Positions 1-64,000 of a stretch of DNA of 64,000 nucleotides are shown in pieces. The notes beneath the pieces were generated by a model that saw nothing but the letters and a program-made list of their open reading frames with translations, was not told where the DNA came from and made no database searches. Position 1 is the first letter of the stretch. Each line of letters begins with the position of its first letter. This stretch comes from a virus, in the IMG/VR virus record IMGVR_UViG_3300049893_000773, positions 23,663 through 87,662 of that record; one strand, written 5' to 3'. The translations under genes and the position numbers were made by a program.

Positions 1-5
1 GATGC

Positions 6-11
6 TATTTA
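6..11 (+). promoter_or_regulatory. TANTTA late-promoter-like motif (TATTTA)
   Basis: TATTTA lies 115 bases before the portal start. The other 120 or so bases before the portal show no convincing gene, only a 19-codon open frame at 2-61 with no features. Assigned only because the same hexamer recurs before many genes here. Confidence 0.3.
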
Positions 12-126
12 GGACCAGCCTGGGACACCTACAGATACCACAGACAAAGCCTCAACTATAGAATAGTCCAGAATACGGCTTGCATCCAGACAACTTTCGG
101 TGTCACCAGGAATATAGGCAAACAAC

Positions 127-2238
127 ATGGCACCTCCTCGTGACGAATCATTCTTTGACCGCCTGACAAGGCTTTTCCGCTCAGGTCCGTCTGTTCGTCG
201 CAAAATTCGGGGATATGACGACTCCGGGTATTACGACAAACAGGCCGTTCTAGCTGCCAGGGCAGGCAACGGGAACGGAATGATCCCGTTTCGCAAGGGA
301 ACCTCCCACAACTCCCCGTTTGCCATGTTGGGCGGCTCGGACATCATGAGCCGTATGACTCGGTACATGGAGTTTGCCGAGATGGAGTATACGCCCATCA
401 TCTCCAAGGCTTTGGACGTTCAAGCCGACGAAGCTTGTTCCGGGGATGAAAATGGCAAAAACTTCCACATCTACTCCGACAACCCAACCGTCAAGGAAGC
501 CCTCTCGGAGCTGTTCTACGAAATCTTGAACGTGGACTTCAATCTCCGGGTGTGGATCAGGAACCTCTTGAAGTACGGGGACCTGTTCCTCTACAACGAG
601 GTTGCCCCAGGCGTCGGGGTTGTCAACGTCATGGCTCTGAACGTCAATGAGGTTGAGCGGGATGAGGGCTTTGACGCCAACGATCCTTACGCTGTTCGTT
701 TCCGTTGGCACAAAAACGGCCAAAAAGTCTTGGAGAACTGGCAGGTTACCCACTTCCGCATCCTGGGAAATGATCAGTTTGCTCCTTACGGAACCTCGGT
801 ACTTGAGTCTGCCCGTCGTATTTGGCGTCAATACGTGATGATGCTCGATGCCATGCTGGTTTACCGCTTGGTTCGCTCGCCTGAGAGAAGGGTGTTCTAC
901 GTTGACGTTGGAACTGTCGCTCCAAATGACATTCCGAACTACATGAACACCGTCATGTCCACAATTCGAGGACAGATGGCAGTAGACAAGGAGACGGGTC
1001 GTCTGGATGAGAGGTTCAACCCAACGGACGTTCTGGAAGACTACGTGGTTCCCGTCCGTGGAGCCAACTCTGGCACCAAGATTGATACCCTTGCCGGTGG
1101 AACTCACCAGACCGCAACAGAGGACATCGAGATCATCCAGTCCCAACTCTTTGCCGCTTTGGGTGTGCCAAAGGCATATTTGGGATATGACGACATGCTT
1201 TCCTCCAAAGCCACCCTGGCCCAAGAGGACATCCGTTTCTCCAGGACGATCCAAATCTACCAGAAAATCATCATTTCCGAGCTGAACAAGCTTGCTATCC
1301 TTCACCTCTACGCCCGTGGATTTGAGGGAGAGGACTTGATGGACTTCCAGCTTCGACTTTCCAATCCATCGTCCGTGGCACTTCAGCAGAAATTGGACCT
1401 GTGGAAGACCAAGATCGACATTATTGGAGCCGTTGATCAGATCGAGACCCGTTTCCTTCCAATGGAATGGCTCTACAAGGAGATCATGGGTTTCACCGAG
1501 GATGAGATCAAGGGTCTGCGGGAGAAGCTCAAAGAGGACAAGCGCTTCGCTGTGGAACTGGATTCCATTGTTGACATGGACACCACGGGGGAGAACACCG
1601 TCGATCCATTCGACGCAACCTCCTACCTGCCCCCAGGAGGCTCTCCAACAATGGATACAACCCTTCCTTCCCCTCCGGTGGGTTCTTCCCTTCAAGGGGC
1701 TCCTCCATCGCCTACAGCGCCTCCAGATGCCCAACCTACCACTTCCTCTTCCCCTGTCGCTCTGAGGCTGGGTAAGGGTGAGGTGCCGATCAAGGTCAAC
1801 CCACAAGTCAGGATGGACAAGCGCAATCAGCGTCGGCGCAAGAGTGAGCTTGAAAAGCAGGCAAATCAGCCGGACTTCGCTGCAATGCTGCATCCGTCGA
1901 AGAATGCCTCCCTTCGTGACCTTTACGACCAGAACTTCTTGCGTGATCCCCTGGCCGAGCAGATTCGAAACGACCTTGGGGCAAACAAAGTTCGTATTCC
2001 CAAGGAAATCAAGACGATGCTTGAGAAGTTCGACAAGGCCACGGGCCGGTCGAAGATGCTGGTGGAACAAAGCCCACCTCCTCCTGAAGCAGATGGTCCA
2101 ATGATCGACATGATCGAGGAAGAAATCGATTTCTCAGACCTTCTTGAGTCCTTGGAGGTAAATGAGAGCAAATTGCCAACGTTTGCCATCTTGGCCAAAC
2201 TTGGACTGGAAATCAAAGACGCAGAAACGGACACCTAA
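127..2238 (+). CDS. Portal vertex protein (T4 gp20-like)
   Basis: Forms the dodecameric ring at the unique capsid vertex through which DNA is packaged and to which the neck binds. The 703-residue protein carries the portal signature LVRSPERRVFYVDVG near residues 249-264 and the block YLGYDDMLSSKATLAQEDIR near 357-376, both typical of T4-type portals. Residues about 509-545 are Pro/Ser-rich and the C-terminal 200 residues are charged and probably extended, which makes it longer than T4 gp20 (about 520 residues). The start is the first ATG of the frame; its ribosome-binding sequence is weak. The order portal, protease, scaffold, capsid downstream matches T4. The family is clear; only the role of the C-terminal extension is open. 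Confidence 0.95.
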   Translation: MAPPRDESFFDRLTRLFRSGPSVRRKIRGYDDSGYYDKQAVLAARAGNGNGMIPFRKGTSHNSPFAMLGGSDIMSRMTRYMEFAEMEYTPIISKALDVQADEACSGDENGKNFHIYSDNPTVKEALSELFYEILNVDFNLRVWIRNLLKYGDLFLYNEVAPGVGVVNVMALNVNEVERDEGFDANDPYAVRFRWHKNGQKVLENWQVTHFRILGNDQFAPYGTSVLESARRIWRQYVMMLDAMLVYRLVRSPERRVFYVDVGTVAPNDIPNYMNTVMSTIRGQMAVDKETGRLDERFNPTDVLEDYVVPVRGANSGTKIDTLAGGTHQTATEDIEIIQSQLFAALGVPKAYLGYDDMLSSKATLAQEDIRFSRTIQIYQKIIISELNKLAILHLYARGFEGEDLMDFQLRLSNPSSVALQQKLDLWKTKIDIIGAVDQIETRFLPMEWLYKEIMGFTEDEIKGLREKLKEDKRFAVELDSIVDMDTTGENTVDPFDATSYLPPGGSPTMDTTLPSPPVGSSLQGAPPSPTAPPDAQPTTSSSPVALRLGKGEVPIKVNPQVRMDKRNQRRRKSELEKQANQPDFAAMLHPSKNASLRDLYDQNFLRDPLAEQIRNDLGANKVRIPKEIKTMLEKFDKATGRSKMLVEQSPPPPEADGPMIDMIEEEIDFSDLLESLEVNESKLPTFAILAKLGLEIKDAETDT

Positions 2239-2272
2239 ACGTGAGTTCTGGTTTTTGCCTAATTCGGTCAGC

Positions 2273-2278
2273 TAGTTA
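2273..2278 (+). promoter_or_regulatory. TANTTA late-promoter-like motif (TAGTTA)
   Basis: TAGTTAC lies in the 87-base gap after the portal, 47 bases before the next start, which has its own AAGGA at 2311-2315. Confidence 0.35.
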
Positions 2279-2325
2279 CAAGCAACACCAAGGCGCGAGG
2301 GCAAACCTCGAAGGAATCTCCTGAA

Positions 2326-3204
2326 ATGTTGAAGTCCCCTACTTTGAAGCACAACAAGAAGCGAAATGTCGGCCTCCTGAACGAGTTCTTTGCTCGTTAC
2401 ATTGCCAAGGCCATCCTCGAAAAGCGTGATGGGGACATTGAGAAGGCGAAAGCCCTCTACGCTCGTCACTTTCAAAAGGGGACGGAGATAAGCCGGGAAC
2501 TTCGGTTGTTCACCAATCTCTTTGAGACTCGTGTGGAATCGAGGGAGGCAGCATTCTCCTTGCTCAACCAAGTGAAGGAAGCATGCAAGCTTCAATCCCA
2601 GGCACGTATTGACCTGGAGAAGACAGCCCTTCTCCATGAGATCAATCAGACCTTCGGGGAGTGCAACTTTTTCGATCAGGAGATTGCTGAGTACAGAGAG
2701 TATGCCACGGTTCAGGTGTTGCTCAACCACTGGCGTGGTCGTGTGGTGACTGAGAACCTGAGTGAAGCTGTCCAGTTGGAAGACAAGCTGGTTCTACGTC
2801 TCACCAGCAAGTCTCCTGTCGTTGAAAGCAAGTCCTTGGAAATGCAGGAATCCGAGGTTGATGGTTTGGTTGTCAACCTGATGATCCAGAAGTTCAACCA
2901 AAAGTTCGGGTCGATGTTGAACGAGGAGCAGAAGAAGCTCCTCCGACTGTACGTCTTCTCCAAGGACAATGCCAATGCCAAGGAAGAACTCGTTCGTCTC
3001 TTGGAGGGACTCAAGGAGAAGTCTTCCAAGATGATCGACACTGCTATGGCCAAGGACAAGGATGCTCAGAGGGTGAAGCCAAAGCTCCTGGAAGTCAAGC
3101 AGATGCTTCAAGAGACCTACCAAGACACATCTGCACCAGATGACTCCTTGGTAACCTTCTACATGTCCATCTCCAAGCTGAATGAGGAACTCTCCAATGA
3201 GTAA
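2326..3204 (+). CDS. Helical head-region protein of unknown function
   Basis: Not recognised. The 292-residue protein is rich in Lys, Glu and Leu, predicted almost wholly helical, without signal peptide or membrane segment. It lies between portal and prohead protease, the place where T4 encodes small prohead-core proteins (gp67, gp68), so a role in the prohead core or as a portal-associated protein is possible, but no sequence match to those was seen. AAGGA ten bases before ATG 2326 supports the start. Its last codons overlap the start of the protease (ATGAGTAA), implying translational coupling. Confidence 0.6.
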   Translation: MLKSPTLKHNKKRNVGLLNEFFARYIAKAILEKRDGDIEKAKALYARHFQKGTEISRELRLFTNLFETRVESREAAFSLLNQVKEACKLQSQARIDLEKTALLHEINQTFGECNFFDQEIAEYREYATVQVLLNHWRGRVVTENLSEAVQLEDKLVLRLTSKSPVVESKSLEMQESEVDGLVVNLMIQKFNQKFGSMLNEEQKKLLRLYVFSKDNANAKEELVRLLEGLKEKSSKMIDTAMAKDKDAQRVKPKLLEVKQMLQETYQDTSAPDDSLVTFYMSISKLNEELSNE

Positions 3205-3817
3205 GCTGCTTTTGCAAGAATTTGCCCAGTTCGACTACAAGAAACCAACCGACGAGGAAGGCAAGCCACGTCTTTCCAAGTACGGGAACATCCTTGTAAA
3301 GGGAGTCATTCAGCGTGCTGACGCCCTTAACCAGAATGGTAGGGTCTATCCAAGGCACATCCTTGAGAGGGAAGTTCGCAACTACATGACCCTGGTCAAG
3401 GAACGCAGGGCTACCGGAGAGCTCGACCACGCAGATTCTCCAACCGTCAACCTCCAGAACGCTTCCCACATTATCACGGATATTTGGTGGGAAGGCAATG
3501 ACCTCTGGGGTGAGATCGAGGTTCTTGAGGACCTTGATCAAGGAAGGAACCTCAAAGGACTCCTGAAGAACGATGTGAAGGTTGGAATCTCCTCCCGTGC
3601 TCTTGGAAGCGTGCAGAGGCTTGGGGAAACCAATGTGGTTCAAGAGGACCTTTACCTTGTGTGCTGGGACATTGTTTCCGAGCCGTCCACCCACGGTGCA
3701 TTCATGATGCAAGAAGCCAAGAGCTATTCCGACGAGGAAGTGCGTCGAATCATGAGCAAATCTGACCGTATTGACCGTGCCGCTAATGAAGTCCTGGCCC
3801 TGAAAGGAAGGCGCTGA
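3197..3817 (+). CDS. Prohead maturation protease (T4 gp21-like, peptidase S80)
   Basis: Serine protease that matures the prohead by cutting scaffold and capsid precursors, in the T4 family after (Leu/Ile)-x-Glu. The 206 residues include the His-containing block GELDHADSPT and the Ser-containing block VGISSRALGS, which match the two catalytic blocks of the S80/gp21 family. ATG 3197 is preferred over an in-frame ATG at 3182 because GAGGA (3184-3188) sits eight bases before 3197. It overlaps the end of the upstream gene by eight bases. Its presence predicts that MCP and other packaged proteins are cut at L-x-E sites; MCP has such a site after residue 60. Confidence 0.9.
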   Translation: MSKLLLQEFAQFDYKKPTDEEGKPRLSKYGNILVKGVIQRADALNQNGRVYPRHILEREVRNYMTLVKERRATGELDHADSPTVNLQNASHIITDIWWEGNDLWGEIEVLEDLDQGRNLKGLLKNDVKVGISSRALGSVQRLGETNVVQEDLYLVCWDIVSEPSTHGAFMMQEAKSYSDEEVRRIMSKSDRIDRAANEVLALKGRR

Positions 3818-4236
3818 TGAAATTGACTCGTTCTGCGTTGAAATCAATCATTAAAGAATGTCTCCTTGAGTTGGCCGAAGAGGGTAAGTTGCAAATTGAG
3901 GGTATTAGCTCCCCAAATTTGAACGAAATCAAGAATCCGCAAGCAGGCAACTCCGACAATCTTGGAAATCCTCGCTTGCAGCAAGCAATTGACATGACGA
4001 CAAGGCTGCTCGCCAAGGGTGATCCCGGCAAAGCTGCCATGTACGAGTCCATCATTGCAGATACCGCTCGTACAACGCTTCAAAAGCAACTTGCGGCTAC
4101 ATCTTCTGGGGCTGGCACCTTGGTTGAGAGTGCCGTCTCCCCTGAAGAGCGTCAATATGACCAAGCACAACTTGGACAATTCGAGGCAAAGGACCGCTGG
4201 TCTATCCTGGCTTTTGCCAAGAAGCCGAAAAGCTAG
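3817..4236 (+). CDS. Small head-region protein beginning with the recurrent helix tag
   Basis: Function unknown. The first 22 residues form an amphipathic helix, MKLTRSALKSIIKECLLE and following, with L-L-E and L-A-E sequences that would suit the prohead protease. The same kind of helix occurs in many other proteins of this window. The rest (139 residues in all) is Gln/Ala-rich and helical. The start overlaps the protease stop (TGATG) and is preceded by AAGGAAGG. Position between protease and scaffold suggests a prohead-core or internal head protein, by analogy with T4 gp67/gp68; this is inference from position only. Confidence 0.65.
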   Translation: MKLTRSALKSIIKECLLELAEEGKLQIEGISSPNLNEIKNPQAGNSDNLGNPRLQQAIDMTTRLLAKGDPGKAAMYESIIADTARTTLQKQLAATSSGAGTLVESAVSPEERQYDQAQLGQFEAKDRWSILAFAKKPKS

Positions 4237-4244
4237 TAACGAGA

Positions 4245-4250
4245 TAATTA
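4245..4250 (+). promoter_or_regulatory. TANTTA late-promoter-like motif (TAATTA)
   Basis: TAATTAG begins 26 bases before the ATG at 4271 and right after the stop of the previous gene. Confidence 0.45.
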
Positions 4251-4270
4251 GCTCCAAAGGGTAAGTCAAA

Positions 4271-4765
4271 ATGCCATCCCACCGTCAACTCATTACCGTC
4301 CCACAACCAAAAGCTGGTGGAGCCTCCACTGGACTCGGGACTTTTGCGCCAGGAAGTGCCGATTACGCTTCCCTCCGTTCGTCTTTCCCAGGCTCTCCAG
4401 CTTACGACGGCACCTATGCCGATGATGCGGTGGTGGCTAAGTACGAGGAAGTCAACACGTCTCCATTGAACGACGGTGGTCACACCTTTGGTTTGGTCAA
4501 GACCGACTTCTCGGATGCACCTGACCTTTCCACGGTCGCAACTGGTGGTGGTGGACTTCCTGGAACTCCATACGGTCCAAACCCATCGTCTCCTGGGCCA
4601 GGATTGAACCCAACGAACATCCCAGATCGTGATAGGGCATCCATCCGTACGGGTGGTGGCGGTTACGGTATCGGTGATGGTCTCGCTTCCCCATCGGCAA
4701 CGAGGGTAAACATCGCCCGCCAAAGAATCGGGAATCTGATTTTTGGCAAATCCACGCCTCGTTGA
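4271..4765 (+). CDS. Gly/Pro/Ser-rich protein of the head block
   Basis: Not recognised. 164 residues, low complexity, with glycine runs (about residues 93-98 and 130-134) and many Pro, Ser and Thr; the C-terminus is basic. Such a composition suggests an extended, probably structural protein. It lies between a tag-bearing small protein and the scaffold, and is preceded by AAAGGG and a TANTTA motif. Codon choice (CCA proline, frequent TCG and TCC serine) matches the strongly biased virion genes around it, consistent with high expression late in infection. Confidence 0.6.
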   Translation: MPSHRQLITVPQPKAGGASTGLGTFAPGSADYASLRSSFPGSPAYDGTYADDAVVAKYEEVNTSPLNDGGHTFGLVKTDFSDAPDLSTVATGGGGLPGTPYGPNPSSPGPGLNPTNIPDRDRASIRTGGGGYGIGDGLASPSATRVNIARQRIGNLIFGKSTPR

Positions 4766-4789
4766 TTCTACCTACTCTGAGAGGTCCTA

Positions 4790-6868
4790 ATGTCGTCAAT
4801 TTTCGAAGAAGCGTTGCTTGAGGCAAAGAAACTGCGTCAAGTAGCTGAAGAGGATGCAAAAAACACCCTCATTCAAGAAATGACCCCTGTGATCCGCAAG
4901 ATGATCACGAACCAGCTTGCAGGCAAGTCCAGCGTTCTCTTCGAAGAGGAATTGCCTGCTGACCCAACAGCGTCCCCAGAAGCCCCTGTAGAGCCAGCAA
5001 TGGACCCTGCGGGCTCTGCCATGCCTGCGGCTGCACCTGTTCCTGTTGAGCCGCCTGCGAGCGGTGCTGCTGACGCACCTATTAAGGTGTCGGGCGCAGA
5101 AGTCATGAACATGCCAATGCCTGGACCAGATGGCAAGCTGGTAATTGACTTGGACGATCTTTTCGTTCCGGCAGAGCCAGGAGCGGAGACGCCTGATGAG
5201 GGTTCTGCTTCTGCCGAAGCTCCTCCAGCAATGCCCGGTGGGATGCCATCGCCAACTCCAGTGGATGTGAACCCAAGTGGTTCGGCACCAGAAGAAGCAC
5301 CAGCCCCAGAGGCTCCGGCTGCCCCTGTGGAGCCGGTTGCCACGGCAGGAGCCGAAGAGGTTCCGCCTCCCCCAGAGGAGCCAGCAATGGAGGAAACCTA
5401 CGAGCTTTTTGCCGAGGAGCTAAAGACCACGGCTGATCGCATTCACCAAGCCTATTCCTCCAAGGTTGGAGTTCCATCCCTTGTGAAGGAAGCTCTTCAG
5501 GAAAAACTCTATCAGCTTCTTGAATCCCTGGAATCGTTGAGCCGCAGAAACATGGTTTCTGAGCGTCTCACCCAAATCCAAGAGAGCCGTTTGGAGATTT
5601 TGCACCGCAAACTGAAAGAAGCAGTTGTCGCTAATACTTATCACAGAACAGAAGAAGGAACCGGAACTGACATGGCAAGCAAGTCGCTCAAGGAAATGGC
5701 TGCAAAGATGCTCGCAGAGAGCGCTTCGGTTGAGGGTGGTCCCGTCAAGTCTCCCGCTGATGTCCACAAGACAGAGGTGACGATGAAGGTTGACAACTCG
5801 CAGGAACAGGCTGCTGACAAGGCAGGAGCCCACGCTATGAAGGTTACGGAGCCTACTGTGACCCTCAAGACGGAATCGGCTGAAGCACAGGCTCAGGCTG
5901 CTCTTGCTGAGGAGCTTGCCGCTCTTGTTGCCGAGGGTTCTGGCGAGTCGCTTGCAGCCAAGGATGGGGAGCAGGATCTTGCTGGTGCTGCTTCGTCGAT
6001 TCCTGACAAGAAGGTTGGTCAAGTGGACCCAACGAAGAGCACGGCTGCAAGCAAGACCAATCCAGCTTCGCACGTTCAGGGTGTTGCAGAGTCGGTTGCT
6101 GTTTCGAGCAAGGCTCTTGCAGAGCAGACCAAGAAGATCAAGGCAGAAGCCTTGAAGAAGCAGATTGCCGCCCTTCAGGAGCAACTGAAGGAATGCGGGA
6201 TGCCAATGGAGGGCGATGCCCTTCCTGCGCCAGGAGCCCCAGCAATGGGTGTGATGGGCGAGGAAGATACGGTCATCAACTTCAACTTCGACCTCGCTGA
6301 TCTTCTGCCAGGACTTTCGGATCTTGGCGATGAAGACGAGATTGACATTGTGGGCGACGAGCCATCTGACGAGCCAAGCACCTTGGGCCCTGTGGGCGGT
6401 GCTGAACCAGAGGGTGACGACGCTGACGACCTTGAGCTTGCCGATGAGGACGAGCCAGAGGTTTCGCAACTTGCAGAGGGCAGGAAGTCCGGCAAGGGTG
6501 CGGGCAAGATTGTAGCGGAGAACAAGGATCTCCGTTCGCAACTTGCAACCGAGAAGCTGTTCAACGCAAAGATGGTTCATTTCCAGCCTTTCGTTAACAA
6601 TCCAAATCTGACCAAGCAACAGAAGCACAAAATTGCGGAGCACCTGGACAGAGGAACATCGCTTGAAGAAGTGAAGGCAATCTACAACCGCGTGAAGGTT
6701 GTGGTGGAGAACATGCAGAAGGTCTCTTCGAAGGCAGGAAGCTCTTCGAAGCCGGGTGTGACCCCTGCATCGACTCTCAGCGAGTCTGCCAACCCATACG
6801 AGGGATCGACCCTGGTGGAAGCAGAAAAGAATCGTTTGATGCAACTTGCTGGAATCAAGCGCAAGTGA
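4790..6868 (+). CDS. Prohead scaffold protein (T4 gp22-like)
   Basis: Internal scaffold on which the prohead shell forms and which the protease then degrades. The 692-residue protein starts with a helix (EEALLEAKKLRQVAEEDAK), followed by a long acidic Ala/Pro/Glu-rich region (about residues 55-200), further Ala/Lys/Glu helices, and a conserved C-terminal part near 573-650 (LFNAKMVHFQPFVNNPNLTK, then LDRGTSLEEVKAIYNRVK) that closely resembles the C-terminal block of gp22 scaffolds. It is much longer than T4 gp22 (269 residues), the extra length being low complexity. Several L-x-E sites fit protease digestion. GAGAGG precedes the ATG, and it sits immediately before the MCP as in T4. Confidence 0.85.
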   Translation: MSSIFEEALLEAKKLRQVAEEDAKNTLIQEMTPVIRKMITNQLAGKSSVLFEEELPADPTASPEAPVEPAMDPAGSAMPAAAPVPVEPPASGAADAPIKVSGAEVMNMPMPGPDGKLVIDLDDLFVPAEPGAETPDEGSASAEAPPAMPGGMPSPTPVDVNPSGSAPEEAPAPEAPAAPVEPVATAGAEEVPPPPEEPAMEETYELFAEELKTTADRIHQAYSSKVGVPSLVKEALQEKLYQLLESLESLSRRNMVSERLTQIQESRLEILHRKLKEAVVANTYHRTEEGTGTDMASKSLKEMAAKMLAESASVEGGPVKSPADVHKTEVTMKVDNSQEQAADKAGAHAMKVTEPTVTLKTESAEAQAQAALAEELAALVAEGSGESLAAKDGEQDLAGAASSIPDKKVGQVDPTKSTAASKTNPASHVQGVAESVAVSSKALAEQTKKIKAEALKKQIAALQEQLKECGMPMEGDALPAPGAPAMGVMGEEDTVINFNFDLADLLPGLSDLGDEDEIDIVGDEPSDEPSTLGPVGGAEPEGDDADDLELADEDEPEVSQLAEGRKSGKGAGKIVAENKDLRSQLATEKLFNAKMVHFQPFVNNPNLTKQQKHKIAEHLDRGTSLEEVKAIYNRVKVVVENMQKVSSKAGSSSKPGVTPASTLSESANPYEGSTLVEAEKNRLMQLAGIKRK

Positions 6869-6871
6869 CTC

Positions 6872-6877
6872 TACTTA
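6872..6877 (+). promoter_or_regulatory. TANTTA late-promoter-like motif (TACTTA)
   Basis: TACTTAG lies in the 35-base gap between scaffold and MCP, 26 bases before the MCP ATG; a CGGAG ribosome-binding sequence lies between. This would give MCP its own promoter. Confidence 0.5.
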
Positions 6878-6903
6878 GCAAAAAAGGAATATCGGAGTAA
6901 ACG

Positions 6904-8817
6904 ATGAAAACTTTCTCTCTTTCGCAATTGGCAGAAGGCGTAAACCGCCGCTCGCTTGGTGCTGATGCGCCAAGGCTTCTGTCCAAGTGGTCTGCAACCG
7001 GACTTCTTGAGGGACTTGGTGGTATGCAGAAGGAGACGCTCTCGCGCCTTCTGGAGAACCAAGTGGCCCAGCTCATTCAGGAGTCCAACGCCATCTCGAC
7101 GGGTGGTGCATCTCTGACCTCCTCGGGTCAGATTGCAGGCTTCTCGAACGTTGCCTTCCCTATCGTTCGTAGGGTCTTCGCTGGCCTCGTTGCCAACGAA
7201 GTGGTTTCGGTTCAGCCAATGAGCCTTCCTTCGGGACTGCTCTTCTACTTGGATTACACCTACGGCTCGAACGTTGGTGGTGATGCAGGTCTGAGCCTCT
7301 CGACCTCGGCAACGGCTGACACCTACAAGAGGGCAACCTCGGTGTACGGTCTTCCAACTGGAGCCTCGATCCGTTCGGGTGCAACTCCTGCTGGTGGCCA
7401 GTACGACCTCGTGGGTCACGGCTTCTCCAAGGTTCACAAGGGTGCTCTGAACATCACTGGCTCTACGGACTCGGTGGGTTACTGGCTCTCGGGCTCGACC
7501 TGGACAACGGGCACCTCGGCTGTCGTGGCAGCTTCGGCTGACTGGACCGGCTACAACGCCCGCTACGCTGGGTTCCGCCAGGACATCCAGAATGGTCTTG
7601 ACAACGGCGACTTCGACTACTGCTTCATGTTCATCTCGGCCTCCGAGTTGGCAGGCAAGATTTCGGGTCTCGATCTGAACGCTCTTGACCAAATCTCGAT
7701 CACTGGTTTCGGTTCGGCAGCAAACTCTGTGACCGCTTGGGGCGACAGCTTCCAGGGTGGTCTTGGAGTCCTGAACCTCCGCGCTCTGAACAAGCGTGGT
7801 GACTGGAACGCAGCCGCAGGTACCTTCACCCCAAACCCACTCGGCGGAAGCCACGTGTTGTTTGTGCTGAAGATCGCCAACGCAGGCACGGCTCCACAGC
7901 CAACCGGCGTGGCTTCGACCTACATCTCTGGCTCGGCAGCAATTGCAGACGCTCTTTCGGTTGGTTCGGAGGGCACGACCCTTACGGTCCCATCGTTCGA
8001 AACGGACTTCGCAGTTGACTCCTCGCCAAGGATTCCAGAGGTTGACATCAAGATCGAGGGTGTCTCGGTCACTGCAACGACCCGCAAGCTCCGTGCTCGT
8101 TGGTCGCCAGAGATGGCACAGGACCTTACGGCCTTCTACTCCATCGACGTGGAAGTGGAACTCACAAATATCCTGTCCGAGATGATCACGCTCGACATCG
8201 ACCGCGAAATCTTGAACGATCTCCTCACACAGGCCACAGCAGCAAACCTGTTCTGGTCGCGTGCTCCAGGACGCATCGTCAACAAGACCACTGGTCAGGA
8301 AGCTCTCCACAACAACGTCTTGGCCCCAGGCCCACAGTTCTTCGGAAATGTGCGTGAGTGGTACGAGACGCTCATGGAGACGATCACGGATGCAGCCAAC
8401 ACGATTCACAGGAAGACCCTCCGTGGTTCGGGTAACTTCATCGTCACGTCGCCAGACGTGGCAACGATCTTCGAGCACCTTGTGGCCTACAAGCCAGCAT
8501 ACAAGGTTGACTCCGATGGTCAGGTGAAGGAGTCGATGACGATTGGCGCAGAGGCAATCGGCACGCTCAACAACCGCTACGTGGTCTACAAGGACCCTTA
8601 CTTCCCACAGAACAAGATTCTGATTGGTTTGAAGGGCAACACCTTCCTGGAGTCGGGATACATCTACGCTCCATACGTTCCACTCATCTTGACTCCTGTG
8701 ATCTACGCACAGGAGGACTTCACTCCTCGCAAGGGTGTGATGACCCGCTACGGTAAGAAGATGGTCCGTGCTGACTTCTACGCCACTGTGACCGTGCTCG
8801 ACATGGCCCTCATCTGA
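6904..8817 (+). CDS. Major capsid protein precursor (T4 gp23-like)
   Basis: Builds the HK97-fold icosahedral shell. The N-terminal part has the gp23 signature LLSKWSATGLLEGLGG (residues 25-40) and LLENQVAQLIQE (49-60); the prohead protease should cut after Glu60. The block FPIVRRVFAGLVANEVVSVQ follows, as in gp23. Residues about 125-440 hold a Ser/Thr/Gly-rich segment with no clear T4 equivalent. The C-terminal part has FWSRAPGRIVNK (about 449) and ends TVLDMALI. At 637 residues it is longer than T4 gp23 (521). Codon use is very biased, as expected for the most abundant virion protein. Two hairpins and a strong terminator follow the stop. Two partial paralogs lie just downstream. Confidence 0.97.
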   Translation: MKTFSLSQLAEGVNRRSLGADAPRLLSKWSATGLLEGLGGMQKETLSRLLENQVAQLIQESNAISTGGASLTSSGQIAGFSNVAFPIVRRVFAGLVANEVVSVQPMSLPSGLLFYLDYTYGSNVGGDAGLSLSTSATADTYKRATSVYGLPTGASIRSGATPAGGQYDLVGHGFSKVHKGALNITGSTDSVGYWLSGSTWTTGTSAVVAASADWTGYNARYAGFRQDIQNGLDNGDFDYCFMFISASELAGKISGLDLNALDQISITGFGSAANSVTAWGDSFQGGLGVLNLRALNKRGDWNAAAGTFTPNPLGGSHVLFVLKIANAGTAPQPTGVASTYISGSAAIADALSVGSEGTTLTVPSFETDFAVDSSPRIPEVDIKIEGVSVTATTRKLRARWSPEMAQDLTAFYSIDVEVELTNILSEMITLDIDREILNDLLTQATAANLFWSRAPGRIVNKTTGQEALHNNVLAPGPQFFGNVREWYETLMETITDAANTIHRKTLRGSGNFIVTSPDVATIFEHLVAYKPAYKVDSDGQVKESMTIGAEAIGTLNNRYVVYKDPYFPQNKILIGLKGNTFLESGYIYAPYVPLILTPVIYAQEDFTPRKGVMTRYGKKMVRADFYATVTVLDMALI

Positions 8818-8829
8818 TCCTTCGGGATC
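8816..8829 (+). other. TTCG-tetraloop hairpin at the MCP stop codon
   Basis: GATCC-TTCG-GGATC forms a five-pair stem with a stable tetraloop, overlapping the MCP stop. It is followed by a second hairpin, GCTCCC/GGGAGC at 8833-8838 and 8845-8850. Probable mRNA-stabilising 3' elements, inferred from structure alone. Confidence 0.5.
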
Positions 8830-8856
8830 TTAGCTCCCGGTAGAGGGAGCGTCAAG

Positions 8857-8890
8857 GCCCTCGGTGCTTTTCGCATCGGGGGCTTTGTTC
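8857..8890 (+). terminator. Rho-independent terminator after the major capsid gene
   Basis: GCCCTCGGTGC (8857-8867) pairs with GCATCGGGGGC (8873-8883) over 11 pairs, two of them G-U, around a TTTTC loop; TTTGTTC follows. The terminator after SSB at 44700 has the same architecture. Confidence 0.8.
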
Positions 8891-8910
8891 ATTTGGGGAT
8901 TATGGATTTA

Positions 8911-8925
8911 ACCTCTTCCAGAGGT
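8911..8925 (+). promoter_or_regulatory. Hairpin enclosing the ribosome-binding site of the first MCP paralog
   Basis: ACCTCT (8911-8916) pairs with AGAGGT (8920-8925) around a TCC loop. The right arm is the AGAGG ribosome-binding sequence of the gene starting at 8930, so the hairpin would hide it. Confidence 0.55.
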
Positions 8926-8929
8926 AAAC

Positions 8930-9730
8930 ATGGAAAAGAGAGTTAAAGGCCCAGACGGAAGAGAATATTGCACCACTGCTTGTTGTGGAGGCCCACCAGC
9001 CAAGCAGCCCGACCCAGAGGGGACAACGCTCACCGTCCCCTCTGAATCGCTCGAAGATAAGCTTCCGCCTTTGTTGGATATTCAGCTCTTGAAAGCAAAG
9101 ATGTTGACCCCTGGCATCTTTGGGAGAAAAGATGCGTCCACAGTAGCGCCTATGCAGCGTTCGTTTTTCTGGTCAAGGAGACCGGGGAACTACGTGGATA
9201 GACTTACGGGACAGTCTGCCATGAAGAAGGTGGTCCAACGGGTAACCGTTTCCGAGATGGAAGTCCCAGGGTCTAATCCAAAGACCTTCGTCTTGGTCCA
9301 GCGAGAGGAGGAACGAGAGGTTCCAATCGACTCCTTTGAGGGAACAGTCAAGGATTGGTATGAGAAGCTGGGGGAGGAAGTCCTTCAGTGTGCCAACGAA
9401 ATTTTCCGCAAGTGCTTGGTGCCTGCCAATCTTGTTGAGATGTCCCCGGATCTCGTGAATCTATTCGAGGCCATTGGATTCGATCCCGGCAAATGGAGGC
9501 AGGTCGGTGCAAATGAGTTGCTTGCAACCAATAAGCTTTTTGGCAGGTATGCCGTTGTACGGTGTAACAACCTACCGGCAAACGAGTTGCACGTCAAGCT
9601 GATCTCGGAGATTTTCTACACTTTCGGCAATTTGACCGGCCCTGTCCCGGAAATCGACATGGAATTGCTCACCAAACCCGCGACGTTGGCTGATTACAAG
9701 GTCACTGTGTTGGACATGCCTCTCCTGTAG
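8930..9730 (+). CDS. Partial paralog 1 of the major capsid protein (C-terminal domain)
   Basis: This 266-residue protein aligns with the C-terminal half of the MCP encoded just upstream. Shared blocks in the same order are GTTLTVPS (residues 31-38; the MCP copy is near 357), FFWSRRPGNYVDRLTGQ (79-95; MCP FWSRAPGRIVNKTTGQ), VKDWYEKLGEEVL (MCP VREWYETLMETI), a SPD block (MSPDLVNLFE; MCP TSPDVATIFE) and the C-terminal TVLDMPLL (MCP TVLDMALI). The MCP N-terminal arm and protease site are absent. The first 25 residues contain Cys14, Cys18 and Cys19 and are unrelated to MCP. T4 also has a gp23 paralog (gp24, vertex), but that one is nearly full length. A minor capsid, vertex or cement role is possible. 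Homology is confident; function is unknown. Confidence 0.8.
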   Translation: MEKRVKGPDGREYCTTACCGGPPAKQPDPEGTTLTVPSESLEDKLPPLLDIQLLKAKMLTPGIFGRKDASTVAPMQRSFFWSRRPGNYVDRLTGQSAMKKVVQRVTVSEMEVPGSNPKTFVLVQREEEREVPIDSFEGTVKDWYEKLGEEVLQCANEIFRKCLVPANLVEMSPDLVNLFEAIGFDPGKWRQVGANELLATNKLFGRYAVVRCNNLPANELHVKLISEIFYTFGNLTGPVPEIDMELLTKPATLADYKVTVLDMPLL

Positions 9731-9734
9731 AGTC

Positions 9735-9760
9735 ATTCTTTCCTCAACAGAGGAAAGAAT
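9735..9760 (+). promoter_or_regulatory. Perfect 11-pair hairpin over the ribosome-binding site of the second MCP paralog
   Basis: ATTCTTTCCTC (9735-9745) and GAGGAAAGAAT (9750-9760) are exact inverted repeats around an AACA loop, ending two bases before ATG 9763. The right arm contains the GAGGA ribosome-binding sequence. No T-run follows, so translational control fits better than termination. Confidence 0.7.
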
Positions 9761-9762
9761 CA

Positions 9763-10416
9763 ATGACAATGACAGAGACGGTGAATACCCCATACAGGAC
9801 AGCTTCCGCGCTGCCCAACAACCAACAAACGGAGACCAATAAGCGGTTTTGGTCCCGTACCCCCGGCAGGTTCGTCAACAAGTGGACCGGGCAGGATAGC
9901 ATGGCAAACGCTGGACTGAGCAACGGTCCAATGTACGTTGGAAATGTCCGTGAGTGGTACGAGACGTTTGTGGAAACGATTCACGATGCTGCTGCGGTTA
10001 TCAAGAAGCGTTCTGGCCAGGACCCCAACATCCTTGAGGTCTCCCCCGACATCTTGACCATTCTTGAGTGCACCGTGTCGTATAGATCAGTCTATTACGC
10101 AAATGAGGACCAGCCAAGGGTCACCATGAAGGGTGCAATTGGAGGGCTTGTTGGGCAAGTGGCTGGCAGGTACCATGTGCACGTCAACCCCGACTTCCCT
10201 GCGGATACAGCGAAGCTCGTGCTCGTGACCGACCAGAGAGTTTTGACGGAGACCGTGAAGGCACAGCCGCTTCAGGCCATGATTGATGGGAAGCCGGTGC
10301 CAAGCTACGTGGAAGATGAGTGGACCACAACTCAGGTTCGCAAGACTGAACCGCTTCCTTCCATCACCCGCCTTGATGGTATGACGATCAAGGTTCTCGA
10401 CATGAATATTCTGTGA
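9763..10416 (+). CDS. Partial paralog 2 of the major capsid protein (C-terminal domain)
   Basis: 217 residues that match the MCP C-terminal domain more closely than paralog 1. Shared blocks are FWSRTPGRFVNKWTGQ (MCP FWSRAPGRIVNKTTGQ), GNVREWYETFVETIHDAA (MCP GNVREWYETLMETITDAA), VSPDILTILE (MCP TSPDVATIFE) and the C-terminal KVLDMNIL. As in paralog 1, the N-terminal arm, protease site and Ser/Thr-rich middle are missing. Residues 1-28 are a short Thr/Asn-rich leader. The start codon lies two bases behind a perfect hairpin, which suggests tightly limited translation relative to MCP. A minor capsid component made at low copy number is my best inference. Confidence 0.85.
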   Translation: MTMTETVNTPYRTASALPNNQQTETNKRFWSRTPGRFVNKWTGQDSMANAGLSNGPMYVGNVREWYETFVETIHDAAAVIKKRSGQDPNILEVSPDILTILECTVSYRSVYYANEDQPRVTMKGAIGGLVGQVAGRYHVHVNPDFPADTAKLVLVTDQRVLTETVKAQPLQAMIDGKPVPSYVEDEWTTTQVRKTEPLPSITRLDGMTIKVLDMNIL

Positions 10417-10429
10417 AACGGAGTTAAGT

Positions 10430-10450
10430 CGTAAATCGCTCGTATTTACG
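10430..10450 (+). promoter_or_regulatory. Inverted repeat overlapping a TANTTA motif before the GNAT fusion gene
   Basis: CGTAAAT (10430-10436) and ATTTACG (10444-10450) are exact inverted repeats with a seven-base loop. The right arm contains TATTTAC, whose TATTTA (10443-10448) ends five bases before ATG 10454. Could be a promoter with an operator or a leader hairpin. Confidence 0.5.
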
Positions 10451-10453
10451 GCT

Positions 10454-11521
10454 ATGGACCTTCGTTTCCGAGAAGAATGCTACGGCCACAGTGGTGGTCA
10501 AACCGATTGCTCTCTATACGCCCTTCTAGGCGACGAAGTGATCGGGAAGGTAGATATCGCCTACCACCGAAATGGTGGCCGTAGAGAGGCGTATATCAAG
10601 ATGATCGAAGTGCAGCCTAATTTCCAGGGGAAAGGGGTTGGCAAGGCTTTGATCTATAAGTTGGCCAGTCAAATCCCTTACGAGGCGATTGATTGGGGGA
10701 TGACCACGCCTGAAGGTGGGGCATTGAAGCAGGCAATGGACCGGGAGTTTGGAACATCCTACGTTCCACCTGAGCCCGAGCCAGACATGGATGACCCCAA
10801 GTACGCTGACGACCTCAGTGGCGAAAGGTATTTTGCCGACCTAAAGGTTTGGCGGCAAAAGCAAGGGTACGTGGATGAGGCTAATTACCACGGAAAGGGA
10901 ATGGAAAGAATGAAAGTCAAGGACCTCAAGAAGCTGGTTGCCGAGAGTGTAGCCGCTGCTGTGAAAGAAGCCGGATATGACCAGTACGGGGAGGGTGTGT
11001 CGCAACCTACGGAGCCAAGCTGGTTCGACACGCTGATGGCCCCTGATGAGCCTGCACCTGAACTCAAGGGCACGCCAGAAGCCAGGAAGCTGGTTGATGC
11101 GGCCAAATTGATGTTGAAGAAGGCTGGTCCAAAGATTGACAAGGAAGTCATGAGCCAAGTCTCTGCTGAGTTGGAGCACAACTTCAACCTCCCAGACGGG
11201 GTAAGCTGGGAAGTGGTCCATGCTGCCTTTGAGGAGCTCAAGAGTGACATGCTTTCCGAGGCTCCACCAGAGGGATGGCACGGGACTGTGCGGGCCATGA
11301 AGACCCATGGACACACTGGCAAGGGTGGGGAGATCGACAACCCATACGCCTTGGCACACTACATGGCAAACAAGGGGGATGAGCCTCACTACAAGGAGCA
11401 GCCAACCTCCAAGAAGGGTACTCCTGTGAAGAAGAAGGAGTACATGAAGACGGAAGCCTTCGTTGATTTGGTCCGTCAGATGATCCGCGAGGAGATCCTG
11501 AATCTCCGCAAGGGGAAGTGA
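10454..11521 (+). CDS. GNAT acetyltransferase domain fused to a tag-bearing helical protein
   Basis: Residues 1-100 look like a GNAT N-acetyltransferase: strand IKMIEVQPNFQGKGVGKALI (48-67) contains the acetyl-CoA binding motif Q/R-x-x-G-x-G/A (QGKGVG). The substrate is unknown. After a Pro-rich linker, Met153 begins the recurrent helix MKVKDLKKLVAESVAAAVKE, followed by an acidic helical region, and the protein ends with a similar helix (EAFVDLVRQMIREEILNL). The ATG for Met153 (10910) has AAAGGGA nine bases upstream, so a shorter second product is possible. The gene start is only five bases behind TATTTA and has no ribosome-binding sequence, suggesting a leaderless mRNA. Position among head genes hints at a virion-packaged enzyme; this is inference. 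Confidence 0.7.
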   Translation: MDLRFREECYGHSGGQTDCSLYALLGDEVIGKVDIAYHRNGGRREAYIKMIEVQPNFQGKGVGKALIYKLASQIPYEAIDWGMTTPEGGALKQAMDREFGTSYVPPEPEPDMDDPKYADDLSGERYFADLKVWRQKQGYVDEANYHGKGMERMKVKDLKKLVAESVAAAVKEAGYDQYGEGVSQPTEPSWFDTLMAPDEPAPELKGTPEARKLVDAAKLMLKKAGPKIDKEVMSQVSAELEHNFNLPDGVSWEVVHAAFEELKSDMLSEAPPEGWHGTVRAMKTHGHTGKGGEIDNPYALAHYMANKGDEPHYKEQPTSKKGTPVKKKEYMKTEAFVDLVRQMIREEILNLRKGK

Positions 11522-11523
11522 CC

Positions 11524-11898
11524 ATGGCAAAGCAGATCATGAGCATTGAAGCGTTCGAGCAGTTGGTGCGGGAGTACATTCAGGAAGCTGTACGAGAGGA
11601 GATGCTCAAGGATCTTGCCAGGGTGCAGGAAGGTACTGCTGGAACACTCTCCACGACCTCTTCTACCTCGACCACTGGGACTTCTGGGACAACTGCGACG
11701 ACTGGTACCAAGTCGAGCATTGGTTCCAATCCTGGCAATGCCGACCCGGCAAACAACGTAATGGTCCCAGGGACAAACATGAACATCAATCAAGGTCTTC
11801 AGGCTGCTGCGAAGGAAACCAACTTCAAGAAGAAGGCCGAACTTGTAAACAAGATGTCCACCCAAATTCAGGGAATGAAGGGCCTCGTTATCAAATAA
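11524..11898 (+). CDS. Small tag-bearing protein with Thr/Ser-rich linker
   Basis: Function unknown. 124 residues. The N-terminal helix (SIEAFEQLVREYIQEAVREE) is of the recurrent tag type and resembles the C-terminal helix of the protein encoded just upstream (EAFVDLVRQMIREEI), suggesting local duplication. A Thr/Ser/Gly stretch (about residues 37-62) and a basic helical C-terminus follow. ATG 11524 overlaps the region just after the upstream stop; AAGGGGAAG gives a ribosome-binding sequence. A GTG two codons earlier is a less likely start. Confidence 0.65.
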   Translation: MAKQIMSIEAFEQLVREYIQEAVREEMLKDLARVQEGTAGTLSTTSSTSTTGTSGTTATTGTKSSIGSNPGNADPANNVMVPGTNMNINQGLQAAAKETNFKKKAELVNKMSTQIQGMKGLVIK

Positions 11899-11916
11899 TG
11901 TGACGTTTGCCAGCCC

Positions 11917-11922
11917 TACTTA
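11917..11922 (+). promoter_or_regulatory. TANTTA late-promoter-like motif (TACTTA)
   Basis: TACTTAA lies 13 bases before the neck gene ATG at 11936, in a 37-base gap with no clear ribosome-binding sequence. Confidence 0.5.
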
Positions 11923-11935
11923 ACGGGTAGATCCC

Positions 11936-13195
11936 ATGGCAACGTTCGCAACCACTCCAAGACCAACTCCGTTTGGGTTCTACGATTCAGATGCGGCATT
12001 CCAGCGGGATGCCGATTCCATGGTGACGTACGTCAAGCGTAAGGTGGGAGAAGACATTCTCTCCACTGAATTGACGAAGAAGGAAATCTGGAACTGCTTC
12101 GAAGAAGCCACTTCCAGGTTCAACGCTTGGGTGATTGAGTATCAGACCAAGAGTAACCTTGCAAGTCTTCTCGGAACTCCTACTGGGTCCTGGGACTCCA
12201 ATACCAACCAGAACACGATCAACCTGACGAACGTCTACGTTGCTCCGAACCTTGAGTTCCTTGATAGGTTGGCCGAGCCCTATGCCAATATCATTGGATT
12301 CGGTGCCACACAGAACTCCTTTTCTGGGTCCATTGACATGGTGGTTGGTAAGCAGGACTATGACCTCTACACCGACCTCAAGGATGAAGCTGGCAATACC
12401 CTTTACAGCATGCTCTCTGGCTCTGGCGGGAAGATGCGTGTTTTCGAGGTGTTCCACTTTGCTCCGATTCAGTACCTCTTCAACTCCTCCTTCGGCACGA
12501 ACTTTGGAAACGTGGCAGGTGTTGGAATTCCACTTGGAGCATTCAACACGGACACGAGGTTCCACATTCTCCCCCTGTACGAGGACGTGCTTCGTTCTGG
12601 ACAGTTGAAGCTGGCCAGCAAGGTAAGAAGGTCCCACTACACCTACAAGATTTCTGGGCGCAATATCCGCTTTTTCCCGGTCCCAAGCTCTGTGATTCCT
12701 GGGATCAACAACAAGGTTTGGATTCGCGTCGGATTCCAAGCTCAGGTGAACGGTGCCTTCATCGACCTTGGCACCAGCGGGTCTATTAGCGGCTCCCAGG
12801 GGCTTGCTGGAGCTTCCGGGTTCTCTGGCATGGCTGCTGGTGCATCCAACCCTGCCAACATCCCATTCGGGCTTGTGAACTACGCCACGCTCAACCACTG
12901 GGCGAAGAACTGGATTGCCAGGATGACCTTTGCTCTCTCTCTGGAGATCATGGGTCGTATTCGTCGTAAGGTGAACCGCATCCCAATCCCAAATGCCGAG
13001 GTGGAACTGGACGGTGGGGCTATCGTCACGGAAGCCAGGGAAGATCAGGCAAAGCTGATTGAGGAACTCAAGGCTCAGCTTGAATCCCTGTCATACGACA
13101 AGCTTCAGGAGATGGAAGCAACCAAGGCAGAGAACCTGATGAAGCAGCTCTCTTTCCTTCCAATGCCTCCAACGCATGCGATCAAGATGTTCTAG
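11936..13195 (+). CDS. Neck / head-completion protein (T4 gp13-like)
   Basis: Predicted to bind the portal after packaging and form the upper neck. The N-terminal helices (FQRDADSMVTYVKRKVGEDI, then LTKKEIWNCFEEATSRFNAW) match gp13-type neck proteins, in which an adaptor-like helical bundle is followed by a beta-rich part; here that part includes VVGKQDYDLYTDL, FEVFHFAP and NIRFFPVPS. Residues about 275-305 form a Gly/Ser/Ala-rich loop. The C-terminus is a charged helix. At 419 residues it is longer than T4 gp13 (309). The next gene looks like gp14, as in the T4 order 13-14-15. Confidence 0.75.
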   Translation: MATFATTPRPTPFGFYDSDAAFQRDADSMVTYVKRKVGEDILSTELTKKEIWNCFEEATSRFNAWVIEYQTKSNLASLLGTPTGSWDSNTNQNTINLTNVYVAPNLEFLDRLAEPYANIIGFGATQNSFSGSIDMVVGKQDYDLYTDLKDEAGNTLYSMLSGSGGKMRVFEVFHFAPIQYLFNSSFGTNFGNVAGVGIPLGAFNTDTRFHILPLYEDVLRSGQLKLASKVRRSHYTYKISGRNIRFFPVPSSVIPGINNKVWIRVGFQAQVNGAFIDLGTSGSISGSQGLAGASGFSGMAAGASNPANIPFGLVNYATLNHWAKNWIARMTFALSLEIMGRIRRKVNRIPIPNAEVELDGGAIVTEAREDQAKLIEELKAQLESLSYDKLQEMEATKAENLMKQLSFLPMPPTHAIKMF

Positions 13196-13268
13196 GGGCT
13201 GCAAAACATCCCCTCTGAACTGTTTGGAATCAAGGTGAAGCGAATGATCAGAAATTTCGGAGGCTTGA

Positions 13269-13931
13269 ATGGCACGGCTGTTTATCACACAACGAGAGAT
13301 CGACTATTTTAACGATATTGCCAAGGAAGTCATCAAGGACATCATTGGGCAGGCGATCATCTATTGGCCGGTGTCTACCCTGAAGACCAAGGTTCACCCC
13401 GTCTACAATGAGGCTGTGAAGAAAAACTTCGAGAACCCGATCAAGGTTGATGCCTTGGTTGGTCAGCCTCAATGGGAGACGAAGATGACGCAATTTGGAC
13501 CTGAGCAGCAAAACACCTTGGAGGTCTTCCTCCAGGCAAGGGATTTGGCTCAGAAGGGTCTAGAGATTGCGGAGGGTGACTTTTTCACCTATGGTGACAA
13601 CGCCTACGAAATCGTATCCAGCGTCAACATGAATAACTACTTTGGTCAGGTGGAGCACGATGTGGCTTTCAAGGTGATTGGAAAGCTGGCACGTCCTGGG
13701 GAGTTCAACCCGCAGAAGTTCTTCAAGCCTGACGCTGAGACGATCATTCCTACTCCAACCCCTTTCGAGCAACAGAGGGGTATTTCTGAAAACACGGAAG
13801 GGCCAACAGGAGATATTCGTGACGTTAAGGAACGTCTTGGCGACGACCTTCCAGCACCCGCACTTGGAGAAGGGCCAAGGCGAGTGGATGTTGATTCGAC
13901 CCTGAGAGCAAATAAGCTGTACGATGAATGA
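13269..13931 (+). CDS. Neck protein (T4 gp14-like)
   Basis: Probable second neck protein, joining head and tail. Key features are the N-terminal helix (FNDIAKEVIKDIIGQAIIYW), the strands after TKVHPVYNEA, and the block GDFFTYGDNAYEIVS followed by FKVIGKLARPGEF, a pattern of gp14-type and related head-closure proteins (y-G-d-x-x-Y-e-I). 220 residues, close to T4 gp14 (256). GGAGG lies five bases before the ATG. Its last eight bases overlap the next gene. The C-terminal 50 residues are likely disordered. Confidence 0.75.
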   Translation: MARLFITQREIDYFNDIAKEVIKDIIGQAIIYWPVSTLKTKVHPVYNEAVKKNFENPIKVDALVGQPQWETKMTQFGPEQQNTLEVFLQARDLAQKGLEIAEGDFFTYGDNAYEIVSSVNMNNYFGQVEHDVAFKVIGKLARPGEFNPQKFFKPDAETIIPTPTPFEQQRGISENTEGPTGDIRDVKERLGDDLPAPALGEGPRRVDVDSTLRANKLYDE

Positions 13932-14622
13932 ACTAAAAGCCGCCTTTCAGTTTTGGCTCCTTGAGAGTAATGACCTTGAGGAAGCCAAGTTCAATCCCGA
14001 CGTTTTGGACAAAATGGACGGGCCTGAGTCCATGCTTTCAGCCGCTCGGGACAGACTTCCAGCACTTGGAGAGGGTTCATCTCGTGCTGCCTTTTTGCTG
14101 GACAGCAAGAGGGTGCTCAAGGTTGCCATCAACAACAAGGGGTTGGCCCAGAACAAGGCCGAGTATGAGCTTTCACAGCATCCTGGGGTGGCTCCTTTGG
14201 TGACAAGGATCTTCCGGGTTGGCAAGGACTACTCGTGGCTCGTTTCCGAACTTGTTCGTCCGCTCAGGACCAACAAGGAGTTTGAGCAGCTTACTCAAGT
14301 GCCTTGGAGCTTCTTCATCTCCTTCCTGAGTTTTTACGAGGGCAATGGAGACATTGGAAAATCCTTCAATCTCGCCGTGAAGTCTCAAATTGATCAGGAC
14401 AGGCGCAAGAAGAGCCCCTTCCCAGGCATCTCTGTGAGAGGGATCGAGCACCTTCCATTCATTGGGCGGTTCATGACCGCTCTTGGGAACCGCCCCGATT
14501 TGATTCCAGCAGACCTGATGAAGCTGGATCACTGGGGGAAGACACCGGATCAGCGTGTGGTCCTGTTGGATTCTGGCTATACCGAAGAAGTGTGGTCCTC
14601 GCACTATTCGGATGAGTCATAA
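13924..14622 (+). CDS. Kinase-fold protein, paralog A
   Basis: One of three related proteins in this window (others at 26382 and 46866). Kinase-like features are a glycine loop LGEGSSRAAF (48-57), an invariant-lysine strand RVLKVA with Lys66, a following Asn/Glu helix (AQNKAEYEL), a hinge-like strand WLVSELV (105-111), a catalytic-loop-like DLMKLDHWG (Asp197, Asp202) and a DFG-like DSG (216-218). The usual HRD and Asn are replaced by a D-x4-D-x-W-G pattern, so it is not a standard protein kinase and activity is unproven. Residues 1-15 form a helix ending WLLES, an L-x-E sequence suited to the prohead protease. The start overlaps the neck gene, so it is made with virion proteins. Confidence 0.65.
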   Translation: MNELKAAFQFWLLESNDLEEAKFNPDVLDKMDGPESMLSAARDRLPALGEGSSRAAFLLDSKRVLKVAINNKGLAQNKAEYELSQHPGVAPLVTRIFRVGKDYSWLVSELVRPLRTNKEFEQLTQVPWSFFISFLSFYEGNGDIGKSFNLAVKSQIDQDRRKKSPFPGISVRGIEHLPFIGRFMTALGNRPDLIPADLMKLDHWGKTPDQRVVLLDSGYTEEVWSSHYSDES

Positions 14623-14625
14623 TTA
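14620..14625 (+). promoter_or_regulatory. TANTTA motif five bases before a start codon (TAATTA)
   Basis: TAATTA-CCAAT-ATG: no ribosome-binding sequence fits between motif and start. If this is a -10-like element the mRNA would begin at or next to the ATG. Confidence 0.55.
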
Positions 14626-14630
14626 CCAAT

Positions 14631-15842
14631 ATGGCCGGGAAAAACTCCACACGCTGGAATATCGAGCGAGATCCAAGGAATCCAGTAGATCACCTTCCCA
14701 CTGGATATGAGGGATCAAGCCCAACAGACTACACCATCCCGTCCTGTGACATTGAGGATGTGGATGTGGCTGTCCATACCCTTTTTGACCAAGAAATTGG
14801 ATTCAAGGCTCAGGGTATCAGCGACGGAGAGGAAACTGTTGATCAGCTTTCGAAGCCAATTGTGATCCTGGCCGCAGGTGAAAGGTTTGCTCTTGTCAAG
14901 AAGTTGCGTCCACCAAGAGACAAGCAAAAGCAACTCCTTCTCCCAGCAATTGCCATTCGCCGCAAGTCAATCACCCAAACAGCCGACGACTTGGTTTCCA
15001 GGGGAATGAACCAGTTCACCGGAGACTTGGTGATCAAGCGCAGGCTTGCTTCTGAGGACAGGGACTACCAGAACCTTATCAACAAACTTGCACTGCAAGA
15101 CTTGAACCCAAACGGAGTAACTTCCACCAGGGATCAGGGAGCAAACAGGGCTACTGTTGATGATGAGATTCGAGATGGAGCCTTCTTGGACCCAAAGCTG
15201 GGGGACAACGTGTGGGAGGTCATCACCATCCCACAACCACAGTTCTACACGGCCACCTACGAGGTGACATTCTGGTCTACCCATTCGGTTCACATGAACT
15301 ACATGGTGACAACCCTTTTGGCCGCTCAACTCCCCCAGGGTAAGAACTTTCGACTGAACACCCCAAAGGGATATTGGTTTCTGGCCGAGATATCCGACGA
15401 ATTGAGTTCAGCCGACAATTTTGAGGAGTACAGCGAGGACAAACGTGTGATCCGGTACACCTTCCAGTTGACGGTGAAAGCATTCCTTTTGGCCCCCAAC
15501 GGCCCTGGAATGCCTGTTCCCGTTCGAAGGCACATCTCTGCCGTGGAAATCTCCTTTGAGACAGTCCTGGCCACAGGAAGCGTCCAGGCTCCTAACGGAC
15601 CAAATCTCCCAAGTGAGCAGTACGCCTTGGCTGACATTGGAGAAAGAGTGGAAACGGCACAGACCCCCACCTCCGATCAAAGATTGGTGGTCGAGAAAAC
15701 GGTGGTCAACCCATTTACCGGAAAAACCTCTGTTAAGAGGGCTGTGATCATGGGGCAAAACCAAAAGCAGGGTGAAACAGTGTACAGCGCAACTGGCTTT
15801 GAGAGCTTGGACGAGTTCATTGAAGCATTGCGCGGCAAATGA
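14631..15842 (+). CDS. Probable tail terminator / sheath stabiliser (T4 gp15-like)
   Basis: Predicted to cap the head-proximal end of tube and sheath. The 403-residue protein has the block IPSCDIEDVDVAVHTLFDQE (about 36-55), a following strand pair, AIAIRRKSITQT, and the long beta region ITIPQPQFYTATYEVTFWST with a final strand region FQLTVKAFLL, a layout I associate with gp15-type tail terminators. It is longer than T4 gp15 (272). Its place after gp13/gp14-like genes and directly before the sheath genes is as in T4. The assignment rests on context plus pattern, not a database match. Confidence 0.6.
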   Translation: MAGKNSTRWNIERDPRNPVDHLPTGYEGSSPTDYTIPSCDIEDVDVAVHTLFDQEIGFKAQGISDGEETVDQLSKPIVILAAGERFALVKKLRPPRDKQKQLLLPAIAIRRKSITQTADDLVSRGMNQFTGDLVIKRRLASEDRDYQNLINKLALQDLNPNGVTSTRDQGANRATVDDEIRDGAFLDPKLGDNVWEVITIPQPQFYTATYEVTFWSTHSVHMNYMVTTLLAAQLPQGKNFRLNTPKGYWFLAEISDELSSADNFEEYSEDKRVIRYTFQLTVKAFLLAPNGPGMPVPVRRHISAVEISFETVLATGSVQAPNGPNLPSEQYALADIGERVETAQTPTSDQRLVVEKTVVNPFTGKTSVKRAVIMGQNQKQGETVYSATGFESLDEFIEALRGK

Positions 15843-15931
15843 AGCCAGACTCCAAGTCGGAATCGTGGATATTGGACCCTAATTATCGAAGACAATCTGA
15901 ACTGATTGCTGCGTTCCGTGGCAGAAGTTAG
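15839..15931 (+). CDS. Possible 30-residue micro-protein before the first sheath gene
   Basis: An ATG overlapping the previous stop (ATGA) opens a 30-codon frame that fills most of the 101-base gap before the sheath. It has no recognisable features. Overlap-type starts are used throughout this genome, which is the only support; the gap could equally be a leader carrying the TAATTA motif. Confidence 0.3.
   Translation: MKPDSKSESWILDPNYRRQSELIAAFRGRS
15880..15885 (+). promoter_or_regulatory. TANTTA late-promoter-like motif (TAATTA)
   Basis: TAATTAT lies 58 bases before the ATG of the first sheath gene; the gene has its own GAGGG ribosome-binding sequence. Confidence 0.4.
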
Positions 15932-15943
15932 ACGAGGGACATA

Positions 15944-18900
15944 ATGAGCGACCAAATTTTCAAGAGCCCAGGGTTCTACGACCGTGAAATCGACCTCTCT
16001 GCCAGGACGGTTGAGCCTTCTGGTATTCCGGCTGCAATCGTTGGTACTTCGCAAAAGGGACCAGCTTTCGTGCCTGTCACGATTGGTTCTTTCGCTGACT
16101 TCCAGAGCAAGTTTGGCGACGTAGACCCAAAGTTTCCGGCTCCATATGCAGTGCAGAAGTGGCTTGACAACCGCAACTCGGCAACTTTCATTCGAGTTCT
16201 GGGTGGTGGAGCCAACTCCACCCAGACGGATCTTGACAACACCAGGACCAAGGGTATCGTCAAGAACGCTGGTTTCTCGATCAGTGGTTCGTCGGTGGGT
16301 GCTGGAGACCTTCGCTACAAGGGTTCGACGCAATTCATCGTTGCCAAGCACGTTGTGACGGGAACGGAAGTCTACGGCCTTCCAATGTTCTCGGACAACT
16401 CGTCCTTCTTCACGACTGGTTCATCTACGGACGTGTACTTGGTTCGTGGAATGATCTTCACTGCCTACGATACCCGTGTGATGGTGATGTCTGCCTCGGA
16501 TACCTTCTCTGGGGCTCTGGACGACTTTGCAACGCTCGACTCGGCCTCGACCAGCGTGACCTACAAGAAGTTCAAGCTTGTCCTCTCCTCGTCCTCTGGA
16601 TCGTCTTTCGGAAACACTGACGGGTACGCTGGCGTCAGGATCATGACGGCTTCGCTGAACCCATCGAGCCCTGACTACATCGCCAAGATCCTGAACACGG
16701 ACCCTGAGAAGTTCGAGACGGAGCGTCACGTCCTCTACTGCGACTTTGCAGTGGATGATGAGATCGCTACTGTTTCGTCGGCCTCGAACTGCGTCGGTGT
16801 GGTTTCTGGCTCCTCGAACACCTCGGCAAACTCCGGTGACACCTCCTTGACGCTCAGGGATGCCTTCGGACGTTTCGACACGAGGTTCACGACTCCAAAG
16901 ACGCCTTGGTTCATCTCGCAGCCATTCAGCGCCACGGAGCACAACCTCTTCTACTTCGAATCCCTGGACGATGGTGCCTACGCCAACAACAAGTTCAAGA
17001 TTTCGATCGCTGGTCTGAGAGCATCTTCCGATCCGAAGTACCTCTTCGGAACGTTCACGGTTGTTGTGCGCGACTTCAACGATTCGGACGTGGAGCCAAG
17101 GGTGTTGGAGCAGTTCAACAACGTTTCGCTCGACCCAACCGCAGACAACTACATTGCCAAGGTGATTGGTGATGTCAAGGTGGCCTACTCCTTCGACACC
17201 CTTGATCCAGACGACCGTCGTTTGAACAAGGAAGGTCAGAGCCCAAACCGTTCCAAGTTGATCCGCGTGGTTGTTTCCGATCAGGTGACAAGAGGCACGA
17301 TTCCAGCCAATGCTCTGCCATTCGGCTTCCGTGGATTCGAGTTCCTGAACACCTCCCACACCGGAAACGACGGCTTGCCAGTTGGTGGTATCTCTGGCTC
17401 CTTCATTCGCCTTGCTGCTTCTGGCACAACGGATCACCGTCTTCTCTCTGCAATGATTCCTCCACTCCCATACCGCTTCAAGGTTACGAGGGGTGAGGTT
17501 TCGTCCTCTGCTGGCTTTGAGGGACAACCTGGAGCCAACGAGGTTGTGGACTCCCGCTACTACTGGGGTGTCAAGACGGAGCGTAACGTCAACGTCCTGA
17601 ACCCAAACATCTCGAACGAGCCAAACGCCTTGGTTGCGGCTCTGACGAAGTTCCACGGTATCAGCAAGTTGGATGTCCTTGTGACGGGTTCGAAGACGGA
17701 CACGTACAACGACAACAAGTTCACCCTGGCCCGCGTATGCCTTTCCAACATCACTCTTGCCGACGTTACGGCTTCGGCAGAGACTCACATGAAGGAAGCA
17801 GCTTACATCCGTAACGGAACGGTTGATCCATCGGATTACTCCGTAACGGATACCAACGGTGCTCGTGTGACCTTCGCAACCCTCCTGATGAAGGGTTCCA
17901 CGGCTGCGGTGTTCAACCAGTTCTCGGATTATGCCAAATTCACGACAGTGATGGCAGGCGGATTCGACGGCGTGAACATCCTTGACAAGAATGCCGCTCG
18001 TTTGAACGACAAGGCCACCTCGACAGAGAGTGGCGGTGGAGCAAACAGCAGCTACACGTCCCCAGGATTCTCCACGAACCTCAACGGTTCTGGAAAGAAC
18101 AACGCCTCGATCTTCTCGTACCAAACGGCAGTGAAGATCATCACGGACCCATTGGTTTCGCAGCACAACCTCCTGGCAATCCCAGGAATTCGTGATCCAT
18201 TCGTCACTGACGATGCAGCCACGAAGACAGCGGAACACACCTTGTCCATGTACCTCATGGACATTCCTTACTACGACTACAACGGAACTCGCATCTTCGA
18301 TGGAGATACGAGCCGTTACACAGATTCCGACGAAACGAAGGATGTTTTCGATGCTCGTGCAATCGACAACGACGCAGCAACAACGTACTTCCCTAACTCG
18401 GTAATCGACGACCCAACAAATGGCCGCAAGGTCACCATCCCAGCTTCCGCAGTTGGTTTGGCTGCAATCGGTTACAACGACAGGGTGGCATACCCATGGT
18501 TTGCTCCTGCCGGGTTCAACCGTGCGGCTCTTGGCTTCGTCAACCTGACATCGACGAGGCTCAACCAGCCAGAGCGCGACAACCTGATTGCTGCTCGCAT
18601 CAACCCAATCGTGAAGTTCCCACGTGAGGGTTATGTGATTATGGGTCAAATGACGCTGAAGCAGGGTAAGAGCTCTTTGACCTCGATGAATGTCAAGAGA
18701 ATGGTGCTCGACGCCAAGCGTTCGATTGTTGAAATCGGAAACAGGTTGATGTTCGACAACATCACCCAATCGCTCCGCGACGAGGTTGTGAAGCAATATA
18801 CCGCCGTTCTTTCCAGCATTCAGTCTAAGGGCGGACTCGATGCGTTTGTTGTGATCTGTGACAACAGCAACAACACCCAAGTCGATATCGACTCCAACCA

Positions 18901-18994
18901 GATGAATGTTCAAATTCGTTTGCTTCCAACGCTTTCGGTGGAATTCATCGCAATTGACTTCATCATCACACAGAGCGGCGTTCAGTTCGTCTGA
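15944..18994 (+). CDS. Tail sheath protein, copy 1 (T4 gp18-like)
   Basis: Contractile outer tube of the tail. The N-terminus FKSPGFYDREIDLS and the block GPAFVPVTIGSFADFQSKFG (about 43-62) are classic sheath signatures. The C-terminus contains the conserved sheath core: APAGFNRAALGF, then LNQPERDNLIAARINPIVKF, and the final strand VEFIAIDFIITQSG that links neighbouring subunits. At 1016 residues it is far longer than T4 gp18 (659), with large surface insertions in the middle. A second, related sheath gene follows after 68 bases. Codon use is highly biased, as in MCP. Confidence 0.95.
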   Translation: MSDQIFKSPGFYDREIDLSARTVEPSGIPAAIVGTSQKGPAFVPVTIGSFADFQSKFGDVDPKFPAPYAVQKWLDNRNSATFIRVLGGGANSTQTDLDNTRTKGIVKNAGFSISGSSVGAGDLRYKGSTQFIVAKHVVTGTEVYGLPMFSDNSSFFTTGSSTDVYLVRGMIFTAYDTRVMVMSASDTFSGALDDFATLDSASTSVTYKKFKLVLSSSSGSSFGNTDGYAGVRIMTASLNPSSPDYIAKILNTDPEKFETERHVLYCDFAVDDEIATVSSASNCVGVVSGSSNTSANSGDTSLTLRDAFGRFDTRFTTPKTPWFISQPFSATEHNLFYFESLDDGAYANNKFKISIAGLRASSDPKYLFGTFTVVVRDFNDSDVEPRVLEQFNNVSLDPTADNYIAKVIGDVKVAYSFDTLDPDDRRLNKEGQSPNRSKLIRVVVSDQVTRGTIPANALPFGFRGFEFLNTSHTGNDGLPVGGISGSFIRLAASGTTDHRLLSAMIPPLPYRFKVTRGEVSSSAGFEGQPGANEVVDSRYYWGVKTERNVNVLNPNISNEPNALVAALTKFHGISKLDVLVTGSKTDTYNDNKFTLARVCLSNITLADVTASAETHMKEAAYIRNGTVDPSDYSVTDTNGARVTFATLLMKGSTAAVFNQFSDYAKFTTVMAGGFDGVNILDKNAARLNDKATSTESGGGANSSYTSPGFSTNLNGSGKNNASIFSYQTAVKIITDPLVSQHNLLAIPGIRDPFVTDDAATKTAEHTLSMYLMDIPYYDYNGTRIFDGDTSRYTDSDETKDVFDARAIDNDAATTYFPNSVIDDPTNGRKVTIPASAVGLAAIGYNDRVAYPWFAPAGFNRAALGFVNLTSTRLNQPERDNLIAARINPIVKFPREGYVIMGQMTLKQGKSSLTSMNVKRMVLDAKRSIVEIGNRLMFDNITQSLRDEVVKQYTAVLSSIQSKGGLDAFVVICDNSNNTQVDIDSNQMNVQIRLLPTLSVEFIAIDFIITQSGVQFV

Positions 18995-19028
18995 TAAAAC
19001 AGGGGAACCTGAACAGCCCGTACTGGCA

Positions 19029-19034
19029 TACTTA
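19029..19034 (+). promoter_or_regulatory. TANTTA late-promoter-like motif (TACTTA)
   Basis: TACTTACC lies 28 bases before the second sheath ATG; AAGGGA follows as a ribosome-binding sequence. This would let the second sheath be transcribed separately. Confidence 0.5.
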
Positions 19035-19062
19035 CCGAATAGCTGTCTAAGGGAAAAGCATC

Positions 19063-22062
19063 ATGGCACAAGGATTTAAGAGCGCTGGCGTAACAACCCG
19101 AGAAATCGACCTGACGGGACCAACGGCCAATGAGCCAGTTGGAATTCCTGCTGGAGTGATTGCTCCTGCTTCGAAGGGACCTGCCTTTGTGCCAGTGACC
19201 CTCCCTGGGATGAAAGACTTCGTTGTTCGCTTCGGCGCACCAACAACGACTTTCCGAAACGGTCCTCTGGCCGCAAATGAGTGGCTCAGGAACTCGCAGG
19301 CAATCACCTACATGAGGGTTCTCGGTGCTGGTGATGGTCAAAAGAGGACTTCTTCTGGTGATAACGCCGGAAAGGTGACCAGCGCAGGATTCGTGGTTGG
19401 TGATCAACAGCCACAAGCAACGCTTTCTGGAAACCTGGGAAGCAATGCCTATGCCAACACAACGGGCCCTCTTGGAAGGACATACTTCCTGGGAGCCTTC
19501 ATGTCGCAGTCTTCTGGCTCGGCAGTCTTCACGGACGCCGGTCTCTCTGCCCAGGGCATTCCATTGATCCGAGGCGTGCTCATGGCTGCTTCGGGTGTGG
19601 TGTTGACCCTTTCCAGCTCCTACAACACGACTTCGACGGCTCCATCGACGACTGCTGCTGCAACGGCAGCAAATATCAGGGGAGCAATCTCTGGTGCTGT
19701 GAACCTTGGTTCCAGCAAGCAGGAATTCGTGATGTTCCTGAATGGTCACAAGGCAACGGACTCTGCTTACAGCAATGTGATCACGGCTTCGTTTGATCCT
19801 TCGGCTCCAAACTACTTCGGCAAAATCTTCAACAAGGACCCACTCCTCCTTGAGCGTGCCGGGTACGTCCTTTACAGCCAGTACGACATCCACCCAGCGA
19901 TTGCCGTGGTAACGGGCTCTGGCATCGTTGTAGCAGCCTCGGGAGCCGCCGCAAGCAACGGTTACCGTGAGCGTTGCGCCTTCCTCCTGACGGGTTCTCA
20001 GACGAGAAACAGCGGTACGACAACGGCACCAAACTTCGAAGGATTCGAGGACCGTTTCGCAACTGCTCGCTCGCCTTGGGTGATCTCGCAGAGATTCGGT
20101 GGTACTCCAGTCAACCTCTTCCAGGTTTGGGCTTCGGGTGACGGTGAGGAGCCAAACTCCAAGCTGAAGATTTCCATCGAAAACATCCAGCCATCGAACT
20201 CCGACACAACTCAGTTCGGAACGTTCGACCTGCTTGTCCGCGACATGAATGACTCGGACAACAACAAGGTTGTTCTTGAGGCATGGAGGGCTTTGAGCCT
20301 GGATCGTGATAATCCAAGGTTCATTGGCAAGATCATTGGAGACAACAGGGTCTTCTACAACTTCGACGCCACCCTTGGCAAGCAAAAACTGATTACGACG
20401 GGCGATTACCCAGTTCGTTCGAAGTACATCCGTGTGCAGATTGCTGACGACGTGATCAACGGTGAGACCCCAGAGACGGCCCTGCCAATGGGCTTCCGTG
20501 GATACCCTCACCTTGTGACCTCGGGAACGGCTCCAATGCCAGCCTTCTCGGACTCGACGGGTTACAGCGTCACCAACCCATTCTACAGGATGGTGCAGCC
20601 GCCTGTGCCATTCCGCTTGGTTTTGACCAGGGGAACAAGCTCGACCCAAACCTCGGACAAGAACCTCTACTGGGGTGTTCAGTTCGAGCGTCAGGAGTCG
20701 GCAACCGATCCAAACTCCAGCTACGTGGCCAACGACTCGATCAAGTCCTACGCCAAGTATTTCCCAACCTACCAGACCGTCTGGCAGAACGTTCTGGTTT
20801 CGGCAAACCAGGGTACGGCTGATACGGCAGAGAATGGCATCCTGGATGCAGATAGGTTCAACAACAACCTGTTCACCCTGGAGAACCTGACTGTCCCATA
20901 CGTGTCTGCAAGTGGAATCGCTGACGGAACAAAGCCGGAAAACTGGACCTACACCCGTGCAGGCGGAATCACCACAAACACCACTGCCTTGACCAAGGCT
21001 CTCACGGTGTCGGATCTCTTGGACCCAGGCGCTCGTTCCCTGGCCAAGTTCTCCTTCACCCTTCAGGGTGGGTTCGATGGTGTTCGCATCTTCGATGCCG
21101 ACATGGCTCAGCTTACGAACAAGGCCATTGCCGAGGAAATGACCTACACGGGTCGTGGTTTGTCTTCGGGTCCAACGGTTTCCGCCTACAACAAGGCTCT
21201 GACGATCATGCAGGACACCACGGAAGTTGACATTCAACTCCTGGCAATGCCTGGAATTCGCCACCGTTACCTGACTGACACGGCAATCCGTGCAACTGAA
21301 GAGCGTTTCGACGCTTTGTATGTCATGGATATCGAGGAGAAGGATACGGATAGCCTCTTGGTTTCCGGTTCCACTCAGCGTATCAGCGTGAACAACACGA
21401 TCTCGTACTTCTCGGGACGTGGACTCAACAGTTCGTTTGCCGCTGCTTACTTCCCAGACCTCTCGATCAGGGATGGATACAACCGCGACACGGTTCGTGT
21501 TCCACCTTCGGTTGGTGTTCTTGGAGCTTTCAGCAAGAACGACGCTGTTGGTTACCCATGGACTGCACCAGCAGGATTCACCCGTGGAGCCCTGGAGAGC
21601 TCGGCAGAGCCAATCGTTCGCCTCTCCAAGGCAAACATGGATGCCCTGGCCGCTGTCAACATCAACCCAATCGTGTCCTTCCCAGGAAGCACTGGTCCGG
21701 TTGTGTGGGGCCAGAGGACGGTCCTTGCTCGTCAAAGCTCCCTGGATAGGGTGAATGTCCGTAGATTGCTCATCGCGATCCGTCGTGAGGTGCGTAAGGT
21801 GGCTAACAAGATGCTCTTCGAGCAATCGCGTGAGGCAACTCTTGCACGCTTCAACCAGCAAGTCAACCCAATCCTCAAGAAGGTGCAGGATCAAAAGGGA
21901 GTTGATGGCTTCAAGGTGGCAATCGACACCACAACCACAACCCAGGCTGACCTTGAGAACAAGACGCTCAGGGGCAAAATCTGGATCATTCCTACGAAGA
22001 CCCTTGAAGCACTCTCGGTTGACTTCGTAATTACCAACCGTGGAACCTTCTCCCAGGGATGA
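19063..22062 (+). CDS. Tail sheath protein, copy 2 (T4 gp18-like)
   Basis: A 999-residue paralog of the preceding gene. The N-terminal blocks FKSAGVTTREIDLTGPTANE and KGPAFVPVTLPGMKDF align with copy 1, as do YPWTAPAGFTRGAL, the block VNINPIVSFPG and the C-terminal strand LSVDFVITNRG. The middle parts differ considerably, so the duplication is not recent. Both copies keep the complete N- and C-terminal arms needed for sheath polymerisation, which argues that both are functional. Mixed sheaths, a host-range surface variant or different rings of the tail are possible; nothing here decides. Confidence 0.93.
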   Translation: MAQGFKSAGVTTREIDLTGPTANEPVGIPAGVIAPASKGPAFVPVTLPGMKDFVVRFGAPTTTFRNGPLAANEWLRNSQAITYMRVLGAGDGQKRTSSGDNAGKVTSAGFVVGDQQPQATLSGNLGSNAYANTTGPLGRTYFLGAFMSQSSGSAVFTDAGLSAQGIPLIRGVLMAASGVVLTLSSSYNTTSTAPSTTAAATAANIRGAISGAVNLGSSKQEFVMFLNGHKATDSAYSNVITASFDPSAPNYFGKIFNKDPLLLERAGYVLYSQYDIHPAIAVVTGSGIVVAASGAAASNGYRERCAFLLTGSQTRNSGTTTAPNFEGFEDRFATARSPWVISQRFGGTPVNLFQVWASGDGEEPNSKLKISIENIQPSNSDTTQFGTFDLLVRDMNDSDNNKVVLEAWRALSLDRDNPRFIGKIIGDNRVFYNFDATLGKQKLITTGDYPVRSKYIRVQIADDVINGETPETALPMGFRGYPHLVTSGTAPMPAFSDSTGYSVTNPFYRMVQPPVPFRLVLTRGTSSTQTSDKNLYWGVQFERQESATDPNSSYVANDSIKSYAKYFPTYQTVWQNVLVSANQGTADTAENGILDADRFNNNLFTLENLTVPYVSASGIADGTKPENWTYTRAGGITTNTTALTKALTVSDLLDPGARSLAKFSFTLQGGFDGVRIFDADMAQLTNKAIAEEMTYTGRGLSSGPTVSAYNKALTIMQDTTEVDIQLLAMPGIRHRYLTDTAIRATEERFDALYVMDIEEKDTDSLLVSGSTQRISVNNTISYFSGRGLNSSFAAAYFPDLSIRDGYNRDTVRVPPSVGVLGAFSKNDAVGYPWTAPAGFTRGALESSAEPIVRLSKANMDALAAVNINPIVSFPGSTGPVVWGQRTVLARQSSLDRVNVRRLLIAIRREVRKVANKMLFEQSREATLARFNQQVNPILKKVQDQKGVDGFKVAIDTTTTTQADLENKTLRGKIWIIPTKTLEALSVDFVITNRGTFSQG

Positions 22063-22068
22063 TGAGAA

Positions 22069-22857
22069 ATGAGCAAAGTAAAGGAAAGTAGGTTGCCTGT
22101 TCAGTTTATCAAGCCCGGTGACATTCGGGCCATGGTAAATTGGCTTGAGCTTCCCCAGAACCATGATGCGGCAGTCAATGCAATCGCAGTGGTTCCTGAT
22201 TCGCGACGCGATTCTGCCTTCGTGGATTTCTTGGCTTCTTCCCCAGCATTTCAGGGGTGGGAATACAATCAAATTGCCCACGCAGTAGATCAAGCCAATG
22301 AAATGGATCTAATGGAGACGAAAATGAAACAGAGCGAACTGAAGAAGATGGTATCGGAAGCCGTAAAGGGCGGAATCCGCAAGGCAATGCAAGAGAACAA
22401 GAGCAAGCCAAAGGCACGGATCACCAAGACCGCTCTGGCTGAGGCTGTCCGCAAGGCAGTTCGTGCTTCTCTTCAGGAGATGGGCATGCCAGGGGCCGCA
22501 ATGCCTCCAGCGGGCAAGCCAGCCGGTGCAGCAATGACTGCTCCAACCCAGGAGGGTGTTTCGGACGGTGATCCAAAGAGAGGAAGTTCCACCTTTGGTC
22601 AGCTTCCTTCTCCAGAGGAGCTTCAAATGGCCATTGACGAGCTTGGTGGCTGGTCGATGACCCTTCGCGGCTCGGATGCTCGTTCTTTCGATGCAGCAAT
22701 GGCTCAAGCGGGCATGGACTCGGGCGAAGCAGAGATGATGATGGATACCGGAGAGGGTATGCACAAGGTCATTTCCGCTCTCATGGATTCTGGCGATGAG
22801 AATGCTGAGAGCCTTGCCTCTGGCATCATGGACGTTCTTGGCTGGGAGTGGATCTGA
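22069..22857 (+). CDS. Tag-bearing protein with an unknown N-terminal domain
   Basis: 262 residues. Residues 1-80 are an unrecognised small domain (IKPGDIRAMVNWLELP, FVDFLASSPAFQGWEY). Met86 begins the recurrent helix MKQSELKKMVSEAVKGGIRK, followed by a second similar helix (KTALAEAVRKAVRASLQEMG), a Pro/Ala linker and an acidic Met-rich C-terminal region (about 185-262). The ATG for Met86 (22324) has GGAG six bases upstream, so an internal start may yield a tag-first product. It lies in the tail block, coupled to the next gene by a TGATG overlap. A virion protein is likely; function unknown. Confidence 0.65.
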   Translation: MSKVKESRLPVQFIKPGDIRAMVNWLELPQNHDAAVNAIAVVPDSRRDSAFVDFLASSPAFQGWEYNQIAHAVDQANEMDLMETKMKQSELKKMVSEAVKGGIRKAMQENKSKPKARITKTALAEAVRKAVRASLQEMGMPGAAMPPAGKPAGAAMTAPTQEGVSDGDPKRGSSTFGQLPSPEELQMAIDELGGWSMTLRGSDARSFDAAMAQAGMDSGEAEMMMDTGEGMHKVISALMDSGDENAESLASGIMDVLGWEWI

Positions 22858-23147
22858 TGAAGGTCAAAGACCTGAAAGCAATGATCCAAGAAGCCGTGCA
22901 GAAGGCTTTGAAGGAAGAGATGGATCGTCCGGTAGACGCCTCCGACCTGGATGACGCTACTCAGCTTTTGATGTTGATTTCCGGTCGAATCATGTCTGCT
23001 CACGGCAAAGATGTGCCTGCCAAGGCAATTCAGGCTGCAATTCACCACATCGAACAGGCCGATGGAATTCTCGCAGCAGCCGGTTTGAAAGCAGACGAAG
23101 CTGATGTGCGCGGAATTGCTGAGTCAAAGGGCCAGCAAAAAAGATAA
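22857..23147 (+). CDS. Small tag-bearing helical protein
   Basis: 96 residues, function unknown. It begins directly with the helix MKVKDLKAMIQEAVQKALKE, nearly the same as the internal helix of the GNAT fusion at 10910 (MKVKDLKKLVAESVAAAVKE). The remainder is helical, with IMSAHGKDVPAKAIQAAIHH. ATG 22857 overlaps the upstream stop and has GGGAG before it; an in-frame GTG three codons earlier is less likely. Confidence 0.7.
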   Translation: MKVKDLKAMIQEAVQKALKEEMDRPVDASDLDDATQLLMLISGRIMSAHGKDVPAKAIQAAIHHIEQADGILAAAGLKADEADVRGIAESKGQQKR

Positions 23148-23152
23148 GTCAA

Positions 23153-23158
23153 TACTTA
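23153..23158 (+). promoter_or_regulatory. TANTTA late-promoter-like motif (TACTTA)
   Basis: TACTTATC lies 21 bases before the tail tube ATG, followed by GGGGAGAGAG as ribosome-binding region. Suits a separately and strongly expressed tube gene. Confidence 0.5.
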
Positions 23159-23179
23159 TCGGGGAGAGAGTAAGAAAAC

Positions 23180-23668
23180 ATGGCTACAACACTTGGCGTA
23201 GAAGACCTCCTGGCGACGAAGTTTGAACCACTCGCCAAGCGTAGATTCATCCTGGCAATCGAAGGTATTGACGCCTTCCTTGTCAAGTCGGCATCTCGTC
23301 CAACCTTCACAACGGAAGAAGTCGCAATTCCATACGTCAACGTAACTCGTTACGTTGGTGGAAAGACGACCTTCAACACGATGACGGTCACGATGCACGA
23401 CGCTGTTGGTCCTTCGGGAGCCCAGCAGGTCATGGAATGGATTCGTGCAAAGTTCGAGTCCGTCACCGGACGTGAGGGTTACTCGGACTTCTACAAGCGT
23501 GACATCCAGTTGAAGCTCCTTGATCCAGTCGGAACGGTTGTTCAGCTCTGGGACATCAAGGGTGCATTCATCACGGAAGCAAACTTCAACGACCTGTCCT
23601 ACGAAGGATCGGATCTCACTGAGATTTCGCTCACCCTCCGCTACGACAACGCAGTTCTGCAATACTGA
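23180..23668 (+). CDS. Tail tube protein (T4 gp19-like)
   Basis: Stacks as hexamers into the inner tail tube. The 162 residues match the T4 gp19 size (163) and pattern: an N-terminal region leading to KRRFILAIEGIDAFLVKS, then TFNTMTVTMHDAVGPSGAQQ, VMEWIRAKFESVTGREGYS, VQLWDIKGAFITEANFND, and a last strand LTEISLTLRYDNAVLQ. These are hallmarks of myovirus tube proteins. A CUUCGG-type hairpin follows the stop. It lies after the sheath genes, separated by two small tag-bearing proteins. Confidence 0.93.
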   Translation: MATTLGVEDLLATKFEPLAKRRFILAIEGIDAFLVKSASRPTFTTEEVAIPYVNVTRYVGGKTTFNTMTVTMHDAVGPSGAQQVMEWIRAKFESVTGREGYSDFYKRDIQLKLLDPVGTVVQLWDIKGAFITEANFNDLSYEGSDLTEISLTLRYDNAVLQY

Positions 23669-23670
23669 GA

Positions 23671-23689
23671 AGTGGCCTTCGGGCCTACT
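23671..23689 (+). terminator. TTCG-tetraloop hairpin after the tail tube gene
   Basis: AGT-GGCC-TTCG-GGCC-T-ACT forms a stem with one bulged T directly after the tube stop. It lacks a good T-run (CTCTTGC), so it may be an mRNA end-stabiliser rather than a terminator. It resembles the TTCG hairpin at the MCP stop. Confidence 0.45.
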
Positions 23690-23706
23690 CTTGCAGGATT
23701 CGAGTC

Positions 23707-24615
23707 TTATCTTCCTTTCCTTCTTTTTGCTTCAGCATCTTGGTTGCACTCTTGGCAGTAGGGGACTGCCAGGACCCAGCCTTCCTGGTTGTGGTACTCC
23801 ACCACTTCCTGCAAGATGCTGTTGTAGAGACGACTGCCTGAATCAAAGATTTCCCTCGGTTGGTCGTAATCCCTCATCACCTCTTCAGCCGTGGTTGCCA
23901 GCTTGTTGAGTGCAATCAGGATGATTTCGTGGAAAAGAGGGTTTTGGTGGTGAACCTGCTTGCCTTCTGCTGCTCGACAGTGGAAGCAAGGAGGGATGCC
24001 GTGGAACATCTGAACGTACTTCGAATACACCTGCCCACGCCATTGGATGTTGATTTCCGGGCTTTCACGAATAAGCTCGGAAAGGCGCGAGAAGGCATTC
24101 TTCTTTGGAGCAACCGTGTGCATGACTACCCTGTCAAGGACAGGGGTTGGAGTAGGCGCAGGAGGCTCCACGGGAGCTTCTGGAGCCTTCTCTGGTGTCC
24201 CCAGGAGTACCTGCTGTTCCTGCACGGGACGCTCCTTCTTGGGCTTCAAGAGAGCCGCAGGGCTGGGCTTCTTCCGCCGCACCAAACTGGCTTGGAGGGA
24301 GACGAGGGAGGTGGGTTGCAGGAGCATGGCGAGGATCAAGGAACGAACTCCGTGCTTGAATTCTGGCCCGCTTGTCCCACAGAAAGGGCGGTGATACTTC
24401 TGCTCGTAGACCTTGAAGAAGTCCCTCTTGTGTCCATCGTCGAGGAAGTGGTCCCACAAAGGACCCCAGCGAAGGAAGGTGAGAGTGCAAGGGCAACCTG
24501 GGACGGGGCAACGAACGCCAGAGCTATTCTTGCTGAAGAAAGCATCCAGGTCGTTCCTGACCTCCTCCTCTTTCCTGTTCCTCTGTTCGGTCATGAGTGC
24601 GAAAAATGTCTTCAT
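23707..24615 (-). CDS. Antisense zinc-binding protein with HNH-like C-terminal domain
   Basis: A 302-residue gene on the minus strand inside the tail block. Residues 36-68 resemble a C2H2-type zinc finger (CPVPGC, then WDHFLDDGHKRDF). A Pro-rich basic linker (about 115-165) follows. The C-terminal part has CFHC, VHHQNPLFHEIILIAL and CQECN, the order of zinc and His positions found in HNH/treble-clef nucleases. A selfish or moron-type nuclease is possible, but the exact catalytic residues are uncertain. The start is six bases behind TACGCT on the minus strand, suggesting its own promoter; Met8 is an alternative start. Confidence 0.6.
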   Translation of the reverse strand: MKTFFALMTEQRNRKEEEVRNDLDAFFSKNSSGVRCPVPGCPCTLTFLRWGPLWDHFLDDGHKRDFFKVYEQKYHRPFCGTSGPEFKHGVRSLILAMLLQPTSLVSLQASLVRRKKPSPAALLKPKKERPVQEQQVLLGTPEKAPEAPVEPPAPTPTPVLDRVVMHTVAPKKNAFSRLSELIRESPEINIQWRGQVYSKYVQMFHGIPPCFHCRAAEGKQVHHQNPLFHEIILIALNKLATTAEEVMRDYDQPREIFDSGSRLYNSILQEVVEYHNQEGWVLAVPYCQECNQDAEAKRRKGR

Positions 24616-24621
24616 GCAAAC

Positions 24622-24627
24622 AGCGTA
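24622..24627 (-). promoter_or_regulatory. Possible -10 element of the antisense zinc/HNH-like gene
   Basis: On the minus strand TACGCT is followed by six bases and the ATG, like the arrangement before 63804. The -35 region is poor (TGGATT at 17 bases). Confidence 0.3.
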
Positions 24628-24655
24628 GCATCTACAGGGCTAAGAATCCACCTCA

Positions 24656-24661
24656 TAGTTA
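24656..24661 (+). promoter_or_regulatory. TANTTA motif six bases before a start codon (TAGTTA)
   Basis: TAGTTA-CCAAAG-ATG, with no ribosome-binding sequence. The downstream bases CC match the motif at 14620 (TAATTACC). Confidence 0.55.
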
Positions 24662-24667
24662 CCAAAG

Positions 24668-25126
24668 ATGATGAAAGAGCTTGAGGAGTTTATTCTTGAA
24701 TTTGCTCGCAGGGAAGTCAAAAAAGCCCTGGACGAGGACAAGAAGTATTACCGCAAATCCAAGTGGCACCCGGATAACCTCCGTCTGGGGAACAAGAACC
24801 TGGATATGGATGCCCACAAGAGCAAGCAAGAACACGAGATGGCCTTGCTCAAGTCTCAGGTGACGGCTGTACTCCAAGCGATCGAGGAGTATCCCCCACC
24901 AGAGGTGCTGGTCACTGACCCAAAGACCAAGAGGCAGGAGCAAGTCCCTGACACGAAGTCCAAGCAGTTGGCCGTGGAAACCGCAGCAAAGGTCCTTAAA
25001 GGCATCACCACCCCAAAGAAGAACATCCACGCCCTAGCTGTGTACATCGTCGCTCTTGGCATCTTCCCCAGGGTTCCTTTCACCTCCTTGGTGCGTGCCC
25101 TGGTTGAAATTTTCGAAAAGCGATAA
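24668..25126 (+). CDS. Basic helical protein of unknown function
   Basis: 152 residues. The N-terminal helix (KELEEFILEFARREVKKALD) is of the recurrent tag type. A Lys/Tyr/Trp-containing stretch, a central helix and a more hydrophobic C-terminal part (IHALAVYIVALGIFPRVPF, about 121-139) follow; the latter is too short and interrupted to call a membrane segment. The start is six bases behind TAGTTA. The gene lies between the antisense zinc gene and the baseplate-hub chaperone. No family recognised. Confidence 0.6.
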   Translation: MMKELEEFILEFARREVKKALDEDKKYYRKSKWHPDNLRLGNKNLDMDAHKSKQEHEMALLKSQVTAVLQAIEEYPPPEVLVTDPKTKRQEQVPDTKSKQLAVETAAKVLKGITTPKKNIHALAVYIVALGIFPRVPFTSLVRALVEIFEKR

Positions 25127-25229
25127 CCGTTAACCATCCCTGAAAATCCGACGGAAATTCTTCAAGCTACTATGTACGGGCATGAGCACGCAAATTCGTG
25201 CCCAAAACAAGAAAAGGACTTGAAGAACA

Positions 25230-26090
25230 ATGTCGGGAATGTCTCCAGAAGATGAGAGGGCGGTAAAGAACGCCATTTTTGCTGCTCGCCAAGCTGCTGA
25301 GGGTGCGGCAAAGAGTGGTCCTGTTCCAATGCAGGAAATTCAGATTCCTAGTGCACAGGTCCCACTCCCAAGCCGTGGCGTGGTGTACCCACCAGAGTCG
25401 CCTTTGCATGGGCAGGAATTCGTCGATATCAAGGCCATGACGACGCAAGAGGAGGACATCCTCATGTCCCGTGCCTTGATCAAGAAGGGTACGGTTATCA
25501 ACGAGTTGATCCGTGCTTGCTTGTTGACCCCAGGAGTGACGGTCAACGACCTGCTTGCAGGGGATCGAAACGCCTTGATGGTGGCTATTCGTATCACCGG
25601 GTACGGGCCAGAGTACGTGCCGATCGTTCAGTGCCCATCTTGCGAGCAGAAGAACGAGTATCCAATCAACCTGAGCGATCTTGAGATCAAATCGCTGGAT
25701 ATCGAGCCTGTTGCACCTGGAATGAATAGGTTCGCCTTCAAGCTTCCAGTGTCTCAGAAGGTGGTCCACTTCCGCTTCCTGACAGGCAAGGAGGAGGAAG
25801 AGATCGCTGCCCAGGTGGAGGCCAAGAAGAAGAAGGGATTTGCCGTGGACAACGTTGTGTCCACCCGCCTGCTTTTCTCTGTCCTCTCGGTTGATGGGAA
25901 CGAAGATCGCTCCCACATTGCCAAGACGATCACCTATCTCCCAGCAAGGGACTCGTTGATGCTCCGTCGGTATATGGAGACGCATGAGCCGGGAATTGAC
26001 ATGCGCTGCTCGTTTGAGTGCCCAAACTGTGGGCACACGGAGGTGGTAGCGGTCCCAATGGGCGCTAGCTTTTTTTGGCCTAACTCCTGA
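25230..26090 (+). CDS. Baseplate hub assembly chaperone (T4 gp26-like)
   Basis: Predicted to assist hub and tape-measure assembly. The 286 residues show the family layout: VPLPSRGVVYPPESPLHGQ, FVDIKAMTTQEEDILMSRAL, LIKKGTVINELIRACL, IRITGYGPEYVPIVQCPSC, and a second zinc-type pair CPNCGHTEVVAVPM near the end. AAAGGA lies before the ATG. The frame ends ASFFWPNS at a run of seven T (26070-26076), while the next frame carries on with a family-like sequence across the same run, suggesting a programmed +1 or -2 shift as in other tail assembly chaperones. It sits upstream of the tape measure, with accessory genes in between. Confidence 0.75.
   Translation: MSGMSPEDERAVKNAIFAARQAAEGAAKSGPVPMQEIQIPSAQVPLPSRGVVYPPESPLHGQEFVDIKAMTTQEEDILMSRALIKKGTVINELIRACLLTPGVTVNDLLAGDRNALMVAIRITGYGPEYVPIVQCPSCEQKNEYPINLSDLEIKSLDIEPVAPGMNRFAFKLPVSQKVVHFRFLTGKEEEEIAAQVEAKKKKGFAVDNVVSTRLLFSVLSVDGNEDRSHIAKTITYLPARDSLMLRRYMETHEPGIDMRCSFECPNCGHTEVVAVPMGASFFWPNS
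26070..26076 (+). other. Run of seven T: candidate programmed frameshift site
   Basis: In the zero frame this reads AGC TTT TTT TGG and stops at 26088-26090. Shifting by +1 (or -2) at the run gives GGC CTA ACT CCT GAA and stays open to 26349, joining both reading frames. A -1 shift meets TAA at once, so only +1/-2 would work. Confidence 0.5.
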
Positions 26091-26127
26091 AGACAGGACC
26101 AAGGTAATCCTTGAGCCGTACTTCCTT

Positions 26128-26349
26128 TTGGGATATTACTTCGGAATGACAAGCTGGAACGACTACTATCGTTTCCCGGTTGCCTACCGAAGGTGGTTGA
26201 TCAAGAGGATCAACGAGGAGATCCAGAAAGCAGCAGAGGCTCAAAACGGTCAAACCAGCAAGGGAGCACACGACAACACGCCCGATGTGAGAGCCCTTAC
26301 GGGCAAAACAAGGCAAAATGTTCCCGCGAAGCTCCGCAGGTTCACTTGA
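26128..26349 (+). CDS. Short hub-chaperone extension, probably read by frameshift (T4 gp51-like position)
   Basis: The open frame runs from before the seven-T run (26070-26076) to 26349. It can be read from a TTG at 26128 or ATG at 26146, but the in-frame sequence upstream of both, from 26077 (GLTPEDRTKVILEPYF), also looks protein-like and continues directly into LLGYYFGMTSWNDYYRFP. This supports production as the C-terminal part of a frameshifted hub chaperone rather than as a separate protein. The segment SWNDYYRFPVAYRRWLIKRI resembles short proteins next to gp26 homologs in other T4-like phages (from memory, unchecked). The C-terminal 40 residues are polar and disordered. Confidence 0.6.
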   Translation: MGYYFGMTSWNDYYRFPVAYRRWLIKRINEEIQKAAEAQNGQTSKGAHDNTPDVRALTGKTRQNVPAKLRRFT

Positions 26350-26363
26350 GACATGGGATTCCC

Positions 26364-26369
26364 TATTTA
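26364..26369 (+). promoter_or_regulatory. TANTTA late-promoter-like motif (TATTTA)
   Basis: TATTTAC, then GAGGA, then the ATG of kinase-like paralog B; motif end to ATG is 12 bases. Confidence 0.5.
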
Positions 26370-26381
26370 CTGAGGAATCCA

Positions 26382-27089
26382 ATGGCATCATCTCCCCTTC
26401 ACGAATACATCAAGGCGGCTATTGAGCTCTATCTTCTTGAAGACTTCGATGCCTCAACGAAGCCTGTAAGAAAGCCAGGAACCACTGCACCTCCCGCCCA
26501 ACAGCAGACCTTCAACTTCAACGAGTTTCGTGCTCTGAAGGACCTGGATTCCGTTCTTGAGTATGTCAAGAAGACCTTGGGACGTTCTCTCCTTGGAGAG
26601 GGACAAGGACGGCTTGTCTACAGCCTTGGCAATGGCCGGGTGTTGAAGGTTGCCAAGGATCAAGGGGGAGTTGGCCAGAACCAGAGCGAGGCGAATGTGT
26701 GCGCCAGTTCGGCTGATGTTGTGACCTTGTTCCCCAAGGTTTTCGAGAGCAGCCCTTCGCACTTTTGGCTTGTCACGGAAGAAGCCAAGCCAATGACCGA
26801 GGAAGCCTTCAAGACCCTGACAGGACTTCCCTGGAGGATGTTCTGGTCCGCTCTCAAGGGAGCCTTTGCTGGGAAAGCCTCGAATGTCACCCAAGCAGAC
26901 CAACAGAACTACGCCCAGGCTTCGGCAAATCAGTTTTTCGCCAGAGTCGTCAAGGCAATTCGAGATTGCAGGTATGAGCCGGGTGATATTGCCAAGCTGG
27001 ATTCCTGGGGAATTGTTGGAGGCAAGCCTGTAATCATCGACTCCGGGTTTACGGAAGCTGTGAACAAGGCTTACTATTCCAACGGCTAG
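26382..27089 (+). CDS. Kinase-fold protein, paralog B
   Basis: 235 residues, related to the proteins at 13924 and 46866. Kinase-like elements are the glycine loop LLGEGQGRLVY (70-80), the lysine strand GRVLKVA with Lys89, an Asn/Glu helix (GQNQSEANV), the hinge-like strand FWLVTEEA, a catalytic-loop-like DIAKLDSWG and a DFG-like IIDSGFTEA near the C-terminus. As in paralog A the standard HRD motif is absent. The N-terminal helix (LHEYIKAAIELYLLED) ends with L-L-E, a possible protease site. An open frame runs further upstream to 26193, but it overlaps the previous gene and lacks the family pattern, so ATG 26382 was chosen. Confidence 0.65.
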   Translation: MASSPLHEYIKAAIELYLLEDFDASTKPVRKPGTTAPPAQQQTFNFNEFRALKDLDSVLEYVKKTLGRSLLGEGQGRLVYSLGNGRVLKVAKDQGGVGQNQSEANVCASSADVVTLFPKVFESSPSHFWLVTEEAKPMTEEAFKTLTGLPWRMFWSALKGAFAGKASNVTQADQQNYAQASANQFFARVVKAIRDCRYEPGDIAKLDSWGIVGGKPVIIDSGFTEAVNKAYYSNG

Positions 27090-27136
27090 GCAGCGGTAGT
27101 GGCAACATCTCTGCCAGGAAGTAGCATCTTACACCA

Positions 27137-27706
27137 ATGAGTAAACTGGAAGTCATTTGCGGCCCAATGTTTGCGGGCAAAACAGAAGAGCTGATTCGTC
27201 GGGTAAAGAGGTGCACTCTTTCCGGCCAATCCATCCAGGTGTTCAAGCCATCCATGGATTACCGATACGGAGTTGAACGTATTGTGTCTCACGGTAAGAC
27301 TGACCTGGAGACGGCAACAGGTGTCAAGCCCATGCCAATCAGCACGACCGAGCGGTTCATCGTAAGGGATGAAACGAAGGTGGTTGCCTTTGACGAGGTA
27401 CAGTTCTTTGATCCCGAGTGGATTGTGCCTGTTGTGGATGGGCTTCTTGCAGACGGAATAAGAGTCATCTGTGCCGGACTCGACATGAATACCTACGGCG
27501 AGCCTTTTGGAGCCGTTCCAGCCCTCCTGGCCAAGGCCGATGAAGTCACGAAGCTCAAGGCTATCTGTGTGAAGTGCAAGCAGGATGCTGGAAGGACCTA
27601 CAGGGAGCTTCCATATGCGAAGACAGGGGAAGCCGTCGAGGTTGGTGGACACGGCCTCTATGAGCCTCGCTGTGGAGCTTGCTGGAGCCCAACTCCCAGG
27701 AGTTGA
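27137..27706 (+). CDS. tdk: Thymidine kinase
   Basis: Phosphorylates thymidine to dTMP with ATP, salvaging thymidine. The 189 residues have the Walker A loop GPMFAGKTEELIRR (9-22), the DEVQFF block near residue 90, the lasso-domain region and two cysteine pairs (CVKC and, at the C-terminus, CGAC) that bind structural zinc, all typical of type II thymidine kinases. Size matches the family. It belongs to the accessory island in the tail block, away from thymidylate synthase (58508) and dUTPase (46358). A sigma70-like promoter begins inside its last codons and drives the next gene. Confidence 0.95.
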   Translation: MSKLEVICGPMFAGKTEELIRRVKRCTLSGQSIQVFKPSMDYRYGVERIVSHGKTDLETATGVKPMPISTTERFIVRDETKVVAFDEVQFFDPEWIVPVVDGLLADGIRVICAGLDMNTYGEPFGAVPALLAKADEVTKLKAICVKCKQDAGRTYRELPYAKTGEAVEVGGHGLYEPRCGACWSPTPRS

Positions 27707-27730
27707 CTTTTTGGATAACAGCTTTACGCT
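27703..27730 (+). promoter_or_regulatory. Sigma70-like promoter
   Basis: TTGACT (27703-27708), 16 bases, TACGCT (27725-27730); TATCCT follows immediately at 27731. The next start is 27772. Confidence 0.5.
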
Positions 27731-27771
27731 TATCCTGTCAAGTCCATTTCCCCACCATTCTTAGGACTGCT

Positions 27772-28446
27772 ATGGAAGATAATCTGCAAGCCATCCTTGT
27801 CGCCAAGCTGAAGAACGAAAAGAGCAAGCTCTTTGAGGGCTCTCTGAACCGTATCATGTCTCACGTCAACAAGGCGAAGGAGGAGGGATTTGCAATTCTC
27901 ACTTCCTGGCGTCAGTCCAACGACAAGAAGACCAATCTGGCGAACTTCCAGGCCCTACAAAGCTTCGTTCGAGCCAAGGGGCTGGGGTACATTCAGCTAC
28001 GTGGACACTGGCGGGAATGCCAAGATACCTCCGTCCCCTACGATCAATGCCCTCCAGAGGAGCTTCTTGACATCGTTGAGCCCTCCTTGATGGTGTTCAA
28101 GATCGACCTGGAAACGGCAACCCGGCTGGGAAAGCACTTTGACCAGGATGCCGTTGTCTATGCTGGTCCAGAAACGGGTGGGCAGGTTCACCTTCAATTC
28201 AAGAACGGCGAAACCATGGACCTTGGCTCGTTCAACCCAATGACCATTGGACAGGCATACTCGGAGTACCGTTCCAAGCAAGACAAGGACCTCAAGAAGG
28301 GTCAATTGCCACGGGCAGAACGACACTTCACCTTCGAAGGGTACAGTTATCCCGCTCAATCCTTCATTGAGAAGCTTGCCGAGGCTGCTATTGAGAAGAA
28401 CATTCGCCTTCTAAACGAAGGGCTTGAATCACTTCCAAAGAAGTAG
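27772..28446 (+). CDS. DUF3293-like protein
   Basis: 224 residues, cytoplasmic, function unknown. The pattern EEGFAILTSWRQSNDKKTNL, then a Gly/Trp-containing strand (YIQLRGHWREC), VEPSLMVFKIDLETATRLGK, and HFDQDAVVYAGPE resembles DUF3293 proteins (f-ilTAwnP, N-x-x-r/a-L, G-x-w-x-E-x-S, F-x-Q-x-a-v). The C-terminal half adds a beta region and a helical end. The frame is open further upstream, but ATG 27772 is the first start behind the sigma70-like promoter at 27703-27730. It converges with the Nudix gene, three bases apart. Assignment from memory of the family pattern. Confidence 0.5.
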   Translation: MEDNLQAILVAKLKNEKSKLFEGSLNRIMSHVNKAKEEGFAILTSWRQSNDKKTNLANFQALQSFVRAKGLGYIQLRGHWRECQDTSVPYDQCPPEELLDIVEPSLMVFKIDLETATRLGKHFDQDAVVYAGPETGGQVHLQFKNGETMDLGSFNPMTIGQAYSEYRSKQDKDLKKGQLPRAERHFTFEGYSYPAQSFIEKLAEAAIEKNIRLLNEGLESLPKK

Positions 28447-28449
28447 CGC

Positions 28450-28998
28450 TCAAAGCTTCCCGATGTAGTCGAGCCCCATGTAGCCAAGCTCGAATCCACG
28501 GATTTCCCCGGTTTTCATCTTCATTCTGAAGTCCCTGAGCGGCATCTTGAGAATGGTAACGAATTCATTGGGGTCAAGCTTCTGACGATCCAGCTTCTTG
28601 GCATTGATCACCAGGACGCAGTGACGCCAGCCAGTGGAGTATGGGGAGTATGGGAGCTTTCCAAGATACGTGGCATCTCCAACGTACCCTGTCTCCTCCC
28701 TTAGCTCTCGGACGCCGCCCTCAAGTGGATTCTCCCCAACGTCCAATCCCCCACCTGGGAGTTCCAACTCCATGCGTTCCTGACCCGGACGGAACTGTTG
28801 CACAAGGACAACATCGGCTTCGATCCCAGGCTCAGGCTTGGTGATGCACAGGACTTGGACCGAATCCTTGCCAACGTCCACAAAGAAGGTTTCCTCCAGC
28901 CCATTTGGAAGCTGGAAGGTCTTTACGGCGATCCTCTTGTGGAAGCCATCAGGGTGCACCAGCTTCAGAACTTTCTGTAGGAGCTTTTGGAACGGCAT
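28450..28998 (-). CDS. Nudix hydrolase
   Basis: Cleaves nucleoside diphosphates linked to another group. The Nudix box GX5EX7REUXEEXGU is complete: GLDVGENPLEGGV followed by RELREETGY, with the metal-binding Glu residues intact. The 182 residues and layout (N-terminal strands, VVLVQQFRPGQERMELELPG before the box) resemble ADP-ribose pyrophosphatase-type enzymes more than MutT, so NAD-related or ADP-ribose substrates are plausible. On the minus strand; start ATG at 28998 with TATTTA 11 bases upstream on that strand. Confidence 0.9.
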   Translation of the reverse strand: MPFQKLLQKVLKLVHPDGFHKRIAVKTFQLPNGLEETFFVDVGKDSVQVLCITKPEPGIEADVVLVQQFRPGQERMELELPGGGLDVGENPLEGGVRELREETGYVGDATYLGKLPYSPYSTGWRHCVLVINAKKLDRQKLDPNEFVTILKMPLRDFRMKMKTGEIRGFELGYMGLDYIGKL

Positions 28999-29009
28999 TT
29001 GTTTGCTGT

Positions 29010-29015
29010 TAAATA
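29010..29015 (-). promoter_or_regulatory. TANTTA motif before the Nudix gene (minus strand)
   Basis: On the minus strand CTATTTAACAG precedes the ATG at 28998, with 11 bases between motif and start. Confidence 0.45.
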
Positions 29016-29100
29016 GGTCAAACCACCATCTTGGTACGGCATAATTGCCTTACAGTCTTCGCAACCTATTCCTCAAATACACGTCCCGATAGTCATGATC

Positions 29101-29781
29101 CTACTGAACCTTGCCGGAACGAACAGCGTTGGCAACCTTCTGAACGAAGCCGCCGAGTGACTGGTTGAAGGCTGCAAGCATGTTCAGGTCTTGCTTGCGC
29201 TGCATTGCCTTGACGAGAGCCTTGAGGGATTCCAAAAGTTGGTCGGCCTCCTTCACAGCTTGATCAAGCTTGACGGAATTCCTGATTTCAATGTCGCCAC
29301 GGTCATATTCCTTCAATGCCTTGGCAACGCTTTCCTGGATGAGTTTGACGAGATCGGACTTCTTCATTTTTTGCTCCTGCATTCCTTTGTAAACTAGGTG
29401 CCATGTCGGGACTTTCAGTCCAAAGCCACTGGCAACATTCACTCTTCCCCTGCCATCCCCAATTTGAGTCATTTCTGGCGTTGTGATGACCACAATTGGA
29501 GGGATCTTGCCTGCTTTGAGCCACTTAGCAGCCATCACACCCCATTTGGGCCCACGAAACTGACCAAGCTCCGCAACCTTCTCCTCGTCGGACATTCCCT
29601 GGAAGGTGTCGGGGCGCAAGTCAAGCCAAGCATCCACGTCGTCGTACTGGCGAAGGTCATCAACTGAGAGGTCTCCCAGGAATTCCAAGTTGAAGTCTTC
29701 CAGCGACAACGGCTCATTGCTGAAATCCGATGCGTGGTCAATGGCATCAAGAAGGTCTTTCTGGGAGGGCTTCTCGTCCAT
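29101..29781 (-). CDS. ParB-like (ParB/Srx fold) domain fused to the recurrent helix tag
   Basis: 226 residues. After an acidic N-terminus, residues about 92-130 (GKIPPIVVI, then IGDGRGRVNVASGFGLKVP) resemble the ParB/sulfiredoxin-type fold, in which the G-x-GR-x-RV loop binds nucleotide. Met139 starts the tag helix MKKSDLVKLIQESVAKALKE, with AGGAG six bases before its ATG (29367), so a tag-first product of 88 residues may also be made. The C-terminal part is helical (LLESLKALVKAMQRKQDLNM). L-I-Q-E inside the tag equals the MCP protease site. Probably co-transcribed with the small gene upstream on the same strand. Confidence 0.6.
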   Translation of the reverse strand: MDEKPSQKDLLDAIDHASDFSNEPLSLEDFNLEFLGDLSVDDLRQYDDVDAWLDLRPDTFQGMSDEEKVAELGQFRGPKWGVMAAKWLKAGKIPPIVVITTPEMTQIGDGRGRVNVASGFGLKVPTWHLVYKGMQEQKMKKSDLVKLIQESVAKALKEYDRGDIEIRNSVKLDQAVKEADQLLESLKALVKAMQRKQDLNMLAAFNQSLGGFVQKVANAVRSGKVQ

Positions 29782-29788
29782 GGCTTTC

Positions 29789-30055
29789 TCACAGTGGCCA
29801 AGGGAAACCAGTTTTGGCCTTGAAGTCAGCCGCAGCCATGTTCTTCAGGCGCATCTTCTCGATCACAGATTCGATCGTGGCATCAGGCTTCTCCACTTCC
29901 TCCTGGAATGCCTTTGAAGCCATTACCACATCCGTGAGAGCCTTGATTTGTTCAGGGGTACCCTTGAGCTTGATGGAGGACTTTCCGCCCTGTAGGACGG
30001 CTACCAAGGAAGCGAAAAACAGTTTCCCTGTGGCTGAGAGTTTGTAATCTGACAT
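29789..30055 (-). CDS. Small protein of unknown function
   Basis: 88 residues from the ATG at 30055, or 98 if the upstream ATG at 30085 is used; the shorter form has GGGAAGAAG before it and starts MSDYKLSATGKLFFASL. A strand-rich first half (SSIKLKGTPEQIKALTDVV) and a helical second half are seen. No family recognised. Seven bases separate it from the ParB-like gene, so the two form an operon, probably from the palindromic TAATTA at 30107-30112, which could also serve the tape measure gene on the other strand. Confidence 0.6.
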   Translation of the reverse strand: MSDYKLSATGKLFFASLVAVLQGGKSSIKLKGTPEQIKALTDVVMASKAFQEEVEKPDATIESVIEKMRLKNMAAADFKAKTGFPWPL

Positions 30056-30106
30056 CGACTTCTTCCCGCGGTTAGCCGAAAACATCCGGCGAATTGGATA
30101 CGAGTC

Positions 30107-30112
30107 TAATTA
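30107..30112. promoter_or_regulatory. Palindromic TAATTA between divergent genes
   Basis: TAATTA reads the same on both strands and lies between the minus-strand pair ending at 29101 and the tape measure gene (ATG 30128). If TANTTA is the late promoter element, this site could act both ways. Confidence 0.45.
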
Positions 30113-30127
30113 TTCCCGAAGTAGCAG

Positions 30128-33100
30128 ATGGCGAACAACCTTGACATTCAACTTCAGCTCAATGAACTGATCGCTGAGCAGAACAAGCTCTTGGAGAGCA
30201 GTTCCAAGCTGCTCAAGGACCAAGTGTCCTTGACCCAAAACCTTGTTTCTGCCATGAAGTCGGCTAATTTCAAGGATGTCGCCAGTGGTGTCGAGGAAAC
30301 AAGCAAGGCCGTTGAGGAGGCTGCTCAGAAATCGAAAGAATTCGGTTCCACGAACCAAGATGTCTTCGATAAGGTCAACTCCTCGTTGAAGGAGGCCCTG
30401 GCAAAGGAGACGGCTACAGGGAAGGGAATGGACTCCCTGACCAAGCAGGTCAAGCGTTTCTCCGTGGCTGCTTCGTCCATTGATGGATTCGTCCAGGGGT
30501 TGAGGTTCACCTCGAACCTGCTGAGGACGGCTACCAGCGCTGGAGTGGGTCTTGTTGAATCCCTGGGACAGATTGGCATTGCCATCTTGTCTATTCCTTT
30601 CAAGATGTTGAAGGGATTGGTGACCATGGCTGATGCCGGTGGTGCAGACACCGCCTTGGCTCAAGCCCTGGAAAACATCCGAAAGGAATTTGGCTCCCTC
30701 CGAGAAACCTCTGGTAAGGCCATTGTGGACATGGCCAAGAACATGAAGGGGCAGTTGGCTCAAACCGGGCTCTCTGTGACCAGGATCTTTGGCAACCTTG
30801 CAGAAAGGCTGGCGACCCTCCAGGAGTATGCCCATAACCTTGGCCCCCTCTTCTCCAATCTTGCCGGTCAATTCGTTGCTAATGCGGAAGCCATTGGAGC
30901 CTATTACAAAGGACTCGGGCTAACGGAGGAAGCGCAGAAAGCTGTTGCAACCCGCTCCTATGCTCTCGGAACAGCCGTAACCGAGGAGCTCAGGCAGATC
31001 ACCAACTACTCCACGCAACTCAGTAAGGCATTCAACGGCACCGCTGGATCGGCCAAGGAAATCTCCCGTGACATGGGCACCTTGATGGCTGACTTCAAGC
31101 ACTTTGGTGGTATTGCCATCAAGGAAATTGGTCAGGCCGTTGTGTACTTCCGCCGCTTGGGTGTTGAGGTTTCGAAGGTGATGGGAGTCATCGAGCGTTA
31201 CGACAACTTCACGGATGCCGCAGAGGGAGCCGCTCAGCTTTCCCAGGCATTTGGCTTGAACGTTGACGCCCTTGAGATGATGAAGGCTCAGAATCCTGCC
31301 GAAAGGGTCGAGCAGTTGAGGAAAGCATTCTTCCAGGCCGGTCGGTCGGTTGAGACGATGACCCGTCAGGAAAGGACCTTGCTGGCCCAGCAAACGGGCC
31401 TTGAGGATTCCGCTCTGGACCTTGTGTTCTCGATGAAGAACCAGGGGATGAGCTACGATCAGGTCACGAAGAAAGCAGACCTCGCCAAGAAGTCTCAGTT
31501 GACCCAGACACAGGCCATGAAGGCTCTGGCTGACTCCATTGAGAGGTTGGTGAAGTCGGGGTCCTTCGGCAGTGGTGGATTCTTTGATAGGTTCATCCAA
31601 GGCTTCTCTGTGGGTATCCAGCGGTCGGCAGAGTTCCGAAAGATTATGCGAGAACTCAGGATAGACCTGAGAACTGCGTACTATGAGGGAATCAAAGTCG
31701 GTCGGGCATTCGTGGACATGTTTCCGGGAGTGAAGGATGTCTTCACGGGCATTGCGGATCTTTTTGAGCCATCTCGCTTCCGAGCCATGTTTGCGAAGAT
31801 CACGGATACCTTCAAGGTCTTCTTCAAGGACATGACCGACAACCCGCAAACGGCTTTGCCTAAGATGCTGGAGCGGCTCAAGAAAGACTTCTTCGAGTGG
31901 TTTCAAGGCAATTCCGCAAACGGTCAAAAGATCATTGATGGATTCAAGAAGTTCTTCGTTGCCCTCTCGAACATCGCCGGTAGCATGTTGAAGGTGGCTA
32001 TGACCACCCTCACTAGTGGCATCAGGGGGCTCACTGAAATCATCTCTGGACGAAGAGGACTTGGCGGGGCTGCTGGGGCCGCAAGGAATGCCCAGGGCTT
32101 CGTGTCCCAACTCATTGGTCCAATCGTGGATGCTATTGTCGAGGCAGGACCTTCTCTCTGGGAAGCCACAAAGAGGATGTTCTCGACGCTTTGGGCCAAG
32201 GCAGAACCCTGGGTGAAGGCAAACTTCATGAAGGTGGCTGGTGTCTTGGCCGCACCGGCATTCGTGGGTATGGTGGGACGTGCTATCTCCACCAGCATTG
32301 CCGGGGCTTTCGCCTCTGGTCTTGTTAACTGGCTCCAAGGTGGTGGTGTGTCCAAAGCCCTCGGGTCCGTGAAAGGGATGTTCGCCTCACAGGTTCAAAC
32401 AGCCTCGGAAGCGATGTCGAAGCTCCCAATCCCAACAACTCCAGCAGGTGGTGGAGCCGCTGGGGTTGTCAAGGGTGCTGAACAGGCTGCTACTGCTGCT
32501 ACAACCTCAAAGGTAAACTGGGGTGCTGCTCTGGTGAAAATGGCAGCTATCACCCTGTTCATCACCGTTGGTATGGCGGGAATTATGTATGCCATCTTCC
32601 GCTTTGCCAAGGCCATGCAGGAGAATAGGTTGACCACTCAATCCGTTGCCGCCTCGGCTGGCGCAATGGTCGCCACGGCAACCTCCATGTTGGCAATTGC
32701 TGGGGCTGTGAAGCTCCTCAGCGCCATCAACCTCAACGCAGGGATGGTTGGTAAGATCGTCATTGGTGTTGGCATGATTGGCGTCGTAGGGGCGGCAATG
32801 GCCTATGCCACTGTGGGGTTGATCAAACTCTTTGGCAACATTGAAACCTCGAAAATCACCAAGAGCGTCTTGGTAATGGGGGCCATGGGCACCTTCTTCT
32901 TGGCGGCTGGTGCTGTAACTGCAATTGCCGGTGTTGTTGGTCTTGCTGCGACGGCTGGTGGTGGTATTGGAGCCTTGGTGATTGCCGCAGGTATGGCAAC
33001 CATCGCTGCGACAATTGGAATCATGACGACCCAGGGCATGGCCATCATGCGGGCAATTGATGCTTTCCGTCCTGGTCCTGGATTTACCGACAAGGCTAAA

Positions 33101-34789
33101 ATCTTCGTTGAAGTTATGAAGGGTGTCGGTCAATTTGCTGGAAACGTGGCGCAGATGGTTTCTGCGACGACTCCAAGCTTCGTGGACTTCATTCGTGGAA
33201 CGGGTGGGGCTCAACAAAAGGAGAACTTGAAGCAAGTTGAGAACCTGATCAACGCCCTGGGTGGTCAGATTACCAAGATCATTGAGGCCATCCGAACGAA
33301 CGTTCAAGGTCTAACTGGCAGCGAACAAGAGGTCAAGGCGGCTCAGATCATCGGGGACCTCCTTGGAGGTATCTCTGGGCTGGCCAATGCTTTGAAGCCG
33401 CCATCGGAAACGCTCTCGGACCCTGGATTCCTGCAAGGTTTGGCTGGAGACACTGTTTCTCGTCGAATCACCTTGATGACCGATTACGTGAACGAGGTTG
33501 GAAACAAGCTGAGTCAGTTCGTGAGGACCGTGGTTGCGACAGTCACAACCAACCTCCCAACTGGGTTCTCTGACGCCCAGGCAAAGGCTGCGCAGGTCAT
33601 TCCTTCCATCCTTTCGGGTGTTGGGGACTTGGCTCAAGCTCTTCGTCCAAGCTCGGCTCTTCTGGCTGAAATGAACCGGGGTGCACAGTTCCACGGTGTT
33701 GTCCAGCACATGAGTGCGTTTATCAGCAATACCATGCGGGCAATCACGGGCAGCGATCTATTCGTCAAGATTGGTGACCTCCTAAAGTCCGTAGCCACAA
33801 GCGTGGGGGATTTGAACCCATCGCAAGCAAAGGCTTTGCAGGCTATCGCTCCAGCAATCGGTCCAATCTTCTCGACGATCGCGTCGATCGGTGGAATCAT
33901 CTCTGGTTTGGCTGGTGGTCGGGGAGCCGGTGGAGACACTGGTCCAGCCGCACGAGCCACACCTGCTGATGCCGGTACCATCTTCCAGATGACCAACTTG
34001 GTCAACACCTTCTTCACCCGAGTGAAGGATGACCTTCCAATCTTGGTCAACAACATGCGTCAAGCTTTCGCTGGAGTTTCCGTCAGGGAGGCTTCTAACC
34101 TCGCTCGTGGAATGCAGGCAATGCAGAGCTTGTTCCAGGTGGTTTCCTCTGTTCCCCAGTTGATTCAATCCTTTAGGGGTGCTGGTGGAGCGGGTGCGGG
34201 TGCTGGTGGAATCACATCGCTGGAGGACATTGGTCACACGATGAACCTGCTACTTGTTGCCTTGGCAGGAGGTGGTGGTAACCGGGGAGTTGTGTCGATC
34301 CTTCAGACCGTCGTTCCGCAAGTCAACGCCGTGACGAGCACGATTGGTGATCCAGCGGCATTCACAAACAAGATCAATGCCGTAAAGGCTTCTTTTGAGG
34401 CTCTTTCCCGTATTCCCGATATGATTCGCTCTCTTTCCGGGGTAACGAACATTGCCACGGTGACTGAGAACGTCACGGGTCAGATCGAGCGTGTGCAGTT
34501 CGCCAGGATTGCAAGCGTTGTGACGGACATGGTGTCCCACGTGAACCAGCTTTCGACCACGATTCGTGGAATCAGGCCAATTGAGATCGAGCAGGGACTT
34601 CAACGTCTTGGAGATAGCATTGGTCTTGGTTCGGAGGGCGAATACACAATTCAGAACCGCAACTTCACGGTAAACGTGAATGTGACGATCAAACTGGACA
34701 ACGACGGTTTGGACGCTCTGGAGCTCGGCATGCTTCGTCGCGTTGGTCCTCACCCAACCAGGATCACTCACGGCTCCCTTGAGAGGTAA
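30128..34789 (+). CDS. Tail tape measure protein
   Basis: Sets tail length and is ejected ahead of the DNA. The 1553 residues are mostly helical and Ala/Gly-rich: an N-terminal coiled-coil region, long helices, a hydrophobic Gly/Ala-rich stretch about residues 800-980 with several membrane-like segments (for example TLFITVGMAGIMYAIFRF), and a C-terminal beta region (FTVNVNVTIKLDND). Being the longest protein of the tail block, behind hub chaperone genes, is typical. At about 0.15 nm per residue it would suit a tail near 230 nm, roughly twice that of T4; this is a rule-of-thumb estimate. Confidence 0.9.
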   Translation: MANNLDIQLQLNELIAEQNKLLESSSKLLKDQVSLTQNLVSAMKSANFKDVASGVEETSKAVEEAAQKSKEFGSTNQDVFDKVNSSLKEALAKETATGKGMDSLTKQVKRFSVAASSIDGFVQGLRFTSNLLRTATSAGVGLVESLGQIGIAILSIPFKMLKGLVTMADAGGADTALAQALENIRKEFGSLRETSGKAIVDMAKNMKGQLAQTGLSVTRIFGNLAERLATLQEYAHNLGPLFSNLAGQFVANAEAIGAYYKGLGLTEEAQKAVATRSYALGTAVTEELRQITNYSTQLSKAFNGTAGSAKEISRDMGTLMADFKHFGGIAIKEIGQAVVYFRRLGVEVSKVMGVIERYDNFTDAAEGAAQLSQAFGLNVDALEMMKAQNPAERVEQLRKAFFQAGRSVETMTRQERTLLAQQTGLEDSALDLVFSMKNQGMSYDQVTKKADLAKKSQLTQTQAMKALADSIERLVKSGSFGSGGFFDRFIQGFSVGIQRSAEFRKIMRELRIDLRTAYYEGIKVGRAFVDMFPGVKDVFTGIADLFEPSRFRAMFAKITDTFKVFFKDMTDNPQTALPKMLERLKKDFFEWFQGNSANGQKIIDGFKKFFVALSNIAGSMLKVAMTTLTSGIRGLTEIISGRRGLGGAAGAARNAQGFVSQLIGPIVDAIVEAGPSLWEATKRMFSTLWAKAEPWVKANFMKVAGVLAAPAFVGMVGRAISTSIAGAFASGLVNWLQGGGVSKALGSVKGMFASQVQTASEAMSKLPIPTTPAGGGAAGVVKGAEQAATAATTSKVNWGAALVKMAAITLFITVGMAGIMYAIFRFAKAMQENRLTTQSVAASAGAMVATATSMLAIAGAVKLLSAINLNAGMVGKIVIGVGMIGVVGAAMAYATVGLIKLFGNIETSKITKSVLVMGAMGTFFLAAGAVTAIAGVVGLAATAGGGIGALVIAAGMATIAATIGIMTTQGMAIMRAIDAFRPGPGFTDKAKIFVEVMKGVGQFAGNVAQMVSATTPSFVDFIRGTGGAQQKENLKQVENLINALGGQITKIIEAIRTNVQGLTGSEQEVKAAQIIGDLLGGISGLANALKPPSETLSDPGFLQGLAGDTVSRRITLMTDYVNEVGNKLSQFVRTVVATVTTNLPTGFSDAQAKAAQVIPSILSGVGDLAQALRPSSALLAEMNRGAQFHGVVQHMSAFISNTMRAITGSDLFVKIGDLLKSVATSVGDLNPSQAKALQAIAPAIGPIFSTIASIGGIISGLAGGRGAGGDTGPAARATPADAGTIFQMTNLVNTFFTRVKDDLPILVNNMRQAFAGVSVREASNLARGMQAMQSLFQVVSSVPQLIQSFRGAGGAGAGAGGITSLEDIGHTMNLLLVALAGGGGNRGVVSILQTVVPQVNAVTSTIGDPAAFTNKINAVKASFEALSRIPDMIRSLSGVTNIATVTENVTGQIERVQFARIASVVTDMVSHVNQLSTTIRGIRPIEIEQGLQRLGDSIGLGSEGEYTIQNRNFTVNVNVTIKLDNDGLDALELGMLRRVGPHPTRITHGSLER

Positions 34790-34791
34790 TC

Positions 34792-34965
34792 ATGGATGAC
34801 GATTTCATGCAATCCAAGAAGTTCCAAGAACTTCTTGCGATGATCCCAGAAGAAGAGCGAGCGAAGGTGCTTGAAGGCTTGGTCAAGCTTCGAGAGGAAT
34901 TTGCTGAAAAAGTCTTGAAACCAATTGAATCCGCTGTTAATACGCAAAAAGCCAAGGGTGAATAG
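34792..34965 (+). CDS. 57-residue helical protein after the tape measure
   Basis: Short acidic/basic helical protein (FQELLAMIPEEERAKVLEGL, then VKLREEFAEKVLK). GAGAGG lies seven bases before the ATG, and it starts two bases after the tape measure stop, so it is well placed for coupled translation. Function unknown; perhaps a tape-measure or baseplate accessory protein. Its stop codon overlaps the TAGTTA motif of the next gene. Confidence 0.6.
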   Translation: MDDDFMQSKKFQELLAMIPEEERAKVLEGLVKLREEFAEKVLKPIESAVNTQKAKGE

Positions 34966-34968
34966 TTA
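34963..34968 (+). promoter_or_regulatory. TANTTA motif five bases before a start codon (TAGTTA)
   Basis: TAGTTA-CTGGC-ATG, overlapping the stop of the 57-residue gene; no ribosome-binding sequence in between. Confidence 0.55.
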
Positions 34969-34973
34969 CTGGC

Positions 34974-37900
34974 ATGTCCAGAACTTCACGCCGTCTTGGG
35001 GACCTGATCCAATCCTTGGAGAGCAACAGGATTGTTCCTTACCTGGAAAACTCCGGTCCAAACAACACCATTCAAATTGACAAGGACGACATCCGACCTG
35101 ACGTGCTTACCAGGATGGTGGAATATGGCGTTGCTGTAACTGTAGAGACGACCAACAATCCTCCCTTGAGTCCAACTCAAGGGAAGTTCGCCCTTCAGGA
35201 CGAGCTTGGCAACCCTACGGGTATCACGGACCCTGGGGTCAACGGGCAAGAATACTTCACCAAGAAGTTCCACGAGGGTGGAGTAGATGGCAAGTCTGCC
35301 GAGGCATCGTTTAGGGCCATTTCGAAAAGTGGCTTCTTGGATGTGGATGACGCCGCTGGTGGTAAATTTGAGATCAAGAAGGGCAAGACTTCTTCGACCG
35401 ATCCTTCTCCTGTTGACATCTTCAAGGAGATCAACGATAAAGGAGAAGATTCGTCCTTTGTCAAGCGAGTAAGACAGGCACAGGTTCAGAATAACCGTTT
35501 TACCATCGGCAAAACGTTGATTCCCCGTTCCGGTTTGGATGTAAACGACGGTTCCCCTGCCTCTGCCCCTGGCTCCAGGGGTTCCGGTGCCGTTTTTGAG
35601 GACGACAGCAACGTTGGAATTGGGTATGCCCAACAGGAATTTGGAAAGTACGGTCCAAGGAAGTTCCCTTCCACCCAGGGGGACACAGCGGTGCTGGTAA
35701 AGCTCCGAGACCTGAAGAAGATCGGCCTCCTTACCATGCTTCAAGCTTCTGGTGAGTATTACATCCCTACAGATCCAAACAACGTTGCTCAGGAGCTTGC
35801 TGCCAGAGGAGCTTCCACGGCTCCTGGATTGGCTCGTATTGGTCAAAAGATTGACATTAGCCGAGTCAGCCCTGTCAAGATCATGAAGGACGTGAACCCT
35901 GAGTTCACCAAACCTACACTGGACGACAATATCATCTTGGATACGGTCAAGTCCTATGGAAGTGTCAATAACTGGCTGGCACCCTTTGATGGACTCACCA
36001 GTACAGCCACCGTAGCTTCTGCTGCTCTCCTAGCTCTGACTGTAGGTGGTCTGATCAAGGGAGCGGCTGCAACGATCATCGCTATCCGCCGTCCAAAGGT
36101 TGAACCAAACCTGGGTGGTAACCCATCCATGAGTGATCGTCGGAAGCGAATGGGTTCTTTTTTGGGCAAAGCCACTGAGGTTGACATCTTCAGGAACACG
36201 GACTTTGAGATCGAGATTGCCCGTACGGCCCACGACTATTTCCTTTGCGTCTCCAAGGGAGTGGATATCTTCTTTGGACTTTCATCGGCTGGAGCGGCTA
36301 CGAGTAAGATCGCCAAGAACCATGGGTACTACAACACCATCCTGAGAACAATCGTCCGTTCAACAACTGATTTCTTCTTGGCTGCTGCTGGTGGAATGGT
36401 AAATACAGGCGAGGCTTCTCGTCCACGAAACGTGAACGATGCGAGCGTCCTTGGTAATCCACTTGGGACGATTGAGCTCATCCGAAAGCTCAACAGCTCT
36501 CTTTTGCTCAAATTCTGCAATATCCTCGCCACCATCGGGGATATTGCCATGAACCACGATGATGCCGGGTTCATTATCAATGAAAACGGCGAGGTCAACG
36601 AGTTCATCTCCGACATTGATCGAATCATTGTGGACGGGGAGATCGGTCCAAGGGGTGAAGGTGCGCTCAACCCGGCTGTGTTGCAGTCGGTTCATCGTCT
36701 CCCAGGGCTTTACAGGAATGCCTTGGCTTGGGGTTCGCAAACCGCCAAGTCGATGTACATGATTCCAAACAACATTTTCCGGGCCGAGGCTACTTTCCTT
36801 GGGGCATCCGACCAGTCGAACAACCCAACGGAAAAGCTAAGCGCTGCTCTGTCGAAGAACAACCTCAGCATCGTCAAGGGCCCTAGTGGATTGAACGGCA
36901 ACAGGATTCTGGCCGAGGACGTGAAAGCCTTGGAAGACTACCTGGAAGCCGACTACATGCCATTCTACTTCCATGATACCCGCACCAATGAGATCCTTTC
37001 TTTCCATGCCTTCATGGAAAGCATGAGCGATTCCTTTGAGCCGGAATACACCGACGTGGAAGGGTATGGACGAATTGGAAAGGCTGTGATCTACAAGAAC
37101 ACCCAAAGGAAGATTTCCTTGGAGTTCCGCGTTGTGGCAACCTCGGAAGAGGATTTTGACTCAATGTGGTACAAGATCAACCGGCTGATCGCAATGGTGT
37201 ATCCACAGTACACACAGGGTCGTCAAGTTGGAACCGCCAACAACAAGTTCATCCAGCCATTCTCTCAAATTCCAGGTGCATCGCCTTTGATCCGCTTGCG
37301 CTTGGGTGATGTTTGGAAGAGCAACTACAGCCGTTTCGGCGTTGCTCGACTCTTTGGTGTGGGTTCGAACCAGTTCAGCCTGCAAGGGCAGAACAGTACC
37401 GTAACCTACAATGCCGCCTTGCTTCGCAACCGAGAGCAGGTCACTGAACGCATGGCTCGTAGAGGAGAATACCAAGTAGGGGAGCACGCAATCCTCACTC
37501 CTCTGCCAACGCAGCAGACCCGTGGAGCCGGTCAACGGCTCCTTGGCTACCCTCGCTTCGGCAACCTCAGCGAATCGCCAGGACAACCCTTCCAGGCCCA
37601 GAGAACGGGTGTTGGTGGACGGTCTGGTGCCGGGGTGAATGCGTTTGTGTCTGTGACGAATTCCAGCACGGCTGGCGGACGCACCTTGACCCCACAAGCT
37701 TCCCCTGCTGGCCCTCCTTTGGTGATTGCACAGGAGCTCAAGGTTAGGATTGTGTCGGTAACCAACTCTCAAGCCGATCCTTCCTTGAAACTATACAAGT
37801 TCTCCGTGCCAAGTGGAGGACCTGGACAGGATGGTATCTACGGCTGCACTCAGCATGACCTCCGTCCAGATCCAGAGGAGATTGCTCGTGTTGCCTACAC

Positions 37901-38375
37901 CCAGTCAACACAAGACAGTTTGCCTGATACCAACACCAACAGCCAGGGAGTGGTTTCCAACTTCTTCAGTTCTGGTGGTGATAACGGGAACTCCATCATC
38001 AAGGCTTTCGAGAGCACAAAGGGTGAAGGACTTGCTGGCTTCATCAAAAACATGCGCATGGATTGGAGTGATGCCCGTTGGGAAACTGGCAGGCACAACG
38101 CCCGTGCTCCAATGATGGTGAAGATTTCGATGGACTTTGAGCCAATCCACGACATCAACCCAGGTTTGGATTCGGATGGTTTCATGACTGCTCCGGTCTA
38201 CAACGTTGGAAATACCATGAAGACTTGGGTCAATGGCATGCCAGAGGACAAGAACATGGCTGACCGAAAGGAAGCCACCATCAAGCGCATGCAAGTGCTT
38301 GCAACACCACGCTCTTCCAACGGAGTCGCCGTGGGTAATGGCATGAACACGGGAGGAGTGGGAAATAACAGATGA
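34974..38375 (+). CDS. Large baseplate / tail structural protein
   Basis: 1133 residues, probably part of the baseplate or tube initiator. The first 340 residues are polar; a hydrophobic segment (ATVASAALLALTVGGLIKG, about 345-363) follows, then a long helical region with IFFGLSSAGAATSK. The part near 680-760 (SMSDSFEPEYTDVEGYGRIG, then KISLEFRVVATSEEDFDSMW) is the most family-like: tube-type or LysM-linked baseplate proteins of large myoviruses share sdsf-p-W/Y-x-x-v-x-g-R. A Ser/Gly-rich linker lies near 860-920. Its stop overlaps the next gene (ATGA), tying it to the LysM-like protein and hub. Confidence 0.6.
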   Translation: MSRTSRRLGDLIQSLESNRIVPYLENSGPNNTIQIDKDDIRPDVLTRMVEYGVAVTVETTNNPPLSPTQGKFALQDELGNPTGITDPGVNGQEYFTKKFHEGGVDGKSAEASFRAISKSGFLDVDDAAGGKFEIKKGKTSSTDPSPVDIFKEINDKGEDSSFVKRVRQAQVQNNRFTIGKTLIPRSGLDVNDGSPASAPGSRGSGAVFEDDSNVGIGYAQQEFGKYGPRKFPSTQGDTAVLVKLRDLKKIGLLTMLQASGEYYIPTDPNNVAQELAARGASTAPGLARIGQKIDISRVSPVKIMKDVNPEFTKPTLDDNIILDTVKSYGSVNNWLAPFDGLTSTATVASAALLALTVGGLIKGAAATIIAIRRPKVEPNLGGNPSMSDRRKRMGSFLGKATEVDIFRNTDFEIEIARTAHDYFLCVSKGVDIFFGLSSAGAATSKIAKNHGYYNTILRTIVRSTTDFFLAAAGGMVNTGEASRPRNVNDASVLGNPLGTIELIRKLNSSLLLKFCNILATIGDIAMNHDDAGFIINENGEVNEFISDIDRIIVDGEIGPRGEGALNPAVLQSVHRLPGLYRNALAWGSQTAKSMYMIPNNIFRAEATFLGASDQSNNPTEKLSAALSKNNLSIVKGPSGLNGNRILAEDVKALEDYLEADYMPFYFHDTRTNEILSFHAFMESMSDSFEPEYTDVEGYGRIGKAVIYKNTQRKISLEFRVVATSEEDFDSMWYKINRLIAMVYPQYTQGRQVGTANNKFIQPFSQIPGASPLIRLRLGDVWKSNYSRFGVARLFGVGSNQFSLQGQNSTVTYNAALLRNREQVTERMARRGEYQVGEHAILTPLPTQQTRGAGQRLLGYPRFGNLSESPGQPFQAQRTGVGGRSGAGVNAFVSVTNSSTAGGRTLTPQASPAGPPLVIAQELKVRIVSVTNSQADPSLKLYKFSVPSGGPGQDGIYGCTQHDLRPDPEEIARVAYTQSTQDSLPDTNTNSQGVVSNFFSSGGDNGNSIIKAFESTKGEGLAGFIKNMRMDWSDARWETGRHNARAPMMVKISMDFEPIHDINPGLDSDGFMTAPVYNVGNTMKTWVNGMPEDKNMADRKEATIKRMQVLATPRSSNGVAVGNGMNTGGVGNNR

Positions 38376-38659
38376 AACGATATGGGAGAACACCAACCAT
38401 CGGGATTGGATACCGATATGGCACATCTTACGCCCTTCCTGTGATCCGAGAGAACGTTATCGCAGGCAACATCCGTTTTGAGCAAATCACGCTCCGTGAA
38501 AGCAACCGTTTGGACATCCTTGCGGGGCTCTACTACGGGGATGGACGCCTCTGGTGGGTGATTGCTGCTGCCTCGGATATTGGATGGGTTTTGCAGGTGC
38601 CAGTTGGCACAATCATCAAGATCCCGGACCTGTCTGATGTAAGCCGTTATGTAGGATAA
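38372..38659 (+). CDS. LysM-like baseplate protein (gpX / gp53-like)
   Basis: 95 residues. The C-terminal half, RLDILAGLYYGDGRLWWVIA followed by a hydrophobic stretch and VPVGTIIKIPD, is the pattern of LysM-like tail proteins: yGd-x-x-lWw-IA, then G-x-x-l-x-IP. In P2 (gpX) and many myophages such proteins sit at the tail hub and bind peptidoglycan or tube components. Start overlaps the preceding stop (ATGA); GGAGGAG lies slightly far upstream at about 12 bases. Placed between two large baseplate proteins. Confidence 0.75.
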   Translation: MKRYGRTPTIGIGYRYGTSYALPVIRENVIAGNIRFEQITLRESNRLDILAGLYYGDGRLWWVIAAASDIGWVLQVPVGTIIKIPDLSDVSRYVG

Positions 38660-38661
38660 CC

Positions 38662-41600
38662 ATGCCAGCCGGTGCAAATCAACCAGCCACAACTATTCCG
38701 CTTCAGGAATCCATTCGGAAACTCTCGAAATACTTCGGGCTCTACACCGTAAGGGATCTTGCCGCCTCCATTGCTCTGTCTCAGATTCAAGGACAGGACA
38801 TTGGTTCGTCTTTTGACTTGCCTCAGCCACCCGAGTGGATCACCAAGATGATCGAGGTCCTGATTGATACCTCGACGGGTGGATACACGAGCAATGACAT
38901 TGTGGACACCTTGAACCGTCTTCTCGCTGAGGGTGGCGGGGAGGCTCAAAATATTCAAAGCGTCATCGAAGCACTCAACCGCTCGGTGAAGATTGTTTTT
39001 GGCCCTGGGGATGGTGCTGGCAACCAGAATCCAGCGCAGGGCGCGGGCATTGTGAAGGGATCGACAATTGGTCCAAGGGATTCCGTCCAGGAGATCCTTG
39101 GGTCCAACGTGATCAACTCTGACAGGTCGCACCCAAACAGGGACATTTCTCCATCCCTCTCGGCAATCATGGTCAACAACGTGCGTGTGCTTCCAATTCA
39201 CCGCAACGTGAACGCTGTTACCATCTTCATGAACGCCCTCCCAAGCATTGAAATTTCCAGGTGTGTCCCATTCCTGGAAGTTCTCTTCCAATTCTCTCGT
39301 CCACCAACGGACGCAGATGGAAGAATTCAAGCTCCAGGGCTGATCAAGTTCCTTGATGGTGCCGAAACAGCAAATGGCACCCGGCGGCTGCTCCTTGATT
39401 CCTCCATTGTCAAAGGAACCAACTCCGTTGGCAGACAACAGGAATACACGGAGGTGGGAATGGAGGTCTTCACGGCTCCACAGACCATGGTGAATGCCAA
39501 TGAGGATCGCGCTCAGAATGCGGGAGGATCAAGCAGGAGAAGTGCCCCTGTCCTCGACAAGTTCCGTCCGCTGATGACCTTCAAGGGTTTGTCCATTGAG
39601 ATCGTCCCAACGACGGGATTCATGTGCTTCAAGACGGCCAAGATGGACTTCGTTCTCCATGACAAGACTCGTCTTGCCGAGGTGGCTGACTTCATTCGTC
39701 CCGACCTTTACGGAAACACCGAAATCCTAATCGAATACGGCTGGAAGCACCCTGATCCTCCTTCGGCAAACAACATGTATGCCAACCTCCTCAATGGGAT
39801 GAGATGCAAGGAGAAATACGGGATCATCAACGTCTCCATGCAATTCGACGAGGCAGGACAAGCTGTCATTTCTCTCTCCCTTGCAATGAGAGGCGCCAAT
39901 GACTTCAGGACCGAAACCATTTCGTCAGACGAAACTGGAGTTTCCGACATCATTCGTCAGGTGAGAAACCTGACCGAGCAGGTTGGAGAGCTTCGTAGGA
40001 GGGTGTTCCAATCCAATTCTATTGGCACTCGCGAGGTGAGAGGTGTCCAAGTCCTGGATGCCGCAACAGATAGCAACGGACAACTCCTCCTGACGCCAGA
40101 GTTGAGGACTGAACTTGCAAACTTTCGAGCCGCCTTGAGAAATACCCAGAATCCAAGTGCCAGATCCCTCCTGGGAGCCTTGGATAACCTCTATGGTACC
40201 GACGGAAGAAGAGGTCAGACGGCTCAACTTCGCTCCACTGTGCAAACCAACATCGCAAGGAAGCTCGCCCGAATCTCCAGGGGTGGAGTGGAGCCATTTG
40301 CCGCTGCACCAACAGCAAATTATCCTGAAGGAAGGGCTGCTGGTCGTCGTTACATCTCCTATTCCGGGGACGTTGCAAGAGAGATAACCCAAGCCGATCA
40401 GCAATTGCGGCAACTCGGGGTGCGCCCTTCTGTAACCCTTGGCTCCTTGTTCCTTGCTTTCGTGGGGCAACCACTTGCCCTTTCCAGGAAGTTCGATGAC
40501 GTTCAGTTGATCTTCTACCCATTCAATTCCTATGCTGGGTTTGCCAGGACGTTGAATATTGCCAACTTCCAGGTGGACACGAGGTACTTCCTCCGGGAGT
40601 ACACAAGGTACAGAATGGAGAACATCTCCCGTGCTGGAGACATGACCCTCCAGGACTTCCTGAACTTCGTCTCCCACACAATCGTGGAGGACCCAGCGGC
40701 TCCGTCTTATGGGTTGCGTAATCCAAACGGCACAGGCAGACCTTGGTGGACAACCCCAAGCGACAACCCTGCGGGCTCAGGTGAGGCTCAGTCCACAGCA
40801 ACGGATTCCCTTGCCCTCCAGACCAGGATCGAACAGCTTCTCAGCGGGCCTAATGGGACCCCGGATGGAAGCTTCAAGCTTCCGCAGCTCGATTACTTCA
40901 TTGAGTGCATCCCAAGGACAGCCCATGCTCTCCCAGAGGGTGCCAACTCTGAAACTGCCGCTGGGACTTCCATCCTGAGAGTGCACATCTTTGATCGCCA
41001 CACAACCTCCTATGACACCCAAGCTGCTCTCCTGGAAGCCAACAGGGATGACGAGCTTCGGTCGATTCGTCCCGTTCCAACTCAGCAAGGAGGAAATGCC
41101 GGTGTGTCGCAGTCTCACGCCATGGAGGCAAACTCGATCATCCAAGCCGCTCAGAACGCTGGGTTGATCACTCAAATTCCCAACTCCAACCCGCCAATTT
41201 ACAGGATTAACGGCGGGCCAGCAAAGCTTCGCGATTTCATGATGAGGACCTCCCCCTACATCATCGTAGGGGCTCAGGGAACGGCTGTGAAGCATGCTGC
41301 CCTTGCAACCCAACAGAACGCACAACTCTCCACGGTCAACCTTCTTCGTTCCTTTCATTCCGACCCATTGGAACCAAATGGAGAATCCCCAGGCGGTCTT
41401 CCTCTCCAGGTCATCCCTTGTGACCTTTCCATTCCTTCTCTGGGATGTCCTCTCTTGGAATACGGGACGAAGTTCTTCGTGGACTTTGGCACTGGCACCA
41501 CCATCGACAATTTCTACTACGCAACAGGAATTTCTCACAGGATCGAAGCTGGGTCGTTCACAACGGACACCAAGTTCTCGCCTTATGACGGTTGGGGCAA

Positions 41601-41718
41601 GTACCGCTCCCTGATTGACACGATTAGAAACGCCCAGACCGTTCTCAGGGACATTCAGGCTAACGCCAACAACACCCCAACGGGTCAGCCTGCTGGTTCC
41701 AACACAAGATTGAGATGA
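38662..41718 (+). CDS. Large baseplate hub-region structural protein
   Basis: 1018 residues. It probably belongs to the baseplate hub or inner wedge. The block AKMDFVLHDKTRLAEVADFI followed by NTEILIEYGWKHPD (about 332-372) is typical of a hub protein of large myoviruses that combines phage-tail beta domains with a YGW motif. There is a charged helical segment near 435-450 and a beta-rich C-terminal domain (FVDFGTGTTIDNFYYATGIS). AGGA precedes the ATG, and two bases separate it from the LysM-like gene. No catalytic lysozyme domain was seen. It closes the structural block; the DNA polymerase follows after 33 bases. Confidence 0.6.
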   Translation: MPAGANQPATTIPLQESIRKLSKYFGLYTVRDLAASIALSQIQGQDIGSSFDLPQPPEWITKMIEVLIDTSTGGYTSNDIVDTLNRLLAEGGGEAQNIQSVIEALNRSVKIVFGPGDGAGNQNPAQGAGIVKGSTIGPRDSVQEILGSNVINSDRSHPNRDISPSLSAIMVNNVRVLPIHRNVNAVTIFMNALPSIEISRCVPFLEVLFQFSRPPTDADGRIQAPGLIKFLDGAETANGTRRLLLDSSIVKGTNSVGRQQEYTEVGMEVFTAPQTMVNANEDRAQNAGGSSRRSAPVLDKFRPLMTFKGLSIEIVPTTGFMCFKTAKMDFVLHDKTRLAEVADFIRPDLYGNTEILIEYGWKHPDPPSANNMYANLLNGMRCKEKYGIINVSMQFDEAGQAVISLSLAMRGANDFRTETISSDETGVSDIIRQVRNLTEQVGELRRRVFQSNSIGTREVRGVQVLDAATDSNGQLLLTPELRTELANFRAALRNTQNPSARSLLGALDNLYGTDGRRGQTAQLRSTVQTNIARKLARISRGGVEPFAAAPTANYPEGRAAGRRYISYSGDVAREITQADQQLRQLGVRPSVTLGSLFLAFVGQPLALSRKFDDVQLIFYPFNSYAGFARTLNIANFQVDTRYFLREYTRYRMENISRAGDMTLQDFLNFVSHTIVEDPAAPSYGLRNPNGTGRPWWTTPSDNPAGSGEAQSTATDSLALQTRIEQLLSGPNGTPDGSFKLPQLDYFIECIPRTAHALPEGANSETAAGTSILRVHIFDRHTTSYDTQAALLEANRDDELRSIRPVPTQQGGNAGVSQSHAMEANSIIQAAQNAGLITQIPNSNPPIYRINGGPAKLRDFMMRTSPYIIVGAQGTAVKHAALATQQNAQLSTVNLLRSFHSDPLEPNGESPGGLPLQVIPCDLSIPSLGCPLLEYGTKFFVDFGTGTTIDNFYYATGISHRIEAGSFTTDTKFSPYDGWGKYRSLIDTIRNAQTVLRDIQANANNTPTGQPAGSNTRLR

Positions 41719-41751
41719 CCCCCCTGGATTCCAAGAGCTAGCGGGATTACA

Positions 41752-43029
41752 ATGTCCACCATGGACGTTTACATCCACCGCGATGCTGTTGGACTGTCTC
41801 AGCATCTTTTGTGCCAAGCCAATACCGGGAAGATCCTCAAGGTCAAGGATCTCCCGGATACGCCTCTCATTTACGGAATGAAGAGCCTCAACGAGGTGGC
41901 AGAGCTTCATGCCATCCCCTTGCCCCCATTCCCCCCACCAGCGCATGCAGCAGCCCTTCAAACGGCTTTGGCCGGTCAGGATGTCCCTTCCATCCCTTGG
42001 AGTCTCACGATGCCCTCCTCGGCCTTTGTAGAGGCTGTAAAGGGGCTTGGGAAATACTTGATCGACCACTTCTCTTCCCTGGACCTGACGTATTACCAGA
42101 CCCACTACCAGCAAACGTGGGATGTATTTGAGCAAATGCGGCCAGCCAAGATTGATCCCATGGCTTGGAAGGTTTTTGGAGAAGATCCAAAGGCTACAGC
42201 GGTAATTCGTTCATTTGAACCGGATCAATTGGGCTTTGCTCAGGAGGTGGTATACTCCCGCTCGACCAAGACGGGAAGGATGAAGGTGGTATCGGGTCCA
42301 CAGATCCTTGCTCTCCAAGAGAGCAAGCACTCCCTCGTGACCTCTCGGTTTGGAAAGGAGGGGAAGGTCTTCTCTTTGGATTTCCGTTCCCTTGAACCAA
42401 GGGTGGCTCTGGCCCTTGGCAACCCATCTACTATTTCTACTAATCCCCCCTTCCCTTCTCCTTCTGGTTATCTTCCACTCCCACCAACACCTACACCCTC
42501 GGACGACCTGTATGCCGATATTGCCAAGAAATTGGGCATTCAGGATATCTCAAGGGATGTGATGAAGGAAGTGATCCTCAGCCAGCTTTACGGGGCCGGT
42601 CAAGAGACGATTATTTCACGGCTGCATTCCGTCCGGGATGCGGAGGGGTTGATCGACCTTGTGACCGACTACTTCAAGCTCACGGAAATGAAGGCTCGTC
42701 TCCGAGCAGAAAATGAAGCAAATGGCCGCACCCACATCTTGAACCACTATGGAAGGTGGGTGGACACCTCTCATGCCGATGATTACATGCTCCTGAACTA
42801 CTTCATCCAGAGCACAGCCGTTGATGTGGCTCTCTACGGCTTCAAGAACATGCTCCAAGCCATTGGAACCAACCCCTTGATCGTCCCCCTCTTCCTGCGG
42901 CACGATGAGATTGTCCTGGATGTCCACAGAGACGCCGAGGCACTTCTCCCTTCCCTGTGCGCCGCAGGCTCCAGAAACATCCCTCTCTTCCCAGGCGTAT
43001 CCTTTTCTCTCGGCATCAGTCGATTTTAG
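41752..43029 (+). CDS. Compact family A DNA polymerase
   Basis: The C-terminal half carries the polymerase A motifs in order: motif A SLDFRSLEPRVAL (208-220, catalytic Asp210), the O-helix RDVMKEVILSQLYG (268-281, Arg268, Lys272, Tyr280-Gly281), the NYFIQSTAVDVAL block (349-361) and motif C LRHDEIVLDV (382-391, Asp385-Glu386). Only 425 residues, against about 600 for a Klenow-like fragment; the first 180 residues show no clear 3'-5' exonuclease motifs. A Pro-rich insert (224-250) follows motif A. A separate 5'-3' exonuclease is encoded at 48027. Start is ATG 41752 or Met4. It may be the replicative enzyme or a repair polymerase. Confidence 0.8.
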   Translation: MSTMDVYIHRDAVGLSQHLLCQANTGKILKVKDLPDTPLIYGMKSLNEVAELHAIPLPPFPPPAHAAALQTALAGQDVPSIPWSLTMPSSAFVEAVKGLGKYLIDHFSSLDLTYYQTHYQQTWDVFEQMRPAKIDPMAWKVFGEDPKATAVIRSFEPDQLGFAQEVVYSRSTKTGRMKVVSGPQILALQESKHSLVTSRFGKEGKVFSLDFRSLEPRVALALGNPSTISTNPPFPSPSGYLPLPPTPTPSDDLYADIAKKLGIQDISRDVMKEVILSQLYGAGQETIISRLHSVRDAEGLIDLVTDYFKLTEMKARLRAENEANGRTHILNHYGRWVDTSHADDYMLLNYFIQSTAVDVALYGFKNMLQAIGTNPLIVPLFLRHDEIVLDVHRDAEALLPSLCAAGSRNIPLFPGVSFSLGISRF

Positions 43030-43062
43030 CCCTCCGGTGGTATAAACCGAATCTTTCTTCTG

Positions 43063-43068
43063 TATCAT
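43063..43068 (+). promoter_or_regulatory. Possible -10 element (TATCAT) seven bases before the HD-domain gene
   Basis: TATCAT-TGGGACC-ATG resembles the arrangement at 62002-62014 (TATCAT-GCCGTC-ATG), but no good -35 was found. Confidence 0.3.
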
Positions 43069-43075
43069 TGGGACC

Positions 43076-43690
43076 ATGCAAGTAACGCCTGAACTGGAAA
43101 AGTTGATCAGCAACCACGAAAAATTGGTCAAGCTGGTCAGCGATCACGTGAAGTCTTCGCCTGAAAAGAACAAGGCGTTGCTCTCGTGCCTGGACTACAA
43201 CAAGGAGGAGTTGGTTTTGGCCCCTGCCTCCACCCGTCGGGAGTATCACGGAGCCTTTCCTGGGGGCCTTGTGGAGCATCTGTTGAGGGTTCTCAAGAAC
43301 CTGAGCTTGCTCAACAAGACCTACGAAACGAAGCTCACTCACGAGGAGATGGTGGTGACTTCCTTTTTCCACGACATTGGAAAGCTGGGAGACGATACCA
43401 ACCCCTACTACATCAAGAAGGACTCGGAGTGGCACAACTCCCACGGCATCTTCTATGAAGTCAACCCAGCCTTCACCGCTGTGAAGGTTTCGCAACTCTC
43501 CCTGTATAACCTTCAACAGAGTGGTGCTAAACTCTCCCTGAACGAATACATGGCAATCTCGAACTTCGACCGCACCGAACGCGATCCAAACCTCCCCGCA
43601 GGTTTTGAATCGAATTTGTCGATCCTGCTTCGTCAGGCCATTGGTTTCGCCTGCCACCAGGGTCGAAACAAGGACAAGGTTACCCTCTGA
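43076..43690 (+). CDS. HD-domain phosphohydrolase
   Basis: 204 residues. Metal-binding residues of the HD fold are seen in GGLVEHLLRV (His68) and TSFFHDIGKLGD (His99-Asp100), with the FPGGLVEH context common in phage and bacterial HD phosphohydrolases that act on nucleotides. The substrate is unknown. The motif YHGAFPGG precedes it as in related phage proteins. There is no ribosome-binding sequence; TATCAT lies seven bases upstream of the ATG, suggesting a leaderless mRNA. It sits between the polymerase and SSB. Confidence 0.85.
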   Translation: MQVTPELEKLISNHEKLVKLVSDHVKSSPEKNKALLSCLDYNKEELVLAPASTRREYHGAFPGGLVEHLLRVLKNLSLLNKTYETKLTHEEMVVTSFFHDIGKLGDDTNPYYIKKDSEWHNSHGIFYEVNPAFTAVKVSQLSLYNLQQSGAKLSLNEYMAISNFDRTERDPNLPAGFESNLSILLRQAIGFACHQGRNKDKVTL

Positions 43691-43765
43691 AAAAATCGTA
43701 TAAGTGTGCGAATTCATTGGAAATAAATCGCACCTGACGGTTTACAGTTCACCCCCTCTGGGCCA

Positions 43766-43859
43766 TACTTAGAAAGACAGCGAGAAATCGACTGTCCCAA
43801 TAAGCAAACCCAATTTTCAACCACAGTACAACCCATAGAACAACCCAAGGAAAAACCCA
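43766..43859 (+). promoter_or_regulatory. SSB leader with TACTTA motif and periodic AACCCA repeats
   Basis: The 171-base gap before SSB contains TACTTAG at 43766-43772 and then a G-poor leader with AACCCA at 43807, 43830, 43842 and 43854; the last three are exactly 12 bases apart and run into the start codon, with AAGGA between the last two. Such an unstructured repeated leader recalls the autoregulatory operator of T4 gene 32. The role is inferred. Confidence 0.55.
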
Positions 43860-43861
43860 AA

Positions 43862-44677
43862 ATGACACTCAATATCAAGGCCCTCGCAGACAAGTTCGCT
43901 CAGCTTTCCGGTGAGAAGAAGAAGACCTCGTATCCAACTCTTCCGTTCTGGAAGCCGACCTTGAATGAGGATGGCAAGCCACGGAGCTACAACATTCGCA
44001 TTCTGCCTTTCGACTTCTCTGGTCAGCCATTCTGCGAGATTGGCTACTACGACAACAAGAAGCTCAATCGCTTCCGCTTGGTTGCTCCAGTCCAGTTTGG
44101 AATGGAGGACCCGATTGCGGAGTTCGTGCAGGAGCTTCGCAAGGATCGTTCGAACAAGGGAGCCTGGAACACGATCAAGGGGCTCTTGCCGCAGTCGAGG
44201 TTCTACGCTCCGATCCTTGTCCGTGAGGAGAAGGAGAAGGGTGCGCAGATTTACGAGGTAAGCCGTAATCTCTGCAAGAAGTTCTACGCCAACTTCCTTG
44301 ACGAGGAGTTTGCTTCCGAGCCTCTGAACGACGCCATGGTGGGTCGTGACTTCAAGATCACTGTCTCTGCAAGCGGCAAGACGTTCACGAACGAGGCCAC
44401 TGGCAAGTCCTACCCTGTGAACGACGTGGAGATTCGTGTGGCTACCAAGTCTTCGAAGCTCCTGCCGACGCAGGAGGAAGTTGACAAGCTGCTTGCTTCC
44501 GCACCGAAGCTGATGGAGCACTTCCGGTCGCAGGTCAAGTCTGCCGATGAGCTTGGCAAGATGCTTCGCGACTACCTGAACATCGACGCTGAGTCGGTTG
44601 CGGGTACTCCTGAGATGGAAGAGGGTGCTGATGACGCTGCCCTCAAGTCGGTCGAGGATCAGTTCGACGGACTCTGA
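43862..44677 (+). CDS. Single-stranded DNA-binding protein (T4 gp32-like)
   Basis: Coats ssDNA in replication and recombination. The 271 residues have an N-terminal Lys-rich segment (FAQLSGEKKKTSYPTLPFWK), an OB-fold-like core with aromatic residues (RSYNIRILPFDFSGQPF, then IGYYDNKKLNRFRL), and an acidic Asp/Glu-rich C-terminal tail that would bind partner proteins. Size is close to T4 gp32 (301). Codon use is strongly biased, and a long leader with repeats precedes and a strong terminator follows, both fitting abundant, controlled expression. It is encoded close to the UvsX recombinase. Confidence 0.85.
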   Translation: MTLNIKALADKFAQLSGEKKKTSYPTLPFWKPTLNEDGKPRSYNIRILPFDFSGQPFCEIGYYDNKKLNRFRLVAPVQFGMEDPIAEFVQELRKDRSNKGAWNTIKGLLPQSRFYAPILVREEKEKGAQIYEVSRNLCKKFYANFLDEEFASEPLNDAMVGRDFKITVSASGKTFTNEATGKSYPVNDVEIRVATKSSKLLPTQEEVDKLLASAPKLMEHFRSQVKSADELGKMLRDYLNIDAESVAGTPEMEEGADDAALKSVEDQFDGL

Positions 44678-44699
44678 GCCAGAAAAAGACGGAAAAAAG

Positions 44700-44731
44700 G
44701 CCCTCATCGGTGAAAACTGGTGGGGGCTTTT
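44700..44731 (+). terminator. Rho-independent terminator after SSB
   Basis: GCCCTCATCGG (44700-44710) pairs with CTGGTGGGGGC (44717-44727) over 11 pairs including G-U pairs, loop TGAAAA, followed by TTTT. A-rich sequence precedes it. Same build as the MCP terminator. Confidence 0.8.
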
Positions 44732-44752
44732 GGCATTCTAGGGGCGAAAGAA

Positions 44753-45076
44753 ATGTCAACTGACGAGAACTCCTTGAAAATCTACGAGACAGCGCAGGGT
44801 ATCTTCTACTCGGCCATTCCGCCTCAGAAGATTGTCGCGACTCATCCATTGAAGACGCACACCTTTCAGGCCAGCATGGAAATCGTCAACATGCAGAAAG
44901 ATAAGGTCTATCTCAGGGACCTGAAGACGGGCGGTTTCTATCCAATGAAGCAGAAGGACTTCTTCGACCTACTCAAGAACGCCGTGATTGTTTCTGGGAT
45001 GGTAACTGCTCGTTGGGGATGGCACTTTCACCCTGATTCCGTATCGCTTGTGTGCGTTGAACAAGTGATCGAATAG
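44753..45076 (+). CDS. Small protein of unknown function between SSB and UvsX
   Basis: 107 residues. Mixed alpha/beta with VYLRDLKTGGFYPMKQKDFF and a Trp/His-rich C-terminal strand (ARWGWHFHPDSVSLVCVEQV). Not recognised. The ATG at 44753 is preferred because the upstream in-frame GTG (44720) lies within the SSB terminator. It would be read from readthrough of that terminator or from an unseen promoter. Confidence 0.6.
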   Translation: MSTDENSLKIYETAQGIFYSAIPPQKIVATHPLKTHTFQASMEIVNMQKDKVYLRDLKTGGFYPMKQKDFFDLLKNAVIVSGMVTARWGWHFHPDSVSLVCVEQVIE

Positions 45077-45137
45077 GCAATTCAACTATTCACAAACCCA
45101 AGAAAATAGCTTCCAGAGTCAAGAGAAGGAAAAAGCA

Positions 45138-46361
45138 ATGGCAAAGGCAAAGACGGTAAAGGAAACAGCTCCAGTAGCAGTGAACACAGTAATGGACAAC
45201 TCGGATGACTACGCAGCGGAATTGATCAAGCAGATCAACCGTGAAGCGAAGGATCAAGTTGCCTGGAATGTGGGTGATTCGGCTGCTCCAACGAACATCA
45301 AGCGTTGGGTCAGCACGGGTTCCGTTCTCCTGGATTACGCCATTTCCAACAAGCCGGGAGGTGGTTTCCCAGAAGGAAGGATCATTGAGATTCAAGGCCC
45401 GCCCTCGTGCGGAAAGAGCCACCTTGCCTTCCAGGCTGCAAAGAGTTGTCAACAGATGGGTGGCATCGTGGTGTACATCGACACGGAGAACGCCACGTCT
45501 CCTGACAACCTTCGGTCTCTTGGGTTGAATGTCAGCAAGAACTTCGTGTTCATCCAGAACAACTGCACGGAGGAGGTTTTCAAGTACATTGAAATGGCTA
45601 TCCTCAAGTCGCGCACCCTCAACAAGGACGTTCCAATGTTGATCATTTGGGACTCCGTTGCTGCAACCTCCCCAAAGGCCGAGCTTGAGGGAGAGTACAC
45701 TGACAACTCGATCGGACTCCAGGCTCGTGTGCTTTCCAAGGGCTTTAGGAAGATCAGCAACATCATTGCCAACGAGAAGGCCATTCTCTTGGTAATCAAC
45801 CAGCAGCGCATGAAGATTGGTGTCATGTATGGTGACCCAACTACCACCCCTGGTGGCTCTGCCATTCCGTATGCTTGCTCTGTTCGTCTCCGTGTGATGA
45901 CCGGCCAACCCATCAAGGGAGAAAAGGACAAGGTTTACGGTATCAATGCCGAGGTGAAGATCATCAAGAACAAGGTCGCTCCACCTTTCAGGGCGGCTGA
46001 ACTTTCCATCCTCTTTGGCAAGGGTGTGGTTGACGATGGTCCGCTGTTTGACGCTCTCAGGCAGTTCTGTGAGGCCAATGGGCCGGTCATCTATAACGGA
46101 AAGCGGTTGAAGATCGAAGGAGCCCAAGCCTGGAAGACCTTCTCCGTGGCAAATGCTACGGACGGTGAGGTGCTCCACGAGGTGAAGTTCTACAAGGACG
46201 AATTCCGCTCCGCAGTGTTGAATGTTCCCGAGTACAAGGAGTATGTTGATGCTCTCTGTGCAGCAGCCCTTGTTGCTGGGGATAGCACCCAACACCCATC
46301 CTTCAAGGGGGTTGACGCCAATTCTTATGAAGAAATGAAGAAGCAGGAAGACGACGAATGA
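45138..46361 (+). CDS. uvsX: RecA/UvsX-type recombinase
   Basis: Strand-exchange recombinase for recombination-dependent replication and repair. The 407 residues have Walker A GPPSCGKS (87-94), a Walker B strand MLIIWDS near 165-171, the L1/L2 region with NQQRMKIGVMYGDPTTTPGG, and IPYACSVRLRV. The N-terminal 45 residues are polar and charged, as in UvsX, and the C-terminus is acidic (KKQEDDE). AAGGA lies nine bases before the ATG. It overlaps the dUTPase start (ATGA), so the two are translated together. Confidence 0.92.
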   Translation: MAKAKTVKETAPVAVNTVMDNSDDYAAELIKQINREAKDQVAWNVGDSAAPTNIKRWVSTGSVLLDYAISNKPGGGFPEGRIIEIQGPPSCGKSHLAFQAAKSCQQMGGIVVYIDTENATSPDNLRSLGLNVSKNFVFIQNNCTEEVFKYIEMAILKSRTLNKDVPMLIIWDSVAATSPKAELEGEYTDNSIGLQARVLSKGFRKISNIIANEKAILLVINQQRMKIGVMYGDPTTTPGGSAIPYACSVRLRVMTGQPIKGEKDKVYGINAEVKIIKNKVAPPFRAAELSILFGKGVVDDGPLFDALRQFCEANGPVIYNGKRLKIEGAQAWKTFSVANATDGEVLHEVKFYKDEFRSAVLNVPEYKEYVDALCAAALVAGDSTQHPSFKGVDANSYEEMKKQEDDE

Positions 46362-46861
46362 GCATCAAGATCAAGTTCAAGAAGGTTCACCCTGAAGCCA
46401 AGCTTCCAACTCAGGCCAATGTTGGCGACGCAGCCTTCGACCTCTATTGTGTCGAGGACTTTGGGCTACAGGCCGGTCAGACCGCTTTGGTCAGGACGGG
46501 CTTGAAGCTTGCCTCGGTGGAGAACACCCATATTCAGGACATTTTCCTCCATATTGTTGGGAGAAGCCGCCTTGCCAAGGAGGGAATTTTCCCAATTGGT
46601 GGAATTGTGGATACCACCTACCGTGGCGAGATTGGAGTGTTGCTTCACAATGGCAATCCACCCAAACCGTCCATGACGAGTTGGGGCCATACCTCTCTTG
46701 TGTACCCCAGCACCTACTTCAAGGCCGGGGATCGTATCGCTCAGGTTGTGATTCAGGTGATTGCAACAAACAGCGGCATCAACAGCGTTTCCTTTGAGGA
46801 AACGGAAGAAGTCGATGCTACCACCCGTGGAGAGGGTGGATTCGGCTCAACGGGCCGCTGA
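46358..46861 (+). CDS. dut: dUTPase (trimeric type)
   Basis: Hydrolyses dUTP to dUMP, keeping uracil out of DNA and feeding thymidylate synthase. All five motifs are present: DAAFDLY (1), GRSRLAKEGI (2), GGIVDTTYRGEIGVLLHN (3), GDRIAQVVI (4) and the C-terminal TTRGEGGFGSTG (5). 167 residues, normal for the family. Start overlaps the recombinase stop. It faces the third kinase-like gene on the other strand, four bases away. Confidence 0.95.
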   Translation: MSIKIKFKKVHPEAKLPTQANVGDAAFDLYCVEDFGLQAGQTALVRTGLKLASVENTHIQDIFLHIVGRSRLAKEGIFPIGGIVDTTYRGEIGVLLHNGNPPKPSMTSWGHTSLVYPSTYFKAGDRIAQVVIQVIATNSGINSVSFEETEEVDATTRGEGGFGSTGR

Positions 46862-46865
46862 ACCC

Positions 46866-47738
46866 TCAAAAGGGGATGTCGTCCTCGTCTGAGGCTGGGG
46901 GCCTTGCTGGGGGACGAGGGGCTGTAGCTGGCTTTCGTGGTGGAGGGGGAATCACGTTGCCGTACTTGTCGTATTCCACCTCTTGCTCATGACCGTAGTC
47001 GTCCCTGTACGATCTTTCCAGGTCATTGACTTGCTGGTAGATGGACGGGTTGTACATGCTGTAGGCATCGCTCCCGAAGCCGTAGTCAATGACGACCACC
47101 CTACCATCTGGCAAGACTCCGAGTTGGTCAGCACTTGCTAGATCCAGGCCATTGCTTTCCAGGTGAGGGATGGCGAGGCAAATCTTTGCGAAGGAATCGG
47201 TGAAGTTGAGGGCTTGCTCGTATCTCTTGATTTGGGACAAGTTTCGCTCGGAGGGGTTCAGGGCTTTGAAGTAGCTGATTTGCTTCTGGATCGAGGACTT
47301 CAGGTCCTCGATGGTTTTTGATCGAAAGCAAGCGCCACTGAAAAGCTCGTGAGCCGTTTTGGCATCGACTCCAAAGAGCCTTTCAAGCTCCTCTGCTCCT
47401 TTGAGGGATTCAGCTTTCTCGGCCACGATCCATTCAAAGTGCTCATCATGCGGCTCATCAATTGCCGCCAGGACTAGCTTTACATCCCCTGGGACCTTGT
47501 GATAGAGTTGGTACTCGGTTTCGTTCTGGACGGAACCCTTGTCGCTCATGGCTACCTTGAGCACACGTCCATCACCAAGGTCGAAGACAGCCCGTGAACT
47601 ACCACTGCCAAGCTCAACCAGAGTTTGCTCCACATACTCCAAACGTTGTGGTCGGCCAACGTACTTCTTCAATTCATCGAAAGAGAAGGACTCTTCGGCC
47701 TCTTGGAGGAAATCCAGGAATTCCTTTAGTGTGTGCAT
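46866..47738 (-). CDS. Kinase-fold protein, paralog C
   Basis: 290 residues from the ATG at 47738; a longer frame to 47768 exists, but 47738 lies five bases behind TATTTA on the minus strand. Kinase-like features are the glycine loop LGSGSSRAVF (43-52), the lysine strand GRVLKVA with Lys61, an Asn/Glu helix (VQNETEYQL), the hinge-like WIVAEKA, a catalytic-loop-like GLDLASADQLGV and a DFG-like VVVIDYGFG. This copy is closest to a real kinase because the IDYG motif resembles known phosphotransferases. The N-terminal helix (LKEFLDFLQEAEE) carries L-Q-E. A Pro-rich, acidic tail ends it. It is the only minus-strand gene in the replication block. Confidence 0.7.
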   Translation of the reverse strand: MHTLKEFLDFLQEAEESFSFDELKKYVGRPQRLEYVEQTLVELGSGSSRAVFDLGDGRVLKVAMSDKGSVQNETEYQLYHKVPGDVKLVLAAIDEPHDEHFEWIVAEKAESLKGAEELERLFGVDAKTAHELFSGACFRSKTIEDLKSSIQKQISYFKALNPSERNLSQIKRYEQALNFTDSFAKICLAIPHLESNGLDLASADQLGVLPDGRVVVIDYGFGSDAYSMYNPSIYQQVNDLERSYRDDYGHEQEVEYDKYGNVIPPPPRKPATAPRPPARPPASDEDDIPF

Positions 47739-47743
47739 AAGCC

Positions 47744-47749
47744 TAAATA
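47744..47749 (-). promoter_or_regulatory. TANTTA motif five bases before the kinase-like paralog C start
   Basis: On the minus strand TATTTA-GGCTT-ATG. No ribosome-binding sequence fits, so leaderless translation is implied. Confidence 0.55.
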
Positions 47750-47766
47750 GAAGACCACGAACAGCC

Positions 47767-48030
47767 ATGGATATTGAGCACGAACTTCGTTTTCTTTGCC
47801 CTGAAGTGAAATTTAGCCGTTTTAGCGATGAGCACTTTCAGGCAGAGATCATCTGTGAGGCAAATGGCAAGGAAGCATCTCTTCATTTGCTGGAAAACAA
47901 GGTAGTGGTTACAGGTCCACTTGGCACGGATCGCCTTCCAGCGGAAATTTGTCGGATCGACGATCTTAACCATGTTGTTGATGAGGTTAGAAAGCGACTT
48001 TCCCTTGTGGAGTCAACGGTGAACCAATGA
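47767..48030 (+). CDS. Small protein of unknown function before the 5'-3' exonuclease
   Basis: 87 residues, starting at ATG 47767 (MDIEHELRFLCPEVKFS). Two strands with a helix at the C-terminus (DDLNHVVDEVRKRLSLV). Not recognised. Its stop overlaps the exonuclease start (ATGA). It starts 28 bases from the divergent kinase-like gene, so the short region between them carries both starts. Confidence 0.6.
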   Translation: MDIEHELRFLCPEVKFSRFSDEHFQAEIICEANGKEASLHLLENKVVVTGPLGTDRLPAEICRIDDLNHVVDEVRKRLSLVESTVNQ

Positions 48031-49076
48031 ATGAAAGACCCATTCTGATTATCGACGGGATGAACCTCTTCGTCCGTCACTTCATGGCGAATGACGCTGT
48101 AACGACCGTAGGGGACCCATGCGGGGGCGTTATTGGGTTCATCAAGGCTTTGCACTCACTGACCCAGCAGTTCAACCCAGTGCGCCTTTACGTCGTTTGG
48201 GAGCAAGGTGGAGGCTGTCCCAGGAGGAGGAAGCTCTTTCCCGATTACAAGGCTAACCGACTCAAGGTCAATTCCGAGTTCAAGGCCATTGGGTTGCCTC
48301 CAAATGGAGTTCCAACCAAGAAGTGGATCAAGGATGACAAGGAGAACAAGCTCACGCAGACCAAGAACCTTGTGGCTGCATTGAAGCATCTCCCTGTGTG
48401 CCAGCTTTACGTTGCAGACACGGAATGCGACGACGTGGTGGCCTATTTGGTCCAAAACAAGCTCAAAAACGTAAATGGCATGAAAATCATCGTGTCATCG
48501 GACAGGGACTTCTATCAACTCCTGGACGACCCGAACGTTCAACTCTACAACCCAGCCGATAAGTCTCTGCATGGTGGACCTATTGTGAAGGTGAAGGTTG
48601 GAAAGGAAGAGTTCGTGCACATTCCGGCCAGGAACTACGCCTTGGTCAGAACGCTCACTGGGGATGACTCAGACAACATTCCCGGCGTCCCAGGACTTGG
48701 CTTCAAAACGGCTTTGAAGCTGTTTCCTGAACTCCTGAGTGAGGACCAGAATCGCAGCGTGTCCGAGTTGGTGGAGATCGCTAAGGCCAAGTCGATGGAA
48801 AAGAAGGCTTTGAAGGCTTATGGCTCGGTGGCGTCCTGCGGAGACATGATTTGGAGGAACTGGCAGTTGATGTTCCTTACCGAATCCACCCTTTCCTACG
48901 AGCAAATCAAGAAGATCAACTTCGCGGTAGATAACTTCGAGCCGCACGTGAACAAGATGGAATTCATCCGTTCCCTCTTGAATGCGAAAATTGTCAGCAA
49001 TATCAACTACGATGCCGTGATTTACGACATGCAGGTGGCTCTGATCCACTCGTTGCAAAATTCGAATATCGGATAA
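48027..49076 (+). CDS. 5'-3' exonuclease (FEN / T4 RNase H-like)
   Basis: Removes RNA primers and flaps, doing the job of the missing 5' nuclease domain of the compact polymerase. The 349 residues have the metal-binding acidic residues in ILIIDGMNLF (Asp10), YVADTECDDVVAYL, IIVSSDRDFYQLL and TGDDSDNIPGVPGLGFKTA, the last being the helix-hairpin-helix DNA-binding block. The basic arch region KLFPDYKANR is also typical. The start overlaps the upstream stop. Direction and place before the helicase suggest a replication operon. Confidence 0.9.
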   Translation: MNERPILIIDGMNLFVRHFMANDAVTTVGDPCGGVIGFIKALHSLTQQFNPVRLYVVWEQGGGCPRRRKLFPDYKANRLKVNSEFKAIGLPPNGVPTKKWIKDDKENKLTQTKNLVAALKHLPVCQLYVADTECDDVVAYLVQNKLKNVNGMKIIVSSDRDFYQLLDDPNVQLYNPADKSLHGGPIVKVKVGKEEFVHIPARNYALVRTLTGDDSDNIPGVPGLGFKTALKLFPELLSEDQNRSVSELVEIAKAKSMEKKALKAYGSVASCGDMIWRNWQLMFLTESTLSYEQIKKINFAVDNFEPHVNKMEFIRSLLNAKIVSNINYDAVIYDMQVALIHSLQNSNIG

Positions 49077-49099
49077 AGGAAGATCAATCACGTCCATGG

Positions 49100-49114
49100 T
49101 ACTTACCTCTTACC
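49100..49114 (+). promoter_or_regulatory. TACTTA motif with TTACCTCTTACC in the helicase leader
   Basis: The 187-base gap before the helicase holds TACTTACCTCTTACC; the last 12 bases are identical to those at 53897-53908 before the SNF2 helicase. A weak hairpin CCCTCC/GGAGGG (49221-49242) lies further down. No gene was seen in this gap. Confidence 0.45.
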
Positions 49115-49263
49115 GAGGCAGTGAGCTCCACTTGTGTACCCCTTCCCTCTTCGATGCGAAAAATGCAACCAAGTGAAATGGGCGGTAAAAACCAAATCTC
49201 GCTGATGTAATCTTGTCCTCCCCTCCTTCACTTTCAGGAGGGATGACACTCAAGGAGAATCGA

Positions 49264-50742
49264 ATGTCCACTGAAACAAGTGAAGACAGCAGGAATGCTT
49301 TTGCCCAATTTGACCGTTCCTTCCAGGAGAAGATCGTCCAGGCTCTTTTGACGGATCGTACTTGGGCGGCGAGGATGGCAGAAATCCTGGATGTCAATTA
49401 CTTCGAATACGCCTATCTGAGGCAAATGTCGAAGCACTACTTGTCGTACTACAGAAATTACAAGGAGTTCCCGTCTCTCGATCTGTTCATCACGGTGATG
49501 AAGGACGAGTTGAAGGCGATCAACGACTCTGCGCTGGCTGAACAGGTGATCGGGGTGATCAAGAACACCAAGATCAAGAAGGACCTCGGTGACCTCCAGT
49601 ATGTCAAGGATGCCGCTCTGTCTTTCTGCCGTCAACGTTCGTTCAAGAATGCACTTGTTGAGTGTGCAGAACTTGTCAAGGCGGAAGATCAGTACGAGCG
49701 TGCCGTGGAGATCGTGCAGCGTGCAATTTCTGCTGGACAGACGCACTCTCCAGCCCTTTCTCTGGAAGACGACATTGAGGCAAGGTACTCTGTAACGTTT
49801 CGTAATACGATTCGGACGAACATTTGCGTCCGTTCATCTACCTGGGACATCATCGACGGTCCATCGCTGGATTCGAAGAAGATCCTCAATGGCGGAACGG
49901 GCTCGGGTGAGTTGAACGTTGTAATTGCCCCAACTGGCGTGGGCAAGAGCCACTGGTTGACCCATATGGGTGCCCAAGCTCTTCTCCAGGGCAAGAACGT
50001 CCTCCATTTCACCTTTGAGCTTGCTGAAAGGGCTGTTGGAGTCCGTTACGACTCGCACCTTCTGGGAATCGACTCCCTGGAATGTGCCGAGAGAATGGAT
50101 GAGATCAAGAAGTTCTACGCGGACAACGCTGGAATTCTTGGGAAGCTCAGGATCAAGTATTTCCCAACCGGAACGGCGACGGTACAGACCTTGCGGGCCT
50201 TCATCGACAAGATGGCTCTCGATGGATTCCGTCCTGACATGTTGGTGATTGACTATGCTCAGATCATGAGGTCTACTGAGAAGTACGACCTCCCACGCAT
50301 GGAGTTGAAGAAGATTTTCGAGGAACTCCGTGCGTTTGCTTCTGAGTTGGACCTGCCAATTTGGACCGCTTCCCAATCCAACAAGGAAGGTGCCGAGGCT
50401 GATATCATCTCCCTCGCCAACATGGCAGAGGCGTACGCCCAGGCTCACATTTGTGACTTCGTGGTGGGCCTTGGTCGTCCAGAGAGCAAGAAGGCAACCG
50501 GCATCGGAACTCTGTTCATTGCCAAGAACAGAAATGGCCCCGACGGTTTCAGCTTCCCCATCAAGATTGATACTGCTCGTTCCAGGTTCGCCCTCCTCTC
50601 CGAAGATGAGCTTCGGGGTGTTCACGCGGAGCAAGAAAAAGAAGCAGAAGAAGAAAAGAGCTTTATTCATCAGTCCTTCAGGAAGGTTATGAGTAGGGCC
50701 AATGACTCGGGGGTACAGCTTGTGTCCTCCCGCAACAAGTAA
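49264..50742 (+). CDS. Replicative DNA helicase (DnaB family)
   Basis: Unwinds DNA at the fork. The 492 residues have an N-terminal helical domain (to about 165), then the RecA-like core: Walker A IAPTGVGKSHWL (about 221-232), the FTFELAERAVGVRYD helix, Walker B DMLVIDYAQIM (about 321-331), the sensor block LPIWTASQSNKEGAE, and a C-terminal Arg-finger region (FIAKNRNGPDGFSFPIKID). It resembles T4 gp41 and bacterial DnaB. ATG 49264 has AAGGAG six bases upstream; in-frame starts at 49213 and 49243 lack this. Confidence 0.92.
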   Translation: MSTETSEDSRNAFAQFDRSFQEKIVQALLTDRTWAARMAEILDVNYFEYAYLRQMSKHYLSYYRNYKEFPSLDLFITVMKDELKAINDSALAEQVIGVIKNTKIKKDLGDLQYVKDAALSFCRQRSFKNALVECAELVKAEDQYERAVEIVQRAISAGQTHSPALSLEDDIEARYSVTFRNTIRTNICVRSSTWDIIDGPSLDSKKILNGGTGSGELNVVIAPTGVGKSHWLTHMGAQALLQGKNVLHFTFELAERAVGVRYDSHLLGIDSLECAERMDEIKKFYADNAGILGKLRIKYFPTGTATVQTLRAFIDKMALDGFRPDMLVIDYAQIMRSTEKYDLPRMELKKIFEELRAFASELDLPIWTASQSNKEGAEADIISLANMAEAYAQAHICDFVVGLGRPESKKATGIGTLFIAKNRNGPDGFSFPIKIDTARSRFALLSEDELRGVHAEQEKEAEEEKSFIHQSFRKVMSRANDSGVQLVSSRNK

Positions 50743-50755
50743 TAGGAGATAGCTC

Positions 50756-53257
50756 ATGGTTTCGTTCGAAGAGGCAATTCAGCAATCGACAGAGTATTTT
50801 GAGGGCAATGGCCTTGCGGCCAACGTGTTTGTGACCAAGTACGCCCTGAGAGATGAGGCCAGGAACCTCTTGGAGGCCGTCCCGGAACAGATGCACCGCC
50901 GCCTTGCCAAGGAATTCGCAAGGATCGAGAGCAAGTACAAGAACCCACTCTCGGAGGAGAAGATTTTCTCCTACCTCGACAAGTTCAAGTACGTCATTCC
51001 CCAGGGTTCCCCAATGGCTGGTATTGGCAACAAGTACCAGCTCATGAGCCTGTCGAATTGCTTCGTGATTCCCCCTCCAAACGATTCCATGTCGGGTATC
51101 ACCTACACGATCGCTGAAGAGAAGGAGATCATGAAGCGTCGTGGTGGTGTCGGCTTCGACATCTCCACCATCCGTCCAAAGGGTATGCCCACAAGCAACG
51201 CAGCGGGCACCACAGACGGCATTGCTGTCTTCATGGACGACTTCTCCGATGCTTGCCGTAGGACGGCTCAGAATGGCCGCAGAGGAGCCTTGATGCTCAC
51301 CATTTCGGTGCATCACCCTGAAATCCAAACCTTCATCGACATCAAGAAGGACAAGTCCAGGGTCACTGGAGCCAACATTTCCATTCGTCTCTCCGACGAG
51401 TTCATGGAGGCTGTCAGAGATGGGAAGGAAGTGGAGCTTCGCTTCCCCGTCGATTCCCCAAACCCAAAGATTCGCAAGATGGTGGACGCTCAGGCCCTTT
51501 GGACCGAGATCGTCACAGCGGCACATGCAAGCGCTGAGCCGGGTCTCCTCTTTTGGGACCCAATCATGAAATACTGCCCAGCGAACAACTACCCCGAGTA
51601 CAAGACTTCCGCAACCAATCCATGCGGGGAGATCACTCTCTCTCCATACGACTCTTGCCGTTTGCTCTTGATCAACACCCTCTCCTTTGTGCAAAATCCA
51701 TACACCAAGAACGCCTTGGTGGATTGGGCGAAGTTCGGTGAGGTTGTCAGGGATTCTCAGCGACTCATGGACGATATCGTTGATTTGGAGTTGGAGTCCG
51801 TCGATCGCATCATTGCCAAGATCAAGTCTGATCCTGAGCCCGACCACATTAAGATGGCAGAAATGAGGCTTTGGAACAACATCCGTGAAGCTTGCGAGCG
51901 CGGCCGTCGTACTGGACTCGGAGTCACCGCAGTTGGTGACTTCGTGGCTGCTCTTGGAATGCGTTATGGTTCCGAGGATAGCATCCGTGTGGTTGAGTAC
52001 CTGTACAGGATGCTTGCCCTGAACAGCTACGCTTCCAGCATCCAGCTTGCCAAGGAGCGTGGGGCATTCCCAGCCTTCAACCACGATCTGGAGAAGAACG
52101 ACCCATTCCTTCAGAGGATTTGGGATGCTGAGCCCAGCCTTTACGAGGAATACAAGAAGTATGGGCGCAGGAACATTGCAAACAACACGACCGCCCCAGC
52201 CGGTTCCACGTCGATCTTGGCAAAGGCTGTGATTGGCTTCGGAACCACCTCTGGCATCGAGAATGCTGTCTTTGCTGCCTTCTACCTTCGTAGGAAGAAG
52301 ATCAACCCGAGCGATACCAACGCAAGGGTTGACTTCACGGATGCACAGGGCGACAAGTGGACGGAGTACAAGGTCTACAACCAGGGATTTGCTGCCTGGA
52401 AGGAAATCAACCAAAAGACCGATGACGACGTTGAGCAATCCCCATACTGGAAGTCCACGATTGCTGACGTGGATTGGGTTGCCAAGGTTGAGATGCAGGG
52501 TGCTGCCCAGAAGTGGATCGACCACTCCATCTCCAACACTACCAACCTCCCTCGTGACGCCTCCGTGGAGACCGTGAAGGCGGTCTACATGAAGGGTTGG
52601 GAAGTCGGCTGCAAGGGAATCACCATTTACCGTGATGGTTGCCGTGATGGTGTGATCCTCTCGGCAGATAGCAAGGCAAGCGTGGAGGATGATGATGGGT
52701 TCGTTGAACACCACGCTCCAAAGCGTCCATCCGAGCTTGAGTGCGATGTTTACCATCCAACCATCCAGGGAGAGAAGTGGACGATTTTCGTTGGCAAGCT
52801 TGGTGGCCGTCCTTATGAGGTAATGGGAGGACTCTCTCGCCACATCACGCTGCCAAAGCGTGTTCGCGGCGGGAAGACCGTCAAGAGAAACGGTGAGGTT
52901 AACCCAGCGGAGTATGACTTCCACTACGACTTCGAGAACCCAGAGGATGAGACGATTATCAAGAATATCGGCAACATCTTCGAGAATCCCACCCATGCCG
53001 CCTTCACCAGGACAATCTCCTTGGCTCTTCGTCACGGTGCTCCTGTTCAGTATGTCGTGGAGCAACTCCTCAAGGGTGCCGAGAAGGAGTCCGACCTCTT
53101 TTCCTTCTCCAAGGTCATGTCCAGGGTCTTGAAGAACTACATCAAGGATGGAACCAAGGCTTCCCAGAAGAAGTGCCCAGATTGTGGGTCCACCAACCTC
53201 AGCTACCAGCAAGGCTGCGTGACCTGCCTTGATTGCGGTTCTTCGAAGTGTGGTTGA
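50756..53257 (+). CDS. nrdJ: Class II (B12-dependent) ribonucleotide reductase
   Basis: Reduces ribonucleotides to deoxyribonucleotides using adenosylcobalamin, so no separate radical subunit or oxygen is needed. The 833 residues have SLSNCF with Cys102, GGVGFDISTIRPKG, the active-site block NPCGEI near 289 and the C-terminal cysteine pairs CPDCGSTN and CLDCGSSKCG that reduce the active site and bind zinc. The arrangement is typical of NrdJ proteins of bacteria and their phages. AGGAG lies before the ATG. The reading frame is complete. It would feed dUTPase and thymidylate synthase downstream in the pathway and depends on host cobalamin. Confidence 0.93.
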   Translation: MVSFEEAIQQSTEYFEGNGLAANVFVTKYALRDEARNLLEAVPEQMHRRLAKEFARIESKYKNPLSEEKIFSYLDKFKYVIPQGSPMAGIGNKYQLMSLSNCFVIPPPNDSMSGITYTIAEEKEIMKRRGGVGFDISTIRPKGMPTSNAAGTTDGIAVFMDDFSDACRRTAQNGRRGALMLTISVHHPEIQTFIDIKKDKSRVTGANISIRLSDEFMEAVRDGKEVELRFPVDSPNPKIRKMVDAQALWTEIVTAAHASAEPGLLFWDPIMKYCPANNYPEYKTSATNPCGEITLSPYDSCRLLLINTLSFVQNPYTKNALVDWAKFGEVVRDSQRLMDDIVDLELESVDRIIAKIKSDPEPDHIKMAEMRLWNNIREACERGRRTGLGVTAVGDFVAALGMRYGSEDSIRVVEYLYRMLALNSYASSIQLAKERGAFPAFNHDLEKNDPFLQRIWDAEPSLYEEYKKYGRRNIANNTTAPAGSTSILAKAVIGFGTTSGIENAVFAAFYLRRKKINPSDTNARVDFTDAQGDKWTEYKVYNQGFAAWKEINQKTDDDVEQSPYWKSTIADVDWVAKVEMQGAAQKWIDHSISNTTNLPRDASVETVKAVYMKGWEVGCKGITIYRDGCRDGVILSADSKASVEDDDGFVEHHAPKRPSELECDVYHPTIQGEKWTIFVGKLGGRPYEVMGGLSRHITLPKRVRGGKTVKRNGEVNPAEYDFHYDFENPEDETIIKNIGNIFENPTHAAFTRTISLALRHGAPVQYVVEQLLKGAEKESDLFSFSKVMSRVLKNYIKDGTKASQKKCPDCGSTNLSYQQGCVTCLDCGSSKCG

Positions 53258-53282
53258 CTTCTCACGGGTGTTGAGTTACGGT
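53254..53282 (+). promoter_or_regulatory. Sigma70-like promoter placed for a leaderless mRNA
   Basis: TTGACT (53254-53259), 17 bases, TACGGT (53277-53282), then seven bases and ATG 53290. A perfect inverted repeat GAGTTAC-GGT-GTAACTC (53273-53289) covers the -10 and could be an operator. Confidence 0.5.
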
Positions 53283-53289
53283 GTAACTC

Positions 53290-53652
53290 ATGCCCGAGAA
53301 GCTCTTTGTGTCGATTCAGTTCAACAACTTCGGCAACATCCGAGAAGACAAGCAAATTCGAAGGAATGTGGAGTTCATTGAGTGGCTTGTCACCACGCAC
53401 AGCCCCACCTTCAAGGAAGAAGAAGCGCTTGATCCTGGGCATGAGCACATCCTGGAAGTTGACAAGTCAATGGCTCTCTGGGCCCAGGAGAAGCTCGATG
53501 AACTTGCTCTGGTGAATGGCTTCAATTGGAAGCAGACAGAACCCTGCACCTGCTCTTGTCATAGGCCAGGGTCGGAGATTCTTCACTTTGACTCATGTTG
53601 CCGGTATACCTATCGGAAGTACAAGAATCACGTTCCAACGCGGTGGGTTTGA
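53290..53652 (+). CDS. Small cysteine-rich protein
   Basis: 120 residues. The N-terminal half has strands and helices (KLFVSIQFNNFGNIREDKQI), the C-terminal part a cysteine/histidine cluster, CTCSCHRPGSEILHFDSCC, likely a zinc site. Function unknown. The start lies seven bases behind TACGGT, without a ribosome-binding sequence, so translation is probably leaderless. It is the first of two adjacent small zinc-type genes. Confidence 0.6.
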   Translation: MPEKLFVSIQFNNFGNIREDKQIRRNVEFIEWLVTTHSPTFKEEEALDPGHEHILEVDKSMALWAQEKLDELALVNGFNWKQTEPCTCSCHRPGSEILHFDSCCRYTYRKYKNHVPTRWV

Positions 53653-53658
53653 GGGTTC

Positions 53659-53853
53659 ATGAAGAAAAAGCGCCCCGAATACGTCAGGTGCATCCTGGCA
53701 GAGAGAATCACCGCTTGGTGTGGCAGGAACGTTTGCGCCGAGTGGTATTTTTCTGATATCAACCACGCTGCACTTCACCGAAAAGCGGAAGGTCGGTTGC
53801 TCGTATGTCCCGAGTGTGCTGAAGTCGTTTCCAAGCTCCTCCTGAGAAAGTAA
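53659..53853 (+). CDS. 64-residue zinc-binding-type protein
   Basis: Contains Cys11, the block WCGRNVCAEWYF, His-containing DINHAALH, and a C-terminal CPEC pair, a layout seen in small phage proteins that hold one or two zinc ions. Function unknown. It starts six bases after the previous stop and probably shares its promoter. Confidence 0.6.
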   Translation: MKKKRPEYVRCILAERITAWCGRNVCAEWYFSDINHAALHRKAEGRLLVCPECAEVVSKLLLRK

Positions 53854-53862
53854 CGATCCCAG

Positions 53863-53890
53863 TTGACTTTGGTAGGAATTTGCGTATCCT
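53863..53890 (+). promoter_or_regulatory. Sigma70-like promoter upstream of the SNF2 helicase
   Basis: TTGACT (53863-53868), 16 bases, TATCCT (53885-53890). It is followed at once by TAGTTAC (53894-53900) and TTACCTCTTACC, so early-type and late-type elements may overlap here. Confidence 0.55.
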
Positions 53891-53893
53891 CCG

Positions 53894-53908
53894 TAGTTAC
53901 CTCTTACC
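53894..53908 (+). promoter_or_regulatory. TAGTTA motif with TTACCTCTTACC before the SNF2 helicase
   Basis: Same 12-base string as at 49103-49114 in the DnaB helicase leader. CAAGG precedes the ATG at 53920. Confidence 0.45.
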
Positions 53909-53919
53909 CAAGGTAATGA

Positions 53920-55854
53920 ATGATCACCATTTCCTACAAGCCAGCCGAGAGCAAATTGGCCATTCCAACACCGCCAATTCCTGCTGATGCCCTGTCGTTT
54001 CAGCAATACCAGCACACCATTGCGGCACTTGGAAAGCACTACGAGGTAACCCTACTTGATGCTCGTCCAGATGCTCCCAAGCTGGTAGAGTTCAAGATCG
54101 TGGATGGTCTGAGACGGACGTACCACGTTCAGAAGTTGGCGAGCGTCTGGCAGTGCTCCTGCAAGGAATTCGTGCATTCGCAGACTGACCACTGCGAGCA
54201 CATTGGCCTCTTGCAGCATGCCGCCCGCCATGCCTGGAACATCCACTTCCGGGGCTTCCAGAAGGTGGAACGGGCCATTTTGGTGCGGAAGAACGCTCCC
54301 AACTACCGTGGCTCGGGTCTTCGATTCAAGGGCTACAGTGGCCAGAGTGATGGCATTTGCGTTTACACCACAGGGACCAAGCAAGCCCTCAAAACGGCTC
54401 CGGTGATCGAGAGCGTTGCTCTTCCTGTGTTTCGAGAGCGCTTCGACATGGATTCGATGGTCCTGGATGGGCAGTTGCTTGCCAGCAAGCCCGTGAGCGA
54501 CGGAATCCTGAGTTCGCCGCTCAAATTGTACGACTACCAGGAGGAAATCTTCGCTTCGATGCTCAAGGCGAAGAAGTCCGTGTGCTCCATGGTCATGGGG
54601 TCGGGAAAGACCTTGACCTCGATTGCCTGCTTTGGGTGGATTCGAAAGCACGTGAAGCCGGGAGCCAGGGCCCTGATTATCTGCCCCAAATCGCTGAAGA
54701 TTCAATGGGGTAAAGAAATCAAGCGTGCCCTTGGGTTGGATTCGTGGATGGTCAATGGCACCAAGGGACTTGGAGGACTTGGTACGTGCGACATTGAGAT
54801 CGTGACCTACCAGACCTTTGCCAAGCATCACGAGAAGTTCCAGGCTCAGAAGTACGACTTGGTGATCATGGACGAGATCCAGTTCATTCGAAATGACGAG
54901 TCCAAGGCTTGGAAGGCTGCAAAGACGCTGAAAAGCGAGTATTTCTTCGGCCTGTCCGGTACGGTGATTGAGAATCGCCTGGACGACCTCTACTCGATCA
55001 TGGACGTAATCGCGCCGGGTTCTCTTGGCCCAAAGTGGAAGTTCAACGACCAATTCCAGAATGTCATCTCGGTCAATCGGAAGGTCTTGATCTTCTCTGG
55101 ACTCAAGAACATCGAGCAATTGCACGAGAAGATCAAGGGAAGGGTCTTTGGCTACGACAAGCTTCAACTCCCTCCGATTGCTCACGTCTACAAGTCCGTC
55201 AGCATGAGTCCTGCCCAGAAGGCTCAGCACGACGACTACTACGACAATGCTCAAAGGCTCCTCGCAAAGTCTCTCTCCTCTGGCTTGAGCCATTCCGAGA
55301 AGATGTTGCTCCAATCTCTCTTGCTGAAAGCTCGGCAAGCCTGCAATGCCCTTGACTTGCTCACGAAGCAGCCTGAGCGTCCTTCCGTGAAGACTCAGGA
55401 AATCCTCTCGGACGTGAAGCAGTTGATTGCCGATGGCCACAAGATTGTGCTCTTTTCCCAGTGGACGGAGTACCTGGACCTGCTTCACAGGGAATTTGCC
55501 AAGCTTGGGATCGGCTGCGTCTTCTTTACGGGCCGAGAAACAGAACGTCAACGGGCCAAGAGCTTGGATTCCTTTGCGAACAACTCCAAGATCAACGTCT
55601 TCTTGGCATCCGATGCTGGAGGAGTTGGAGTGGATGGACTCCAGATGTCGGCAGACGTGGTGATCCACACCGAATTGCCCTGGAATCCCGCAAGGCTCGA
55701 CCAAAGGACGGGCAGAGTCCATCGGCTTGGTCAATCCAAACCCGTTCAAGCCTTCTACTACTATGCCTCGGGAACGATCGAGGAGAAAATGCTGCAAGTT
55801 CTTCAAGGGAAGCGCGACATCCGCACCCTTTCCCTTGATGTTCCGAAGGAGTGA
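53920..55854 (+). CDS. SNF2-family helicase with N-terminal SWIM zinc finger
   Basis: ATP-dependent DNA translocase. Residues about 78-97 contain a SWIM finger (CSCKEF, then HCEHIGLL). The helicase core follows: Walker A VMGSGKTLTSIA (about 224-235), Walker B-like DEIQFIRN, SGTVIENRLDDLYSIMD, and the C-terminal lobe with LFSQWTEYLDLL, LASDAGGVGVDGL and motif VI QRTGRVHRLGQ (about 594-604). 644 residues, complete. SWIM-SNF2 proteins are common in bacteria; in a phage it may act in replication, recombination or removal of bound host proteins. The substrate is not determined. Confidence 0.9.
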   Translation: MITISYKPAESKLAIPTPPIPADALSFQQYQHTIAALGKHYEVTLLDARPDAPKLVEFKIVDGLRRTYHVQKLASVWQCSCKEFVHSQTDHCEHIGLLQHAARHAWNIHFRGFQKVERAILVRKNAPNYRGSGLRFKGYSGQSDGICVYTTGTKQALKTAPVIESVALPVFRERFDMDSMVLDGQLLASKPVSDGILSSPLKLYDYQEEIFASMLKAKKSVCSMVMGSGKTLTSIACFGWIRKHVKPGARALIICPKSLKIQWGKEIKRALGLDSWMVNGTKGLGGLGTCDIEIVTYQTFAKHHEKFQAQKYDLVIMDEIQFIRNDESKAWKAAKTLKSEYFFGLSGTVIENRLDDLYSIMDVIAPGSLGPKWKFNDQFQNVISVNRKVLIFSGLKNIEQLHEKIKGRVFGYDKLQLPPIAHVYKSVSMSPAQKAQHDDYYDNAQRLLAKSLSSGLSHSEKMLLQSLLLKARQACNALDLLTKQPERPSVKTQEILSDVKQLIADGHKIVLFSQWTEYLDLLHREFAKLGIGCVFFTGRETERQRAKSLDSFANNSKINVFLASDAGGVGVDGLQMSADVVIHTELPWNPARLDQRTGRVHRLGQSKPVQAFYYYASGTIEEKMLQVLQGKRDIRTLSLDVPKE

Positions 55855-55857
55855 GAA

Positions 55858-56073
55858 ATGTACTATTTGGTATACTTGGCCTACGAGAGAGATGGCGGCG
55901 GACTTGTCACGCAAGAGGACCTGAAGCGCTATTCCAGGATTTTCTCCGATGAATGGCGTGCGGAGGAATACAGGGCAGAGCTTGATGCAACGGAGGGCGC
56001 TGGTTGGATGCGGGCAAGAGTGCTTGCCTGTGGCGAGAATGGGTGCGAGGAACCATCACTGGAGGAGCCATAG
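55858..56073 (+). CDS. 71-residue protein of unknown function
   Basis: Starts MYYLVYLAYERDGGG, three bases after the SNF2 stop. A strand followed by a helix (IFSDEWRAEEYRAELDA) and an acidic C-terminus. No family recognised. Probably read together with the SNF2 gene. Confidence 0.5.
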   Translation: MYYLVYLAYERDGGGLVTQEDLKRYSRIFSDEWRAEEYRAELDATEGAGWMRARVLACGENGCEEPSLEEP

Positions 56074-56078
56074 AACCG

Positions 56079-56348
56079 ATGGGATACTACTACTACGGAA
56101 AGAGCAACAAGCGAGTTGAGTTCGAGGACAGCAAGCCCCCAAAGCACCAAGGTGGAGTTGTCATCTTGCGGGATGGGGCTCCTCGGAGCATTTTCAACGA
56201 ACTTGGAATCAAGATCACCGGCTACTACGACTGGGCTGACATGTACCACGTGGATGCCAGCATTGAGCAATTGAACCAATTGTTTGAAACCGGGATGGCA
56301 AAGTGCGCCGAGCCTGCCTTGGTCGAAAACATCGGACCAAGGAGGTAA
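56079..56348 (+). CDS. 89-residue protein of unknown function
   Basis: Starts MGYYYYGKSNKRVEFED at ATG 56079, five bases after the previous stop; the frame is open further upstream, but that overlaps the previous gene. Contains VVILRDGAPRSIFNELGI and a C-terminal helix. Not recognised. Its last codons (AGGAGG) precede the next gene. Confidence 0.5.
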   Translation: MGYYYYGKSNKRVEFEDSKPPKHQGGVVILRDGAPRSIFNELGIKITGYYDWADMYHVDASIEQLNQLFETGMAKCAEPALVENIGPRR

Positions 56349-56353
56349 TCCCA

Positions 56354-56359
56354 TATTTA
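56354..56359 (+). promoter_or_regulatory. TANTTA motif five bases before a GTG start
   Basis: TATTTA-GGTGG-GTG. The five-base spacing equals that at four ATG starts, and supports GTG 56365 as the start. Confidence 0.5.
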
Positions 56360-56364
56360 GGTGG

Positions 56365-58227
56365 GTGAAGACCTACCTCAGATTTGGCGAAATTCCAAAA
56401 AGTGGCAAATCAGGCATTGGGGATGCCTGGAGACGCCAAGCTGCCCTCTACGGGGAGATTGTTCCGACCGAGGAACAAGGTGTTTCTGTGTATGATGCCA
56501 CCCTCGTTGACATCAAAGGGGTCAAGAAGTGGCGTCCTACGGTCAATGAGTTCCAAACCTTCATGGGGGTCTATGGGGACGCCTGCAAGGGAGCCAGGAC
56601 CATTTACTTGATCACCGGGGAAGAACTGCCGGAAGGTGGTTCCGACGGGGAGCCTTTGCTCAAGGCAGATACCATCAAGGTCCTGAAGAAGCTGAGCTTC
56701 AAGGACATTTACCACAAAGAGATCGACCCAGGGCTCTATGATGATGACTGGTGTCAAGACGGCTTGAAGAGAGAGAAAGAGCTTGGGATCATGGAAAAAG
56801 CGGCCCTGAAGGAGTTTCTGGAAGCAGCAGCCCTTGATGAACTTTCAAAGATCACAGAACCCAAGAGAAGCGGGCTCCCTGTTGATCAACTCGGATTGAA
56901 GCCTGGGGGAGGTGTTCACAACATCGTGACCGTCTACAACCAAGCAACTCCCGAGGAAAAGGAATATTGGGGAAGGTGGTATCACAACGCCAAGTCCGAT
57001 GTCGAGGACCTTGCTGCAACCTACAACCTTCCATTCCCTGTAGCAGCAGCCGTTGTTGCTGTCCTATCTCCAGGAAACAAGTGGGCTCTGAACCTCTTGG
57101 CTGCGGAGAAGGTCCTGAAGGGCGCAGAGAAGATCAACGCCTATCCACGTCAGGTTGCAAGGGCCAAGGAGATCATTCGAACAGGGAACACCAATCTCGT
57201 AACCGGCCCAAAGGTCACCGTCTTCTTCAAGTCCCTGATGGACCCTTCTTCTGTTGAGAAGGACATGGTTCTTGACGGCCATGCCATCAATATTTGGCGT
57301 GGAGCAAAAGAAGCCCTCAAAGGCTTGAAGTCCCCAAGCACCAAGGAACGGGCCCAGATGATCCAGGACTACCAAGAGGCCGCAAAGCAGCTTGGAGTCC
57401 CTGTCCAAGCTGTTCAAGCTACAACTTGGTACATTTGGAAGTACACAGGAAAGACCGCCCCTCTCCCAGTGGAGAAGGGTGTCTACGACGTGTCCAAGTT
57501 CACTGGAGCCAAGCCAGCAAACGACGTAGACGCCATCATGGAGGAGTTCCTGGACGAGTTCAATGCAATGGGCACAGGAGCCGTTCAAGGCTACACAGGG
57601 CCCCTTGGAGCCGATCCTGAGCCTACCCACAAGAAGATGTGGAGCGACCCAAAGAACGAGGGGAAGGGCCCAAAGATGGAATACAACCCAATGCCTTCCG
57701 AGCTTTGGGAGATTGAATGGCCTGGATCAGAGAATCGTCCGCCTGACTACTACCCGCCTACAAGTGAGAACGGCTATTACTATGGAGTGCTCAAAGGCGG
57801 GAAAGGAAAGAAGTCGGAGTTCTCGGTGAATCTAGAAGATGTAGCTGGGCAGCACGATGCGACCACTACAGCCTTGGTTCGTTGCCGAAGCACTGATTTT
57901 GAAAAAGGCAAGGTGGACGCCAAAGTTTTTGAAGCCTGGAACGACAAAGAAGGGCTGTGGATGCCTGTTTCTGAAATGGTAATTCAAGAGAACGTCCTGG
58001 ATCAGATGGGACAGAAGCACGTCGGGGGAGCTTCCAGGAAGAGCCCTTACGGGGACACCTATGTCGGGTTCTCCTCTGGGAAGAATGAAGACGAATCAGG
58101 GCGGGACAAGCAGAGCAAGATCGTCCAGAAGGTCAACAAGAACCTCGACAAGAAGCCGTACAGCCTTCATGATCCTCCAGGAATGGGTATCTCGATTACC
58201 CGTCCTTCCCTCAAGGACAGAAAGTAG
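56365..58227 (+). CDS. Two-domain phage protein; C-terminal domain DUF7178-like
   Basis: 620 residues from GTG 56365. The N-terminal domain has FGEIPKSGKSGIG and EEQGVSVYDA, a pattern I have seen in phage proteins of unknown role. A helical linker leads to a second domain (about 180-380) with HNIVTVYNQATPEEKEYWGR, VAAVLSPGNKWALNLLAAEK and LDGHAINIWRG. This N/LSP-x-W-x-N-x-x-A and D-x-HA pattern matches a phage family, possibly DUF7178, whose fold may resemble HhH-type DNA glycosylases. The C-terminal 170 residues add another mixed region. No catalytic assignment is made. The frame runs further upstream to 56284, but no ATG fits the family there. Confidence 0.55.
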   Translation: MKTYLRFGEIPKSGKSGIGDAWRRQAALYGEIVPTEEQGVSVYDATLVDIKGVKKWRPTVNEFQTFMGVYGDACKGARTIYLITGEELPEGGSDGEPLLKADTIKVLKKLSFKDIYHKEIDPGLYDDDWCQDGLKREKELGIMEKAALKEFLEAAALDELSKITEPKRSGLPVDQLGLKPGGGVHNIVTVYNQATPEEKEYWGRWYHNAKSDVEDLAATYNLPFPVAAAVVAVLSPGNKWALNLLAAEKVLKGAEKINAYPRQVARAKEIIRTGNTNLVTGPKVTVFFKSLMDPSSVEKDMVLDGHAINIWRGAKEALKGLKSPSTKERAQMIQDYQEAAKQLGVPVQAVQATTWYIWKYTGKTAPLPVEKGVYDVSKFTGAKPANDVDAIMEEFLDEFNAMGTGAVQGYTGPLGADPEPTHKKMWSDPKNEGKGPKMEYNPMPSELWEIEWPGSENRPPDYYPPTSENGYYYGVLKGGKGKKSEFSVNLEDVAGQHDATTTALVRCRSTDFEKGKVDAKVFEAWNDKEGLWMPVSEMVIQENVLDQMGQKHVGGASRKSPYGDTYVGFSSGKNEDESGRDKQSKIVQKVNKNLDKKPYSLHDPPGMGISITRPSLKDRK

Positions 58228-58235
58228 CTCCAGCG

Positions 58236-58265
58236 GTAACTTCTTTTTTGTCTGCGCACTATGCT
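58236..58265 (+). promoter_or_regulatory. Weak promoter-like sequence before a small gene
   Basis: TATGCT (58260-58265) lies six bases before ATG 58272; the -35 region (GTAACT at 58236) is poor. Confidence 0.3.
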
Positions 58266-58271
58266 ACCTCC

Positions 58272-58511
58272 ATGACAGAGAAGGTTAGCAAGCGCAAGCA
58301 GAAGAAGTCTGAGAACACCGAATTCGCCCCCACTAGCGGACCAGGGCAACTCCTTTGGATTTCGGCAGGGGAGCTTCGAAGGGTTATCGAGATTATCGCC
58401 GCCTCAGAGGAAATCTCGATTCAGGAAGCTGCTCAGAGCGTGAACGAACTCTTGGTGGCCAAGACCTTGATCATTGCTCCCACCTTCGCAAGGCTTGAGG
58501 TGCGTCCATGA
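58272..58511 (+). CDS. 79-residue protein of unknown function
   Basis: Begins [18 protein letters not shown] (basic tail), then a helical part ([35 protein letters not shown]). Start taken at ATG 58272, six bases behind TATGCT. Its stop overlaps the start of thymidylate synthase (ATGA), so the two are coupled. Confidence 0.55.
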
Positions 58512-59482
58512 GACAATATCAAGAAATGCTTCGCCACATCCTTGAGAATGGCGAATACATCGGGAATGGTAGGACCAAGGAAGGCTACTACAGCGTCTTT
58601 GGCTACCAGAACCGCTACAACCTCCGTGATGGTTTCCCATTGGTTACCACAAAGAAGGTTCCCTTCCGCTTGATTGCCTCGGAGTTGCTCTGGTTCCTTA
58701 GCGGAAGCAGCAACGTCAAGGACCTCCAAGCCCAGAATAACCACATTTGGGATGAGTGGGCCACCAAGGAGCAATGCGCCAAGTTTGGGCGCGAAGAAGG
58801 CGACCTTGGACCTGTCTATGGTCCTTTGTGGAGGAAGTGGGAAGCTGTGTCCAGGTGCACACCTCCTGCTTGGGAGCCGCTGTTCAACGCAAAAGGAGAA
58901 CAGGTTTCGGCAATGCCTCCAAGAGCTCCATACATGAATCCCGACAACCCACAATTGGAAAGAGAATGGAATACGCTGTGGAGCATGGGATTGTCTGTGA
59001 CCAAAATTGACCAAATTGCTCGTGTGATTGAGCGAATCAAGACGAATCCGTCTTGCCGCAGGTTGATTGTCTCCGGTTGGAACCCTGCAACCTGCGACAA
59101 GGTTGCTCTCCCACCTTGCCATACCCTGTTCCAGTTCCGGGTATCTCATGGAGGAACGAGGTTGAACTGCCAGCTTTACCAGAGGAGCGCTGATGCCTTC
59201 CTGGGAGTTCCGTTCAACATCGCTTCCTACGCCCTCTTGACCCACATGGTCGCCCAGGTGACGGGTTTGGAGGTTGGTGAGTTCATCCACACCTTCGGGG
59301 ACCTGCACGTCTACGAGAATCACGTGGATCAGGTGAAGCTTCAGCTTTCCCGGCCCCCAATGACCCTTCCAACCCTCTGGTTGAACCCGGAAGTCAAGAA
59401 GATCGACGACTTCAAGATGGAAGACATTCGCCTGGATGGGTACGAGGCTCACCCGGCAATCAAGGGAGATGTAGCGGTATGA
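58508..59482 (+). CDS. thyA: Thymidylate synthase (ThyA type)
   Basis: Makes dTMP from dUMP with methylene-tetrahydrofolate, giving dihydrofolate that DHFR (63287) recycles. The 324 residues have the N-terminal [11 protein letters not shown] region, [20 protein letters not shown], the [11 protein letters not shown] block, the catalytic Cys in [10 protein letters not shown], the [20 protein letters not shown] block and the C-terminal [20 protein letters not shown]. It is about 60 residues longer than E. coli ThyA (264), mainly through an insertion after the GPVYGPLW block. All catalytic motifs are intact. Confidence 0.97.
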
Positions 59483-59637
59483 AGGACGTGAATCTGCACC
59501 TATGGGCCAAGGAAGCCATCAAGGGTGGGGTGATTGAGCGGCTTGAAAAGGCTATTGCTTCCACTTCTGATCCCTTCATGAAAGCCCTTCACCTTGAACA
59601 AATCAAACAAATCAGGCAGCTAGCCTCAGCCTCGTGA
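59479..59637 (+). CDS. 52-residue helical protein after thymidylate synthase
   Basis: ATG overlaps the ThyA stop (ATGA). Helical, with [20 protein letters not shown] and [15 protein letters not shown]. No family recognised. Overlapping stops and starts on both sides (the next frame has a GTG overlapping its stop) support it as a real gene. Confidence 0.5.
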
Positions 59638-59648
59638 GTAGAGTTGAC

Positions 59649-60008
59649 ATGATCACAGAAAATTGCATCAAAAAGTGGAGAACGACTGGCCTTCTTGAAG
59701 GACTTTCAGGAGAACCTGAAAGTCGGTGTGCTGAGGTGCTGGAGAACGCAGCAGTTGAAATCATCAAACAAGGGCATGAGGGTCGTACGGTGGAGCTCCT
59801 ATTCCCTGTAATTCGACGGATGGCAGGGGAAGGGTTTTACCCTTCCGATGCTGCTTGGTTGGTTGAGGATTTCCAAAATTGGATGAAGACCCGTGGTTCC
59901 CACATTGACTTCTGCTTCACAGTAGAAGCTGAAGTTGAGTTCTGCGCCCAGTATTCAACAGAATGCCCAGAGAGGTTCAGCAGGAGAAACAATGTCGCTA
60001 GCAATTGA
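59649..60008 (+). CDS. Small protein resembling the N-terminal region of the major capsid protein
   Basis: 119 residues from ATG 59649 (a GTG at 59634 is an alternative). Residues 5-40 align without gaps to MCP residues 25-60: here KKWRTTGLLEGLSG and VLENAAVEIIKQ, in MCP SKWSATGLLEGLGG and LLENQVAQLIQE. Then FPVIRRMAG matches MCP FPIVRRVFAG. The MCP protease site L-I-Q-E is I-I-K-Q here, so it should not be cut. The C-terminal part is unrelated (helix AAWLVEDFQNWMKTRG). A relative lies at 60735. An assembly regulator that competes with or mimics the capsid arm is possible; the function is unknown. Confidence 0.65.
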   Translation: MITENCIKKWRTTGLLEGLSGEPESRCAEVLENAAVEIIKQGHEGRTVELLFPVIRRMAGEGFYPSDAAWLVEDFQNWMKTRGSHIDFCFTVEAEVEFCAQYSTECPERFSRRNNVASN

Positions 60009-60327
60009 AGACGGAAACTTTCACACGGTCAAGGTTGGGGAGCACTGGAGAATCCAACCTGTTCGCAGCCCCTACATGTGTCCGCTCCTGGAGTGCAACG
60101 GAGAAAAGTGCGATCCGGCGAGGCATATGTGGATGGCTGTGGACCCGGCACATTTGGTGAATGGCAAGCCAAACGATGATTGCTGCTACTTTGACGTGGA
60201 AATCATGAAGGTAACGGATCAAGTCATCGAGTGCAAGACCTTGCCCGAGCCCGATGGAAGCTACCTCGTGTTTGAGGTCTTGAACTCGGACGCCATTGTC
60301 CGGTTCTATCGCAAGGACAGCGTATGA
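59992..60327 (+). CDS. 111-residue protein of unknown function
   Basis: ATG 59992 with AGGAG upstream, overlapping the previous gene by 17 bases. Beta-rich, with a Cys/His-containing segment (PLLECNGEKCDPARHMW) and CCYFDVEIMK, possibly metal-binding. No family recognised. Its stop overlaps the next start (ATGA). Confidence 0.55.
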   Translation: MSLAIEDGNFHTVKVGEHWRIQPVRSPYMCPLLECNGEKCDPARHMWMAVDPAHLVNGKPNDDCCYFDVEIMKVTDQVIECKTLPEPDGSYLVFEVLNSDAIVRFYRKDSV

Positions 60328-60671
60328 GTTCAACTGCCTGGGCAACATTGTTCTACGGGGCAACCTTCACCACGGCAGAGCTCGAAGCCTTCTTTGGCCT
60401 TGAGCTTGGTGCTGACAACTGGGAGGAGATTGATGAGCGGCTTGAGGACCTTGGTTTCGAGAGGGTTGTTCGGGACTCCTATGCTGATGACTCCGATAGG
60501 GTCATTGTTTCAGCCAAAACGATCGAGGTAAGCCGTTACCAGCATTTCAGGCCAGTATCGCCAGAAGACCTCCATGTTGACATCGAGGTTGGGCAGAAGT
60601 ACCAGGATTTCGTTTTCGCGACGGGCTTGAAGAAGTCCGTTGGTTGGTTCCTTTGTGCAGGAGACGTGTGA
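60324..60671 (+). CDS. 115-residue protein of unknown function
   Basis: Acidic alpha/beta protein (TTAELEAFFGLELGADNWEE, then DRVIVSAKTIEVSRY). Overlaps the previous stop (ATGA). Not recognised. Part of the run of small genes between ThyA and the amidotransferase. Confidence 0.5.
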   Translation: MSSTAWATLFYGATFTTAELEAFFGLELGADNWEEIDERLEDLGFERVVRDSYADDSDRVIVSAKTIEVSRYQHFRPVSPEDLHVDIEVGQKYQDFVFATGLKKSVGWFLCAGDV

Positions 60672-60742
60672 AAGAGATGATTGTAGACGCCAGAGCAATT
60701 GGGATCGAGCAAGCAAAGCGACTTCTTACGGAAAATGAGTAA
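60668..60742 (+). CDS. Possible 24-residue micro-protein
   Basis: A GTG overlapping the previous stop (or ATG 60677) opens a short frame ending ATGAGTAA, which overlaps the start of the next gene. Overlaps at both ends are the only evidence. Confidence 0.25.
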   Translation: MKEMIVDARAIGIEQAKRLLTENE

Positions 60743-61118
60743 TCCACTTGACCAGTTGAACGCCAGGAGACTTTTCATCTATTGGAAGAATACTGGTTTG
60801 CTGGATAACTCTTCCGATCAAGCTCGCTTGGCTTCGTATCTTCAGGAGATGAATAGCCATCTCAAGGCGGTGGCGCCAGAAACGCCAACGGATTTTGAAG
60901 CAGCCGAGATTGTATTGCCGATTATCATTCGATTGACGGATGATGGCATTTGGTTGCCGGTCCCTGTGCTCTACAAAATGCTAGTTGACTGGATTGACAA
61001 CGAGTTCTATAGTTTGGAACTTGATCCCCACATGATCGAGCTTTGGAATCGTGATAAGATCGAAGGCTTTCTTGGCTACATAAGGGAAAAGTATCCCAAA
61101 GGAAAAGATGGAGCATGA
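60735..61118 (+). CDS. Second small protein resembling the capsid N-terminal region
   Basis: 127 residues from ATG 60735. RRLFIYWKNTGLLDNSSDQA aligns with the MCP KWSATGLLEGL region and with the protein at 59649; the following helix (LASYLQEMNSHLKAV) takes the place of the MCP LLENQVAQLIQE helix, and IVLPIIIRLTDDG matches FPIVRRVF. More diverged than the 59649 protein, but the same order and spacing. The C-terminal half (LYKMLVDWIDNEFYSLELD) resembles that of the 59649 protein in hydrophobic pattern. Function unknown. Confidence 0.55.
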   Translation: MSNPLDQLNARRLFIYWKNTGLLDNSSDQARLASYLQEMNSHLKAVAPETPTDFEAAEIVLPIIIRLTDDGIWLPVPVLYKMLVDWIDNEFYSLELDPHMIELWNRDKIEGFLGYIREKYPKGKDGA

Positions 61119-61338
61119 CTTTTTCCCTTTCATTGCTTACGAGAAATGCCGCATTTGCGGGGTGATACGCTTTGAAGTCAAGGCTCTTGTACCCCCAACT
61201 TGGGGTCTGAAACCTGGAGAGCGTCCATTCACCTCGGAGATGAGGGTAGAACGAATTTGTTTCACTTACAGGCAAGAGGGGGAAACGTGGACGACGAAGG
61301 AGCCAGAATGCAAGACTTACCATCCCAAGACGGACTGA
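61108..61338 (+). CDS. 76-residue protein with a CxxC pair
   Basis: Starts MEHDFFPFIAYEKCRICG; further Cys residues at the C-terminus (ERICFTY, ECKTYH) could complete a zinc site. Overlaps the preceding stop by 11 bases. Not recognised. Confidence 0.5.
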   Translation: MEHDFFPFIAYEKCRICGVIRFEVKALVPPTWGLKPGERPFTSEMRVERICFTYRQEGETWTTKEPECKTYHPKTD

Positions 61339-61646
61339 GAAGGCTCTGCATGGCCATTCAAAACGGTCCTGAGCGGTGGCAGAAATCTCACGATCGTTGG
61401 CCCACTCTCGACGACGATCTTGCCGATGGGCATGTCGGGAGCATGAATTGGCTCCTGACGACGTTCCTCCAAACGTTTGAAAATGCCAGCACTTCCGACC
61501 AAAGACTTGCTATCCTGGCAATCAAGGATGCGGTGCGATGGCTGGACGCGCATAGGAAAACCAACGCCCTGTTGCTTGAGGTGTACGATCTTGGCAACTT
61601 CATTTCTTGGTGGCACAACGAGAATGTGGGATTTACGTTCAGATAA
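61308..61646 (+). CDS. 112-residue helical protein of unknown function
   Basis: ATG 61308 with AAGGAG upstream, overlapping the previous gene by 31 bases. Contains GPERWQKSHDRWPTLDDDLA and helices ILAIKDAVRWLDAHRKTNAL. The frame is open further upstream, but only this start has a ribosome-binding sequence. Stop and next start overlap (TAATG). Confidence 0.55.
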   Translation: MQDLPSQDGLRRLCMAIQNGPERWQKSHDRWPTLDDDLADGHVGSMNWLLTTFLQTFENASTSDQRLAILAIKDAVRWLDAHRKTNALLLEVYDLGNFISWWHNENVGFTFR

Positions 61647-61972
61647 TGGACAAATTCACGGTTGGGCAAAAGTTGATCGGGACAGGGATGAATGACGCGG
61701 GCCTTGACTTTGAGGTTATGGAGGTGGAACCCGTGGTCAAGGTCAAGTGCCTCTCGATCAATGAGTTCTGGCGCAATATCCCCCTGAAGCCATTCCCTGC
61801 TCCCTCTCCTCATGTTGAGCGCATGTGGACTCCAGGGATGGTCTATGAGCTTCGGGAGGTGAGCTCCAAGCTCGACCGGGAGGCGCGTGGGTATGCCTGT
61901 TACGTTTCGGTTGACTTCCGCATGCCTTGGCATTGCTTTCTCACGAATGGCCAAGTGATGTATTACCGCTGA
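61646..61972 (+). CDS. 108-residue protein of unknown function
   Basis: Starts MDKFTVGQKLIGTGMNDAG. Beta-rich, small-barrel-like pattern with TPGMVYELREVSSKLDREA and a C-terminal RMPWHCFLTNGQVMYY. The next gene (62014) has a similar G-x-x-Y/F, V-x-x-x-F layout, so the two may be related. Function unknown. Confidence 0.5.
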   Translation: MDKFTVGQKLIGTGMNDAGLDFEVMEVEPVVKVKCLSINEFWRNIPLKPFPAPSPHVERMWTPGMVYELREVSSKLDREARGYACYVSVDFRMPWHCFLTNGQVMYYR

Positions 61973-61979
61973 ATGCCAG

Positions 61980-62007
61980 TTGACATTCGGTATACTGTGT
62001 ATATCAT
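61980..62007 (+). promoter_or_regulatory. Sigma70-like promoter placed for a leaderless mRNA
   Basis: TTGACA (61980-61985), 16 bases, TATCAT (62002-62007), then six bases and ATG 62014. The best -35 match of the set. Confidence 0.55.
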
Positions 62008-62013
62008 GCCGTC

Positions 62014-62250
62014 ATGGGAATGAATCTGCCACTTGGTTCGGAGTACATCACTGGTGACGGTGGTGGCCTCGCTTTCAAGCTGATCTCCAATCGGCAGGTG
62101 GTATGCACCAAGAGTGCTCCTCACTGGCAGAGGTTCTTCCAGGTAGGCCACTTGTACTCGATCGACCAGAACGACAATCTGATTGTCGAGGGGGATCGCC
62201 AGAGCAAGCCTTGGGTTGGGTTGAGATTCGATGGTCGGATTATCACTTGA
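62014..62250 (+). CDS. 78-residue protein of unknown function
   Basis: Small beta-rich protein (GLAFKLISNRQVVCTKSAP, FQVGHLYSIDQNDNLIVE). Start six bases behind TATCAT; Met3 (62020) is an alternative. A new promoter begins within its last codons. Not recognised. Confidence 0.5.
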   Translation: MGMNLPLGSEYITGDGGGLAFKLISNRQVVCTKSAPHWQRFFQVGHLYSIDQNDNLIVEGDRQSKPWVGLRFDGRIIT

Positions 62251-62274
62251 CTCCACCGGAACACGAATTAAGCT
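62247..62274 (+). promoter_or_regulatory. Sigma70-like promoter of the amidotransferase gene
   Basis: TTGACT (62247-62252), 16 bases, TAAGCT (62269-62274), 26 bases before ATG 62301 with GGAAAGGGA between. Confidence 0.5.
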
Positions 62275-62300
62275 GTAATCACGGAAAGGGAACAAACACC

Positions 62301-63131
62301 ATGTGCATCATCGCCGTCAAGCCCGAGAAGGTCCAGTTTACCAAGAACCAGTGCCGCACCATGTGGAACGCCAACCCCCACGGGGCTGGTTTCATGTACG
62401 CAACCGGGAAGAAGGTCGAAATCGTCAAGGGTCTCATGACCTTCGCTGACTTCTGGGATGCGTACGAGGCGGCTGGCCCCCTCCGCAAGATGGTCGTCCA
62501 CTTCCGCATCAAGACGCACGGCGACGTGAACCCGGAGAACACGCACCCCTTCTGGGTTGTGAAGAACAAGTTCGCCCTGGCTCACAACGGGATCATCCGT
62601 CCCCTGGTGGACAAGACCTCGGCTGCTGAGAGTGACACGGCTGTGTTTGCTCGGATGCTGGCCGAGAACTACGGCAATCCCATCGACGCGGTGAACAACT
62701 CGTTCATCCGTTCGACCCTGGAGGAGTACATCGGTCACTCCAAGGTGGTCTTCATGAACGCCAAGGGTGAGACGATCATCCTCAACTCTCGGATGGGTAC
62801 GTGGCACCAGAACGTCTGGTACTCCAACGACTCCTACAAGGAGCCCAAGAAGAGCGAGGCGTCGGAGGGGTGGTCGAAGACCCTGGACCAACTGGTCAAG
62901 AAGTACGGGAAGGATGCTGTCTCCGTCGTTGACGGAAACACCTACCGCCCTCAGAAGGAGTTGAGCGGCCCCAAGCAGCTTATCCAGGCTCCTGAGCACT
63001 TCGCTCCTTCTCCTCCCAAGGCCAGCTACAAGGCTCAGGGTTCGTCGAAGCCCAACACGGTCTTCCACGCCAAGGACTTCGACCAGGATGACGCTGAGTT
63101 GGCCGAGGCGATGCAGAAGTGGGGTAACTGA
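62301..63131 (+). CDS. Class II glutamine amidotransferase-like protein (Ntn hydrolase)
   Basis: 276 residues beginning MCIIA: Cys2 would be the catalytic N-terminal nucleophile after Met removal, as in class II amidotransferases. Further family blocks are NPHGAGFMYA, VVHFRIKTHGDVNPENTHPF and ALAHNGII. Only the glutaminase part is present; after about residue 190 a polar region follows, and no synthetase domain. The acceptor is unknown, perhaps DNA or nucleotide modification or consumption of host glutamine. Codon use differs from the virion genes, with CCC rather than CCA for proline. It has its own promoter and a terminator 50 bases after the stop, so it forms a single-gene unit. Confidence 0.85.
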   Translation: MCIIAVKPEKVQFTKNQCRTMWNANPHGAGFMYATGKKVEIVKGLMTFADFWDAYEAAGPLRKMVVHFRIKTHGDVNPENTHPFWVVKNKFALAHNGIIRPLVDKTSAAESDTAVFARMLAENYGNPIDAVNNSFIRSTLEEYIGHSKVVFMNAKGETIILNSRMGTWHQNVWYSNDSYKEPKKSEASEGWSKTLDQLVKKYGKDAVSVVDGNTYRPQKELSGPKQLIQAPEHFAPSPPKASYKAQGSSKPNTVFHAKDFDQDDAELAEAMQKWGN

Positions 63132-63181
63132 GTCTTGTTCAGGCTGAGCCCCTCACTCCTGGTGCAGGAAATCGTAAAAGT

Positions 63182-63220
63182 GCAACCCATGAGCCGTCCC
63201 TCTGGGTTGCCTTTCTATTT
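63182..63220 (+). terminator. Rho-independent terminator after the amidotransferase gene
   Basis: GCAACCCA (63182-63189) and TGGGTTGC (63203-63210) pair exactly around a 13-base loop, followed by CTTTCTATTT. The rest of the 155-base gap to the DHFR start shows nothing definite. Confidence 0.75.
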
Positions 63221-63286
63221 GGACTTTCAATACGGCGAGAAGAAGAAGAAGAGAAATCCCTTTCGGTGGACCTGTTTAAGGGTACG

Positions 63287-63787
63287 ATGCAAAGACAGGA
63301 AGTAAGCTTGATTGTGGCGGTGGACGATGGAGGGGTGATCGGTCACAATGGGTCTTTGCCAGATTGGCATGCCCCTGGAGACCTGAAGAGGTTCAAGGAG
63401 CTTACCATTGGCAAAAGTGTGATCATGGGTCGCAGGACCTATGAATCCATTGGGAAACCATTGCCAAACAGGTGTAATATCGTTCTGAGCCGCACCTTGC
63501 TCGAAGGAACCGGTATTCACATTGTCCGTTCCTGGGATGAGGCTTTGAAGCTGGCTGCTTTGGTAGCCCAGGGATCGGAAATCATGGTGATTGGCGGTGC
63601 TGACATCTACGCCCAAGCCCTGCCAATTGCCTCTCGTGTGTACTTGACCAGAGTGCACGGCAGGCATCCGGGGGATGCTTTCTTTCCACCTCTTGATCCC
63701 AAGAAATGGGTGGTAGTGGAACAAGTGGCCCTTCCAACCCATTCGTACCTGATTTACGAGCGCAGGGTTAACAACACCTCCTCTTGA
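63287..63787 (+). CDS. folA: Dihydrofolate reductase
   Basis: Regenerates tetrahydrofolate consumed by thymidylate synthase. The 166 residues have SLIVAVDDGGVIGHNGSLPD, WHAPGDLKRFKELT, VIMGRRTYESIG, IVLSRT and the IGGADIYAQALP block, complete for the family; a Lys/Trp block with DAFFPPLD ends it. ATG 63287 is preferred over an in-frame GTG at 63266 because the protein then begins just before the first strand. It lies in the metabolic half of the window with ThyA, RNR and dUTPase. Confidence 0.95.
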   Translation: MQRQEVSLIVAVDDGGVIGHNGSLPDWHAPGDLKRFKELTIGKSVIMGRRTYESIGKPLPNRCNIVLSRTLLEGTGIHIVRSWDEALKLAALVAQGSEIMVIGGADIYAQALPIASRVYLTRVHGRHPGDAFFPPLDPKKWVVVEQVALPTHSYLIYERRVNNTSS

Positions 63788-63796
63788 TCGTACGCT
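63768..63796 (+). promoter_or_regulatory. Sigma70-like promoter placed for a leaderless mRNA
   Basis: TTAACA (63768-63773), 17 bases, TACGCT (63791-63796), seven bases, ATG 63804. It overlaps the end of the DHFR gene. Confidence 0.5.
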
Positions 63797-63803
63797 AGGC
63801 TCC

Positions 63804-64000
63804 ATGACGAAGAATTACGAAGAATTGGGCCAACGTGTTGGAGCCTTGGTGGATGTAAAGAATGCAGCCTACGGTTCCAGCTTTGATGATGCTGGAGACT
63901 TTCTGCGTCTTCTCTACCCGAACGGGATTCAGCCAAGCCAGTACGGCGACGCCTTGGCCCTGGTTCGAATCTTCGACAAGATGAAGCGGATCGCTACAGA
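63804..64000 (+). CDS. Start of a gene cut by the window edge; function unknown
   Basis: 65 codons are visible (MTKNYEELGQRVGALVDVKN, then AAYGSSFDDAGDFLRLLYP and ALVRIFDKMKRIAT). The pattern K-N-x-x-YG, LYP-x-G, D-x-L-x-x-x-R-I-x-DK resembles a family of small helical phage proteins of unknown function. It begins seven bases behind TACGCT with a good -35 and no ribosome-binding sequence. Confidence 0.55.
   Translation, partial: MTKNYEELGQRVGALVDVKNAAYGSSFDDAGDFLRLLYPNGIQPSQYGDALALVRIFDKMKRIAT

Follow-up and report, generated by a model that had tools for sequence, protein, structure and literature searches.

The window analysed here, a stretch of 64,000 bases out of an 87,662-base virus record, contains a head gene cluster in which the genes for the portal (Gp20, Pfam E 9e-63), the prohead protease (Peptidase_S77, Pfam E 2e-26), a 692-aa ORF and the major capsid protein (MCP) are followed by two short genes, P1 and P2, and then by a GNAT-domain protein, a 126-aa ORF and a 419-aa ORF (Table 1). 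The 692-aa ORF occupies the scaffold position, between the protease and MCP, and the position of the 419-aa ORF suggests a likeness to head-completion proteins. The best solved relative of the window MCP is T4 gp23* (E 2e-27), and the cultured phages nearest by MCP are Flavobacterium phage immuto, Microcystis phage Mel-JY01 and Rhodothermus phage RM378 (37–46% identity, 58–66% of query). Searches of the 87,662-base record for a second full-length MCP or for a gp24 homologue were negative; they did identify two N-terminal MCP fragments. The base composition of P1 and P2 resembles that of the neighbour genes. The window gene at 10454–11521 carries a fused N-terminal GNAT acetyltransferase domain that is absent from its orthologue in the related record L278 (L278:4692-5336). 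The slot 3' of MCP is in relatives a hot spot of endonuclease ORFs, of GIY-YIG and HNH/VSR-like types as assigned by eye (L014, L016, L017, L018, L021, L023 and L032); another such ORF, likewise by eye, is L278:7001-8077.

Table 1. Features of the window and A-domain-only copies identified in other virus records.
Feature	Position or record	Strand	Length	Basis or remark
MCP, Gp23 family	6904..8817	+	637 aa	Pfam PF07068 E 3.9e-75; PHROG 138 E 5.5e-70
Small hairpin GCTCCC/GGGAGC behind MCP stop	8833..8850	+		also in L278
Terminator-like hairpin in MCP/P1 gap	8853..8887	+	15 pairs	consensus match; kept in L278
Hairpin, 3' arm with likely P1 ribosome-binding site AGAGGT	8908..8928	+		not clearly kept in L278
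P1, C-domain-only MCP paralogue	8930..9730	+	266 aa	homology; A-domain core about 9146-9730
P1 Cys-rich N-terminal motif	8930-9010	+		P1 residues 1-27
P1 insert, FWSR to WYE	about 9230-9322	+	~27 aa	
Perfect hairpin, 3' arm with likely P2 ribosome-binding site GAGGA	9735..9760	+	11 bp	hairpin of different sequence at this place in L278 and L279
P2, C-domain-only MCP paralogue	9763..10416	+	217 aa	homology
ORF with MCP N-arm-like segment (MCP ~25-91), KKWRTTGLLEGLSG...FPVIRRM	59634..60008	+	124 aa	SW 84, HMM E 5.8e-6
ORF with MCP ~90-121, beside DHFR-like gene	63135..63305	+	56 aa	SW 99, HMM E 4.9e-9
A-domain-only copy	G017 and near-identical G033		232 aa	
A-domain-only copy	G043		131 aa	
A-domain-only copy	L223/L224		175 aa	
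A-domain-only copy	G008		166 aa	perhaps a second
A-domain-only copy	L318		123 aa	about 2 kb behind own MCP
A-domain-only copy	G104		183 aa	

P1 contains the MCP motifs FWSRRPG, VKDWYE, SPD and VLDMPLL, and P2 contains FWSRTPG, VREWYE, SPD and VLDMNIL, in agreement with the initial annotation, which had placed two ORFs with these motifs directly behind the MCP gene and had related both to the MCP C-terminal domain. By BLASTP against the window MCP, P2 aligns with an E of 2e-29 (36% over 201 aa) and P1 with an E of 7e-15, and the two align with each other at 1e-10; the homologous part of MCP is the C-terminal ~195 residues. An HMM of the MCP C-domain, built from the MCPs of other phages only (zero short copies included), gave 104 bits for P2 and 48 bits for P1, as compared to 5.9 bits for the best of 1000 shuffles. 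Scores this far above the shuffles establish the homology and exclude a chance match of short motifs, an outcome that the annotation had allowed for. The T4-like Gp23 MCPs of environmental phages (PF07068; PHROG 138) are the homology source for P1 and P2, which themselves fall below the Pfam cut-off (24.4 bits for PF07068; 15.6 for P2, no match for P1). Neither protein has a PHROG match at E<=1e-3, and no Pfam or PHROG family takes in the short copies above threshold. Among the GenBank phages searched we found nothing for P1, and for P2 only the MCP of one uncultured phage.

The N-terminal motif of P1, GPDGREYCTxACCGGPPAK, has three cysteines and possibly binds metal. It is strongly kept in P1 orthologues, which elsewhere are only about 43% identical. 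The P1 peptide EGTTLTVPS equals MCP 356–364 (5/2000 shuffles as good) and was read as proof of an internal deletion, a reading that we rejected because the peptide is absent from the orthologues in L278 and in a second related record, L279. At the DNA level P2 and MCP are 85% identical over 53 nt, which would fit a recent duplication or gene conversion. Against this, identity in the same block is 65% in the L278 pair, and trees leave P2 unjoined to its own MCP, although the AU test does not reject such a joining.

Both P1 and P2 begin after the MCP spine-helix segment, and both have lost a second, internal block close to the C-terminal end of MCP (MCP ~583–625, YIYAPYVPL...MTRYGKKMVR). Only six MCP residues of the YIYAPYVPL...PRKGVMTRYGKKMVR block are matched by P1 and P2, in P2 via unrelated filler. 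In HK97, N356, the residue that cross-links the lattice, is on the P-loop, 28 residues ahead of the C-terminal Gly384, and a five-stranded sheet makes up the A domain (PMC5701804). Since the missing block is at an N356-like distance from the C-terminus, we read it as the P-loop limb. P1 and P2 are without the N-arm, E-loop, spine helix and P-loop limb, and neither has the complete HK97 fold. The parts kept are the post-spine segment FWSRxPGxxVNKxTG, the helix GxVREWYETLxE, the SPD strand/helix and the last strand, VLDM. With the domain borders set by HK97 topology and by AlphaFold models of moderate confidence (pLDDT 67 each), P1 and P2 would each be an A domain freed of the P domain. The best PDB match of the P2 model is T4 gp23 (5vf3; E 4.6e-4, probability 1.00), with gp24 (1yue) fifth, and the best matches of the P1 model are T4 gp23 (E 0.013) and gp24. 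The profile scores and the fold matches agree in pointing to T4 gp23/gp24. The AlphaFold input alignments are mostly MCPs, so that the fold match is consistent with the homology and not independent of it.

A profile search with the short copies identified the two related records. L278 has the same gene order and spacing as the window, with 94.2% identity for MCP, 43.5% for P1 and 53.0% for P2. L279, which ends at a contig edge with the MCP junction outside, has a partial P1 followed by P2. The tandem P1-P2 arrangement behind MCP is thus maintained in a small virus group. Comparison of L278 with L279 gave an omega of 0.30 for P1 and of 0.21 for P2, against 0.02–0.05 for three neighbour genes; the value for the 419-aa neighbour is 0.023. 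The synonymous excess is significant for both (P1, p 1.4e-5; P2, p 8e-6), as is the omega contrast with the 419-aa neighbour (P1, p 2e-7; P2, p 2e-4). P1 and P2 evolve several times faster than the surrounding head proteins, and their omega values, well below 1, mark them as genuine genes maintained by purifying selection. We conclude that P1 and P2 are almost certainly MCP-derived, selected proteins that consist of the C-domain only.

In addition to the hairpins in the MCP/P1 gap, hairpins accompany the start sites of both genes (Table 1). The one at the P2 ribosome-binding site is present in 3/3 viruses (window, L278 and L279) with differing stem sequences, and the start-site hairpins may control the translation of P1 and P2. 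No RNA families or tRNAs were found.

We searched roughly 100 MCP-bearing records and identified A-domain-only proteins in about six further lineages, mostly encoded at a distance from MCP. Most of the records searched were without such a copy, indicating that the group at large can do without it. The second G008 protein (P0006) is marginal, at 11 bits versus 5.9 for the best shuffle. The genomic contexts are varied: the copies in G017/G033, G043 and L223 adjoin, or are one gene off, a UDP-glucose/GDP-mannose dehydrogenase gene, the G104 copy is between dUTPase-like/RecA-like genes and an exonuclease-like gene (names by eye), and the G008 copy is behind HNH-endonuclease-like ORFs. The N-terminal additions differ as well, being Cys-rich in P1, ~95 aa long in G017 and missing in G043. 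The W of FWS, the G of PG and the W of EWYE are invariant in the short proteins that were aligned (11/11), and G104, found after that alignment, also has all three. Most short copies match about 10–16 of the 16 MCP residues of FWSRxPG..NKxTG and 10–17 of the 18 of GTVREWYETLVE, while the remainder drifts and the P-limb is gone. Because these two blocks stay near MCP as the rest drifts, we read them as a retained interface.

These proteins can be described as a group of free-standing MCP A-domain proteins that keep FWSxxPG..TG, the W(YE) helix and VLDM and are missing the spine helix and P-limb, and P1 and P2 belong to it. The other IMG/VR copies (G017/G033, G043, L223/L224, G008, L318 and G104) share the kept blocks and the lost parts with P1 and P2; they differ in being single (G008 perhaps has two) and in mostly not adjoining MCP. 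In trees with long branches, P1 and P2 fall outside the MCPs of their own genus, and P2 is left unjoined to its own MCP. AU tests on these long branches reject neither one nor several origins (p-AU 0.21 for all short copies as one clade; 0.134 for P2 with the MCPs of its own genus). In the open-licence papers that we searched, MCP copies reduced to one domain are not described.

Further small genes encode other MCP segments, as supported by shuffle controls and profile scores. The SW scores of the two window ORFs (Table 1) compare with maxima of 53 in 1000 shuffles for 59634–60008 and of 45 in 2000 shuffles for 63135–63305. The GC3 of the 59634–60008 ORF is 47%, low against other window genes. 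The 63135–63305 ORF has a counterpart at the same place in the record of L278, also beside a DHFR-like gene (L359:1513-1686), and its position suggests a possible overlap with the Gol-equivalent region of T4 gp23. Several jumbo relatives (L368 = G043, L367 = G103 and L364 = G084) encode tandem small proteins with a common SH3-like module (PG..V.H...G.IV.V......VLWS..P), which has no Pfam family above cut-off and in several of the proteins is followed by differing MCP segments. These segments are MCP ~370–411 and 79–126 in G043, the P-limb (580–629) and 89–123 in G103, and 81–123 in G084; a separate protein elsewhere in G103 has 387–438. The P-limb piece of G103 is exactly the block lost from the A-domain copies, and an A-domain copy was not found in G103. 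The 'spine2' piece of G043 was not significant by shuffling. Perhaps these dispersed proteins, encoded alongside an intact MCP and with one MCP segment each (N-arm, N-terminal strand, spine, A domain, P-loop limb), act as a set, be it a split capsid protein, segment-swapping head docking tags or a panel of MCP epitope decoys; we put this forward tentatively, as a possibility with the odds against it.

Given their place in the head gene cluster, we favour an action of P1 and P2 on MCP or the head, and with a probability of about 0.45 consider them to be accessory proteins with MCP or the capsid as their docking site. Read as free-standing A domains derived from a Gp23-type MCP, and without the parts that bind neighbours, P1 and P2 probably take no place in the lattice as ordinary subunits. 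The terminator-like hairpin separates them from MCP, and their output is perhaps limited by the start-site hairpins. The proteins may dock on MCP subunits or on the assembling head via the retained MCP surface, and in this way may influence assembly or act as minor proteins associated with the head; cement, assembly-modulator and dominant-negative roles are all possible. With the other pieces described above, P1 and P2 form part of a broader tendency of these viruses to carry individual MCP segments as small proteins of their own. Most other A-domain copies are away from head genes, where a non-structural role fits better, and this counts against a capsid role.

The scattered contexts, the fast evolution and the existence of MCP sensors make immune mimicry the main rival to docking. 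P1, P2 and the other pieces would be decoys, each presenting a single MCP surface that occupies host sensors or a guarded host factor with no triggering. MCPs are known immune triggers: CapRel-SJ46 binds the MCP P-domain sheet, spine helix and A-domain loops (PMC9712102), and the Gol segment, in the first quarter of T4 gp23, activates Lit through EF-Tu (PMC3014915). The pieces are small and are drawn from several MCP regions (N-terminal strand, spine, A domain, P-limb), and many copies are in accessory or metabolic regions. However, both viruses with a readable junction (window and L278) have P1 and P2 among the head genes, the reading presupposes a sensor of the window MCP in the host, and a mimic that binds a sensor could equally trigger it, which leaves mimicry doubtful. 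Reuse of the A domain as a binding or folding module, with a function unrelated to capsids or immunity, would account for the scattered contexts and the differing N-terminal additions; we think it unlikely, since the MCP-specific blocks are better kept than the rest of the domain, suggesting a partner shared with MCP.

That P1 and P2 are relics, from decaying MCP duplications or from recombination around the homing endonucleases behind MCP in relatives, is improbable. Endonuclease ORFs of the GIY-YIG or HNH/VSR-like types do fill the post-MCP slot in several relatives, and some N-terminal fragments look degenerate (L027:5422-5628), but every copy of P1 and P2 that we saw is intact, the selection test contradicts relic status, and similar trimming recurs in other lineages. 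The initial annotation had also listed minor capsomer and vertex roles. T4 gp24, a vertex protein and paralogue of the Gp23 MCP, is thought to stem from gene duplication (PMC9958956), and both the Gp23 paralogy and the presence of gp24 among the fold-search matches would fit such a role for P1 and P2. gp24, which is nearly full length, retains every part of the HK97 fold and builds the pentons, whereas P1 and P2 are two copies of a single domain, a contrast that the annotation had drawn correctly. As the lattice-contact parts are all missing from P1 and P2, we hold it very improbable that they are bona fide minor capsomer or vertex subunits in the ordinary sense. The Ccm protein of SaPIbov5 is likewise a capsid-protein homologue; it alters capsid assembly and takes the place of the capsid protein in pentamers (PMC8569155). 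Ccm is a satellite product that has the entire HK97 fold, N-arm and E-loop included, and acts on a helper phage, whereas P1 and P2 consist of a partial domain and are encoded in the phage's own head gene cluster. To our knowledge, the known MCP paralogues, gp24 and Ccm, all retain the full HK97 fold.

P1 and P2 are capsid paralogues, a kind already known, in an unusual form, and the reading of a dissected MCP would make them more than that. Single-domain copies occur in seven virus lineages, and persistence under selection was shown in the one lineage where it could be tested, indicating that a capsid protein can be split into parts that persist as proteins in their own right. If P1 and P2 dock on the head, they would represent assembly factors or head-targeting tags of a new kind; as decoys, they would instead point to MCP sensing as a broad pressure on phages.

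Follow-up and report, generated by a model that had tools for sequence, protein, structure and literature searches.

Phage scaffolds are encoded either as stand-alone proteins or as delta domains fused to the capsid protein, a comparison for which HK97 and lambda serve as the examples. In phages with a gp23-type major capsid protein (MCP), the partner of the removable N-terminal region is hard to study because that region is cut off and lost in maturation. The T4 internal proteins IPI-IPIII are non-essential and are trimmed by gp21. An N-terminal capsid-targeting sequence is common to IPII and IPIII; IPI enters the host by injection, inhibits GmrSD and protects against it (PMC9958956). The T4 vertex protein gp24 is a paralogue of gp23 (PMC9958956). 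Within T4 gp23 itself, the Gol region has been reported as the most conserved part, and it binds EF-Tu and activates the Lit protease (PMC3014915).

We examined partial copies of the capsid gene in a window of 64,000 nucleotides, which is part of an 87.7 kb record of a T4-like virus of bacteria. The nearest relative found was record G029 (seen as L083, L172 and L257). The arm of the window MCP comprises residues 22-61, with the expected cleavage after LIQE. The following features of the window were considered:

4790-6868: candidate scaffold/core gene, named from position and make-up only
6904-8817, plus strand: gp23-type MCP, 637 aa (Pfam Gp23 E=4e-75; phrog_138 E=6e-70)
8930..9730, plus strand: C1, partial MCP copy (C-domain, MCP ~449-638), 266 aa, with its own N-terminal ~75 aa
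9763..10416, plus strand: C2, partial MCP copy (C-domain, MCP ~444-638), 217 aa
58508..59482, plus strand: thyA, left boundary of the accessory block, function assigned by eye from the sequence
59479..61600, plus strand: accessory block of small ORFs (59479, N1, 59992, 60324, N2 and 61108) between thyA and the 61607 gene
59649..60008, plus strand: N1, arm-only protein, 119 aa (ATG 59649, stop 60008; alternative start GTG 59634)
60735..61118, plus strand: N2, probable second arm-only protein, 127 aa
62265..63131, plus strand: glutamine-amidotransferase-like gene, a conserved neighbour (Pfam GATase_6 E=3e-5, just under the curated cut-off; 66% identical in G029)
about 63132-63305, plus strand: G1, ORF of ~56 aa between the glutamine-amidotransferase-like gene and DHFR, start uncertain (TTG 63135)

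In an all-against-all comparison of the whole 87.7 kb contig, the MCP was found to be the sole gene for which several short partial copies lie elsewhere on the coding strand (C2, C1, G1 and N1). Among the other repeats of the contig are long paralogues, for instance a pair of large proteins at 15.9 and 19.1 kb. The initial annotation had concluded that the capsid protein was split into separately encoded pieces. A split capsid gene was rejected, as the 637-aa MCP is intact and conserved, being 94% identical in the nearest relative, and the pieces are extra to it. The C-domain copies that had been described at 8.9-10.4 kb are real. N1, C1, C2 and G1, and probably N2, are additional partial copies (partial paralogues) of the MCP. 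Three mutually related proteins were also observed in the window, at 13924-14622, 26193-27089 and 46866-47768 (-), with E values from 6e-20 to 1e-14.

Residues 7-58 of N1 match MCP residues 26-91, covering the arm and the FPxxRR motif, and no relative of N1 residues 60-119 was detected. As had been claimed from first inspection, the arm alignment is gap-free, with MCP 26-61 corresponding to N1 7-42 and 14/36 residues identical (K-W, TGLLEGL, G, LEN and I). Past the arm, the N1/MCP alignment continues with a 14-residue gap, the residues being present in the MCP only, and then with FPIVRR / FPVIRR. None of 5000 shuffles of N1 reached the N1-MCP score (84, versus 55 for the best shuffle), and BLASTP against the window MCP gave 37 bits (E=5e-8 for the single comparison). 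An HMM of MCP N-termini built without N1 retrieved it from 22,506 ORFs at E=4e-7, no further ORF outside the MCPs scoring better than 0.57, and a broader MCP-only profile retrieved it at E=2e-11 (per-record E-value, own contig). A tblastn search with N1 across 50,697 phage records (E<=10) reached six records only, all of them at MCP N-termini or at the MCP position. Iterative searches, which the initial annotation had suggested as a check, converged on MCP N-termini instead of placing the proteins in some other family. These sequence comparisons confirmed that N1 is related to the N-terminal arm of the MCP.

The FPxxRR motif was assessed using the MCP of a second phage, G101, which has a shorter linker. 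Here the alignment with N1 ran on as far as FPVIRR and needed a gap of only 4 residues (E=5e-10 for this single comparison), and because shorter-linker MCPs align in this manner, FPxxRR belongs to the N1-MCP match. An origin of N1 from a foreign MCP was considered, as other MCPs outscored the phage's own, and was not concluded, since the gap penalty that the longer linker incurs accounts for much of the difference in score. Neither N1 nor N2 matched Pfam or PHROG models, both being too short for the HK97-fold capsid domain (Pfam Gp23). An MCP-arm profile run over 50 records yielded no N1-like proteins, and neither exact-peptide scans of viral contigs nor a scan of genome contigs matched N1 or N2. 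It was noted that the reading frame of N1 has the best codon-usage score of the six, and that this score is low compared to most neighbours.

For N2, a weaker match with the same motif order had been described. The order is indeed kept, with W..TGLLD and then LPIIIR as in the MCP, and the relation itself is suggestive: 30 of 5000 shuffles reached the N2 score against the MCP and 1 of 5000 against N1, and N2 scored E=0.08 when left out of the combined family and MCP profile. Codon usage supports coding, the N2 frame being the best of six. We regard N2 as probably related to the MCP arm.

The accessory block containing N1 and N2 is absent at the equivalent place in the nearest relatives, G029 and G030, in which conserved genes follow almost directly after thyA. 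The 61607 gene on its right flank is conserved in G029, though weakly. N1 is an intact ORF within a tightly packed, overlapping row of genes, and it lies among non-structural genes. The T4-type late promoter TATAAATA was found nowhere in the window, so that the expression class is not readable from the promoter. In the nearest relative, a GIY-YIG-like ORF (L083:9276-9980, domain assigned by eye) was observed directly upstream of thyA; it is a possible mobile element beside the variable region that follows thyA.

A pattern in which the distance between the arm motif and FPxxRR is shorter than in the MCPs of this clade led to the G101 phage. It is represented by two records, G101 (87 kb) and G102 (69 kb), apparently of one phage that is distant from the window phage, and it carries its own gp23-type MCP of 559 aa (Pfam Gp23 E=1e-75). 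At least four small ORFs of the arm-only kind proposed here were found in it:

L285:5055-5411, opposite strand to the MCP: Aa, 118 aa, 49% identical over 51 aa to the arm of its own MCP
L286:1808-2266, opposite strand to the MCP: Ab, 152 aa
L287:1315-1692, opposite strand to the MCP: Ac, 125 aa, in tandem with Ad, the pair adjoining a dUTPase-like ORF
L287:959-1315, opposite strand to the MCP: Ad, 118 aa, in tandem with Ac

The broad MCP-only profile retrieved Aa at 5e-10 and Ab at 2e-6 (per-record E-values), and in Ad a 20-residue match was found at 0.04. The tandem proteins Ac and Ad are 36% identical to each other. The strength of the links differs among these proteins: N1, Aa and Ab each match MCPs directly, Ac and Ad connect to the group by way of Ab and of one another, and N2 by way of N1; the matches of N2, Ac and Ad to the MCP itself are weak. 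A profile of the six small proteins without the MCP (A8), run over 50 viral records, retrieved only those six proteins and MCP N-termini; as the profile includes N2, this reverse search is not independent for N2. The same profile matched nothing in records without a detected gp23-type MCP, nor in G045 and G048, which have a divergent MCP. In a search of 62k ORFs, the matches listed comprised only MCP N-termini and the arm-only family, and the small-protein profile matched the MCP profile with a probability of 97.8% (E=7e-13). Searches with reversed sequences gave no matches. The C-terminal halves of the small proteins did not retrieve each other across the two phages; a shared C-terminal domain is thus unsupported across phages, and sharing is demonstrated for the arm.

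From these comparisons, we propose a family of small proteins (~118-152 aa) that resemble the MCP arm, and no other family, in their N-terminal half, with N1, Aa and Ab as firm members at the sequence level. Arm-only genes were thereby shown to recur in a second, distant gp23-type phage, which points to accessory capsid-mimic proteins as a little-known class. Among ~80 gp23-type records, arm-only proteins were found in at least 2 distinct phages, a lower bound as the records are mostly incomplete, and tblastn over the 50,697 phage records found no cultured gp23-type phage with an arm-only gene.

Several other matches were assessed and rejected as further cases. An Acinetobacter terminase match with Ac (E=0.2) was taken as chance. 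In L179, L202, L230 and Klebsiella phage kp20 (L173), apparent small MCP-like ORFs were judged from their sequences to be ordinary MCPs interrupted in the record by a frameshift or stop, and the match in Stenotrophomonas phage RAS14 is a 462-aa MCP-like ORF and so not a small protein. As a side observation, two tandem MCP-like genes were seen (L263:908-1030, record G103:6633-8734), the first of which has an in-frame TAG shortly after the arm motif. In record G107 (127933-128145), matches to both the arm end and the Gol-like segment were seen in an ORF of 629 aa that lies 3 kb away from the MCP and is possibly a second capsid or vertex protein.

Of 148 aligned MCPs, 99% have a glutamate just before the expected prohead-protease cut, whereas N1 has Gln there. 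In Aa of the G101 phage, I-G-E is found at the place aligned with the MCP cleavage site, so that the Glu is kept. The earlier claim that neither window protein keeps the L-I-Q-E site accordingly holds for N1, and N2 is not reliably alignable at that place. Predicted structures had also been suggested as a check. AlphaFold placed helices at residues 4-11, 23-40 and 48-59 of N1 (two sequences, mean pLDDT 60) and at 22-30, 40-67 and 87-97 of MCP residues 1-140 (20 sequences, mean pLDDT 49). In these low-confidence models, the predicted helices of N1 and the MCP appear in equal order, namely a W helix, a LEN helix and an FPxxRR helix; this predicted order agrees with the sequence match and is too weak to stand alone. 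A Foldseek search with the N1 model, which is too poor for this purpose, returned no match.

The C-domain copies and G1 present a different pattern of divergence. C1, located at the same place in G029, is 43% identical to its orthologue there, C2 52% and G1 37%, versus 94% for the MCP, and pS is high in both C1 (0.74) and C2 (0.66). This divergence far above that of the MCP could reflect conflict with host factors; given the high pS, replacement by recombination is equally possible. Further C-domain copies were found in G018 and G008. In two phages other than the window phage, MCP C-domain copies were observed at L258:1609-2337 (-) and at L259:1537-2046 and 2033-2617, the two copies in L259 lying in a row just after an HNH-like ORF (HNH assigned by eye).

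G1, which the initial annotation did not mention, matches MCP residues 88-122, a Gol-like segment, with 54% identity over 35 aa, and this segment overlaps the Gol region of T4 gp23. An MCP-only HMM gave E=3e-10 for G1 and the phrog_138 major head protein model E=3e-5; a further profile, A3, contained the G1 copies of the window and L083 and the L016 piece, so that their scores with A3 are not independent and the MCP-only values are given here. A homologue of G1 lies in place in the nearest relative (L083:12671-12841), again between the amidotransferase-like gene and DHFR. For the G1 core, pN was 0.28 and pS 0.69. The expression of G1 is uncertain because codon usage does not favour its frame. 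As leads only, Gol-like small ORFs were observed at L016:5422-5628, L027:13472-13822 and L169:1565-1966 (-), with E values of 1e-7, 5e-4 and 1e-3 from the MCP-only profile; in two of them the Gol-like stretch is the C-terminal tail of a 117- or 134-aa ORF. The family phrog_12830 (128 positions, named major head protein) weakly matches both G1 and the MCP near the C-terminal end of the family; it may include other MCP N-terminal pieces.

The functions proposed in the initial annotation (regulation, competition and interference with other phages) are possible. We tentatively place slightly ahead of them, as a reading that may well prove wrong, the possibility that the arm-only accessory proteins are arm-addressed internal head proteins. 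N1, and probably N2, are arm-only relatives of the MCP in which ~55 residues correspond to the removable N-terminal (delta) region and the first mature N-arm helix; the other half is short, mostly helical and poorly conserved. We infer that the arm would keep binding the prohead partner of the MCP arm, the scaffold core, and that it would act as an address tag bringing small, accessory, multi-copy proteins into the prohead core. Such proteins would be packaged as internal head proteins, like T4 IPI-IPIII, and delivered to the next host, and N1, with Gln for the cleavage Glu, would not be trimmed as the MCP is. The T4 internal protein genes lie outside the head operon, as do the arm-only genes here. 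Together with the size of 118-152 aa, the presence of several per phage, the accessory status and the conserved N-terminal part with a variable rest, this location appears to fit packaging as internal proteins best.

The missing cleavage Glu in N1 speaks against that mode, whereas the T4 internal proteins are trimmed by gp21, and it would fit a lasting competitor about as well. On this alternative, which we consider unlikely, free arms, if present at inhibitory levels, would occupy the sites of the MCP arm on the scaffold or the prohead protease and would slow or tune head assembly, be it the phage's own or that of a relative infecting the same cell, with the non-cleavable arm (Glu to Gln) serving as a lasting inhibitor. 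The conserved arm with its lost Glu in N1, the location among non-structural genes and the patchy distribution are all consistent with a competitor; however, Aa of the G101 phage still has a Glu where it is expected, and a single regulator would hardly need the four copies seen in that phage. Less probable than competition is that the arm mimics, G1 and C1/C2 each present one MCP surface and thereby draw a sensor or a hijacking satellite off the real MCP. Host systems sensing gp23, in the form of Lit acting through the Gol region (PMC3014915), or sensing another MCP (PMC9712102) are known, which was counted in favour of decoys. The status of the MCP as the one gene of the contig with several short partial copies and the low identity of C1, C2 and G1 to their G029 orthologues (43, 52 and 37%, versus 94% for the MCP) also argue for decoys, but given the high pS of C1 and C2, recombinational replacement is as good an explanation of the divergence as selection, and several neighbours of G1 in the thyA region are equally divergent. 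Moreover, the Gol peptide activates Lit, so that an unchanged copy of it would harm the phage. We know of no sensor of the delta region, the part copied by N1, which also counts against a decoy role. Less likely again is the broader proposal that a set of separate MCP-surface mimics (the arm in N1 and N2, the Gol-like segment in G1 and the C-domain in C1 and C2) has been retained and has diversified to serve as decoys for MCP-recognising factors of the host or of satellites.

The remaining explanations rank below these. A copied piece of the MCP gene may simply persist without function, which we consider doubtful: N1 and N2 are without an orthologue against which purifying selection could be gauged, and the codon score of N1 is low compared to most neighbours, but the ORF of N1 is intact, its frame is the best of six and the genes around it are tightly packed and overlap. 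The match also persists at the protein level after long divergence, and such genes are found again in a distant phage, where there are four of them, including a tandem pair at 36% identity. Least likely, and already disfavoured, is a small family of helical hairpins whose likeness to the MCP arm arose by chance or convergence, without a common origin. The shared stretch is short (~55 residues with one gap), the C-terminal halves are unrelated to the MCP, and N2, Ac and Ad match the MCP weakly; against this, MCP-only profiles gave E values from 4e-7 to 2e-11, reversed sequences gave no matches, Aa is 49% identical to the arm of its own MCP, and the reverse search with the six small proteins was clean.

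Natural stand-alone versions of the arm, present in two distant phages, would offer a means of probing the interaction between the arm and its partner. They would also serve as a ready test of the capsid arm as an address tag, an assembly brake or a decoy. The arm, C-domain and Gol-like copies together suggest that fragments of the capsid gene have repeatedly been kept as separate genes.

Compared to T4 IPI, IPII and IPIII, the arm-only proteins are likewise small, accessory and several per phage, with a conserved N-terminal part and a variable rest. They differ in that the N-terminal part is the MCP arm itself instead of a separate signal of ~10 aa and in that N1 is without the cleavage site. 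Unlike T4 gp24, which is a full-length capsid protein, N1 (119 aa), C1 (266 aa), C2 (217 aa) and G1 are fragments. The T4 gp23 Gol region, which is involved with Lit and EF-Tu, is for the most part reproduced in G1 (N1 does not include it), but G1 is a separate ORF outside the capsid protein, and the likeness is one of sequence overlap only. With the delta region of T4 gp23-type MCPs (PF07068 Gp23, phrog_138), N1 shares the order of K-W-x-x-TGLLEGL, (L)EN and FPxxRR and the predicted helix order; in contrast to these proteins, it is 119 aa long, is without the HK97-fold capsid domain and the cleavage Glu, and has another C-terminal half. N1 further resembles the stand-alone scaffolding proteins of the HK97 and lambda comparison as a delta-like region encoded on its own, whereas here a delta region is still part of the MCP, and the phage also has a candidate scaffold/core gene of its own (4790-6868).
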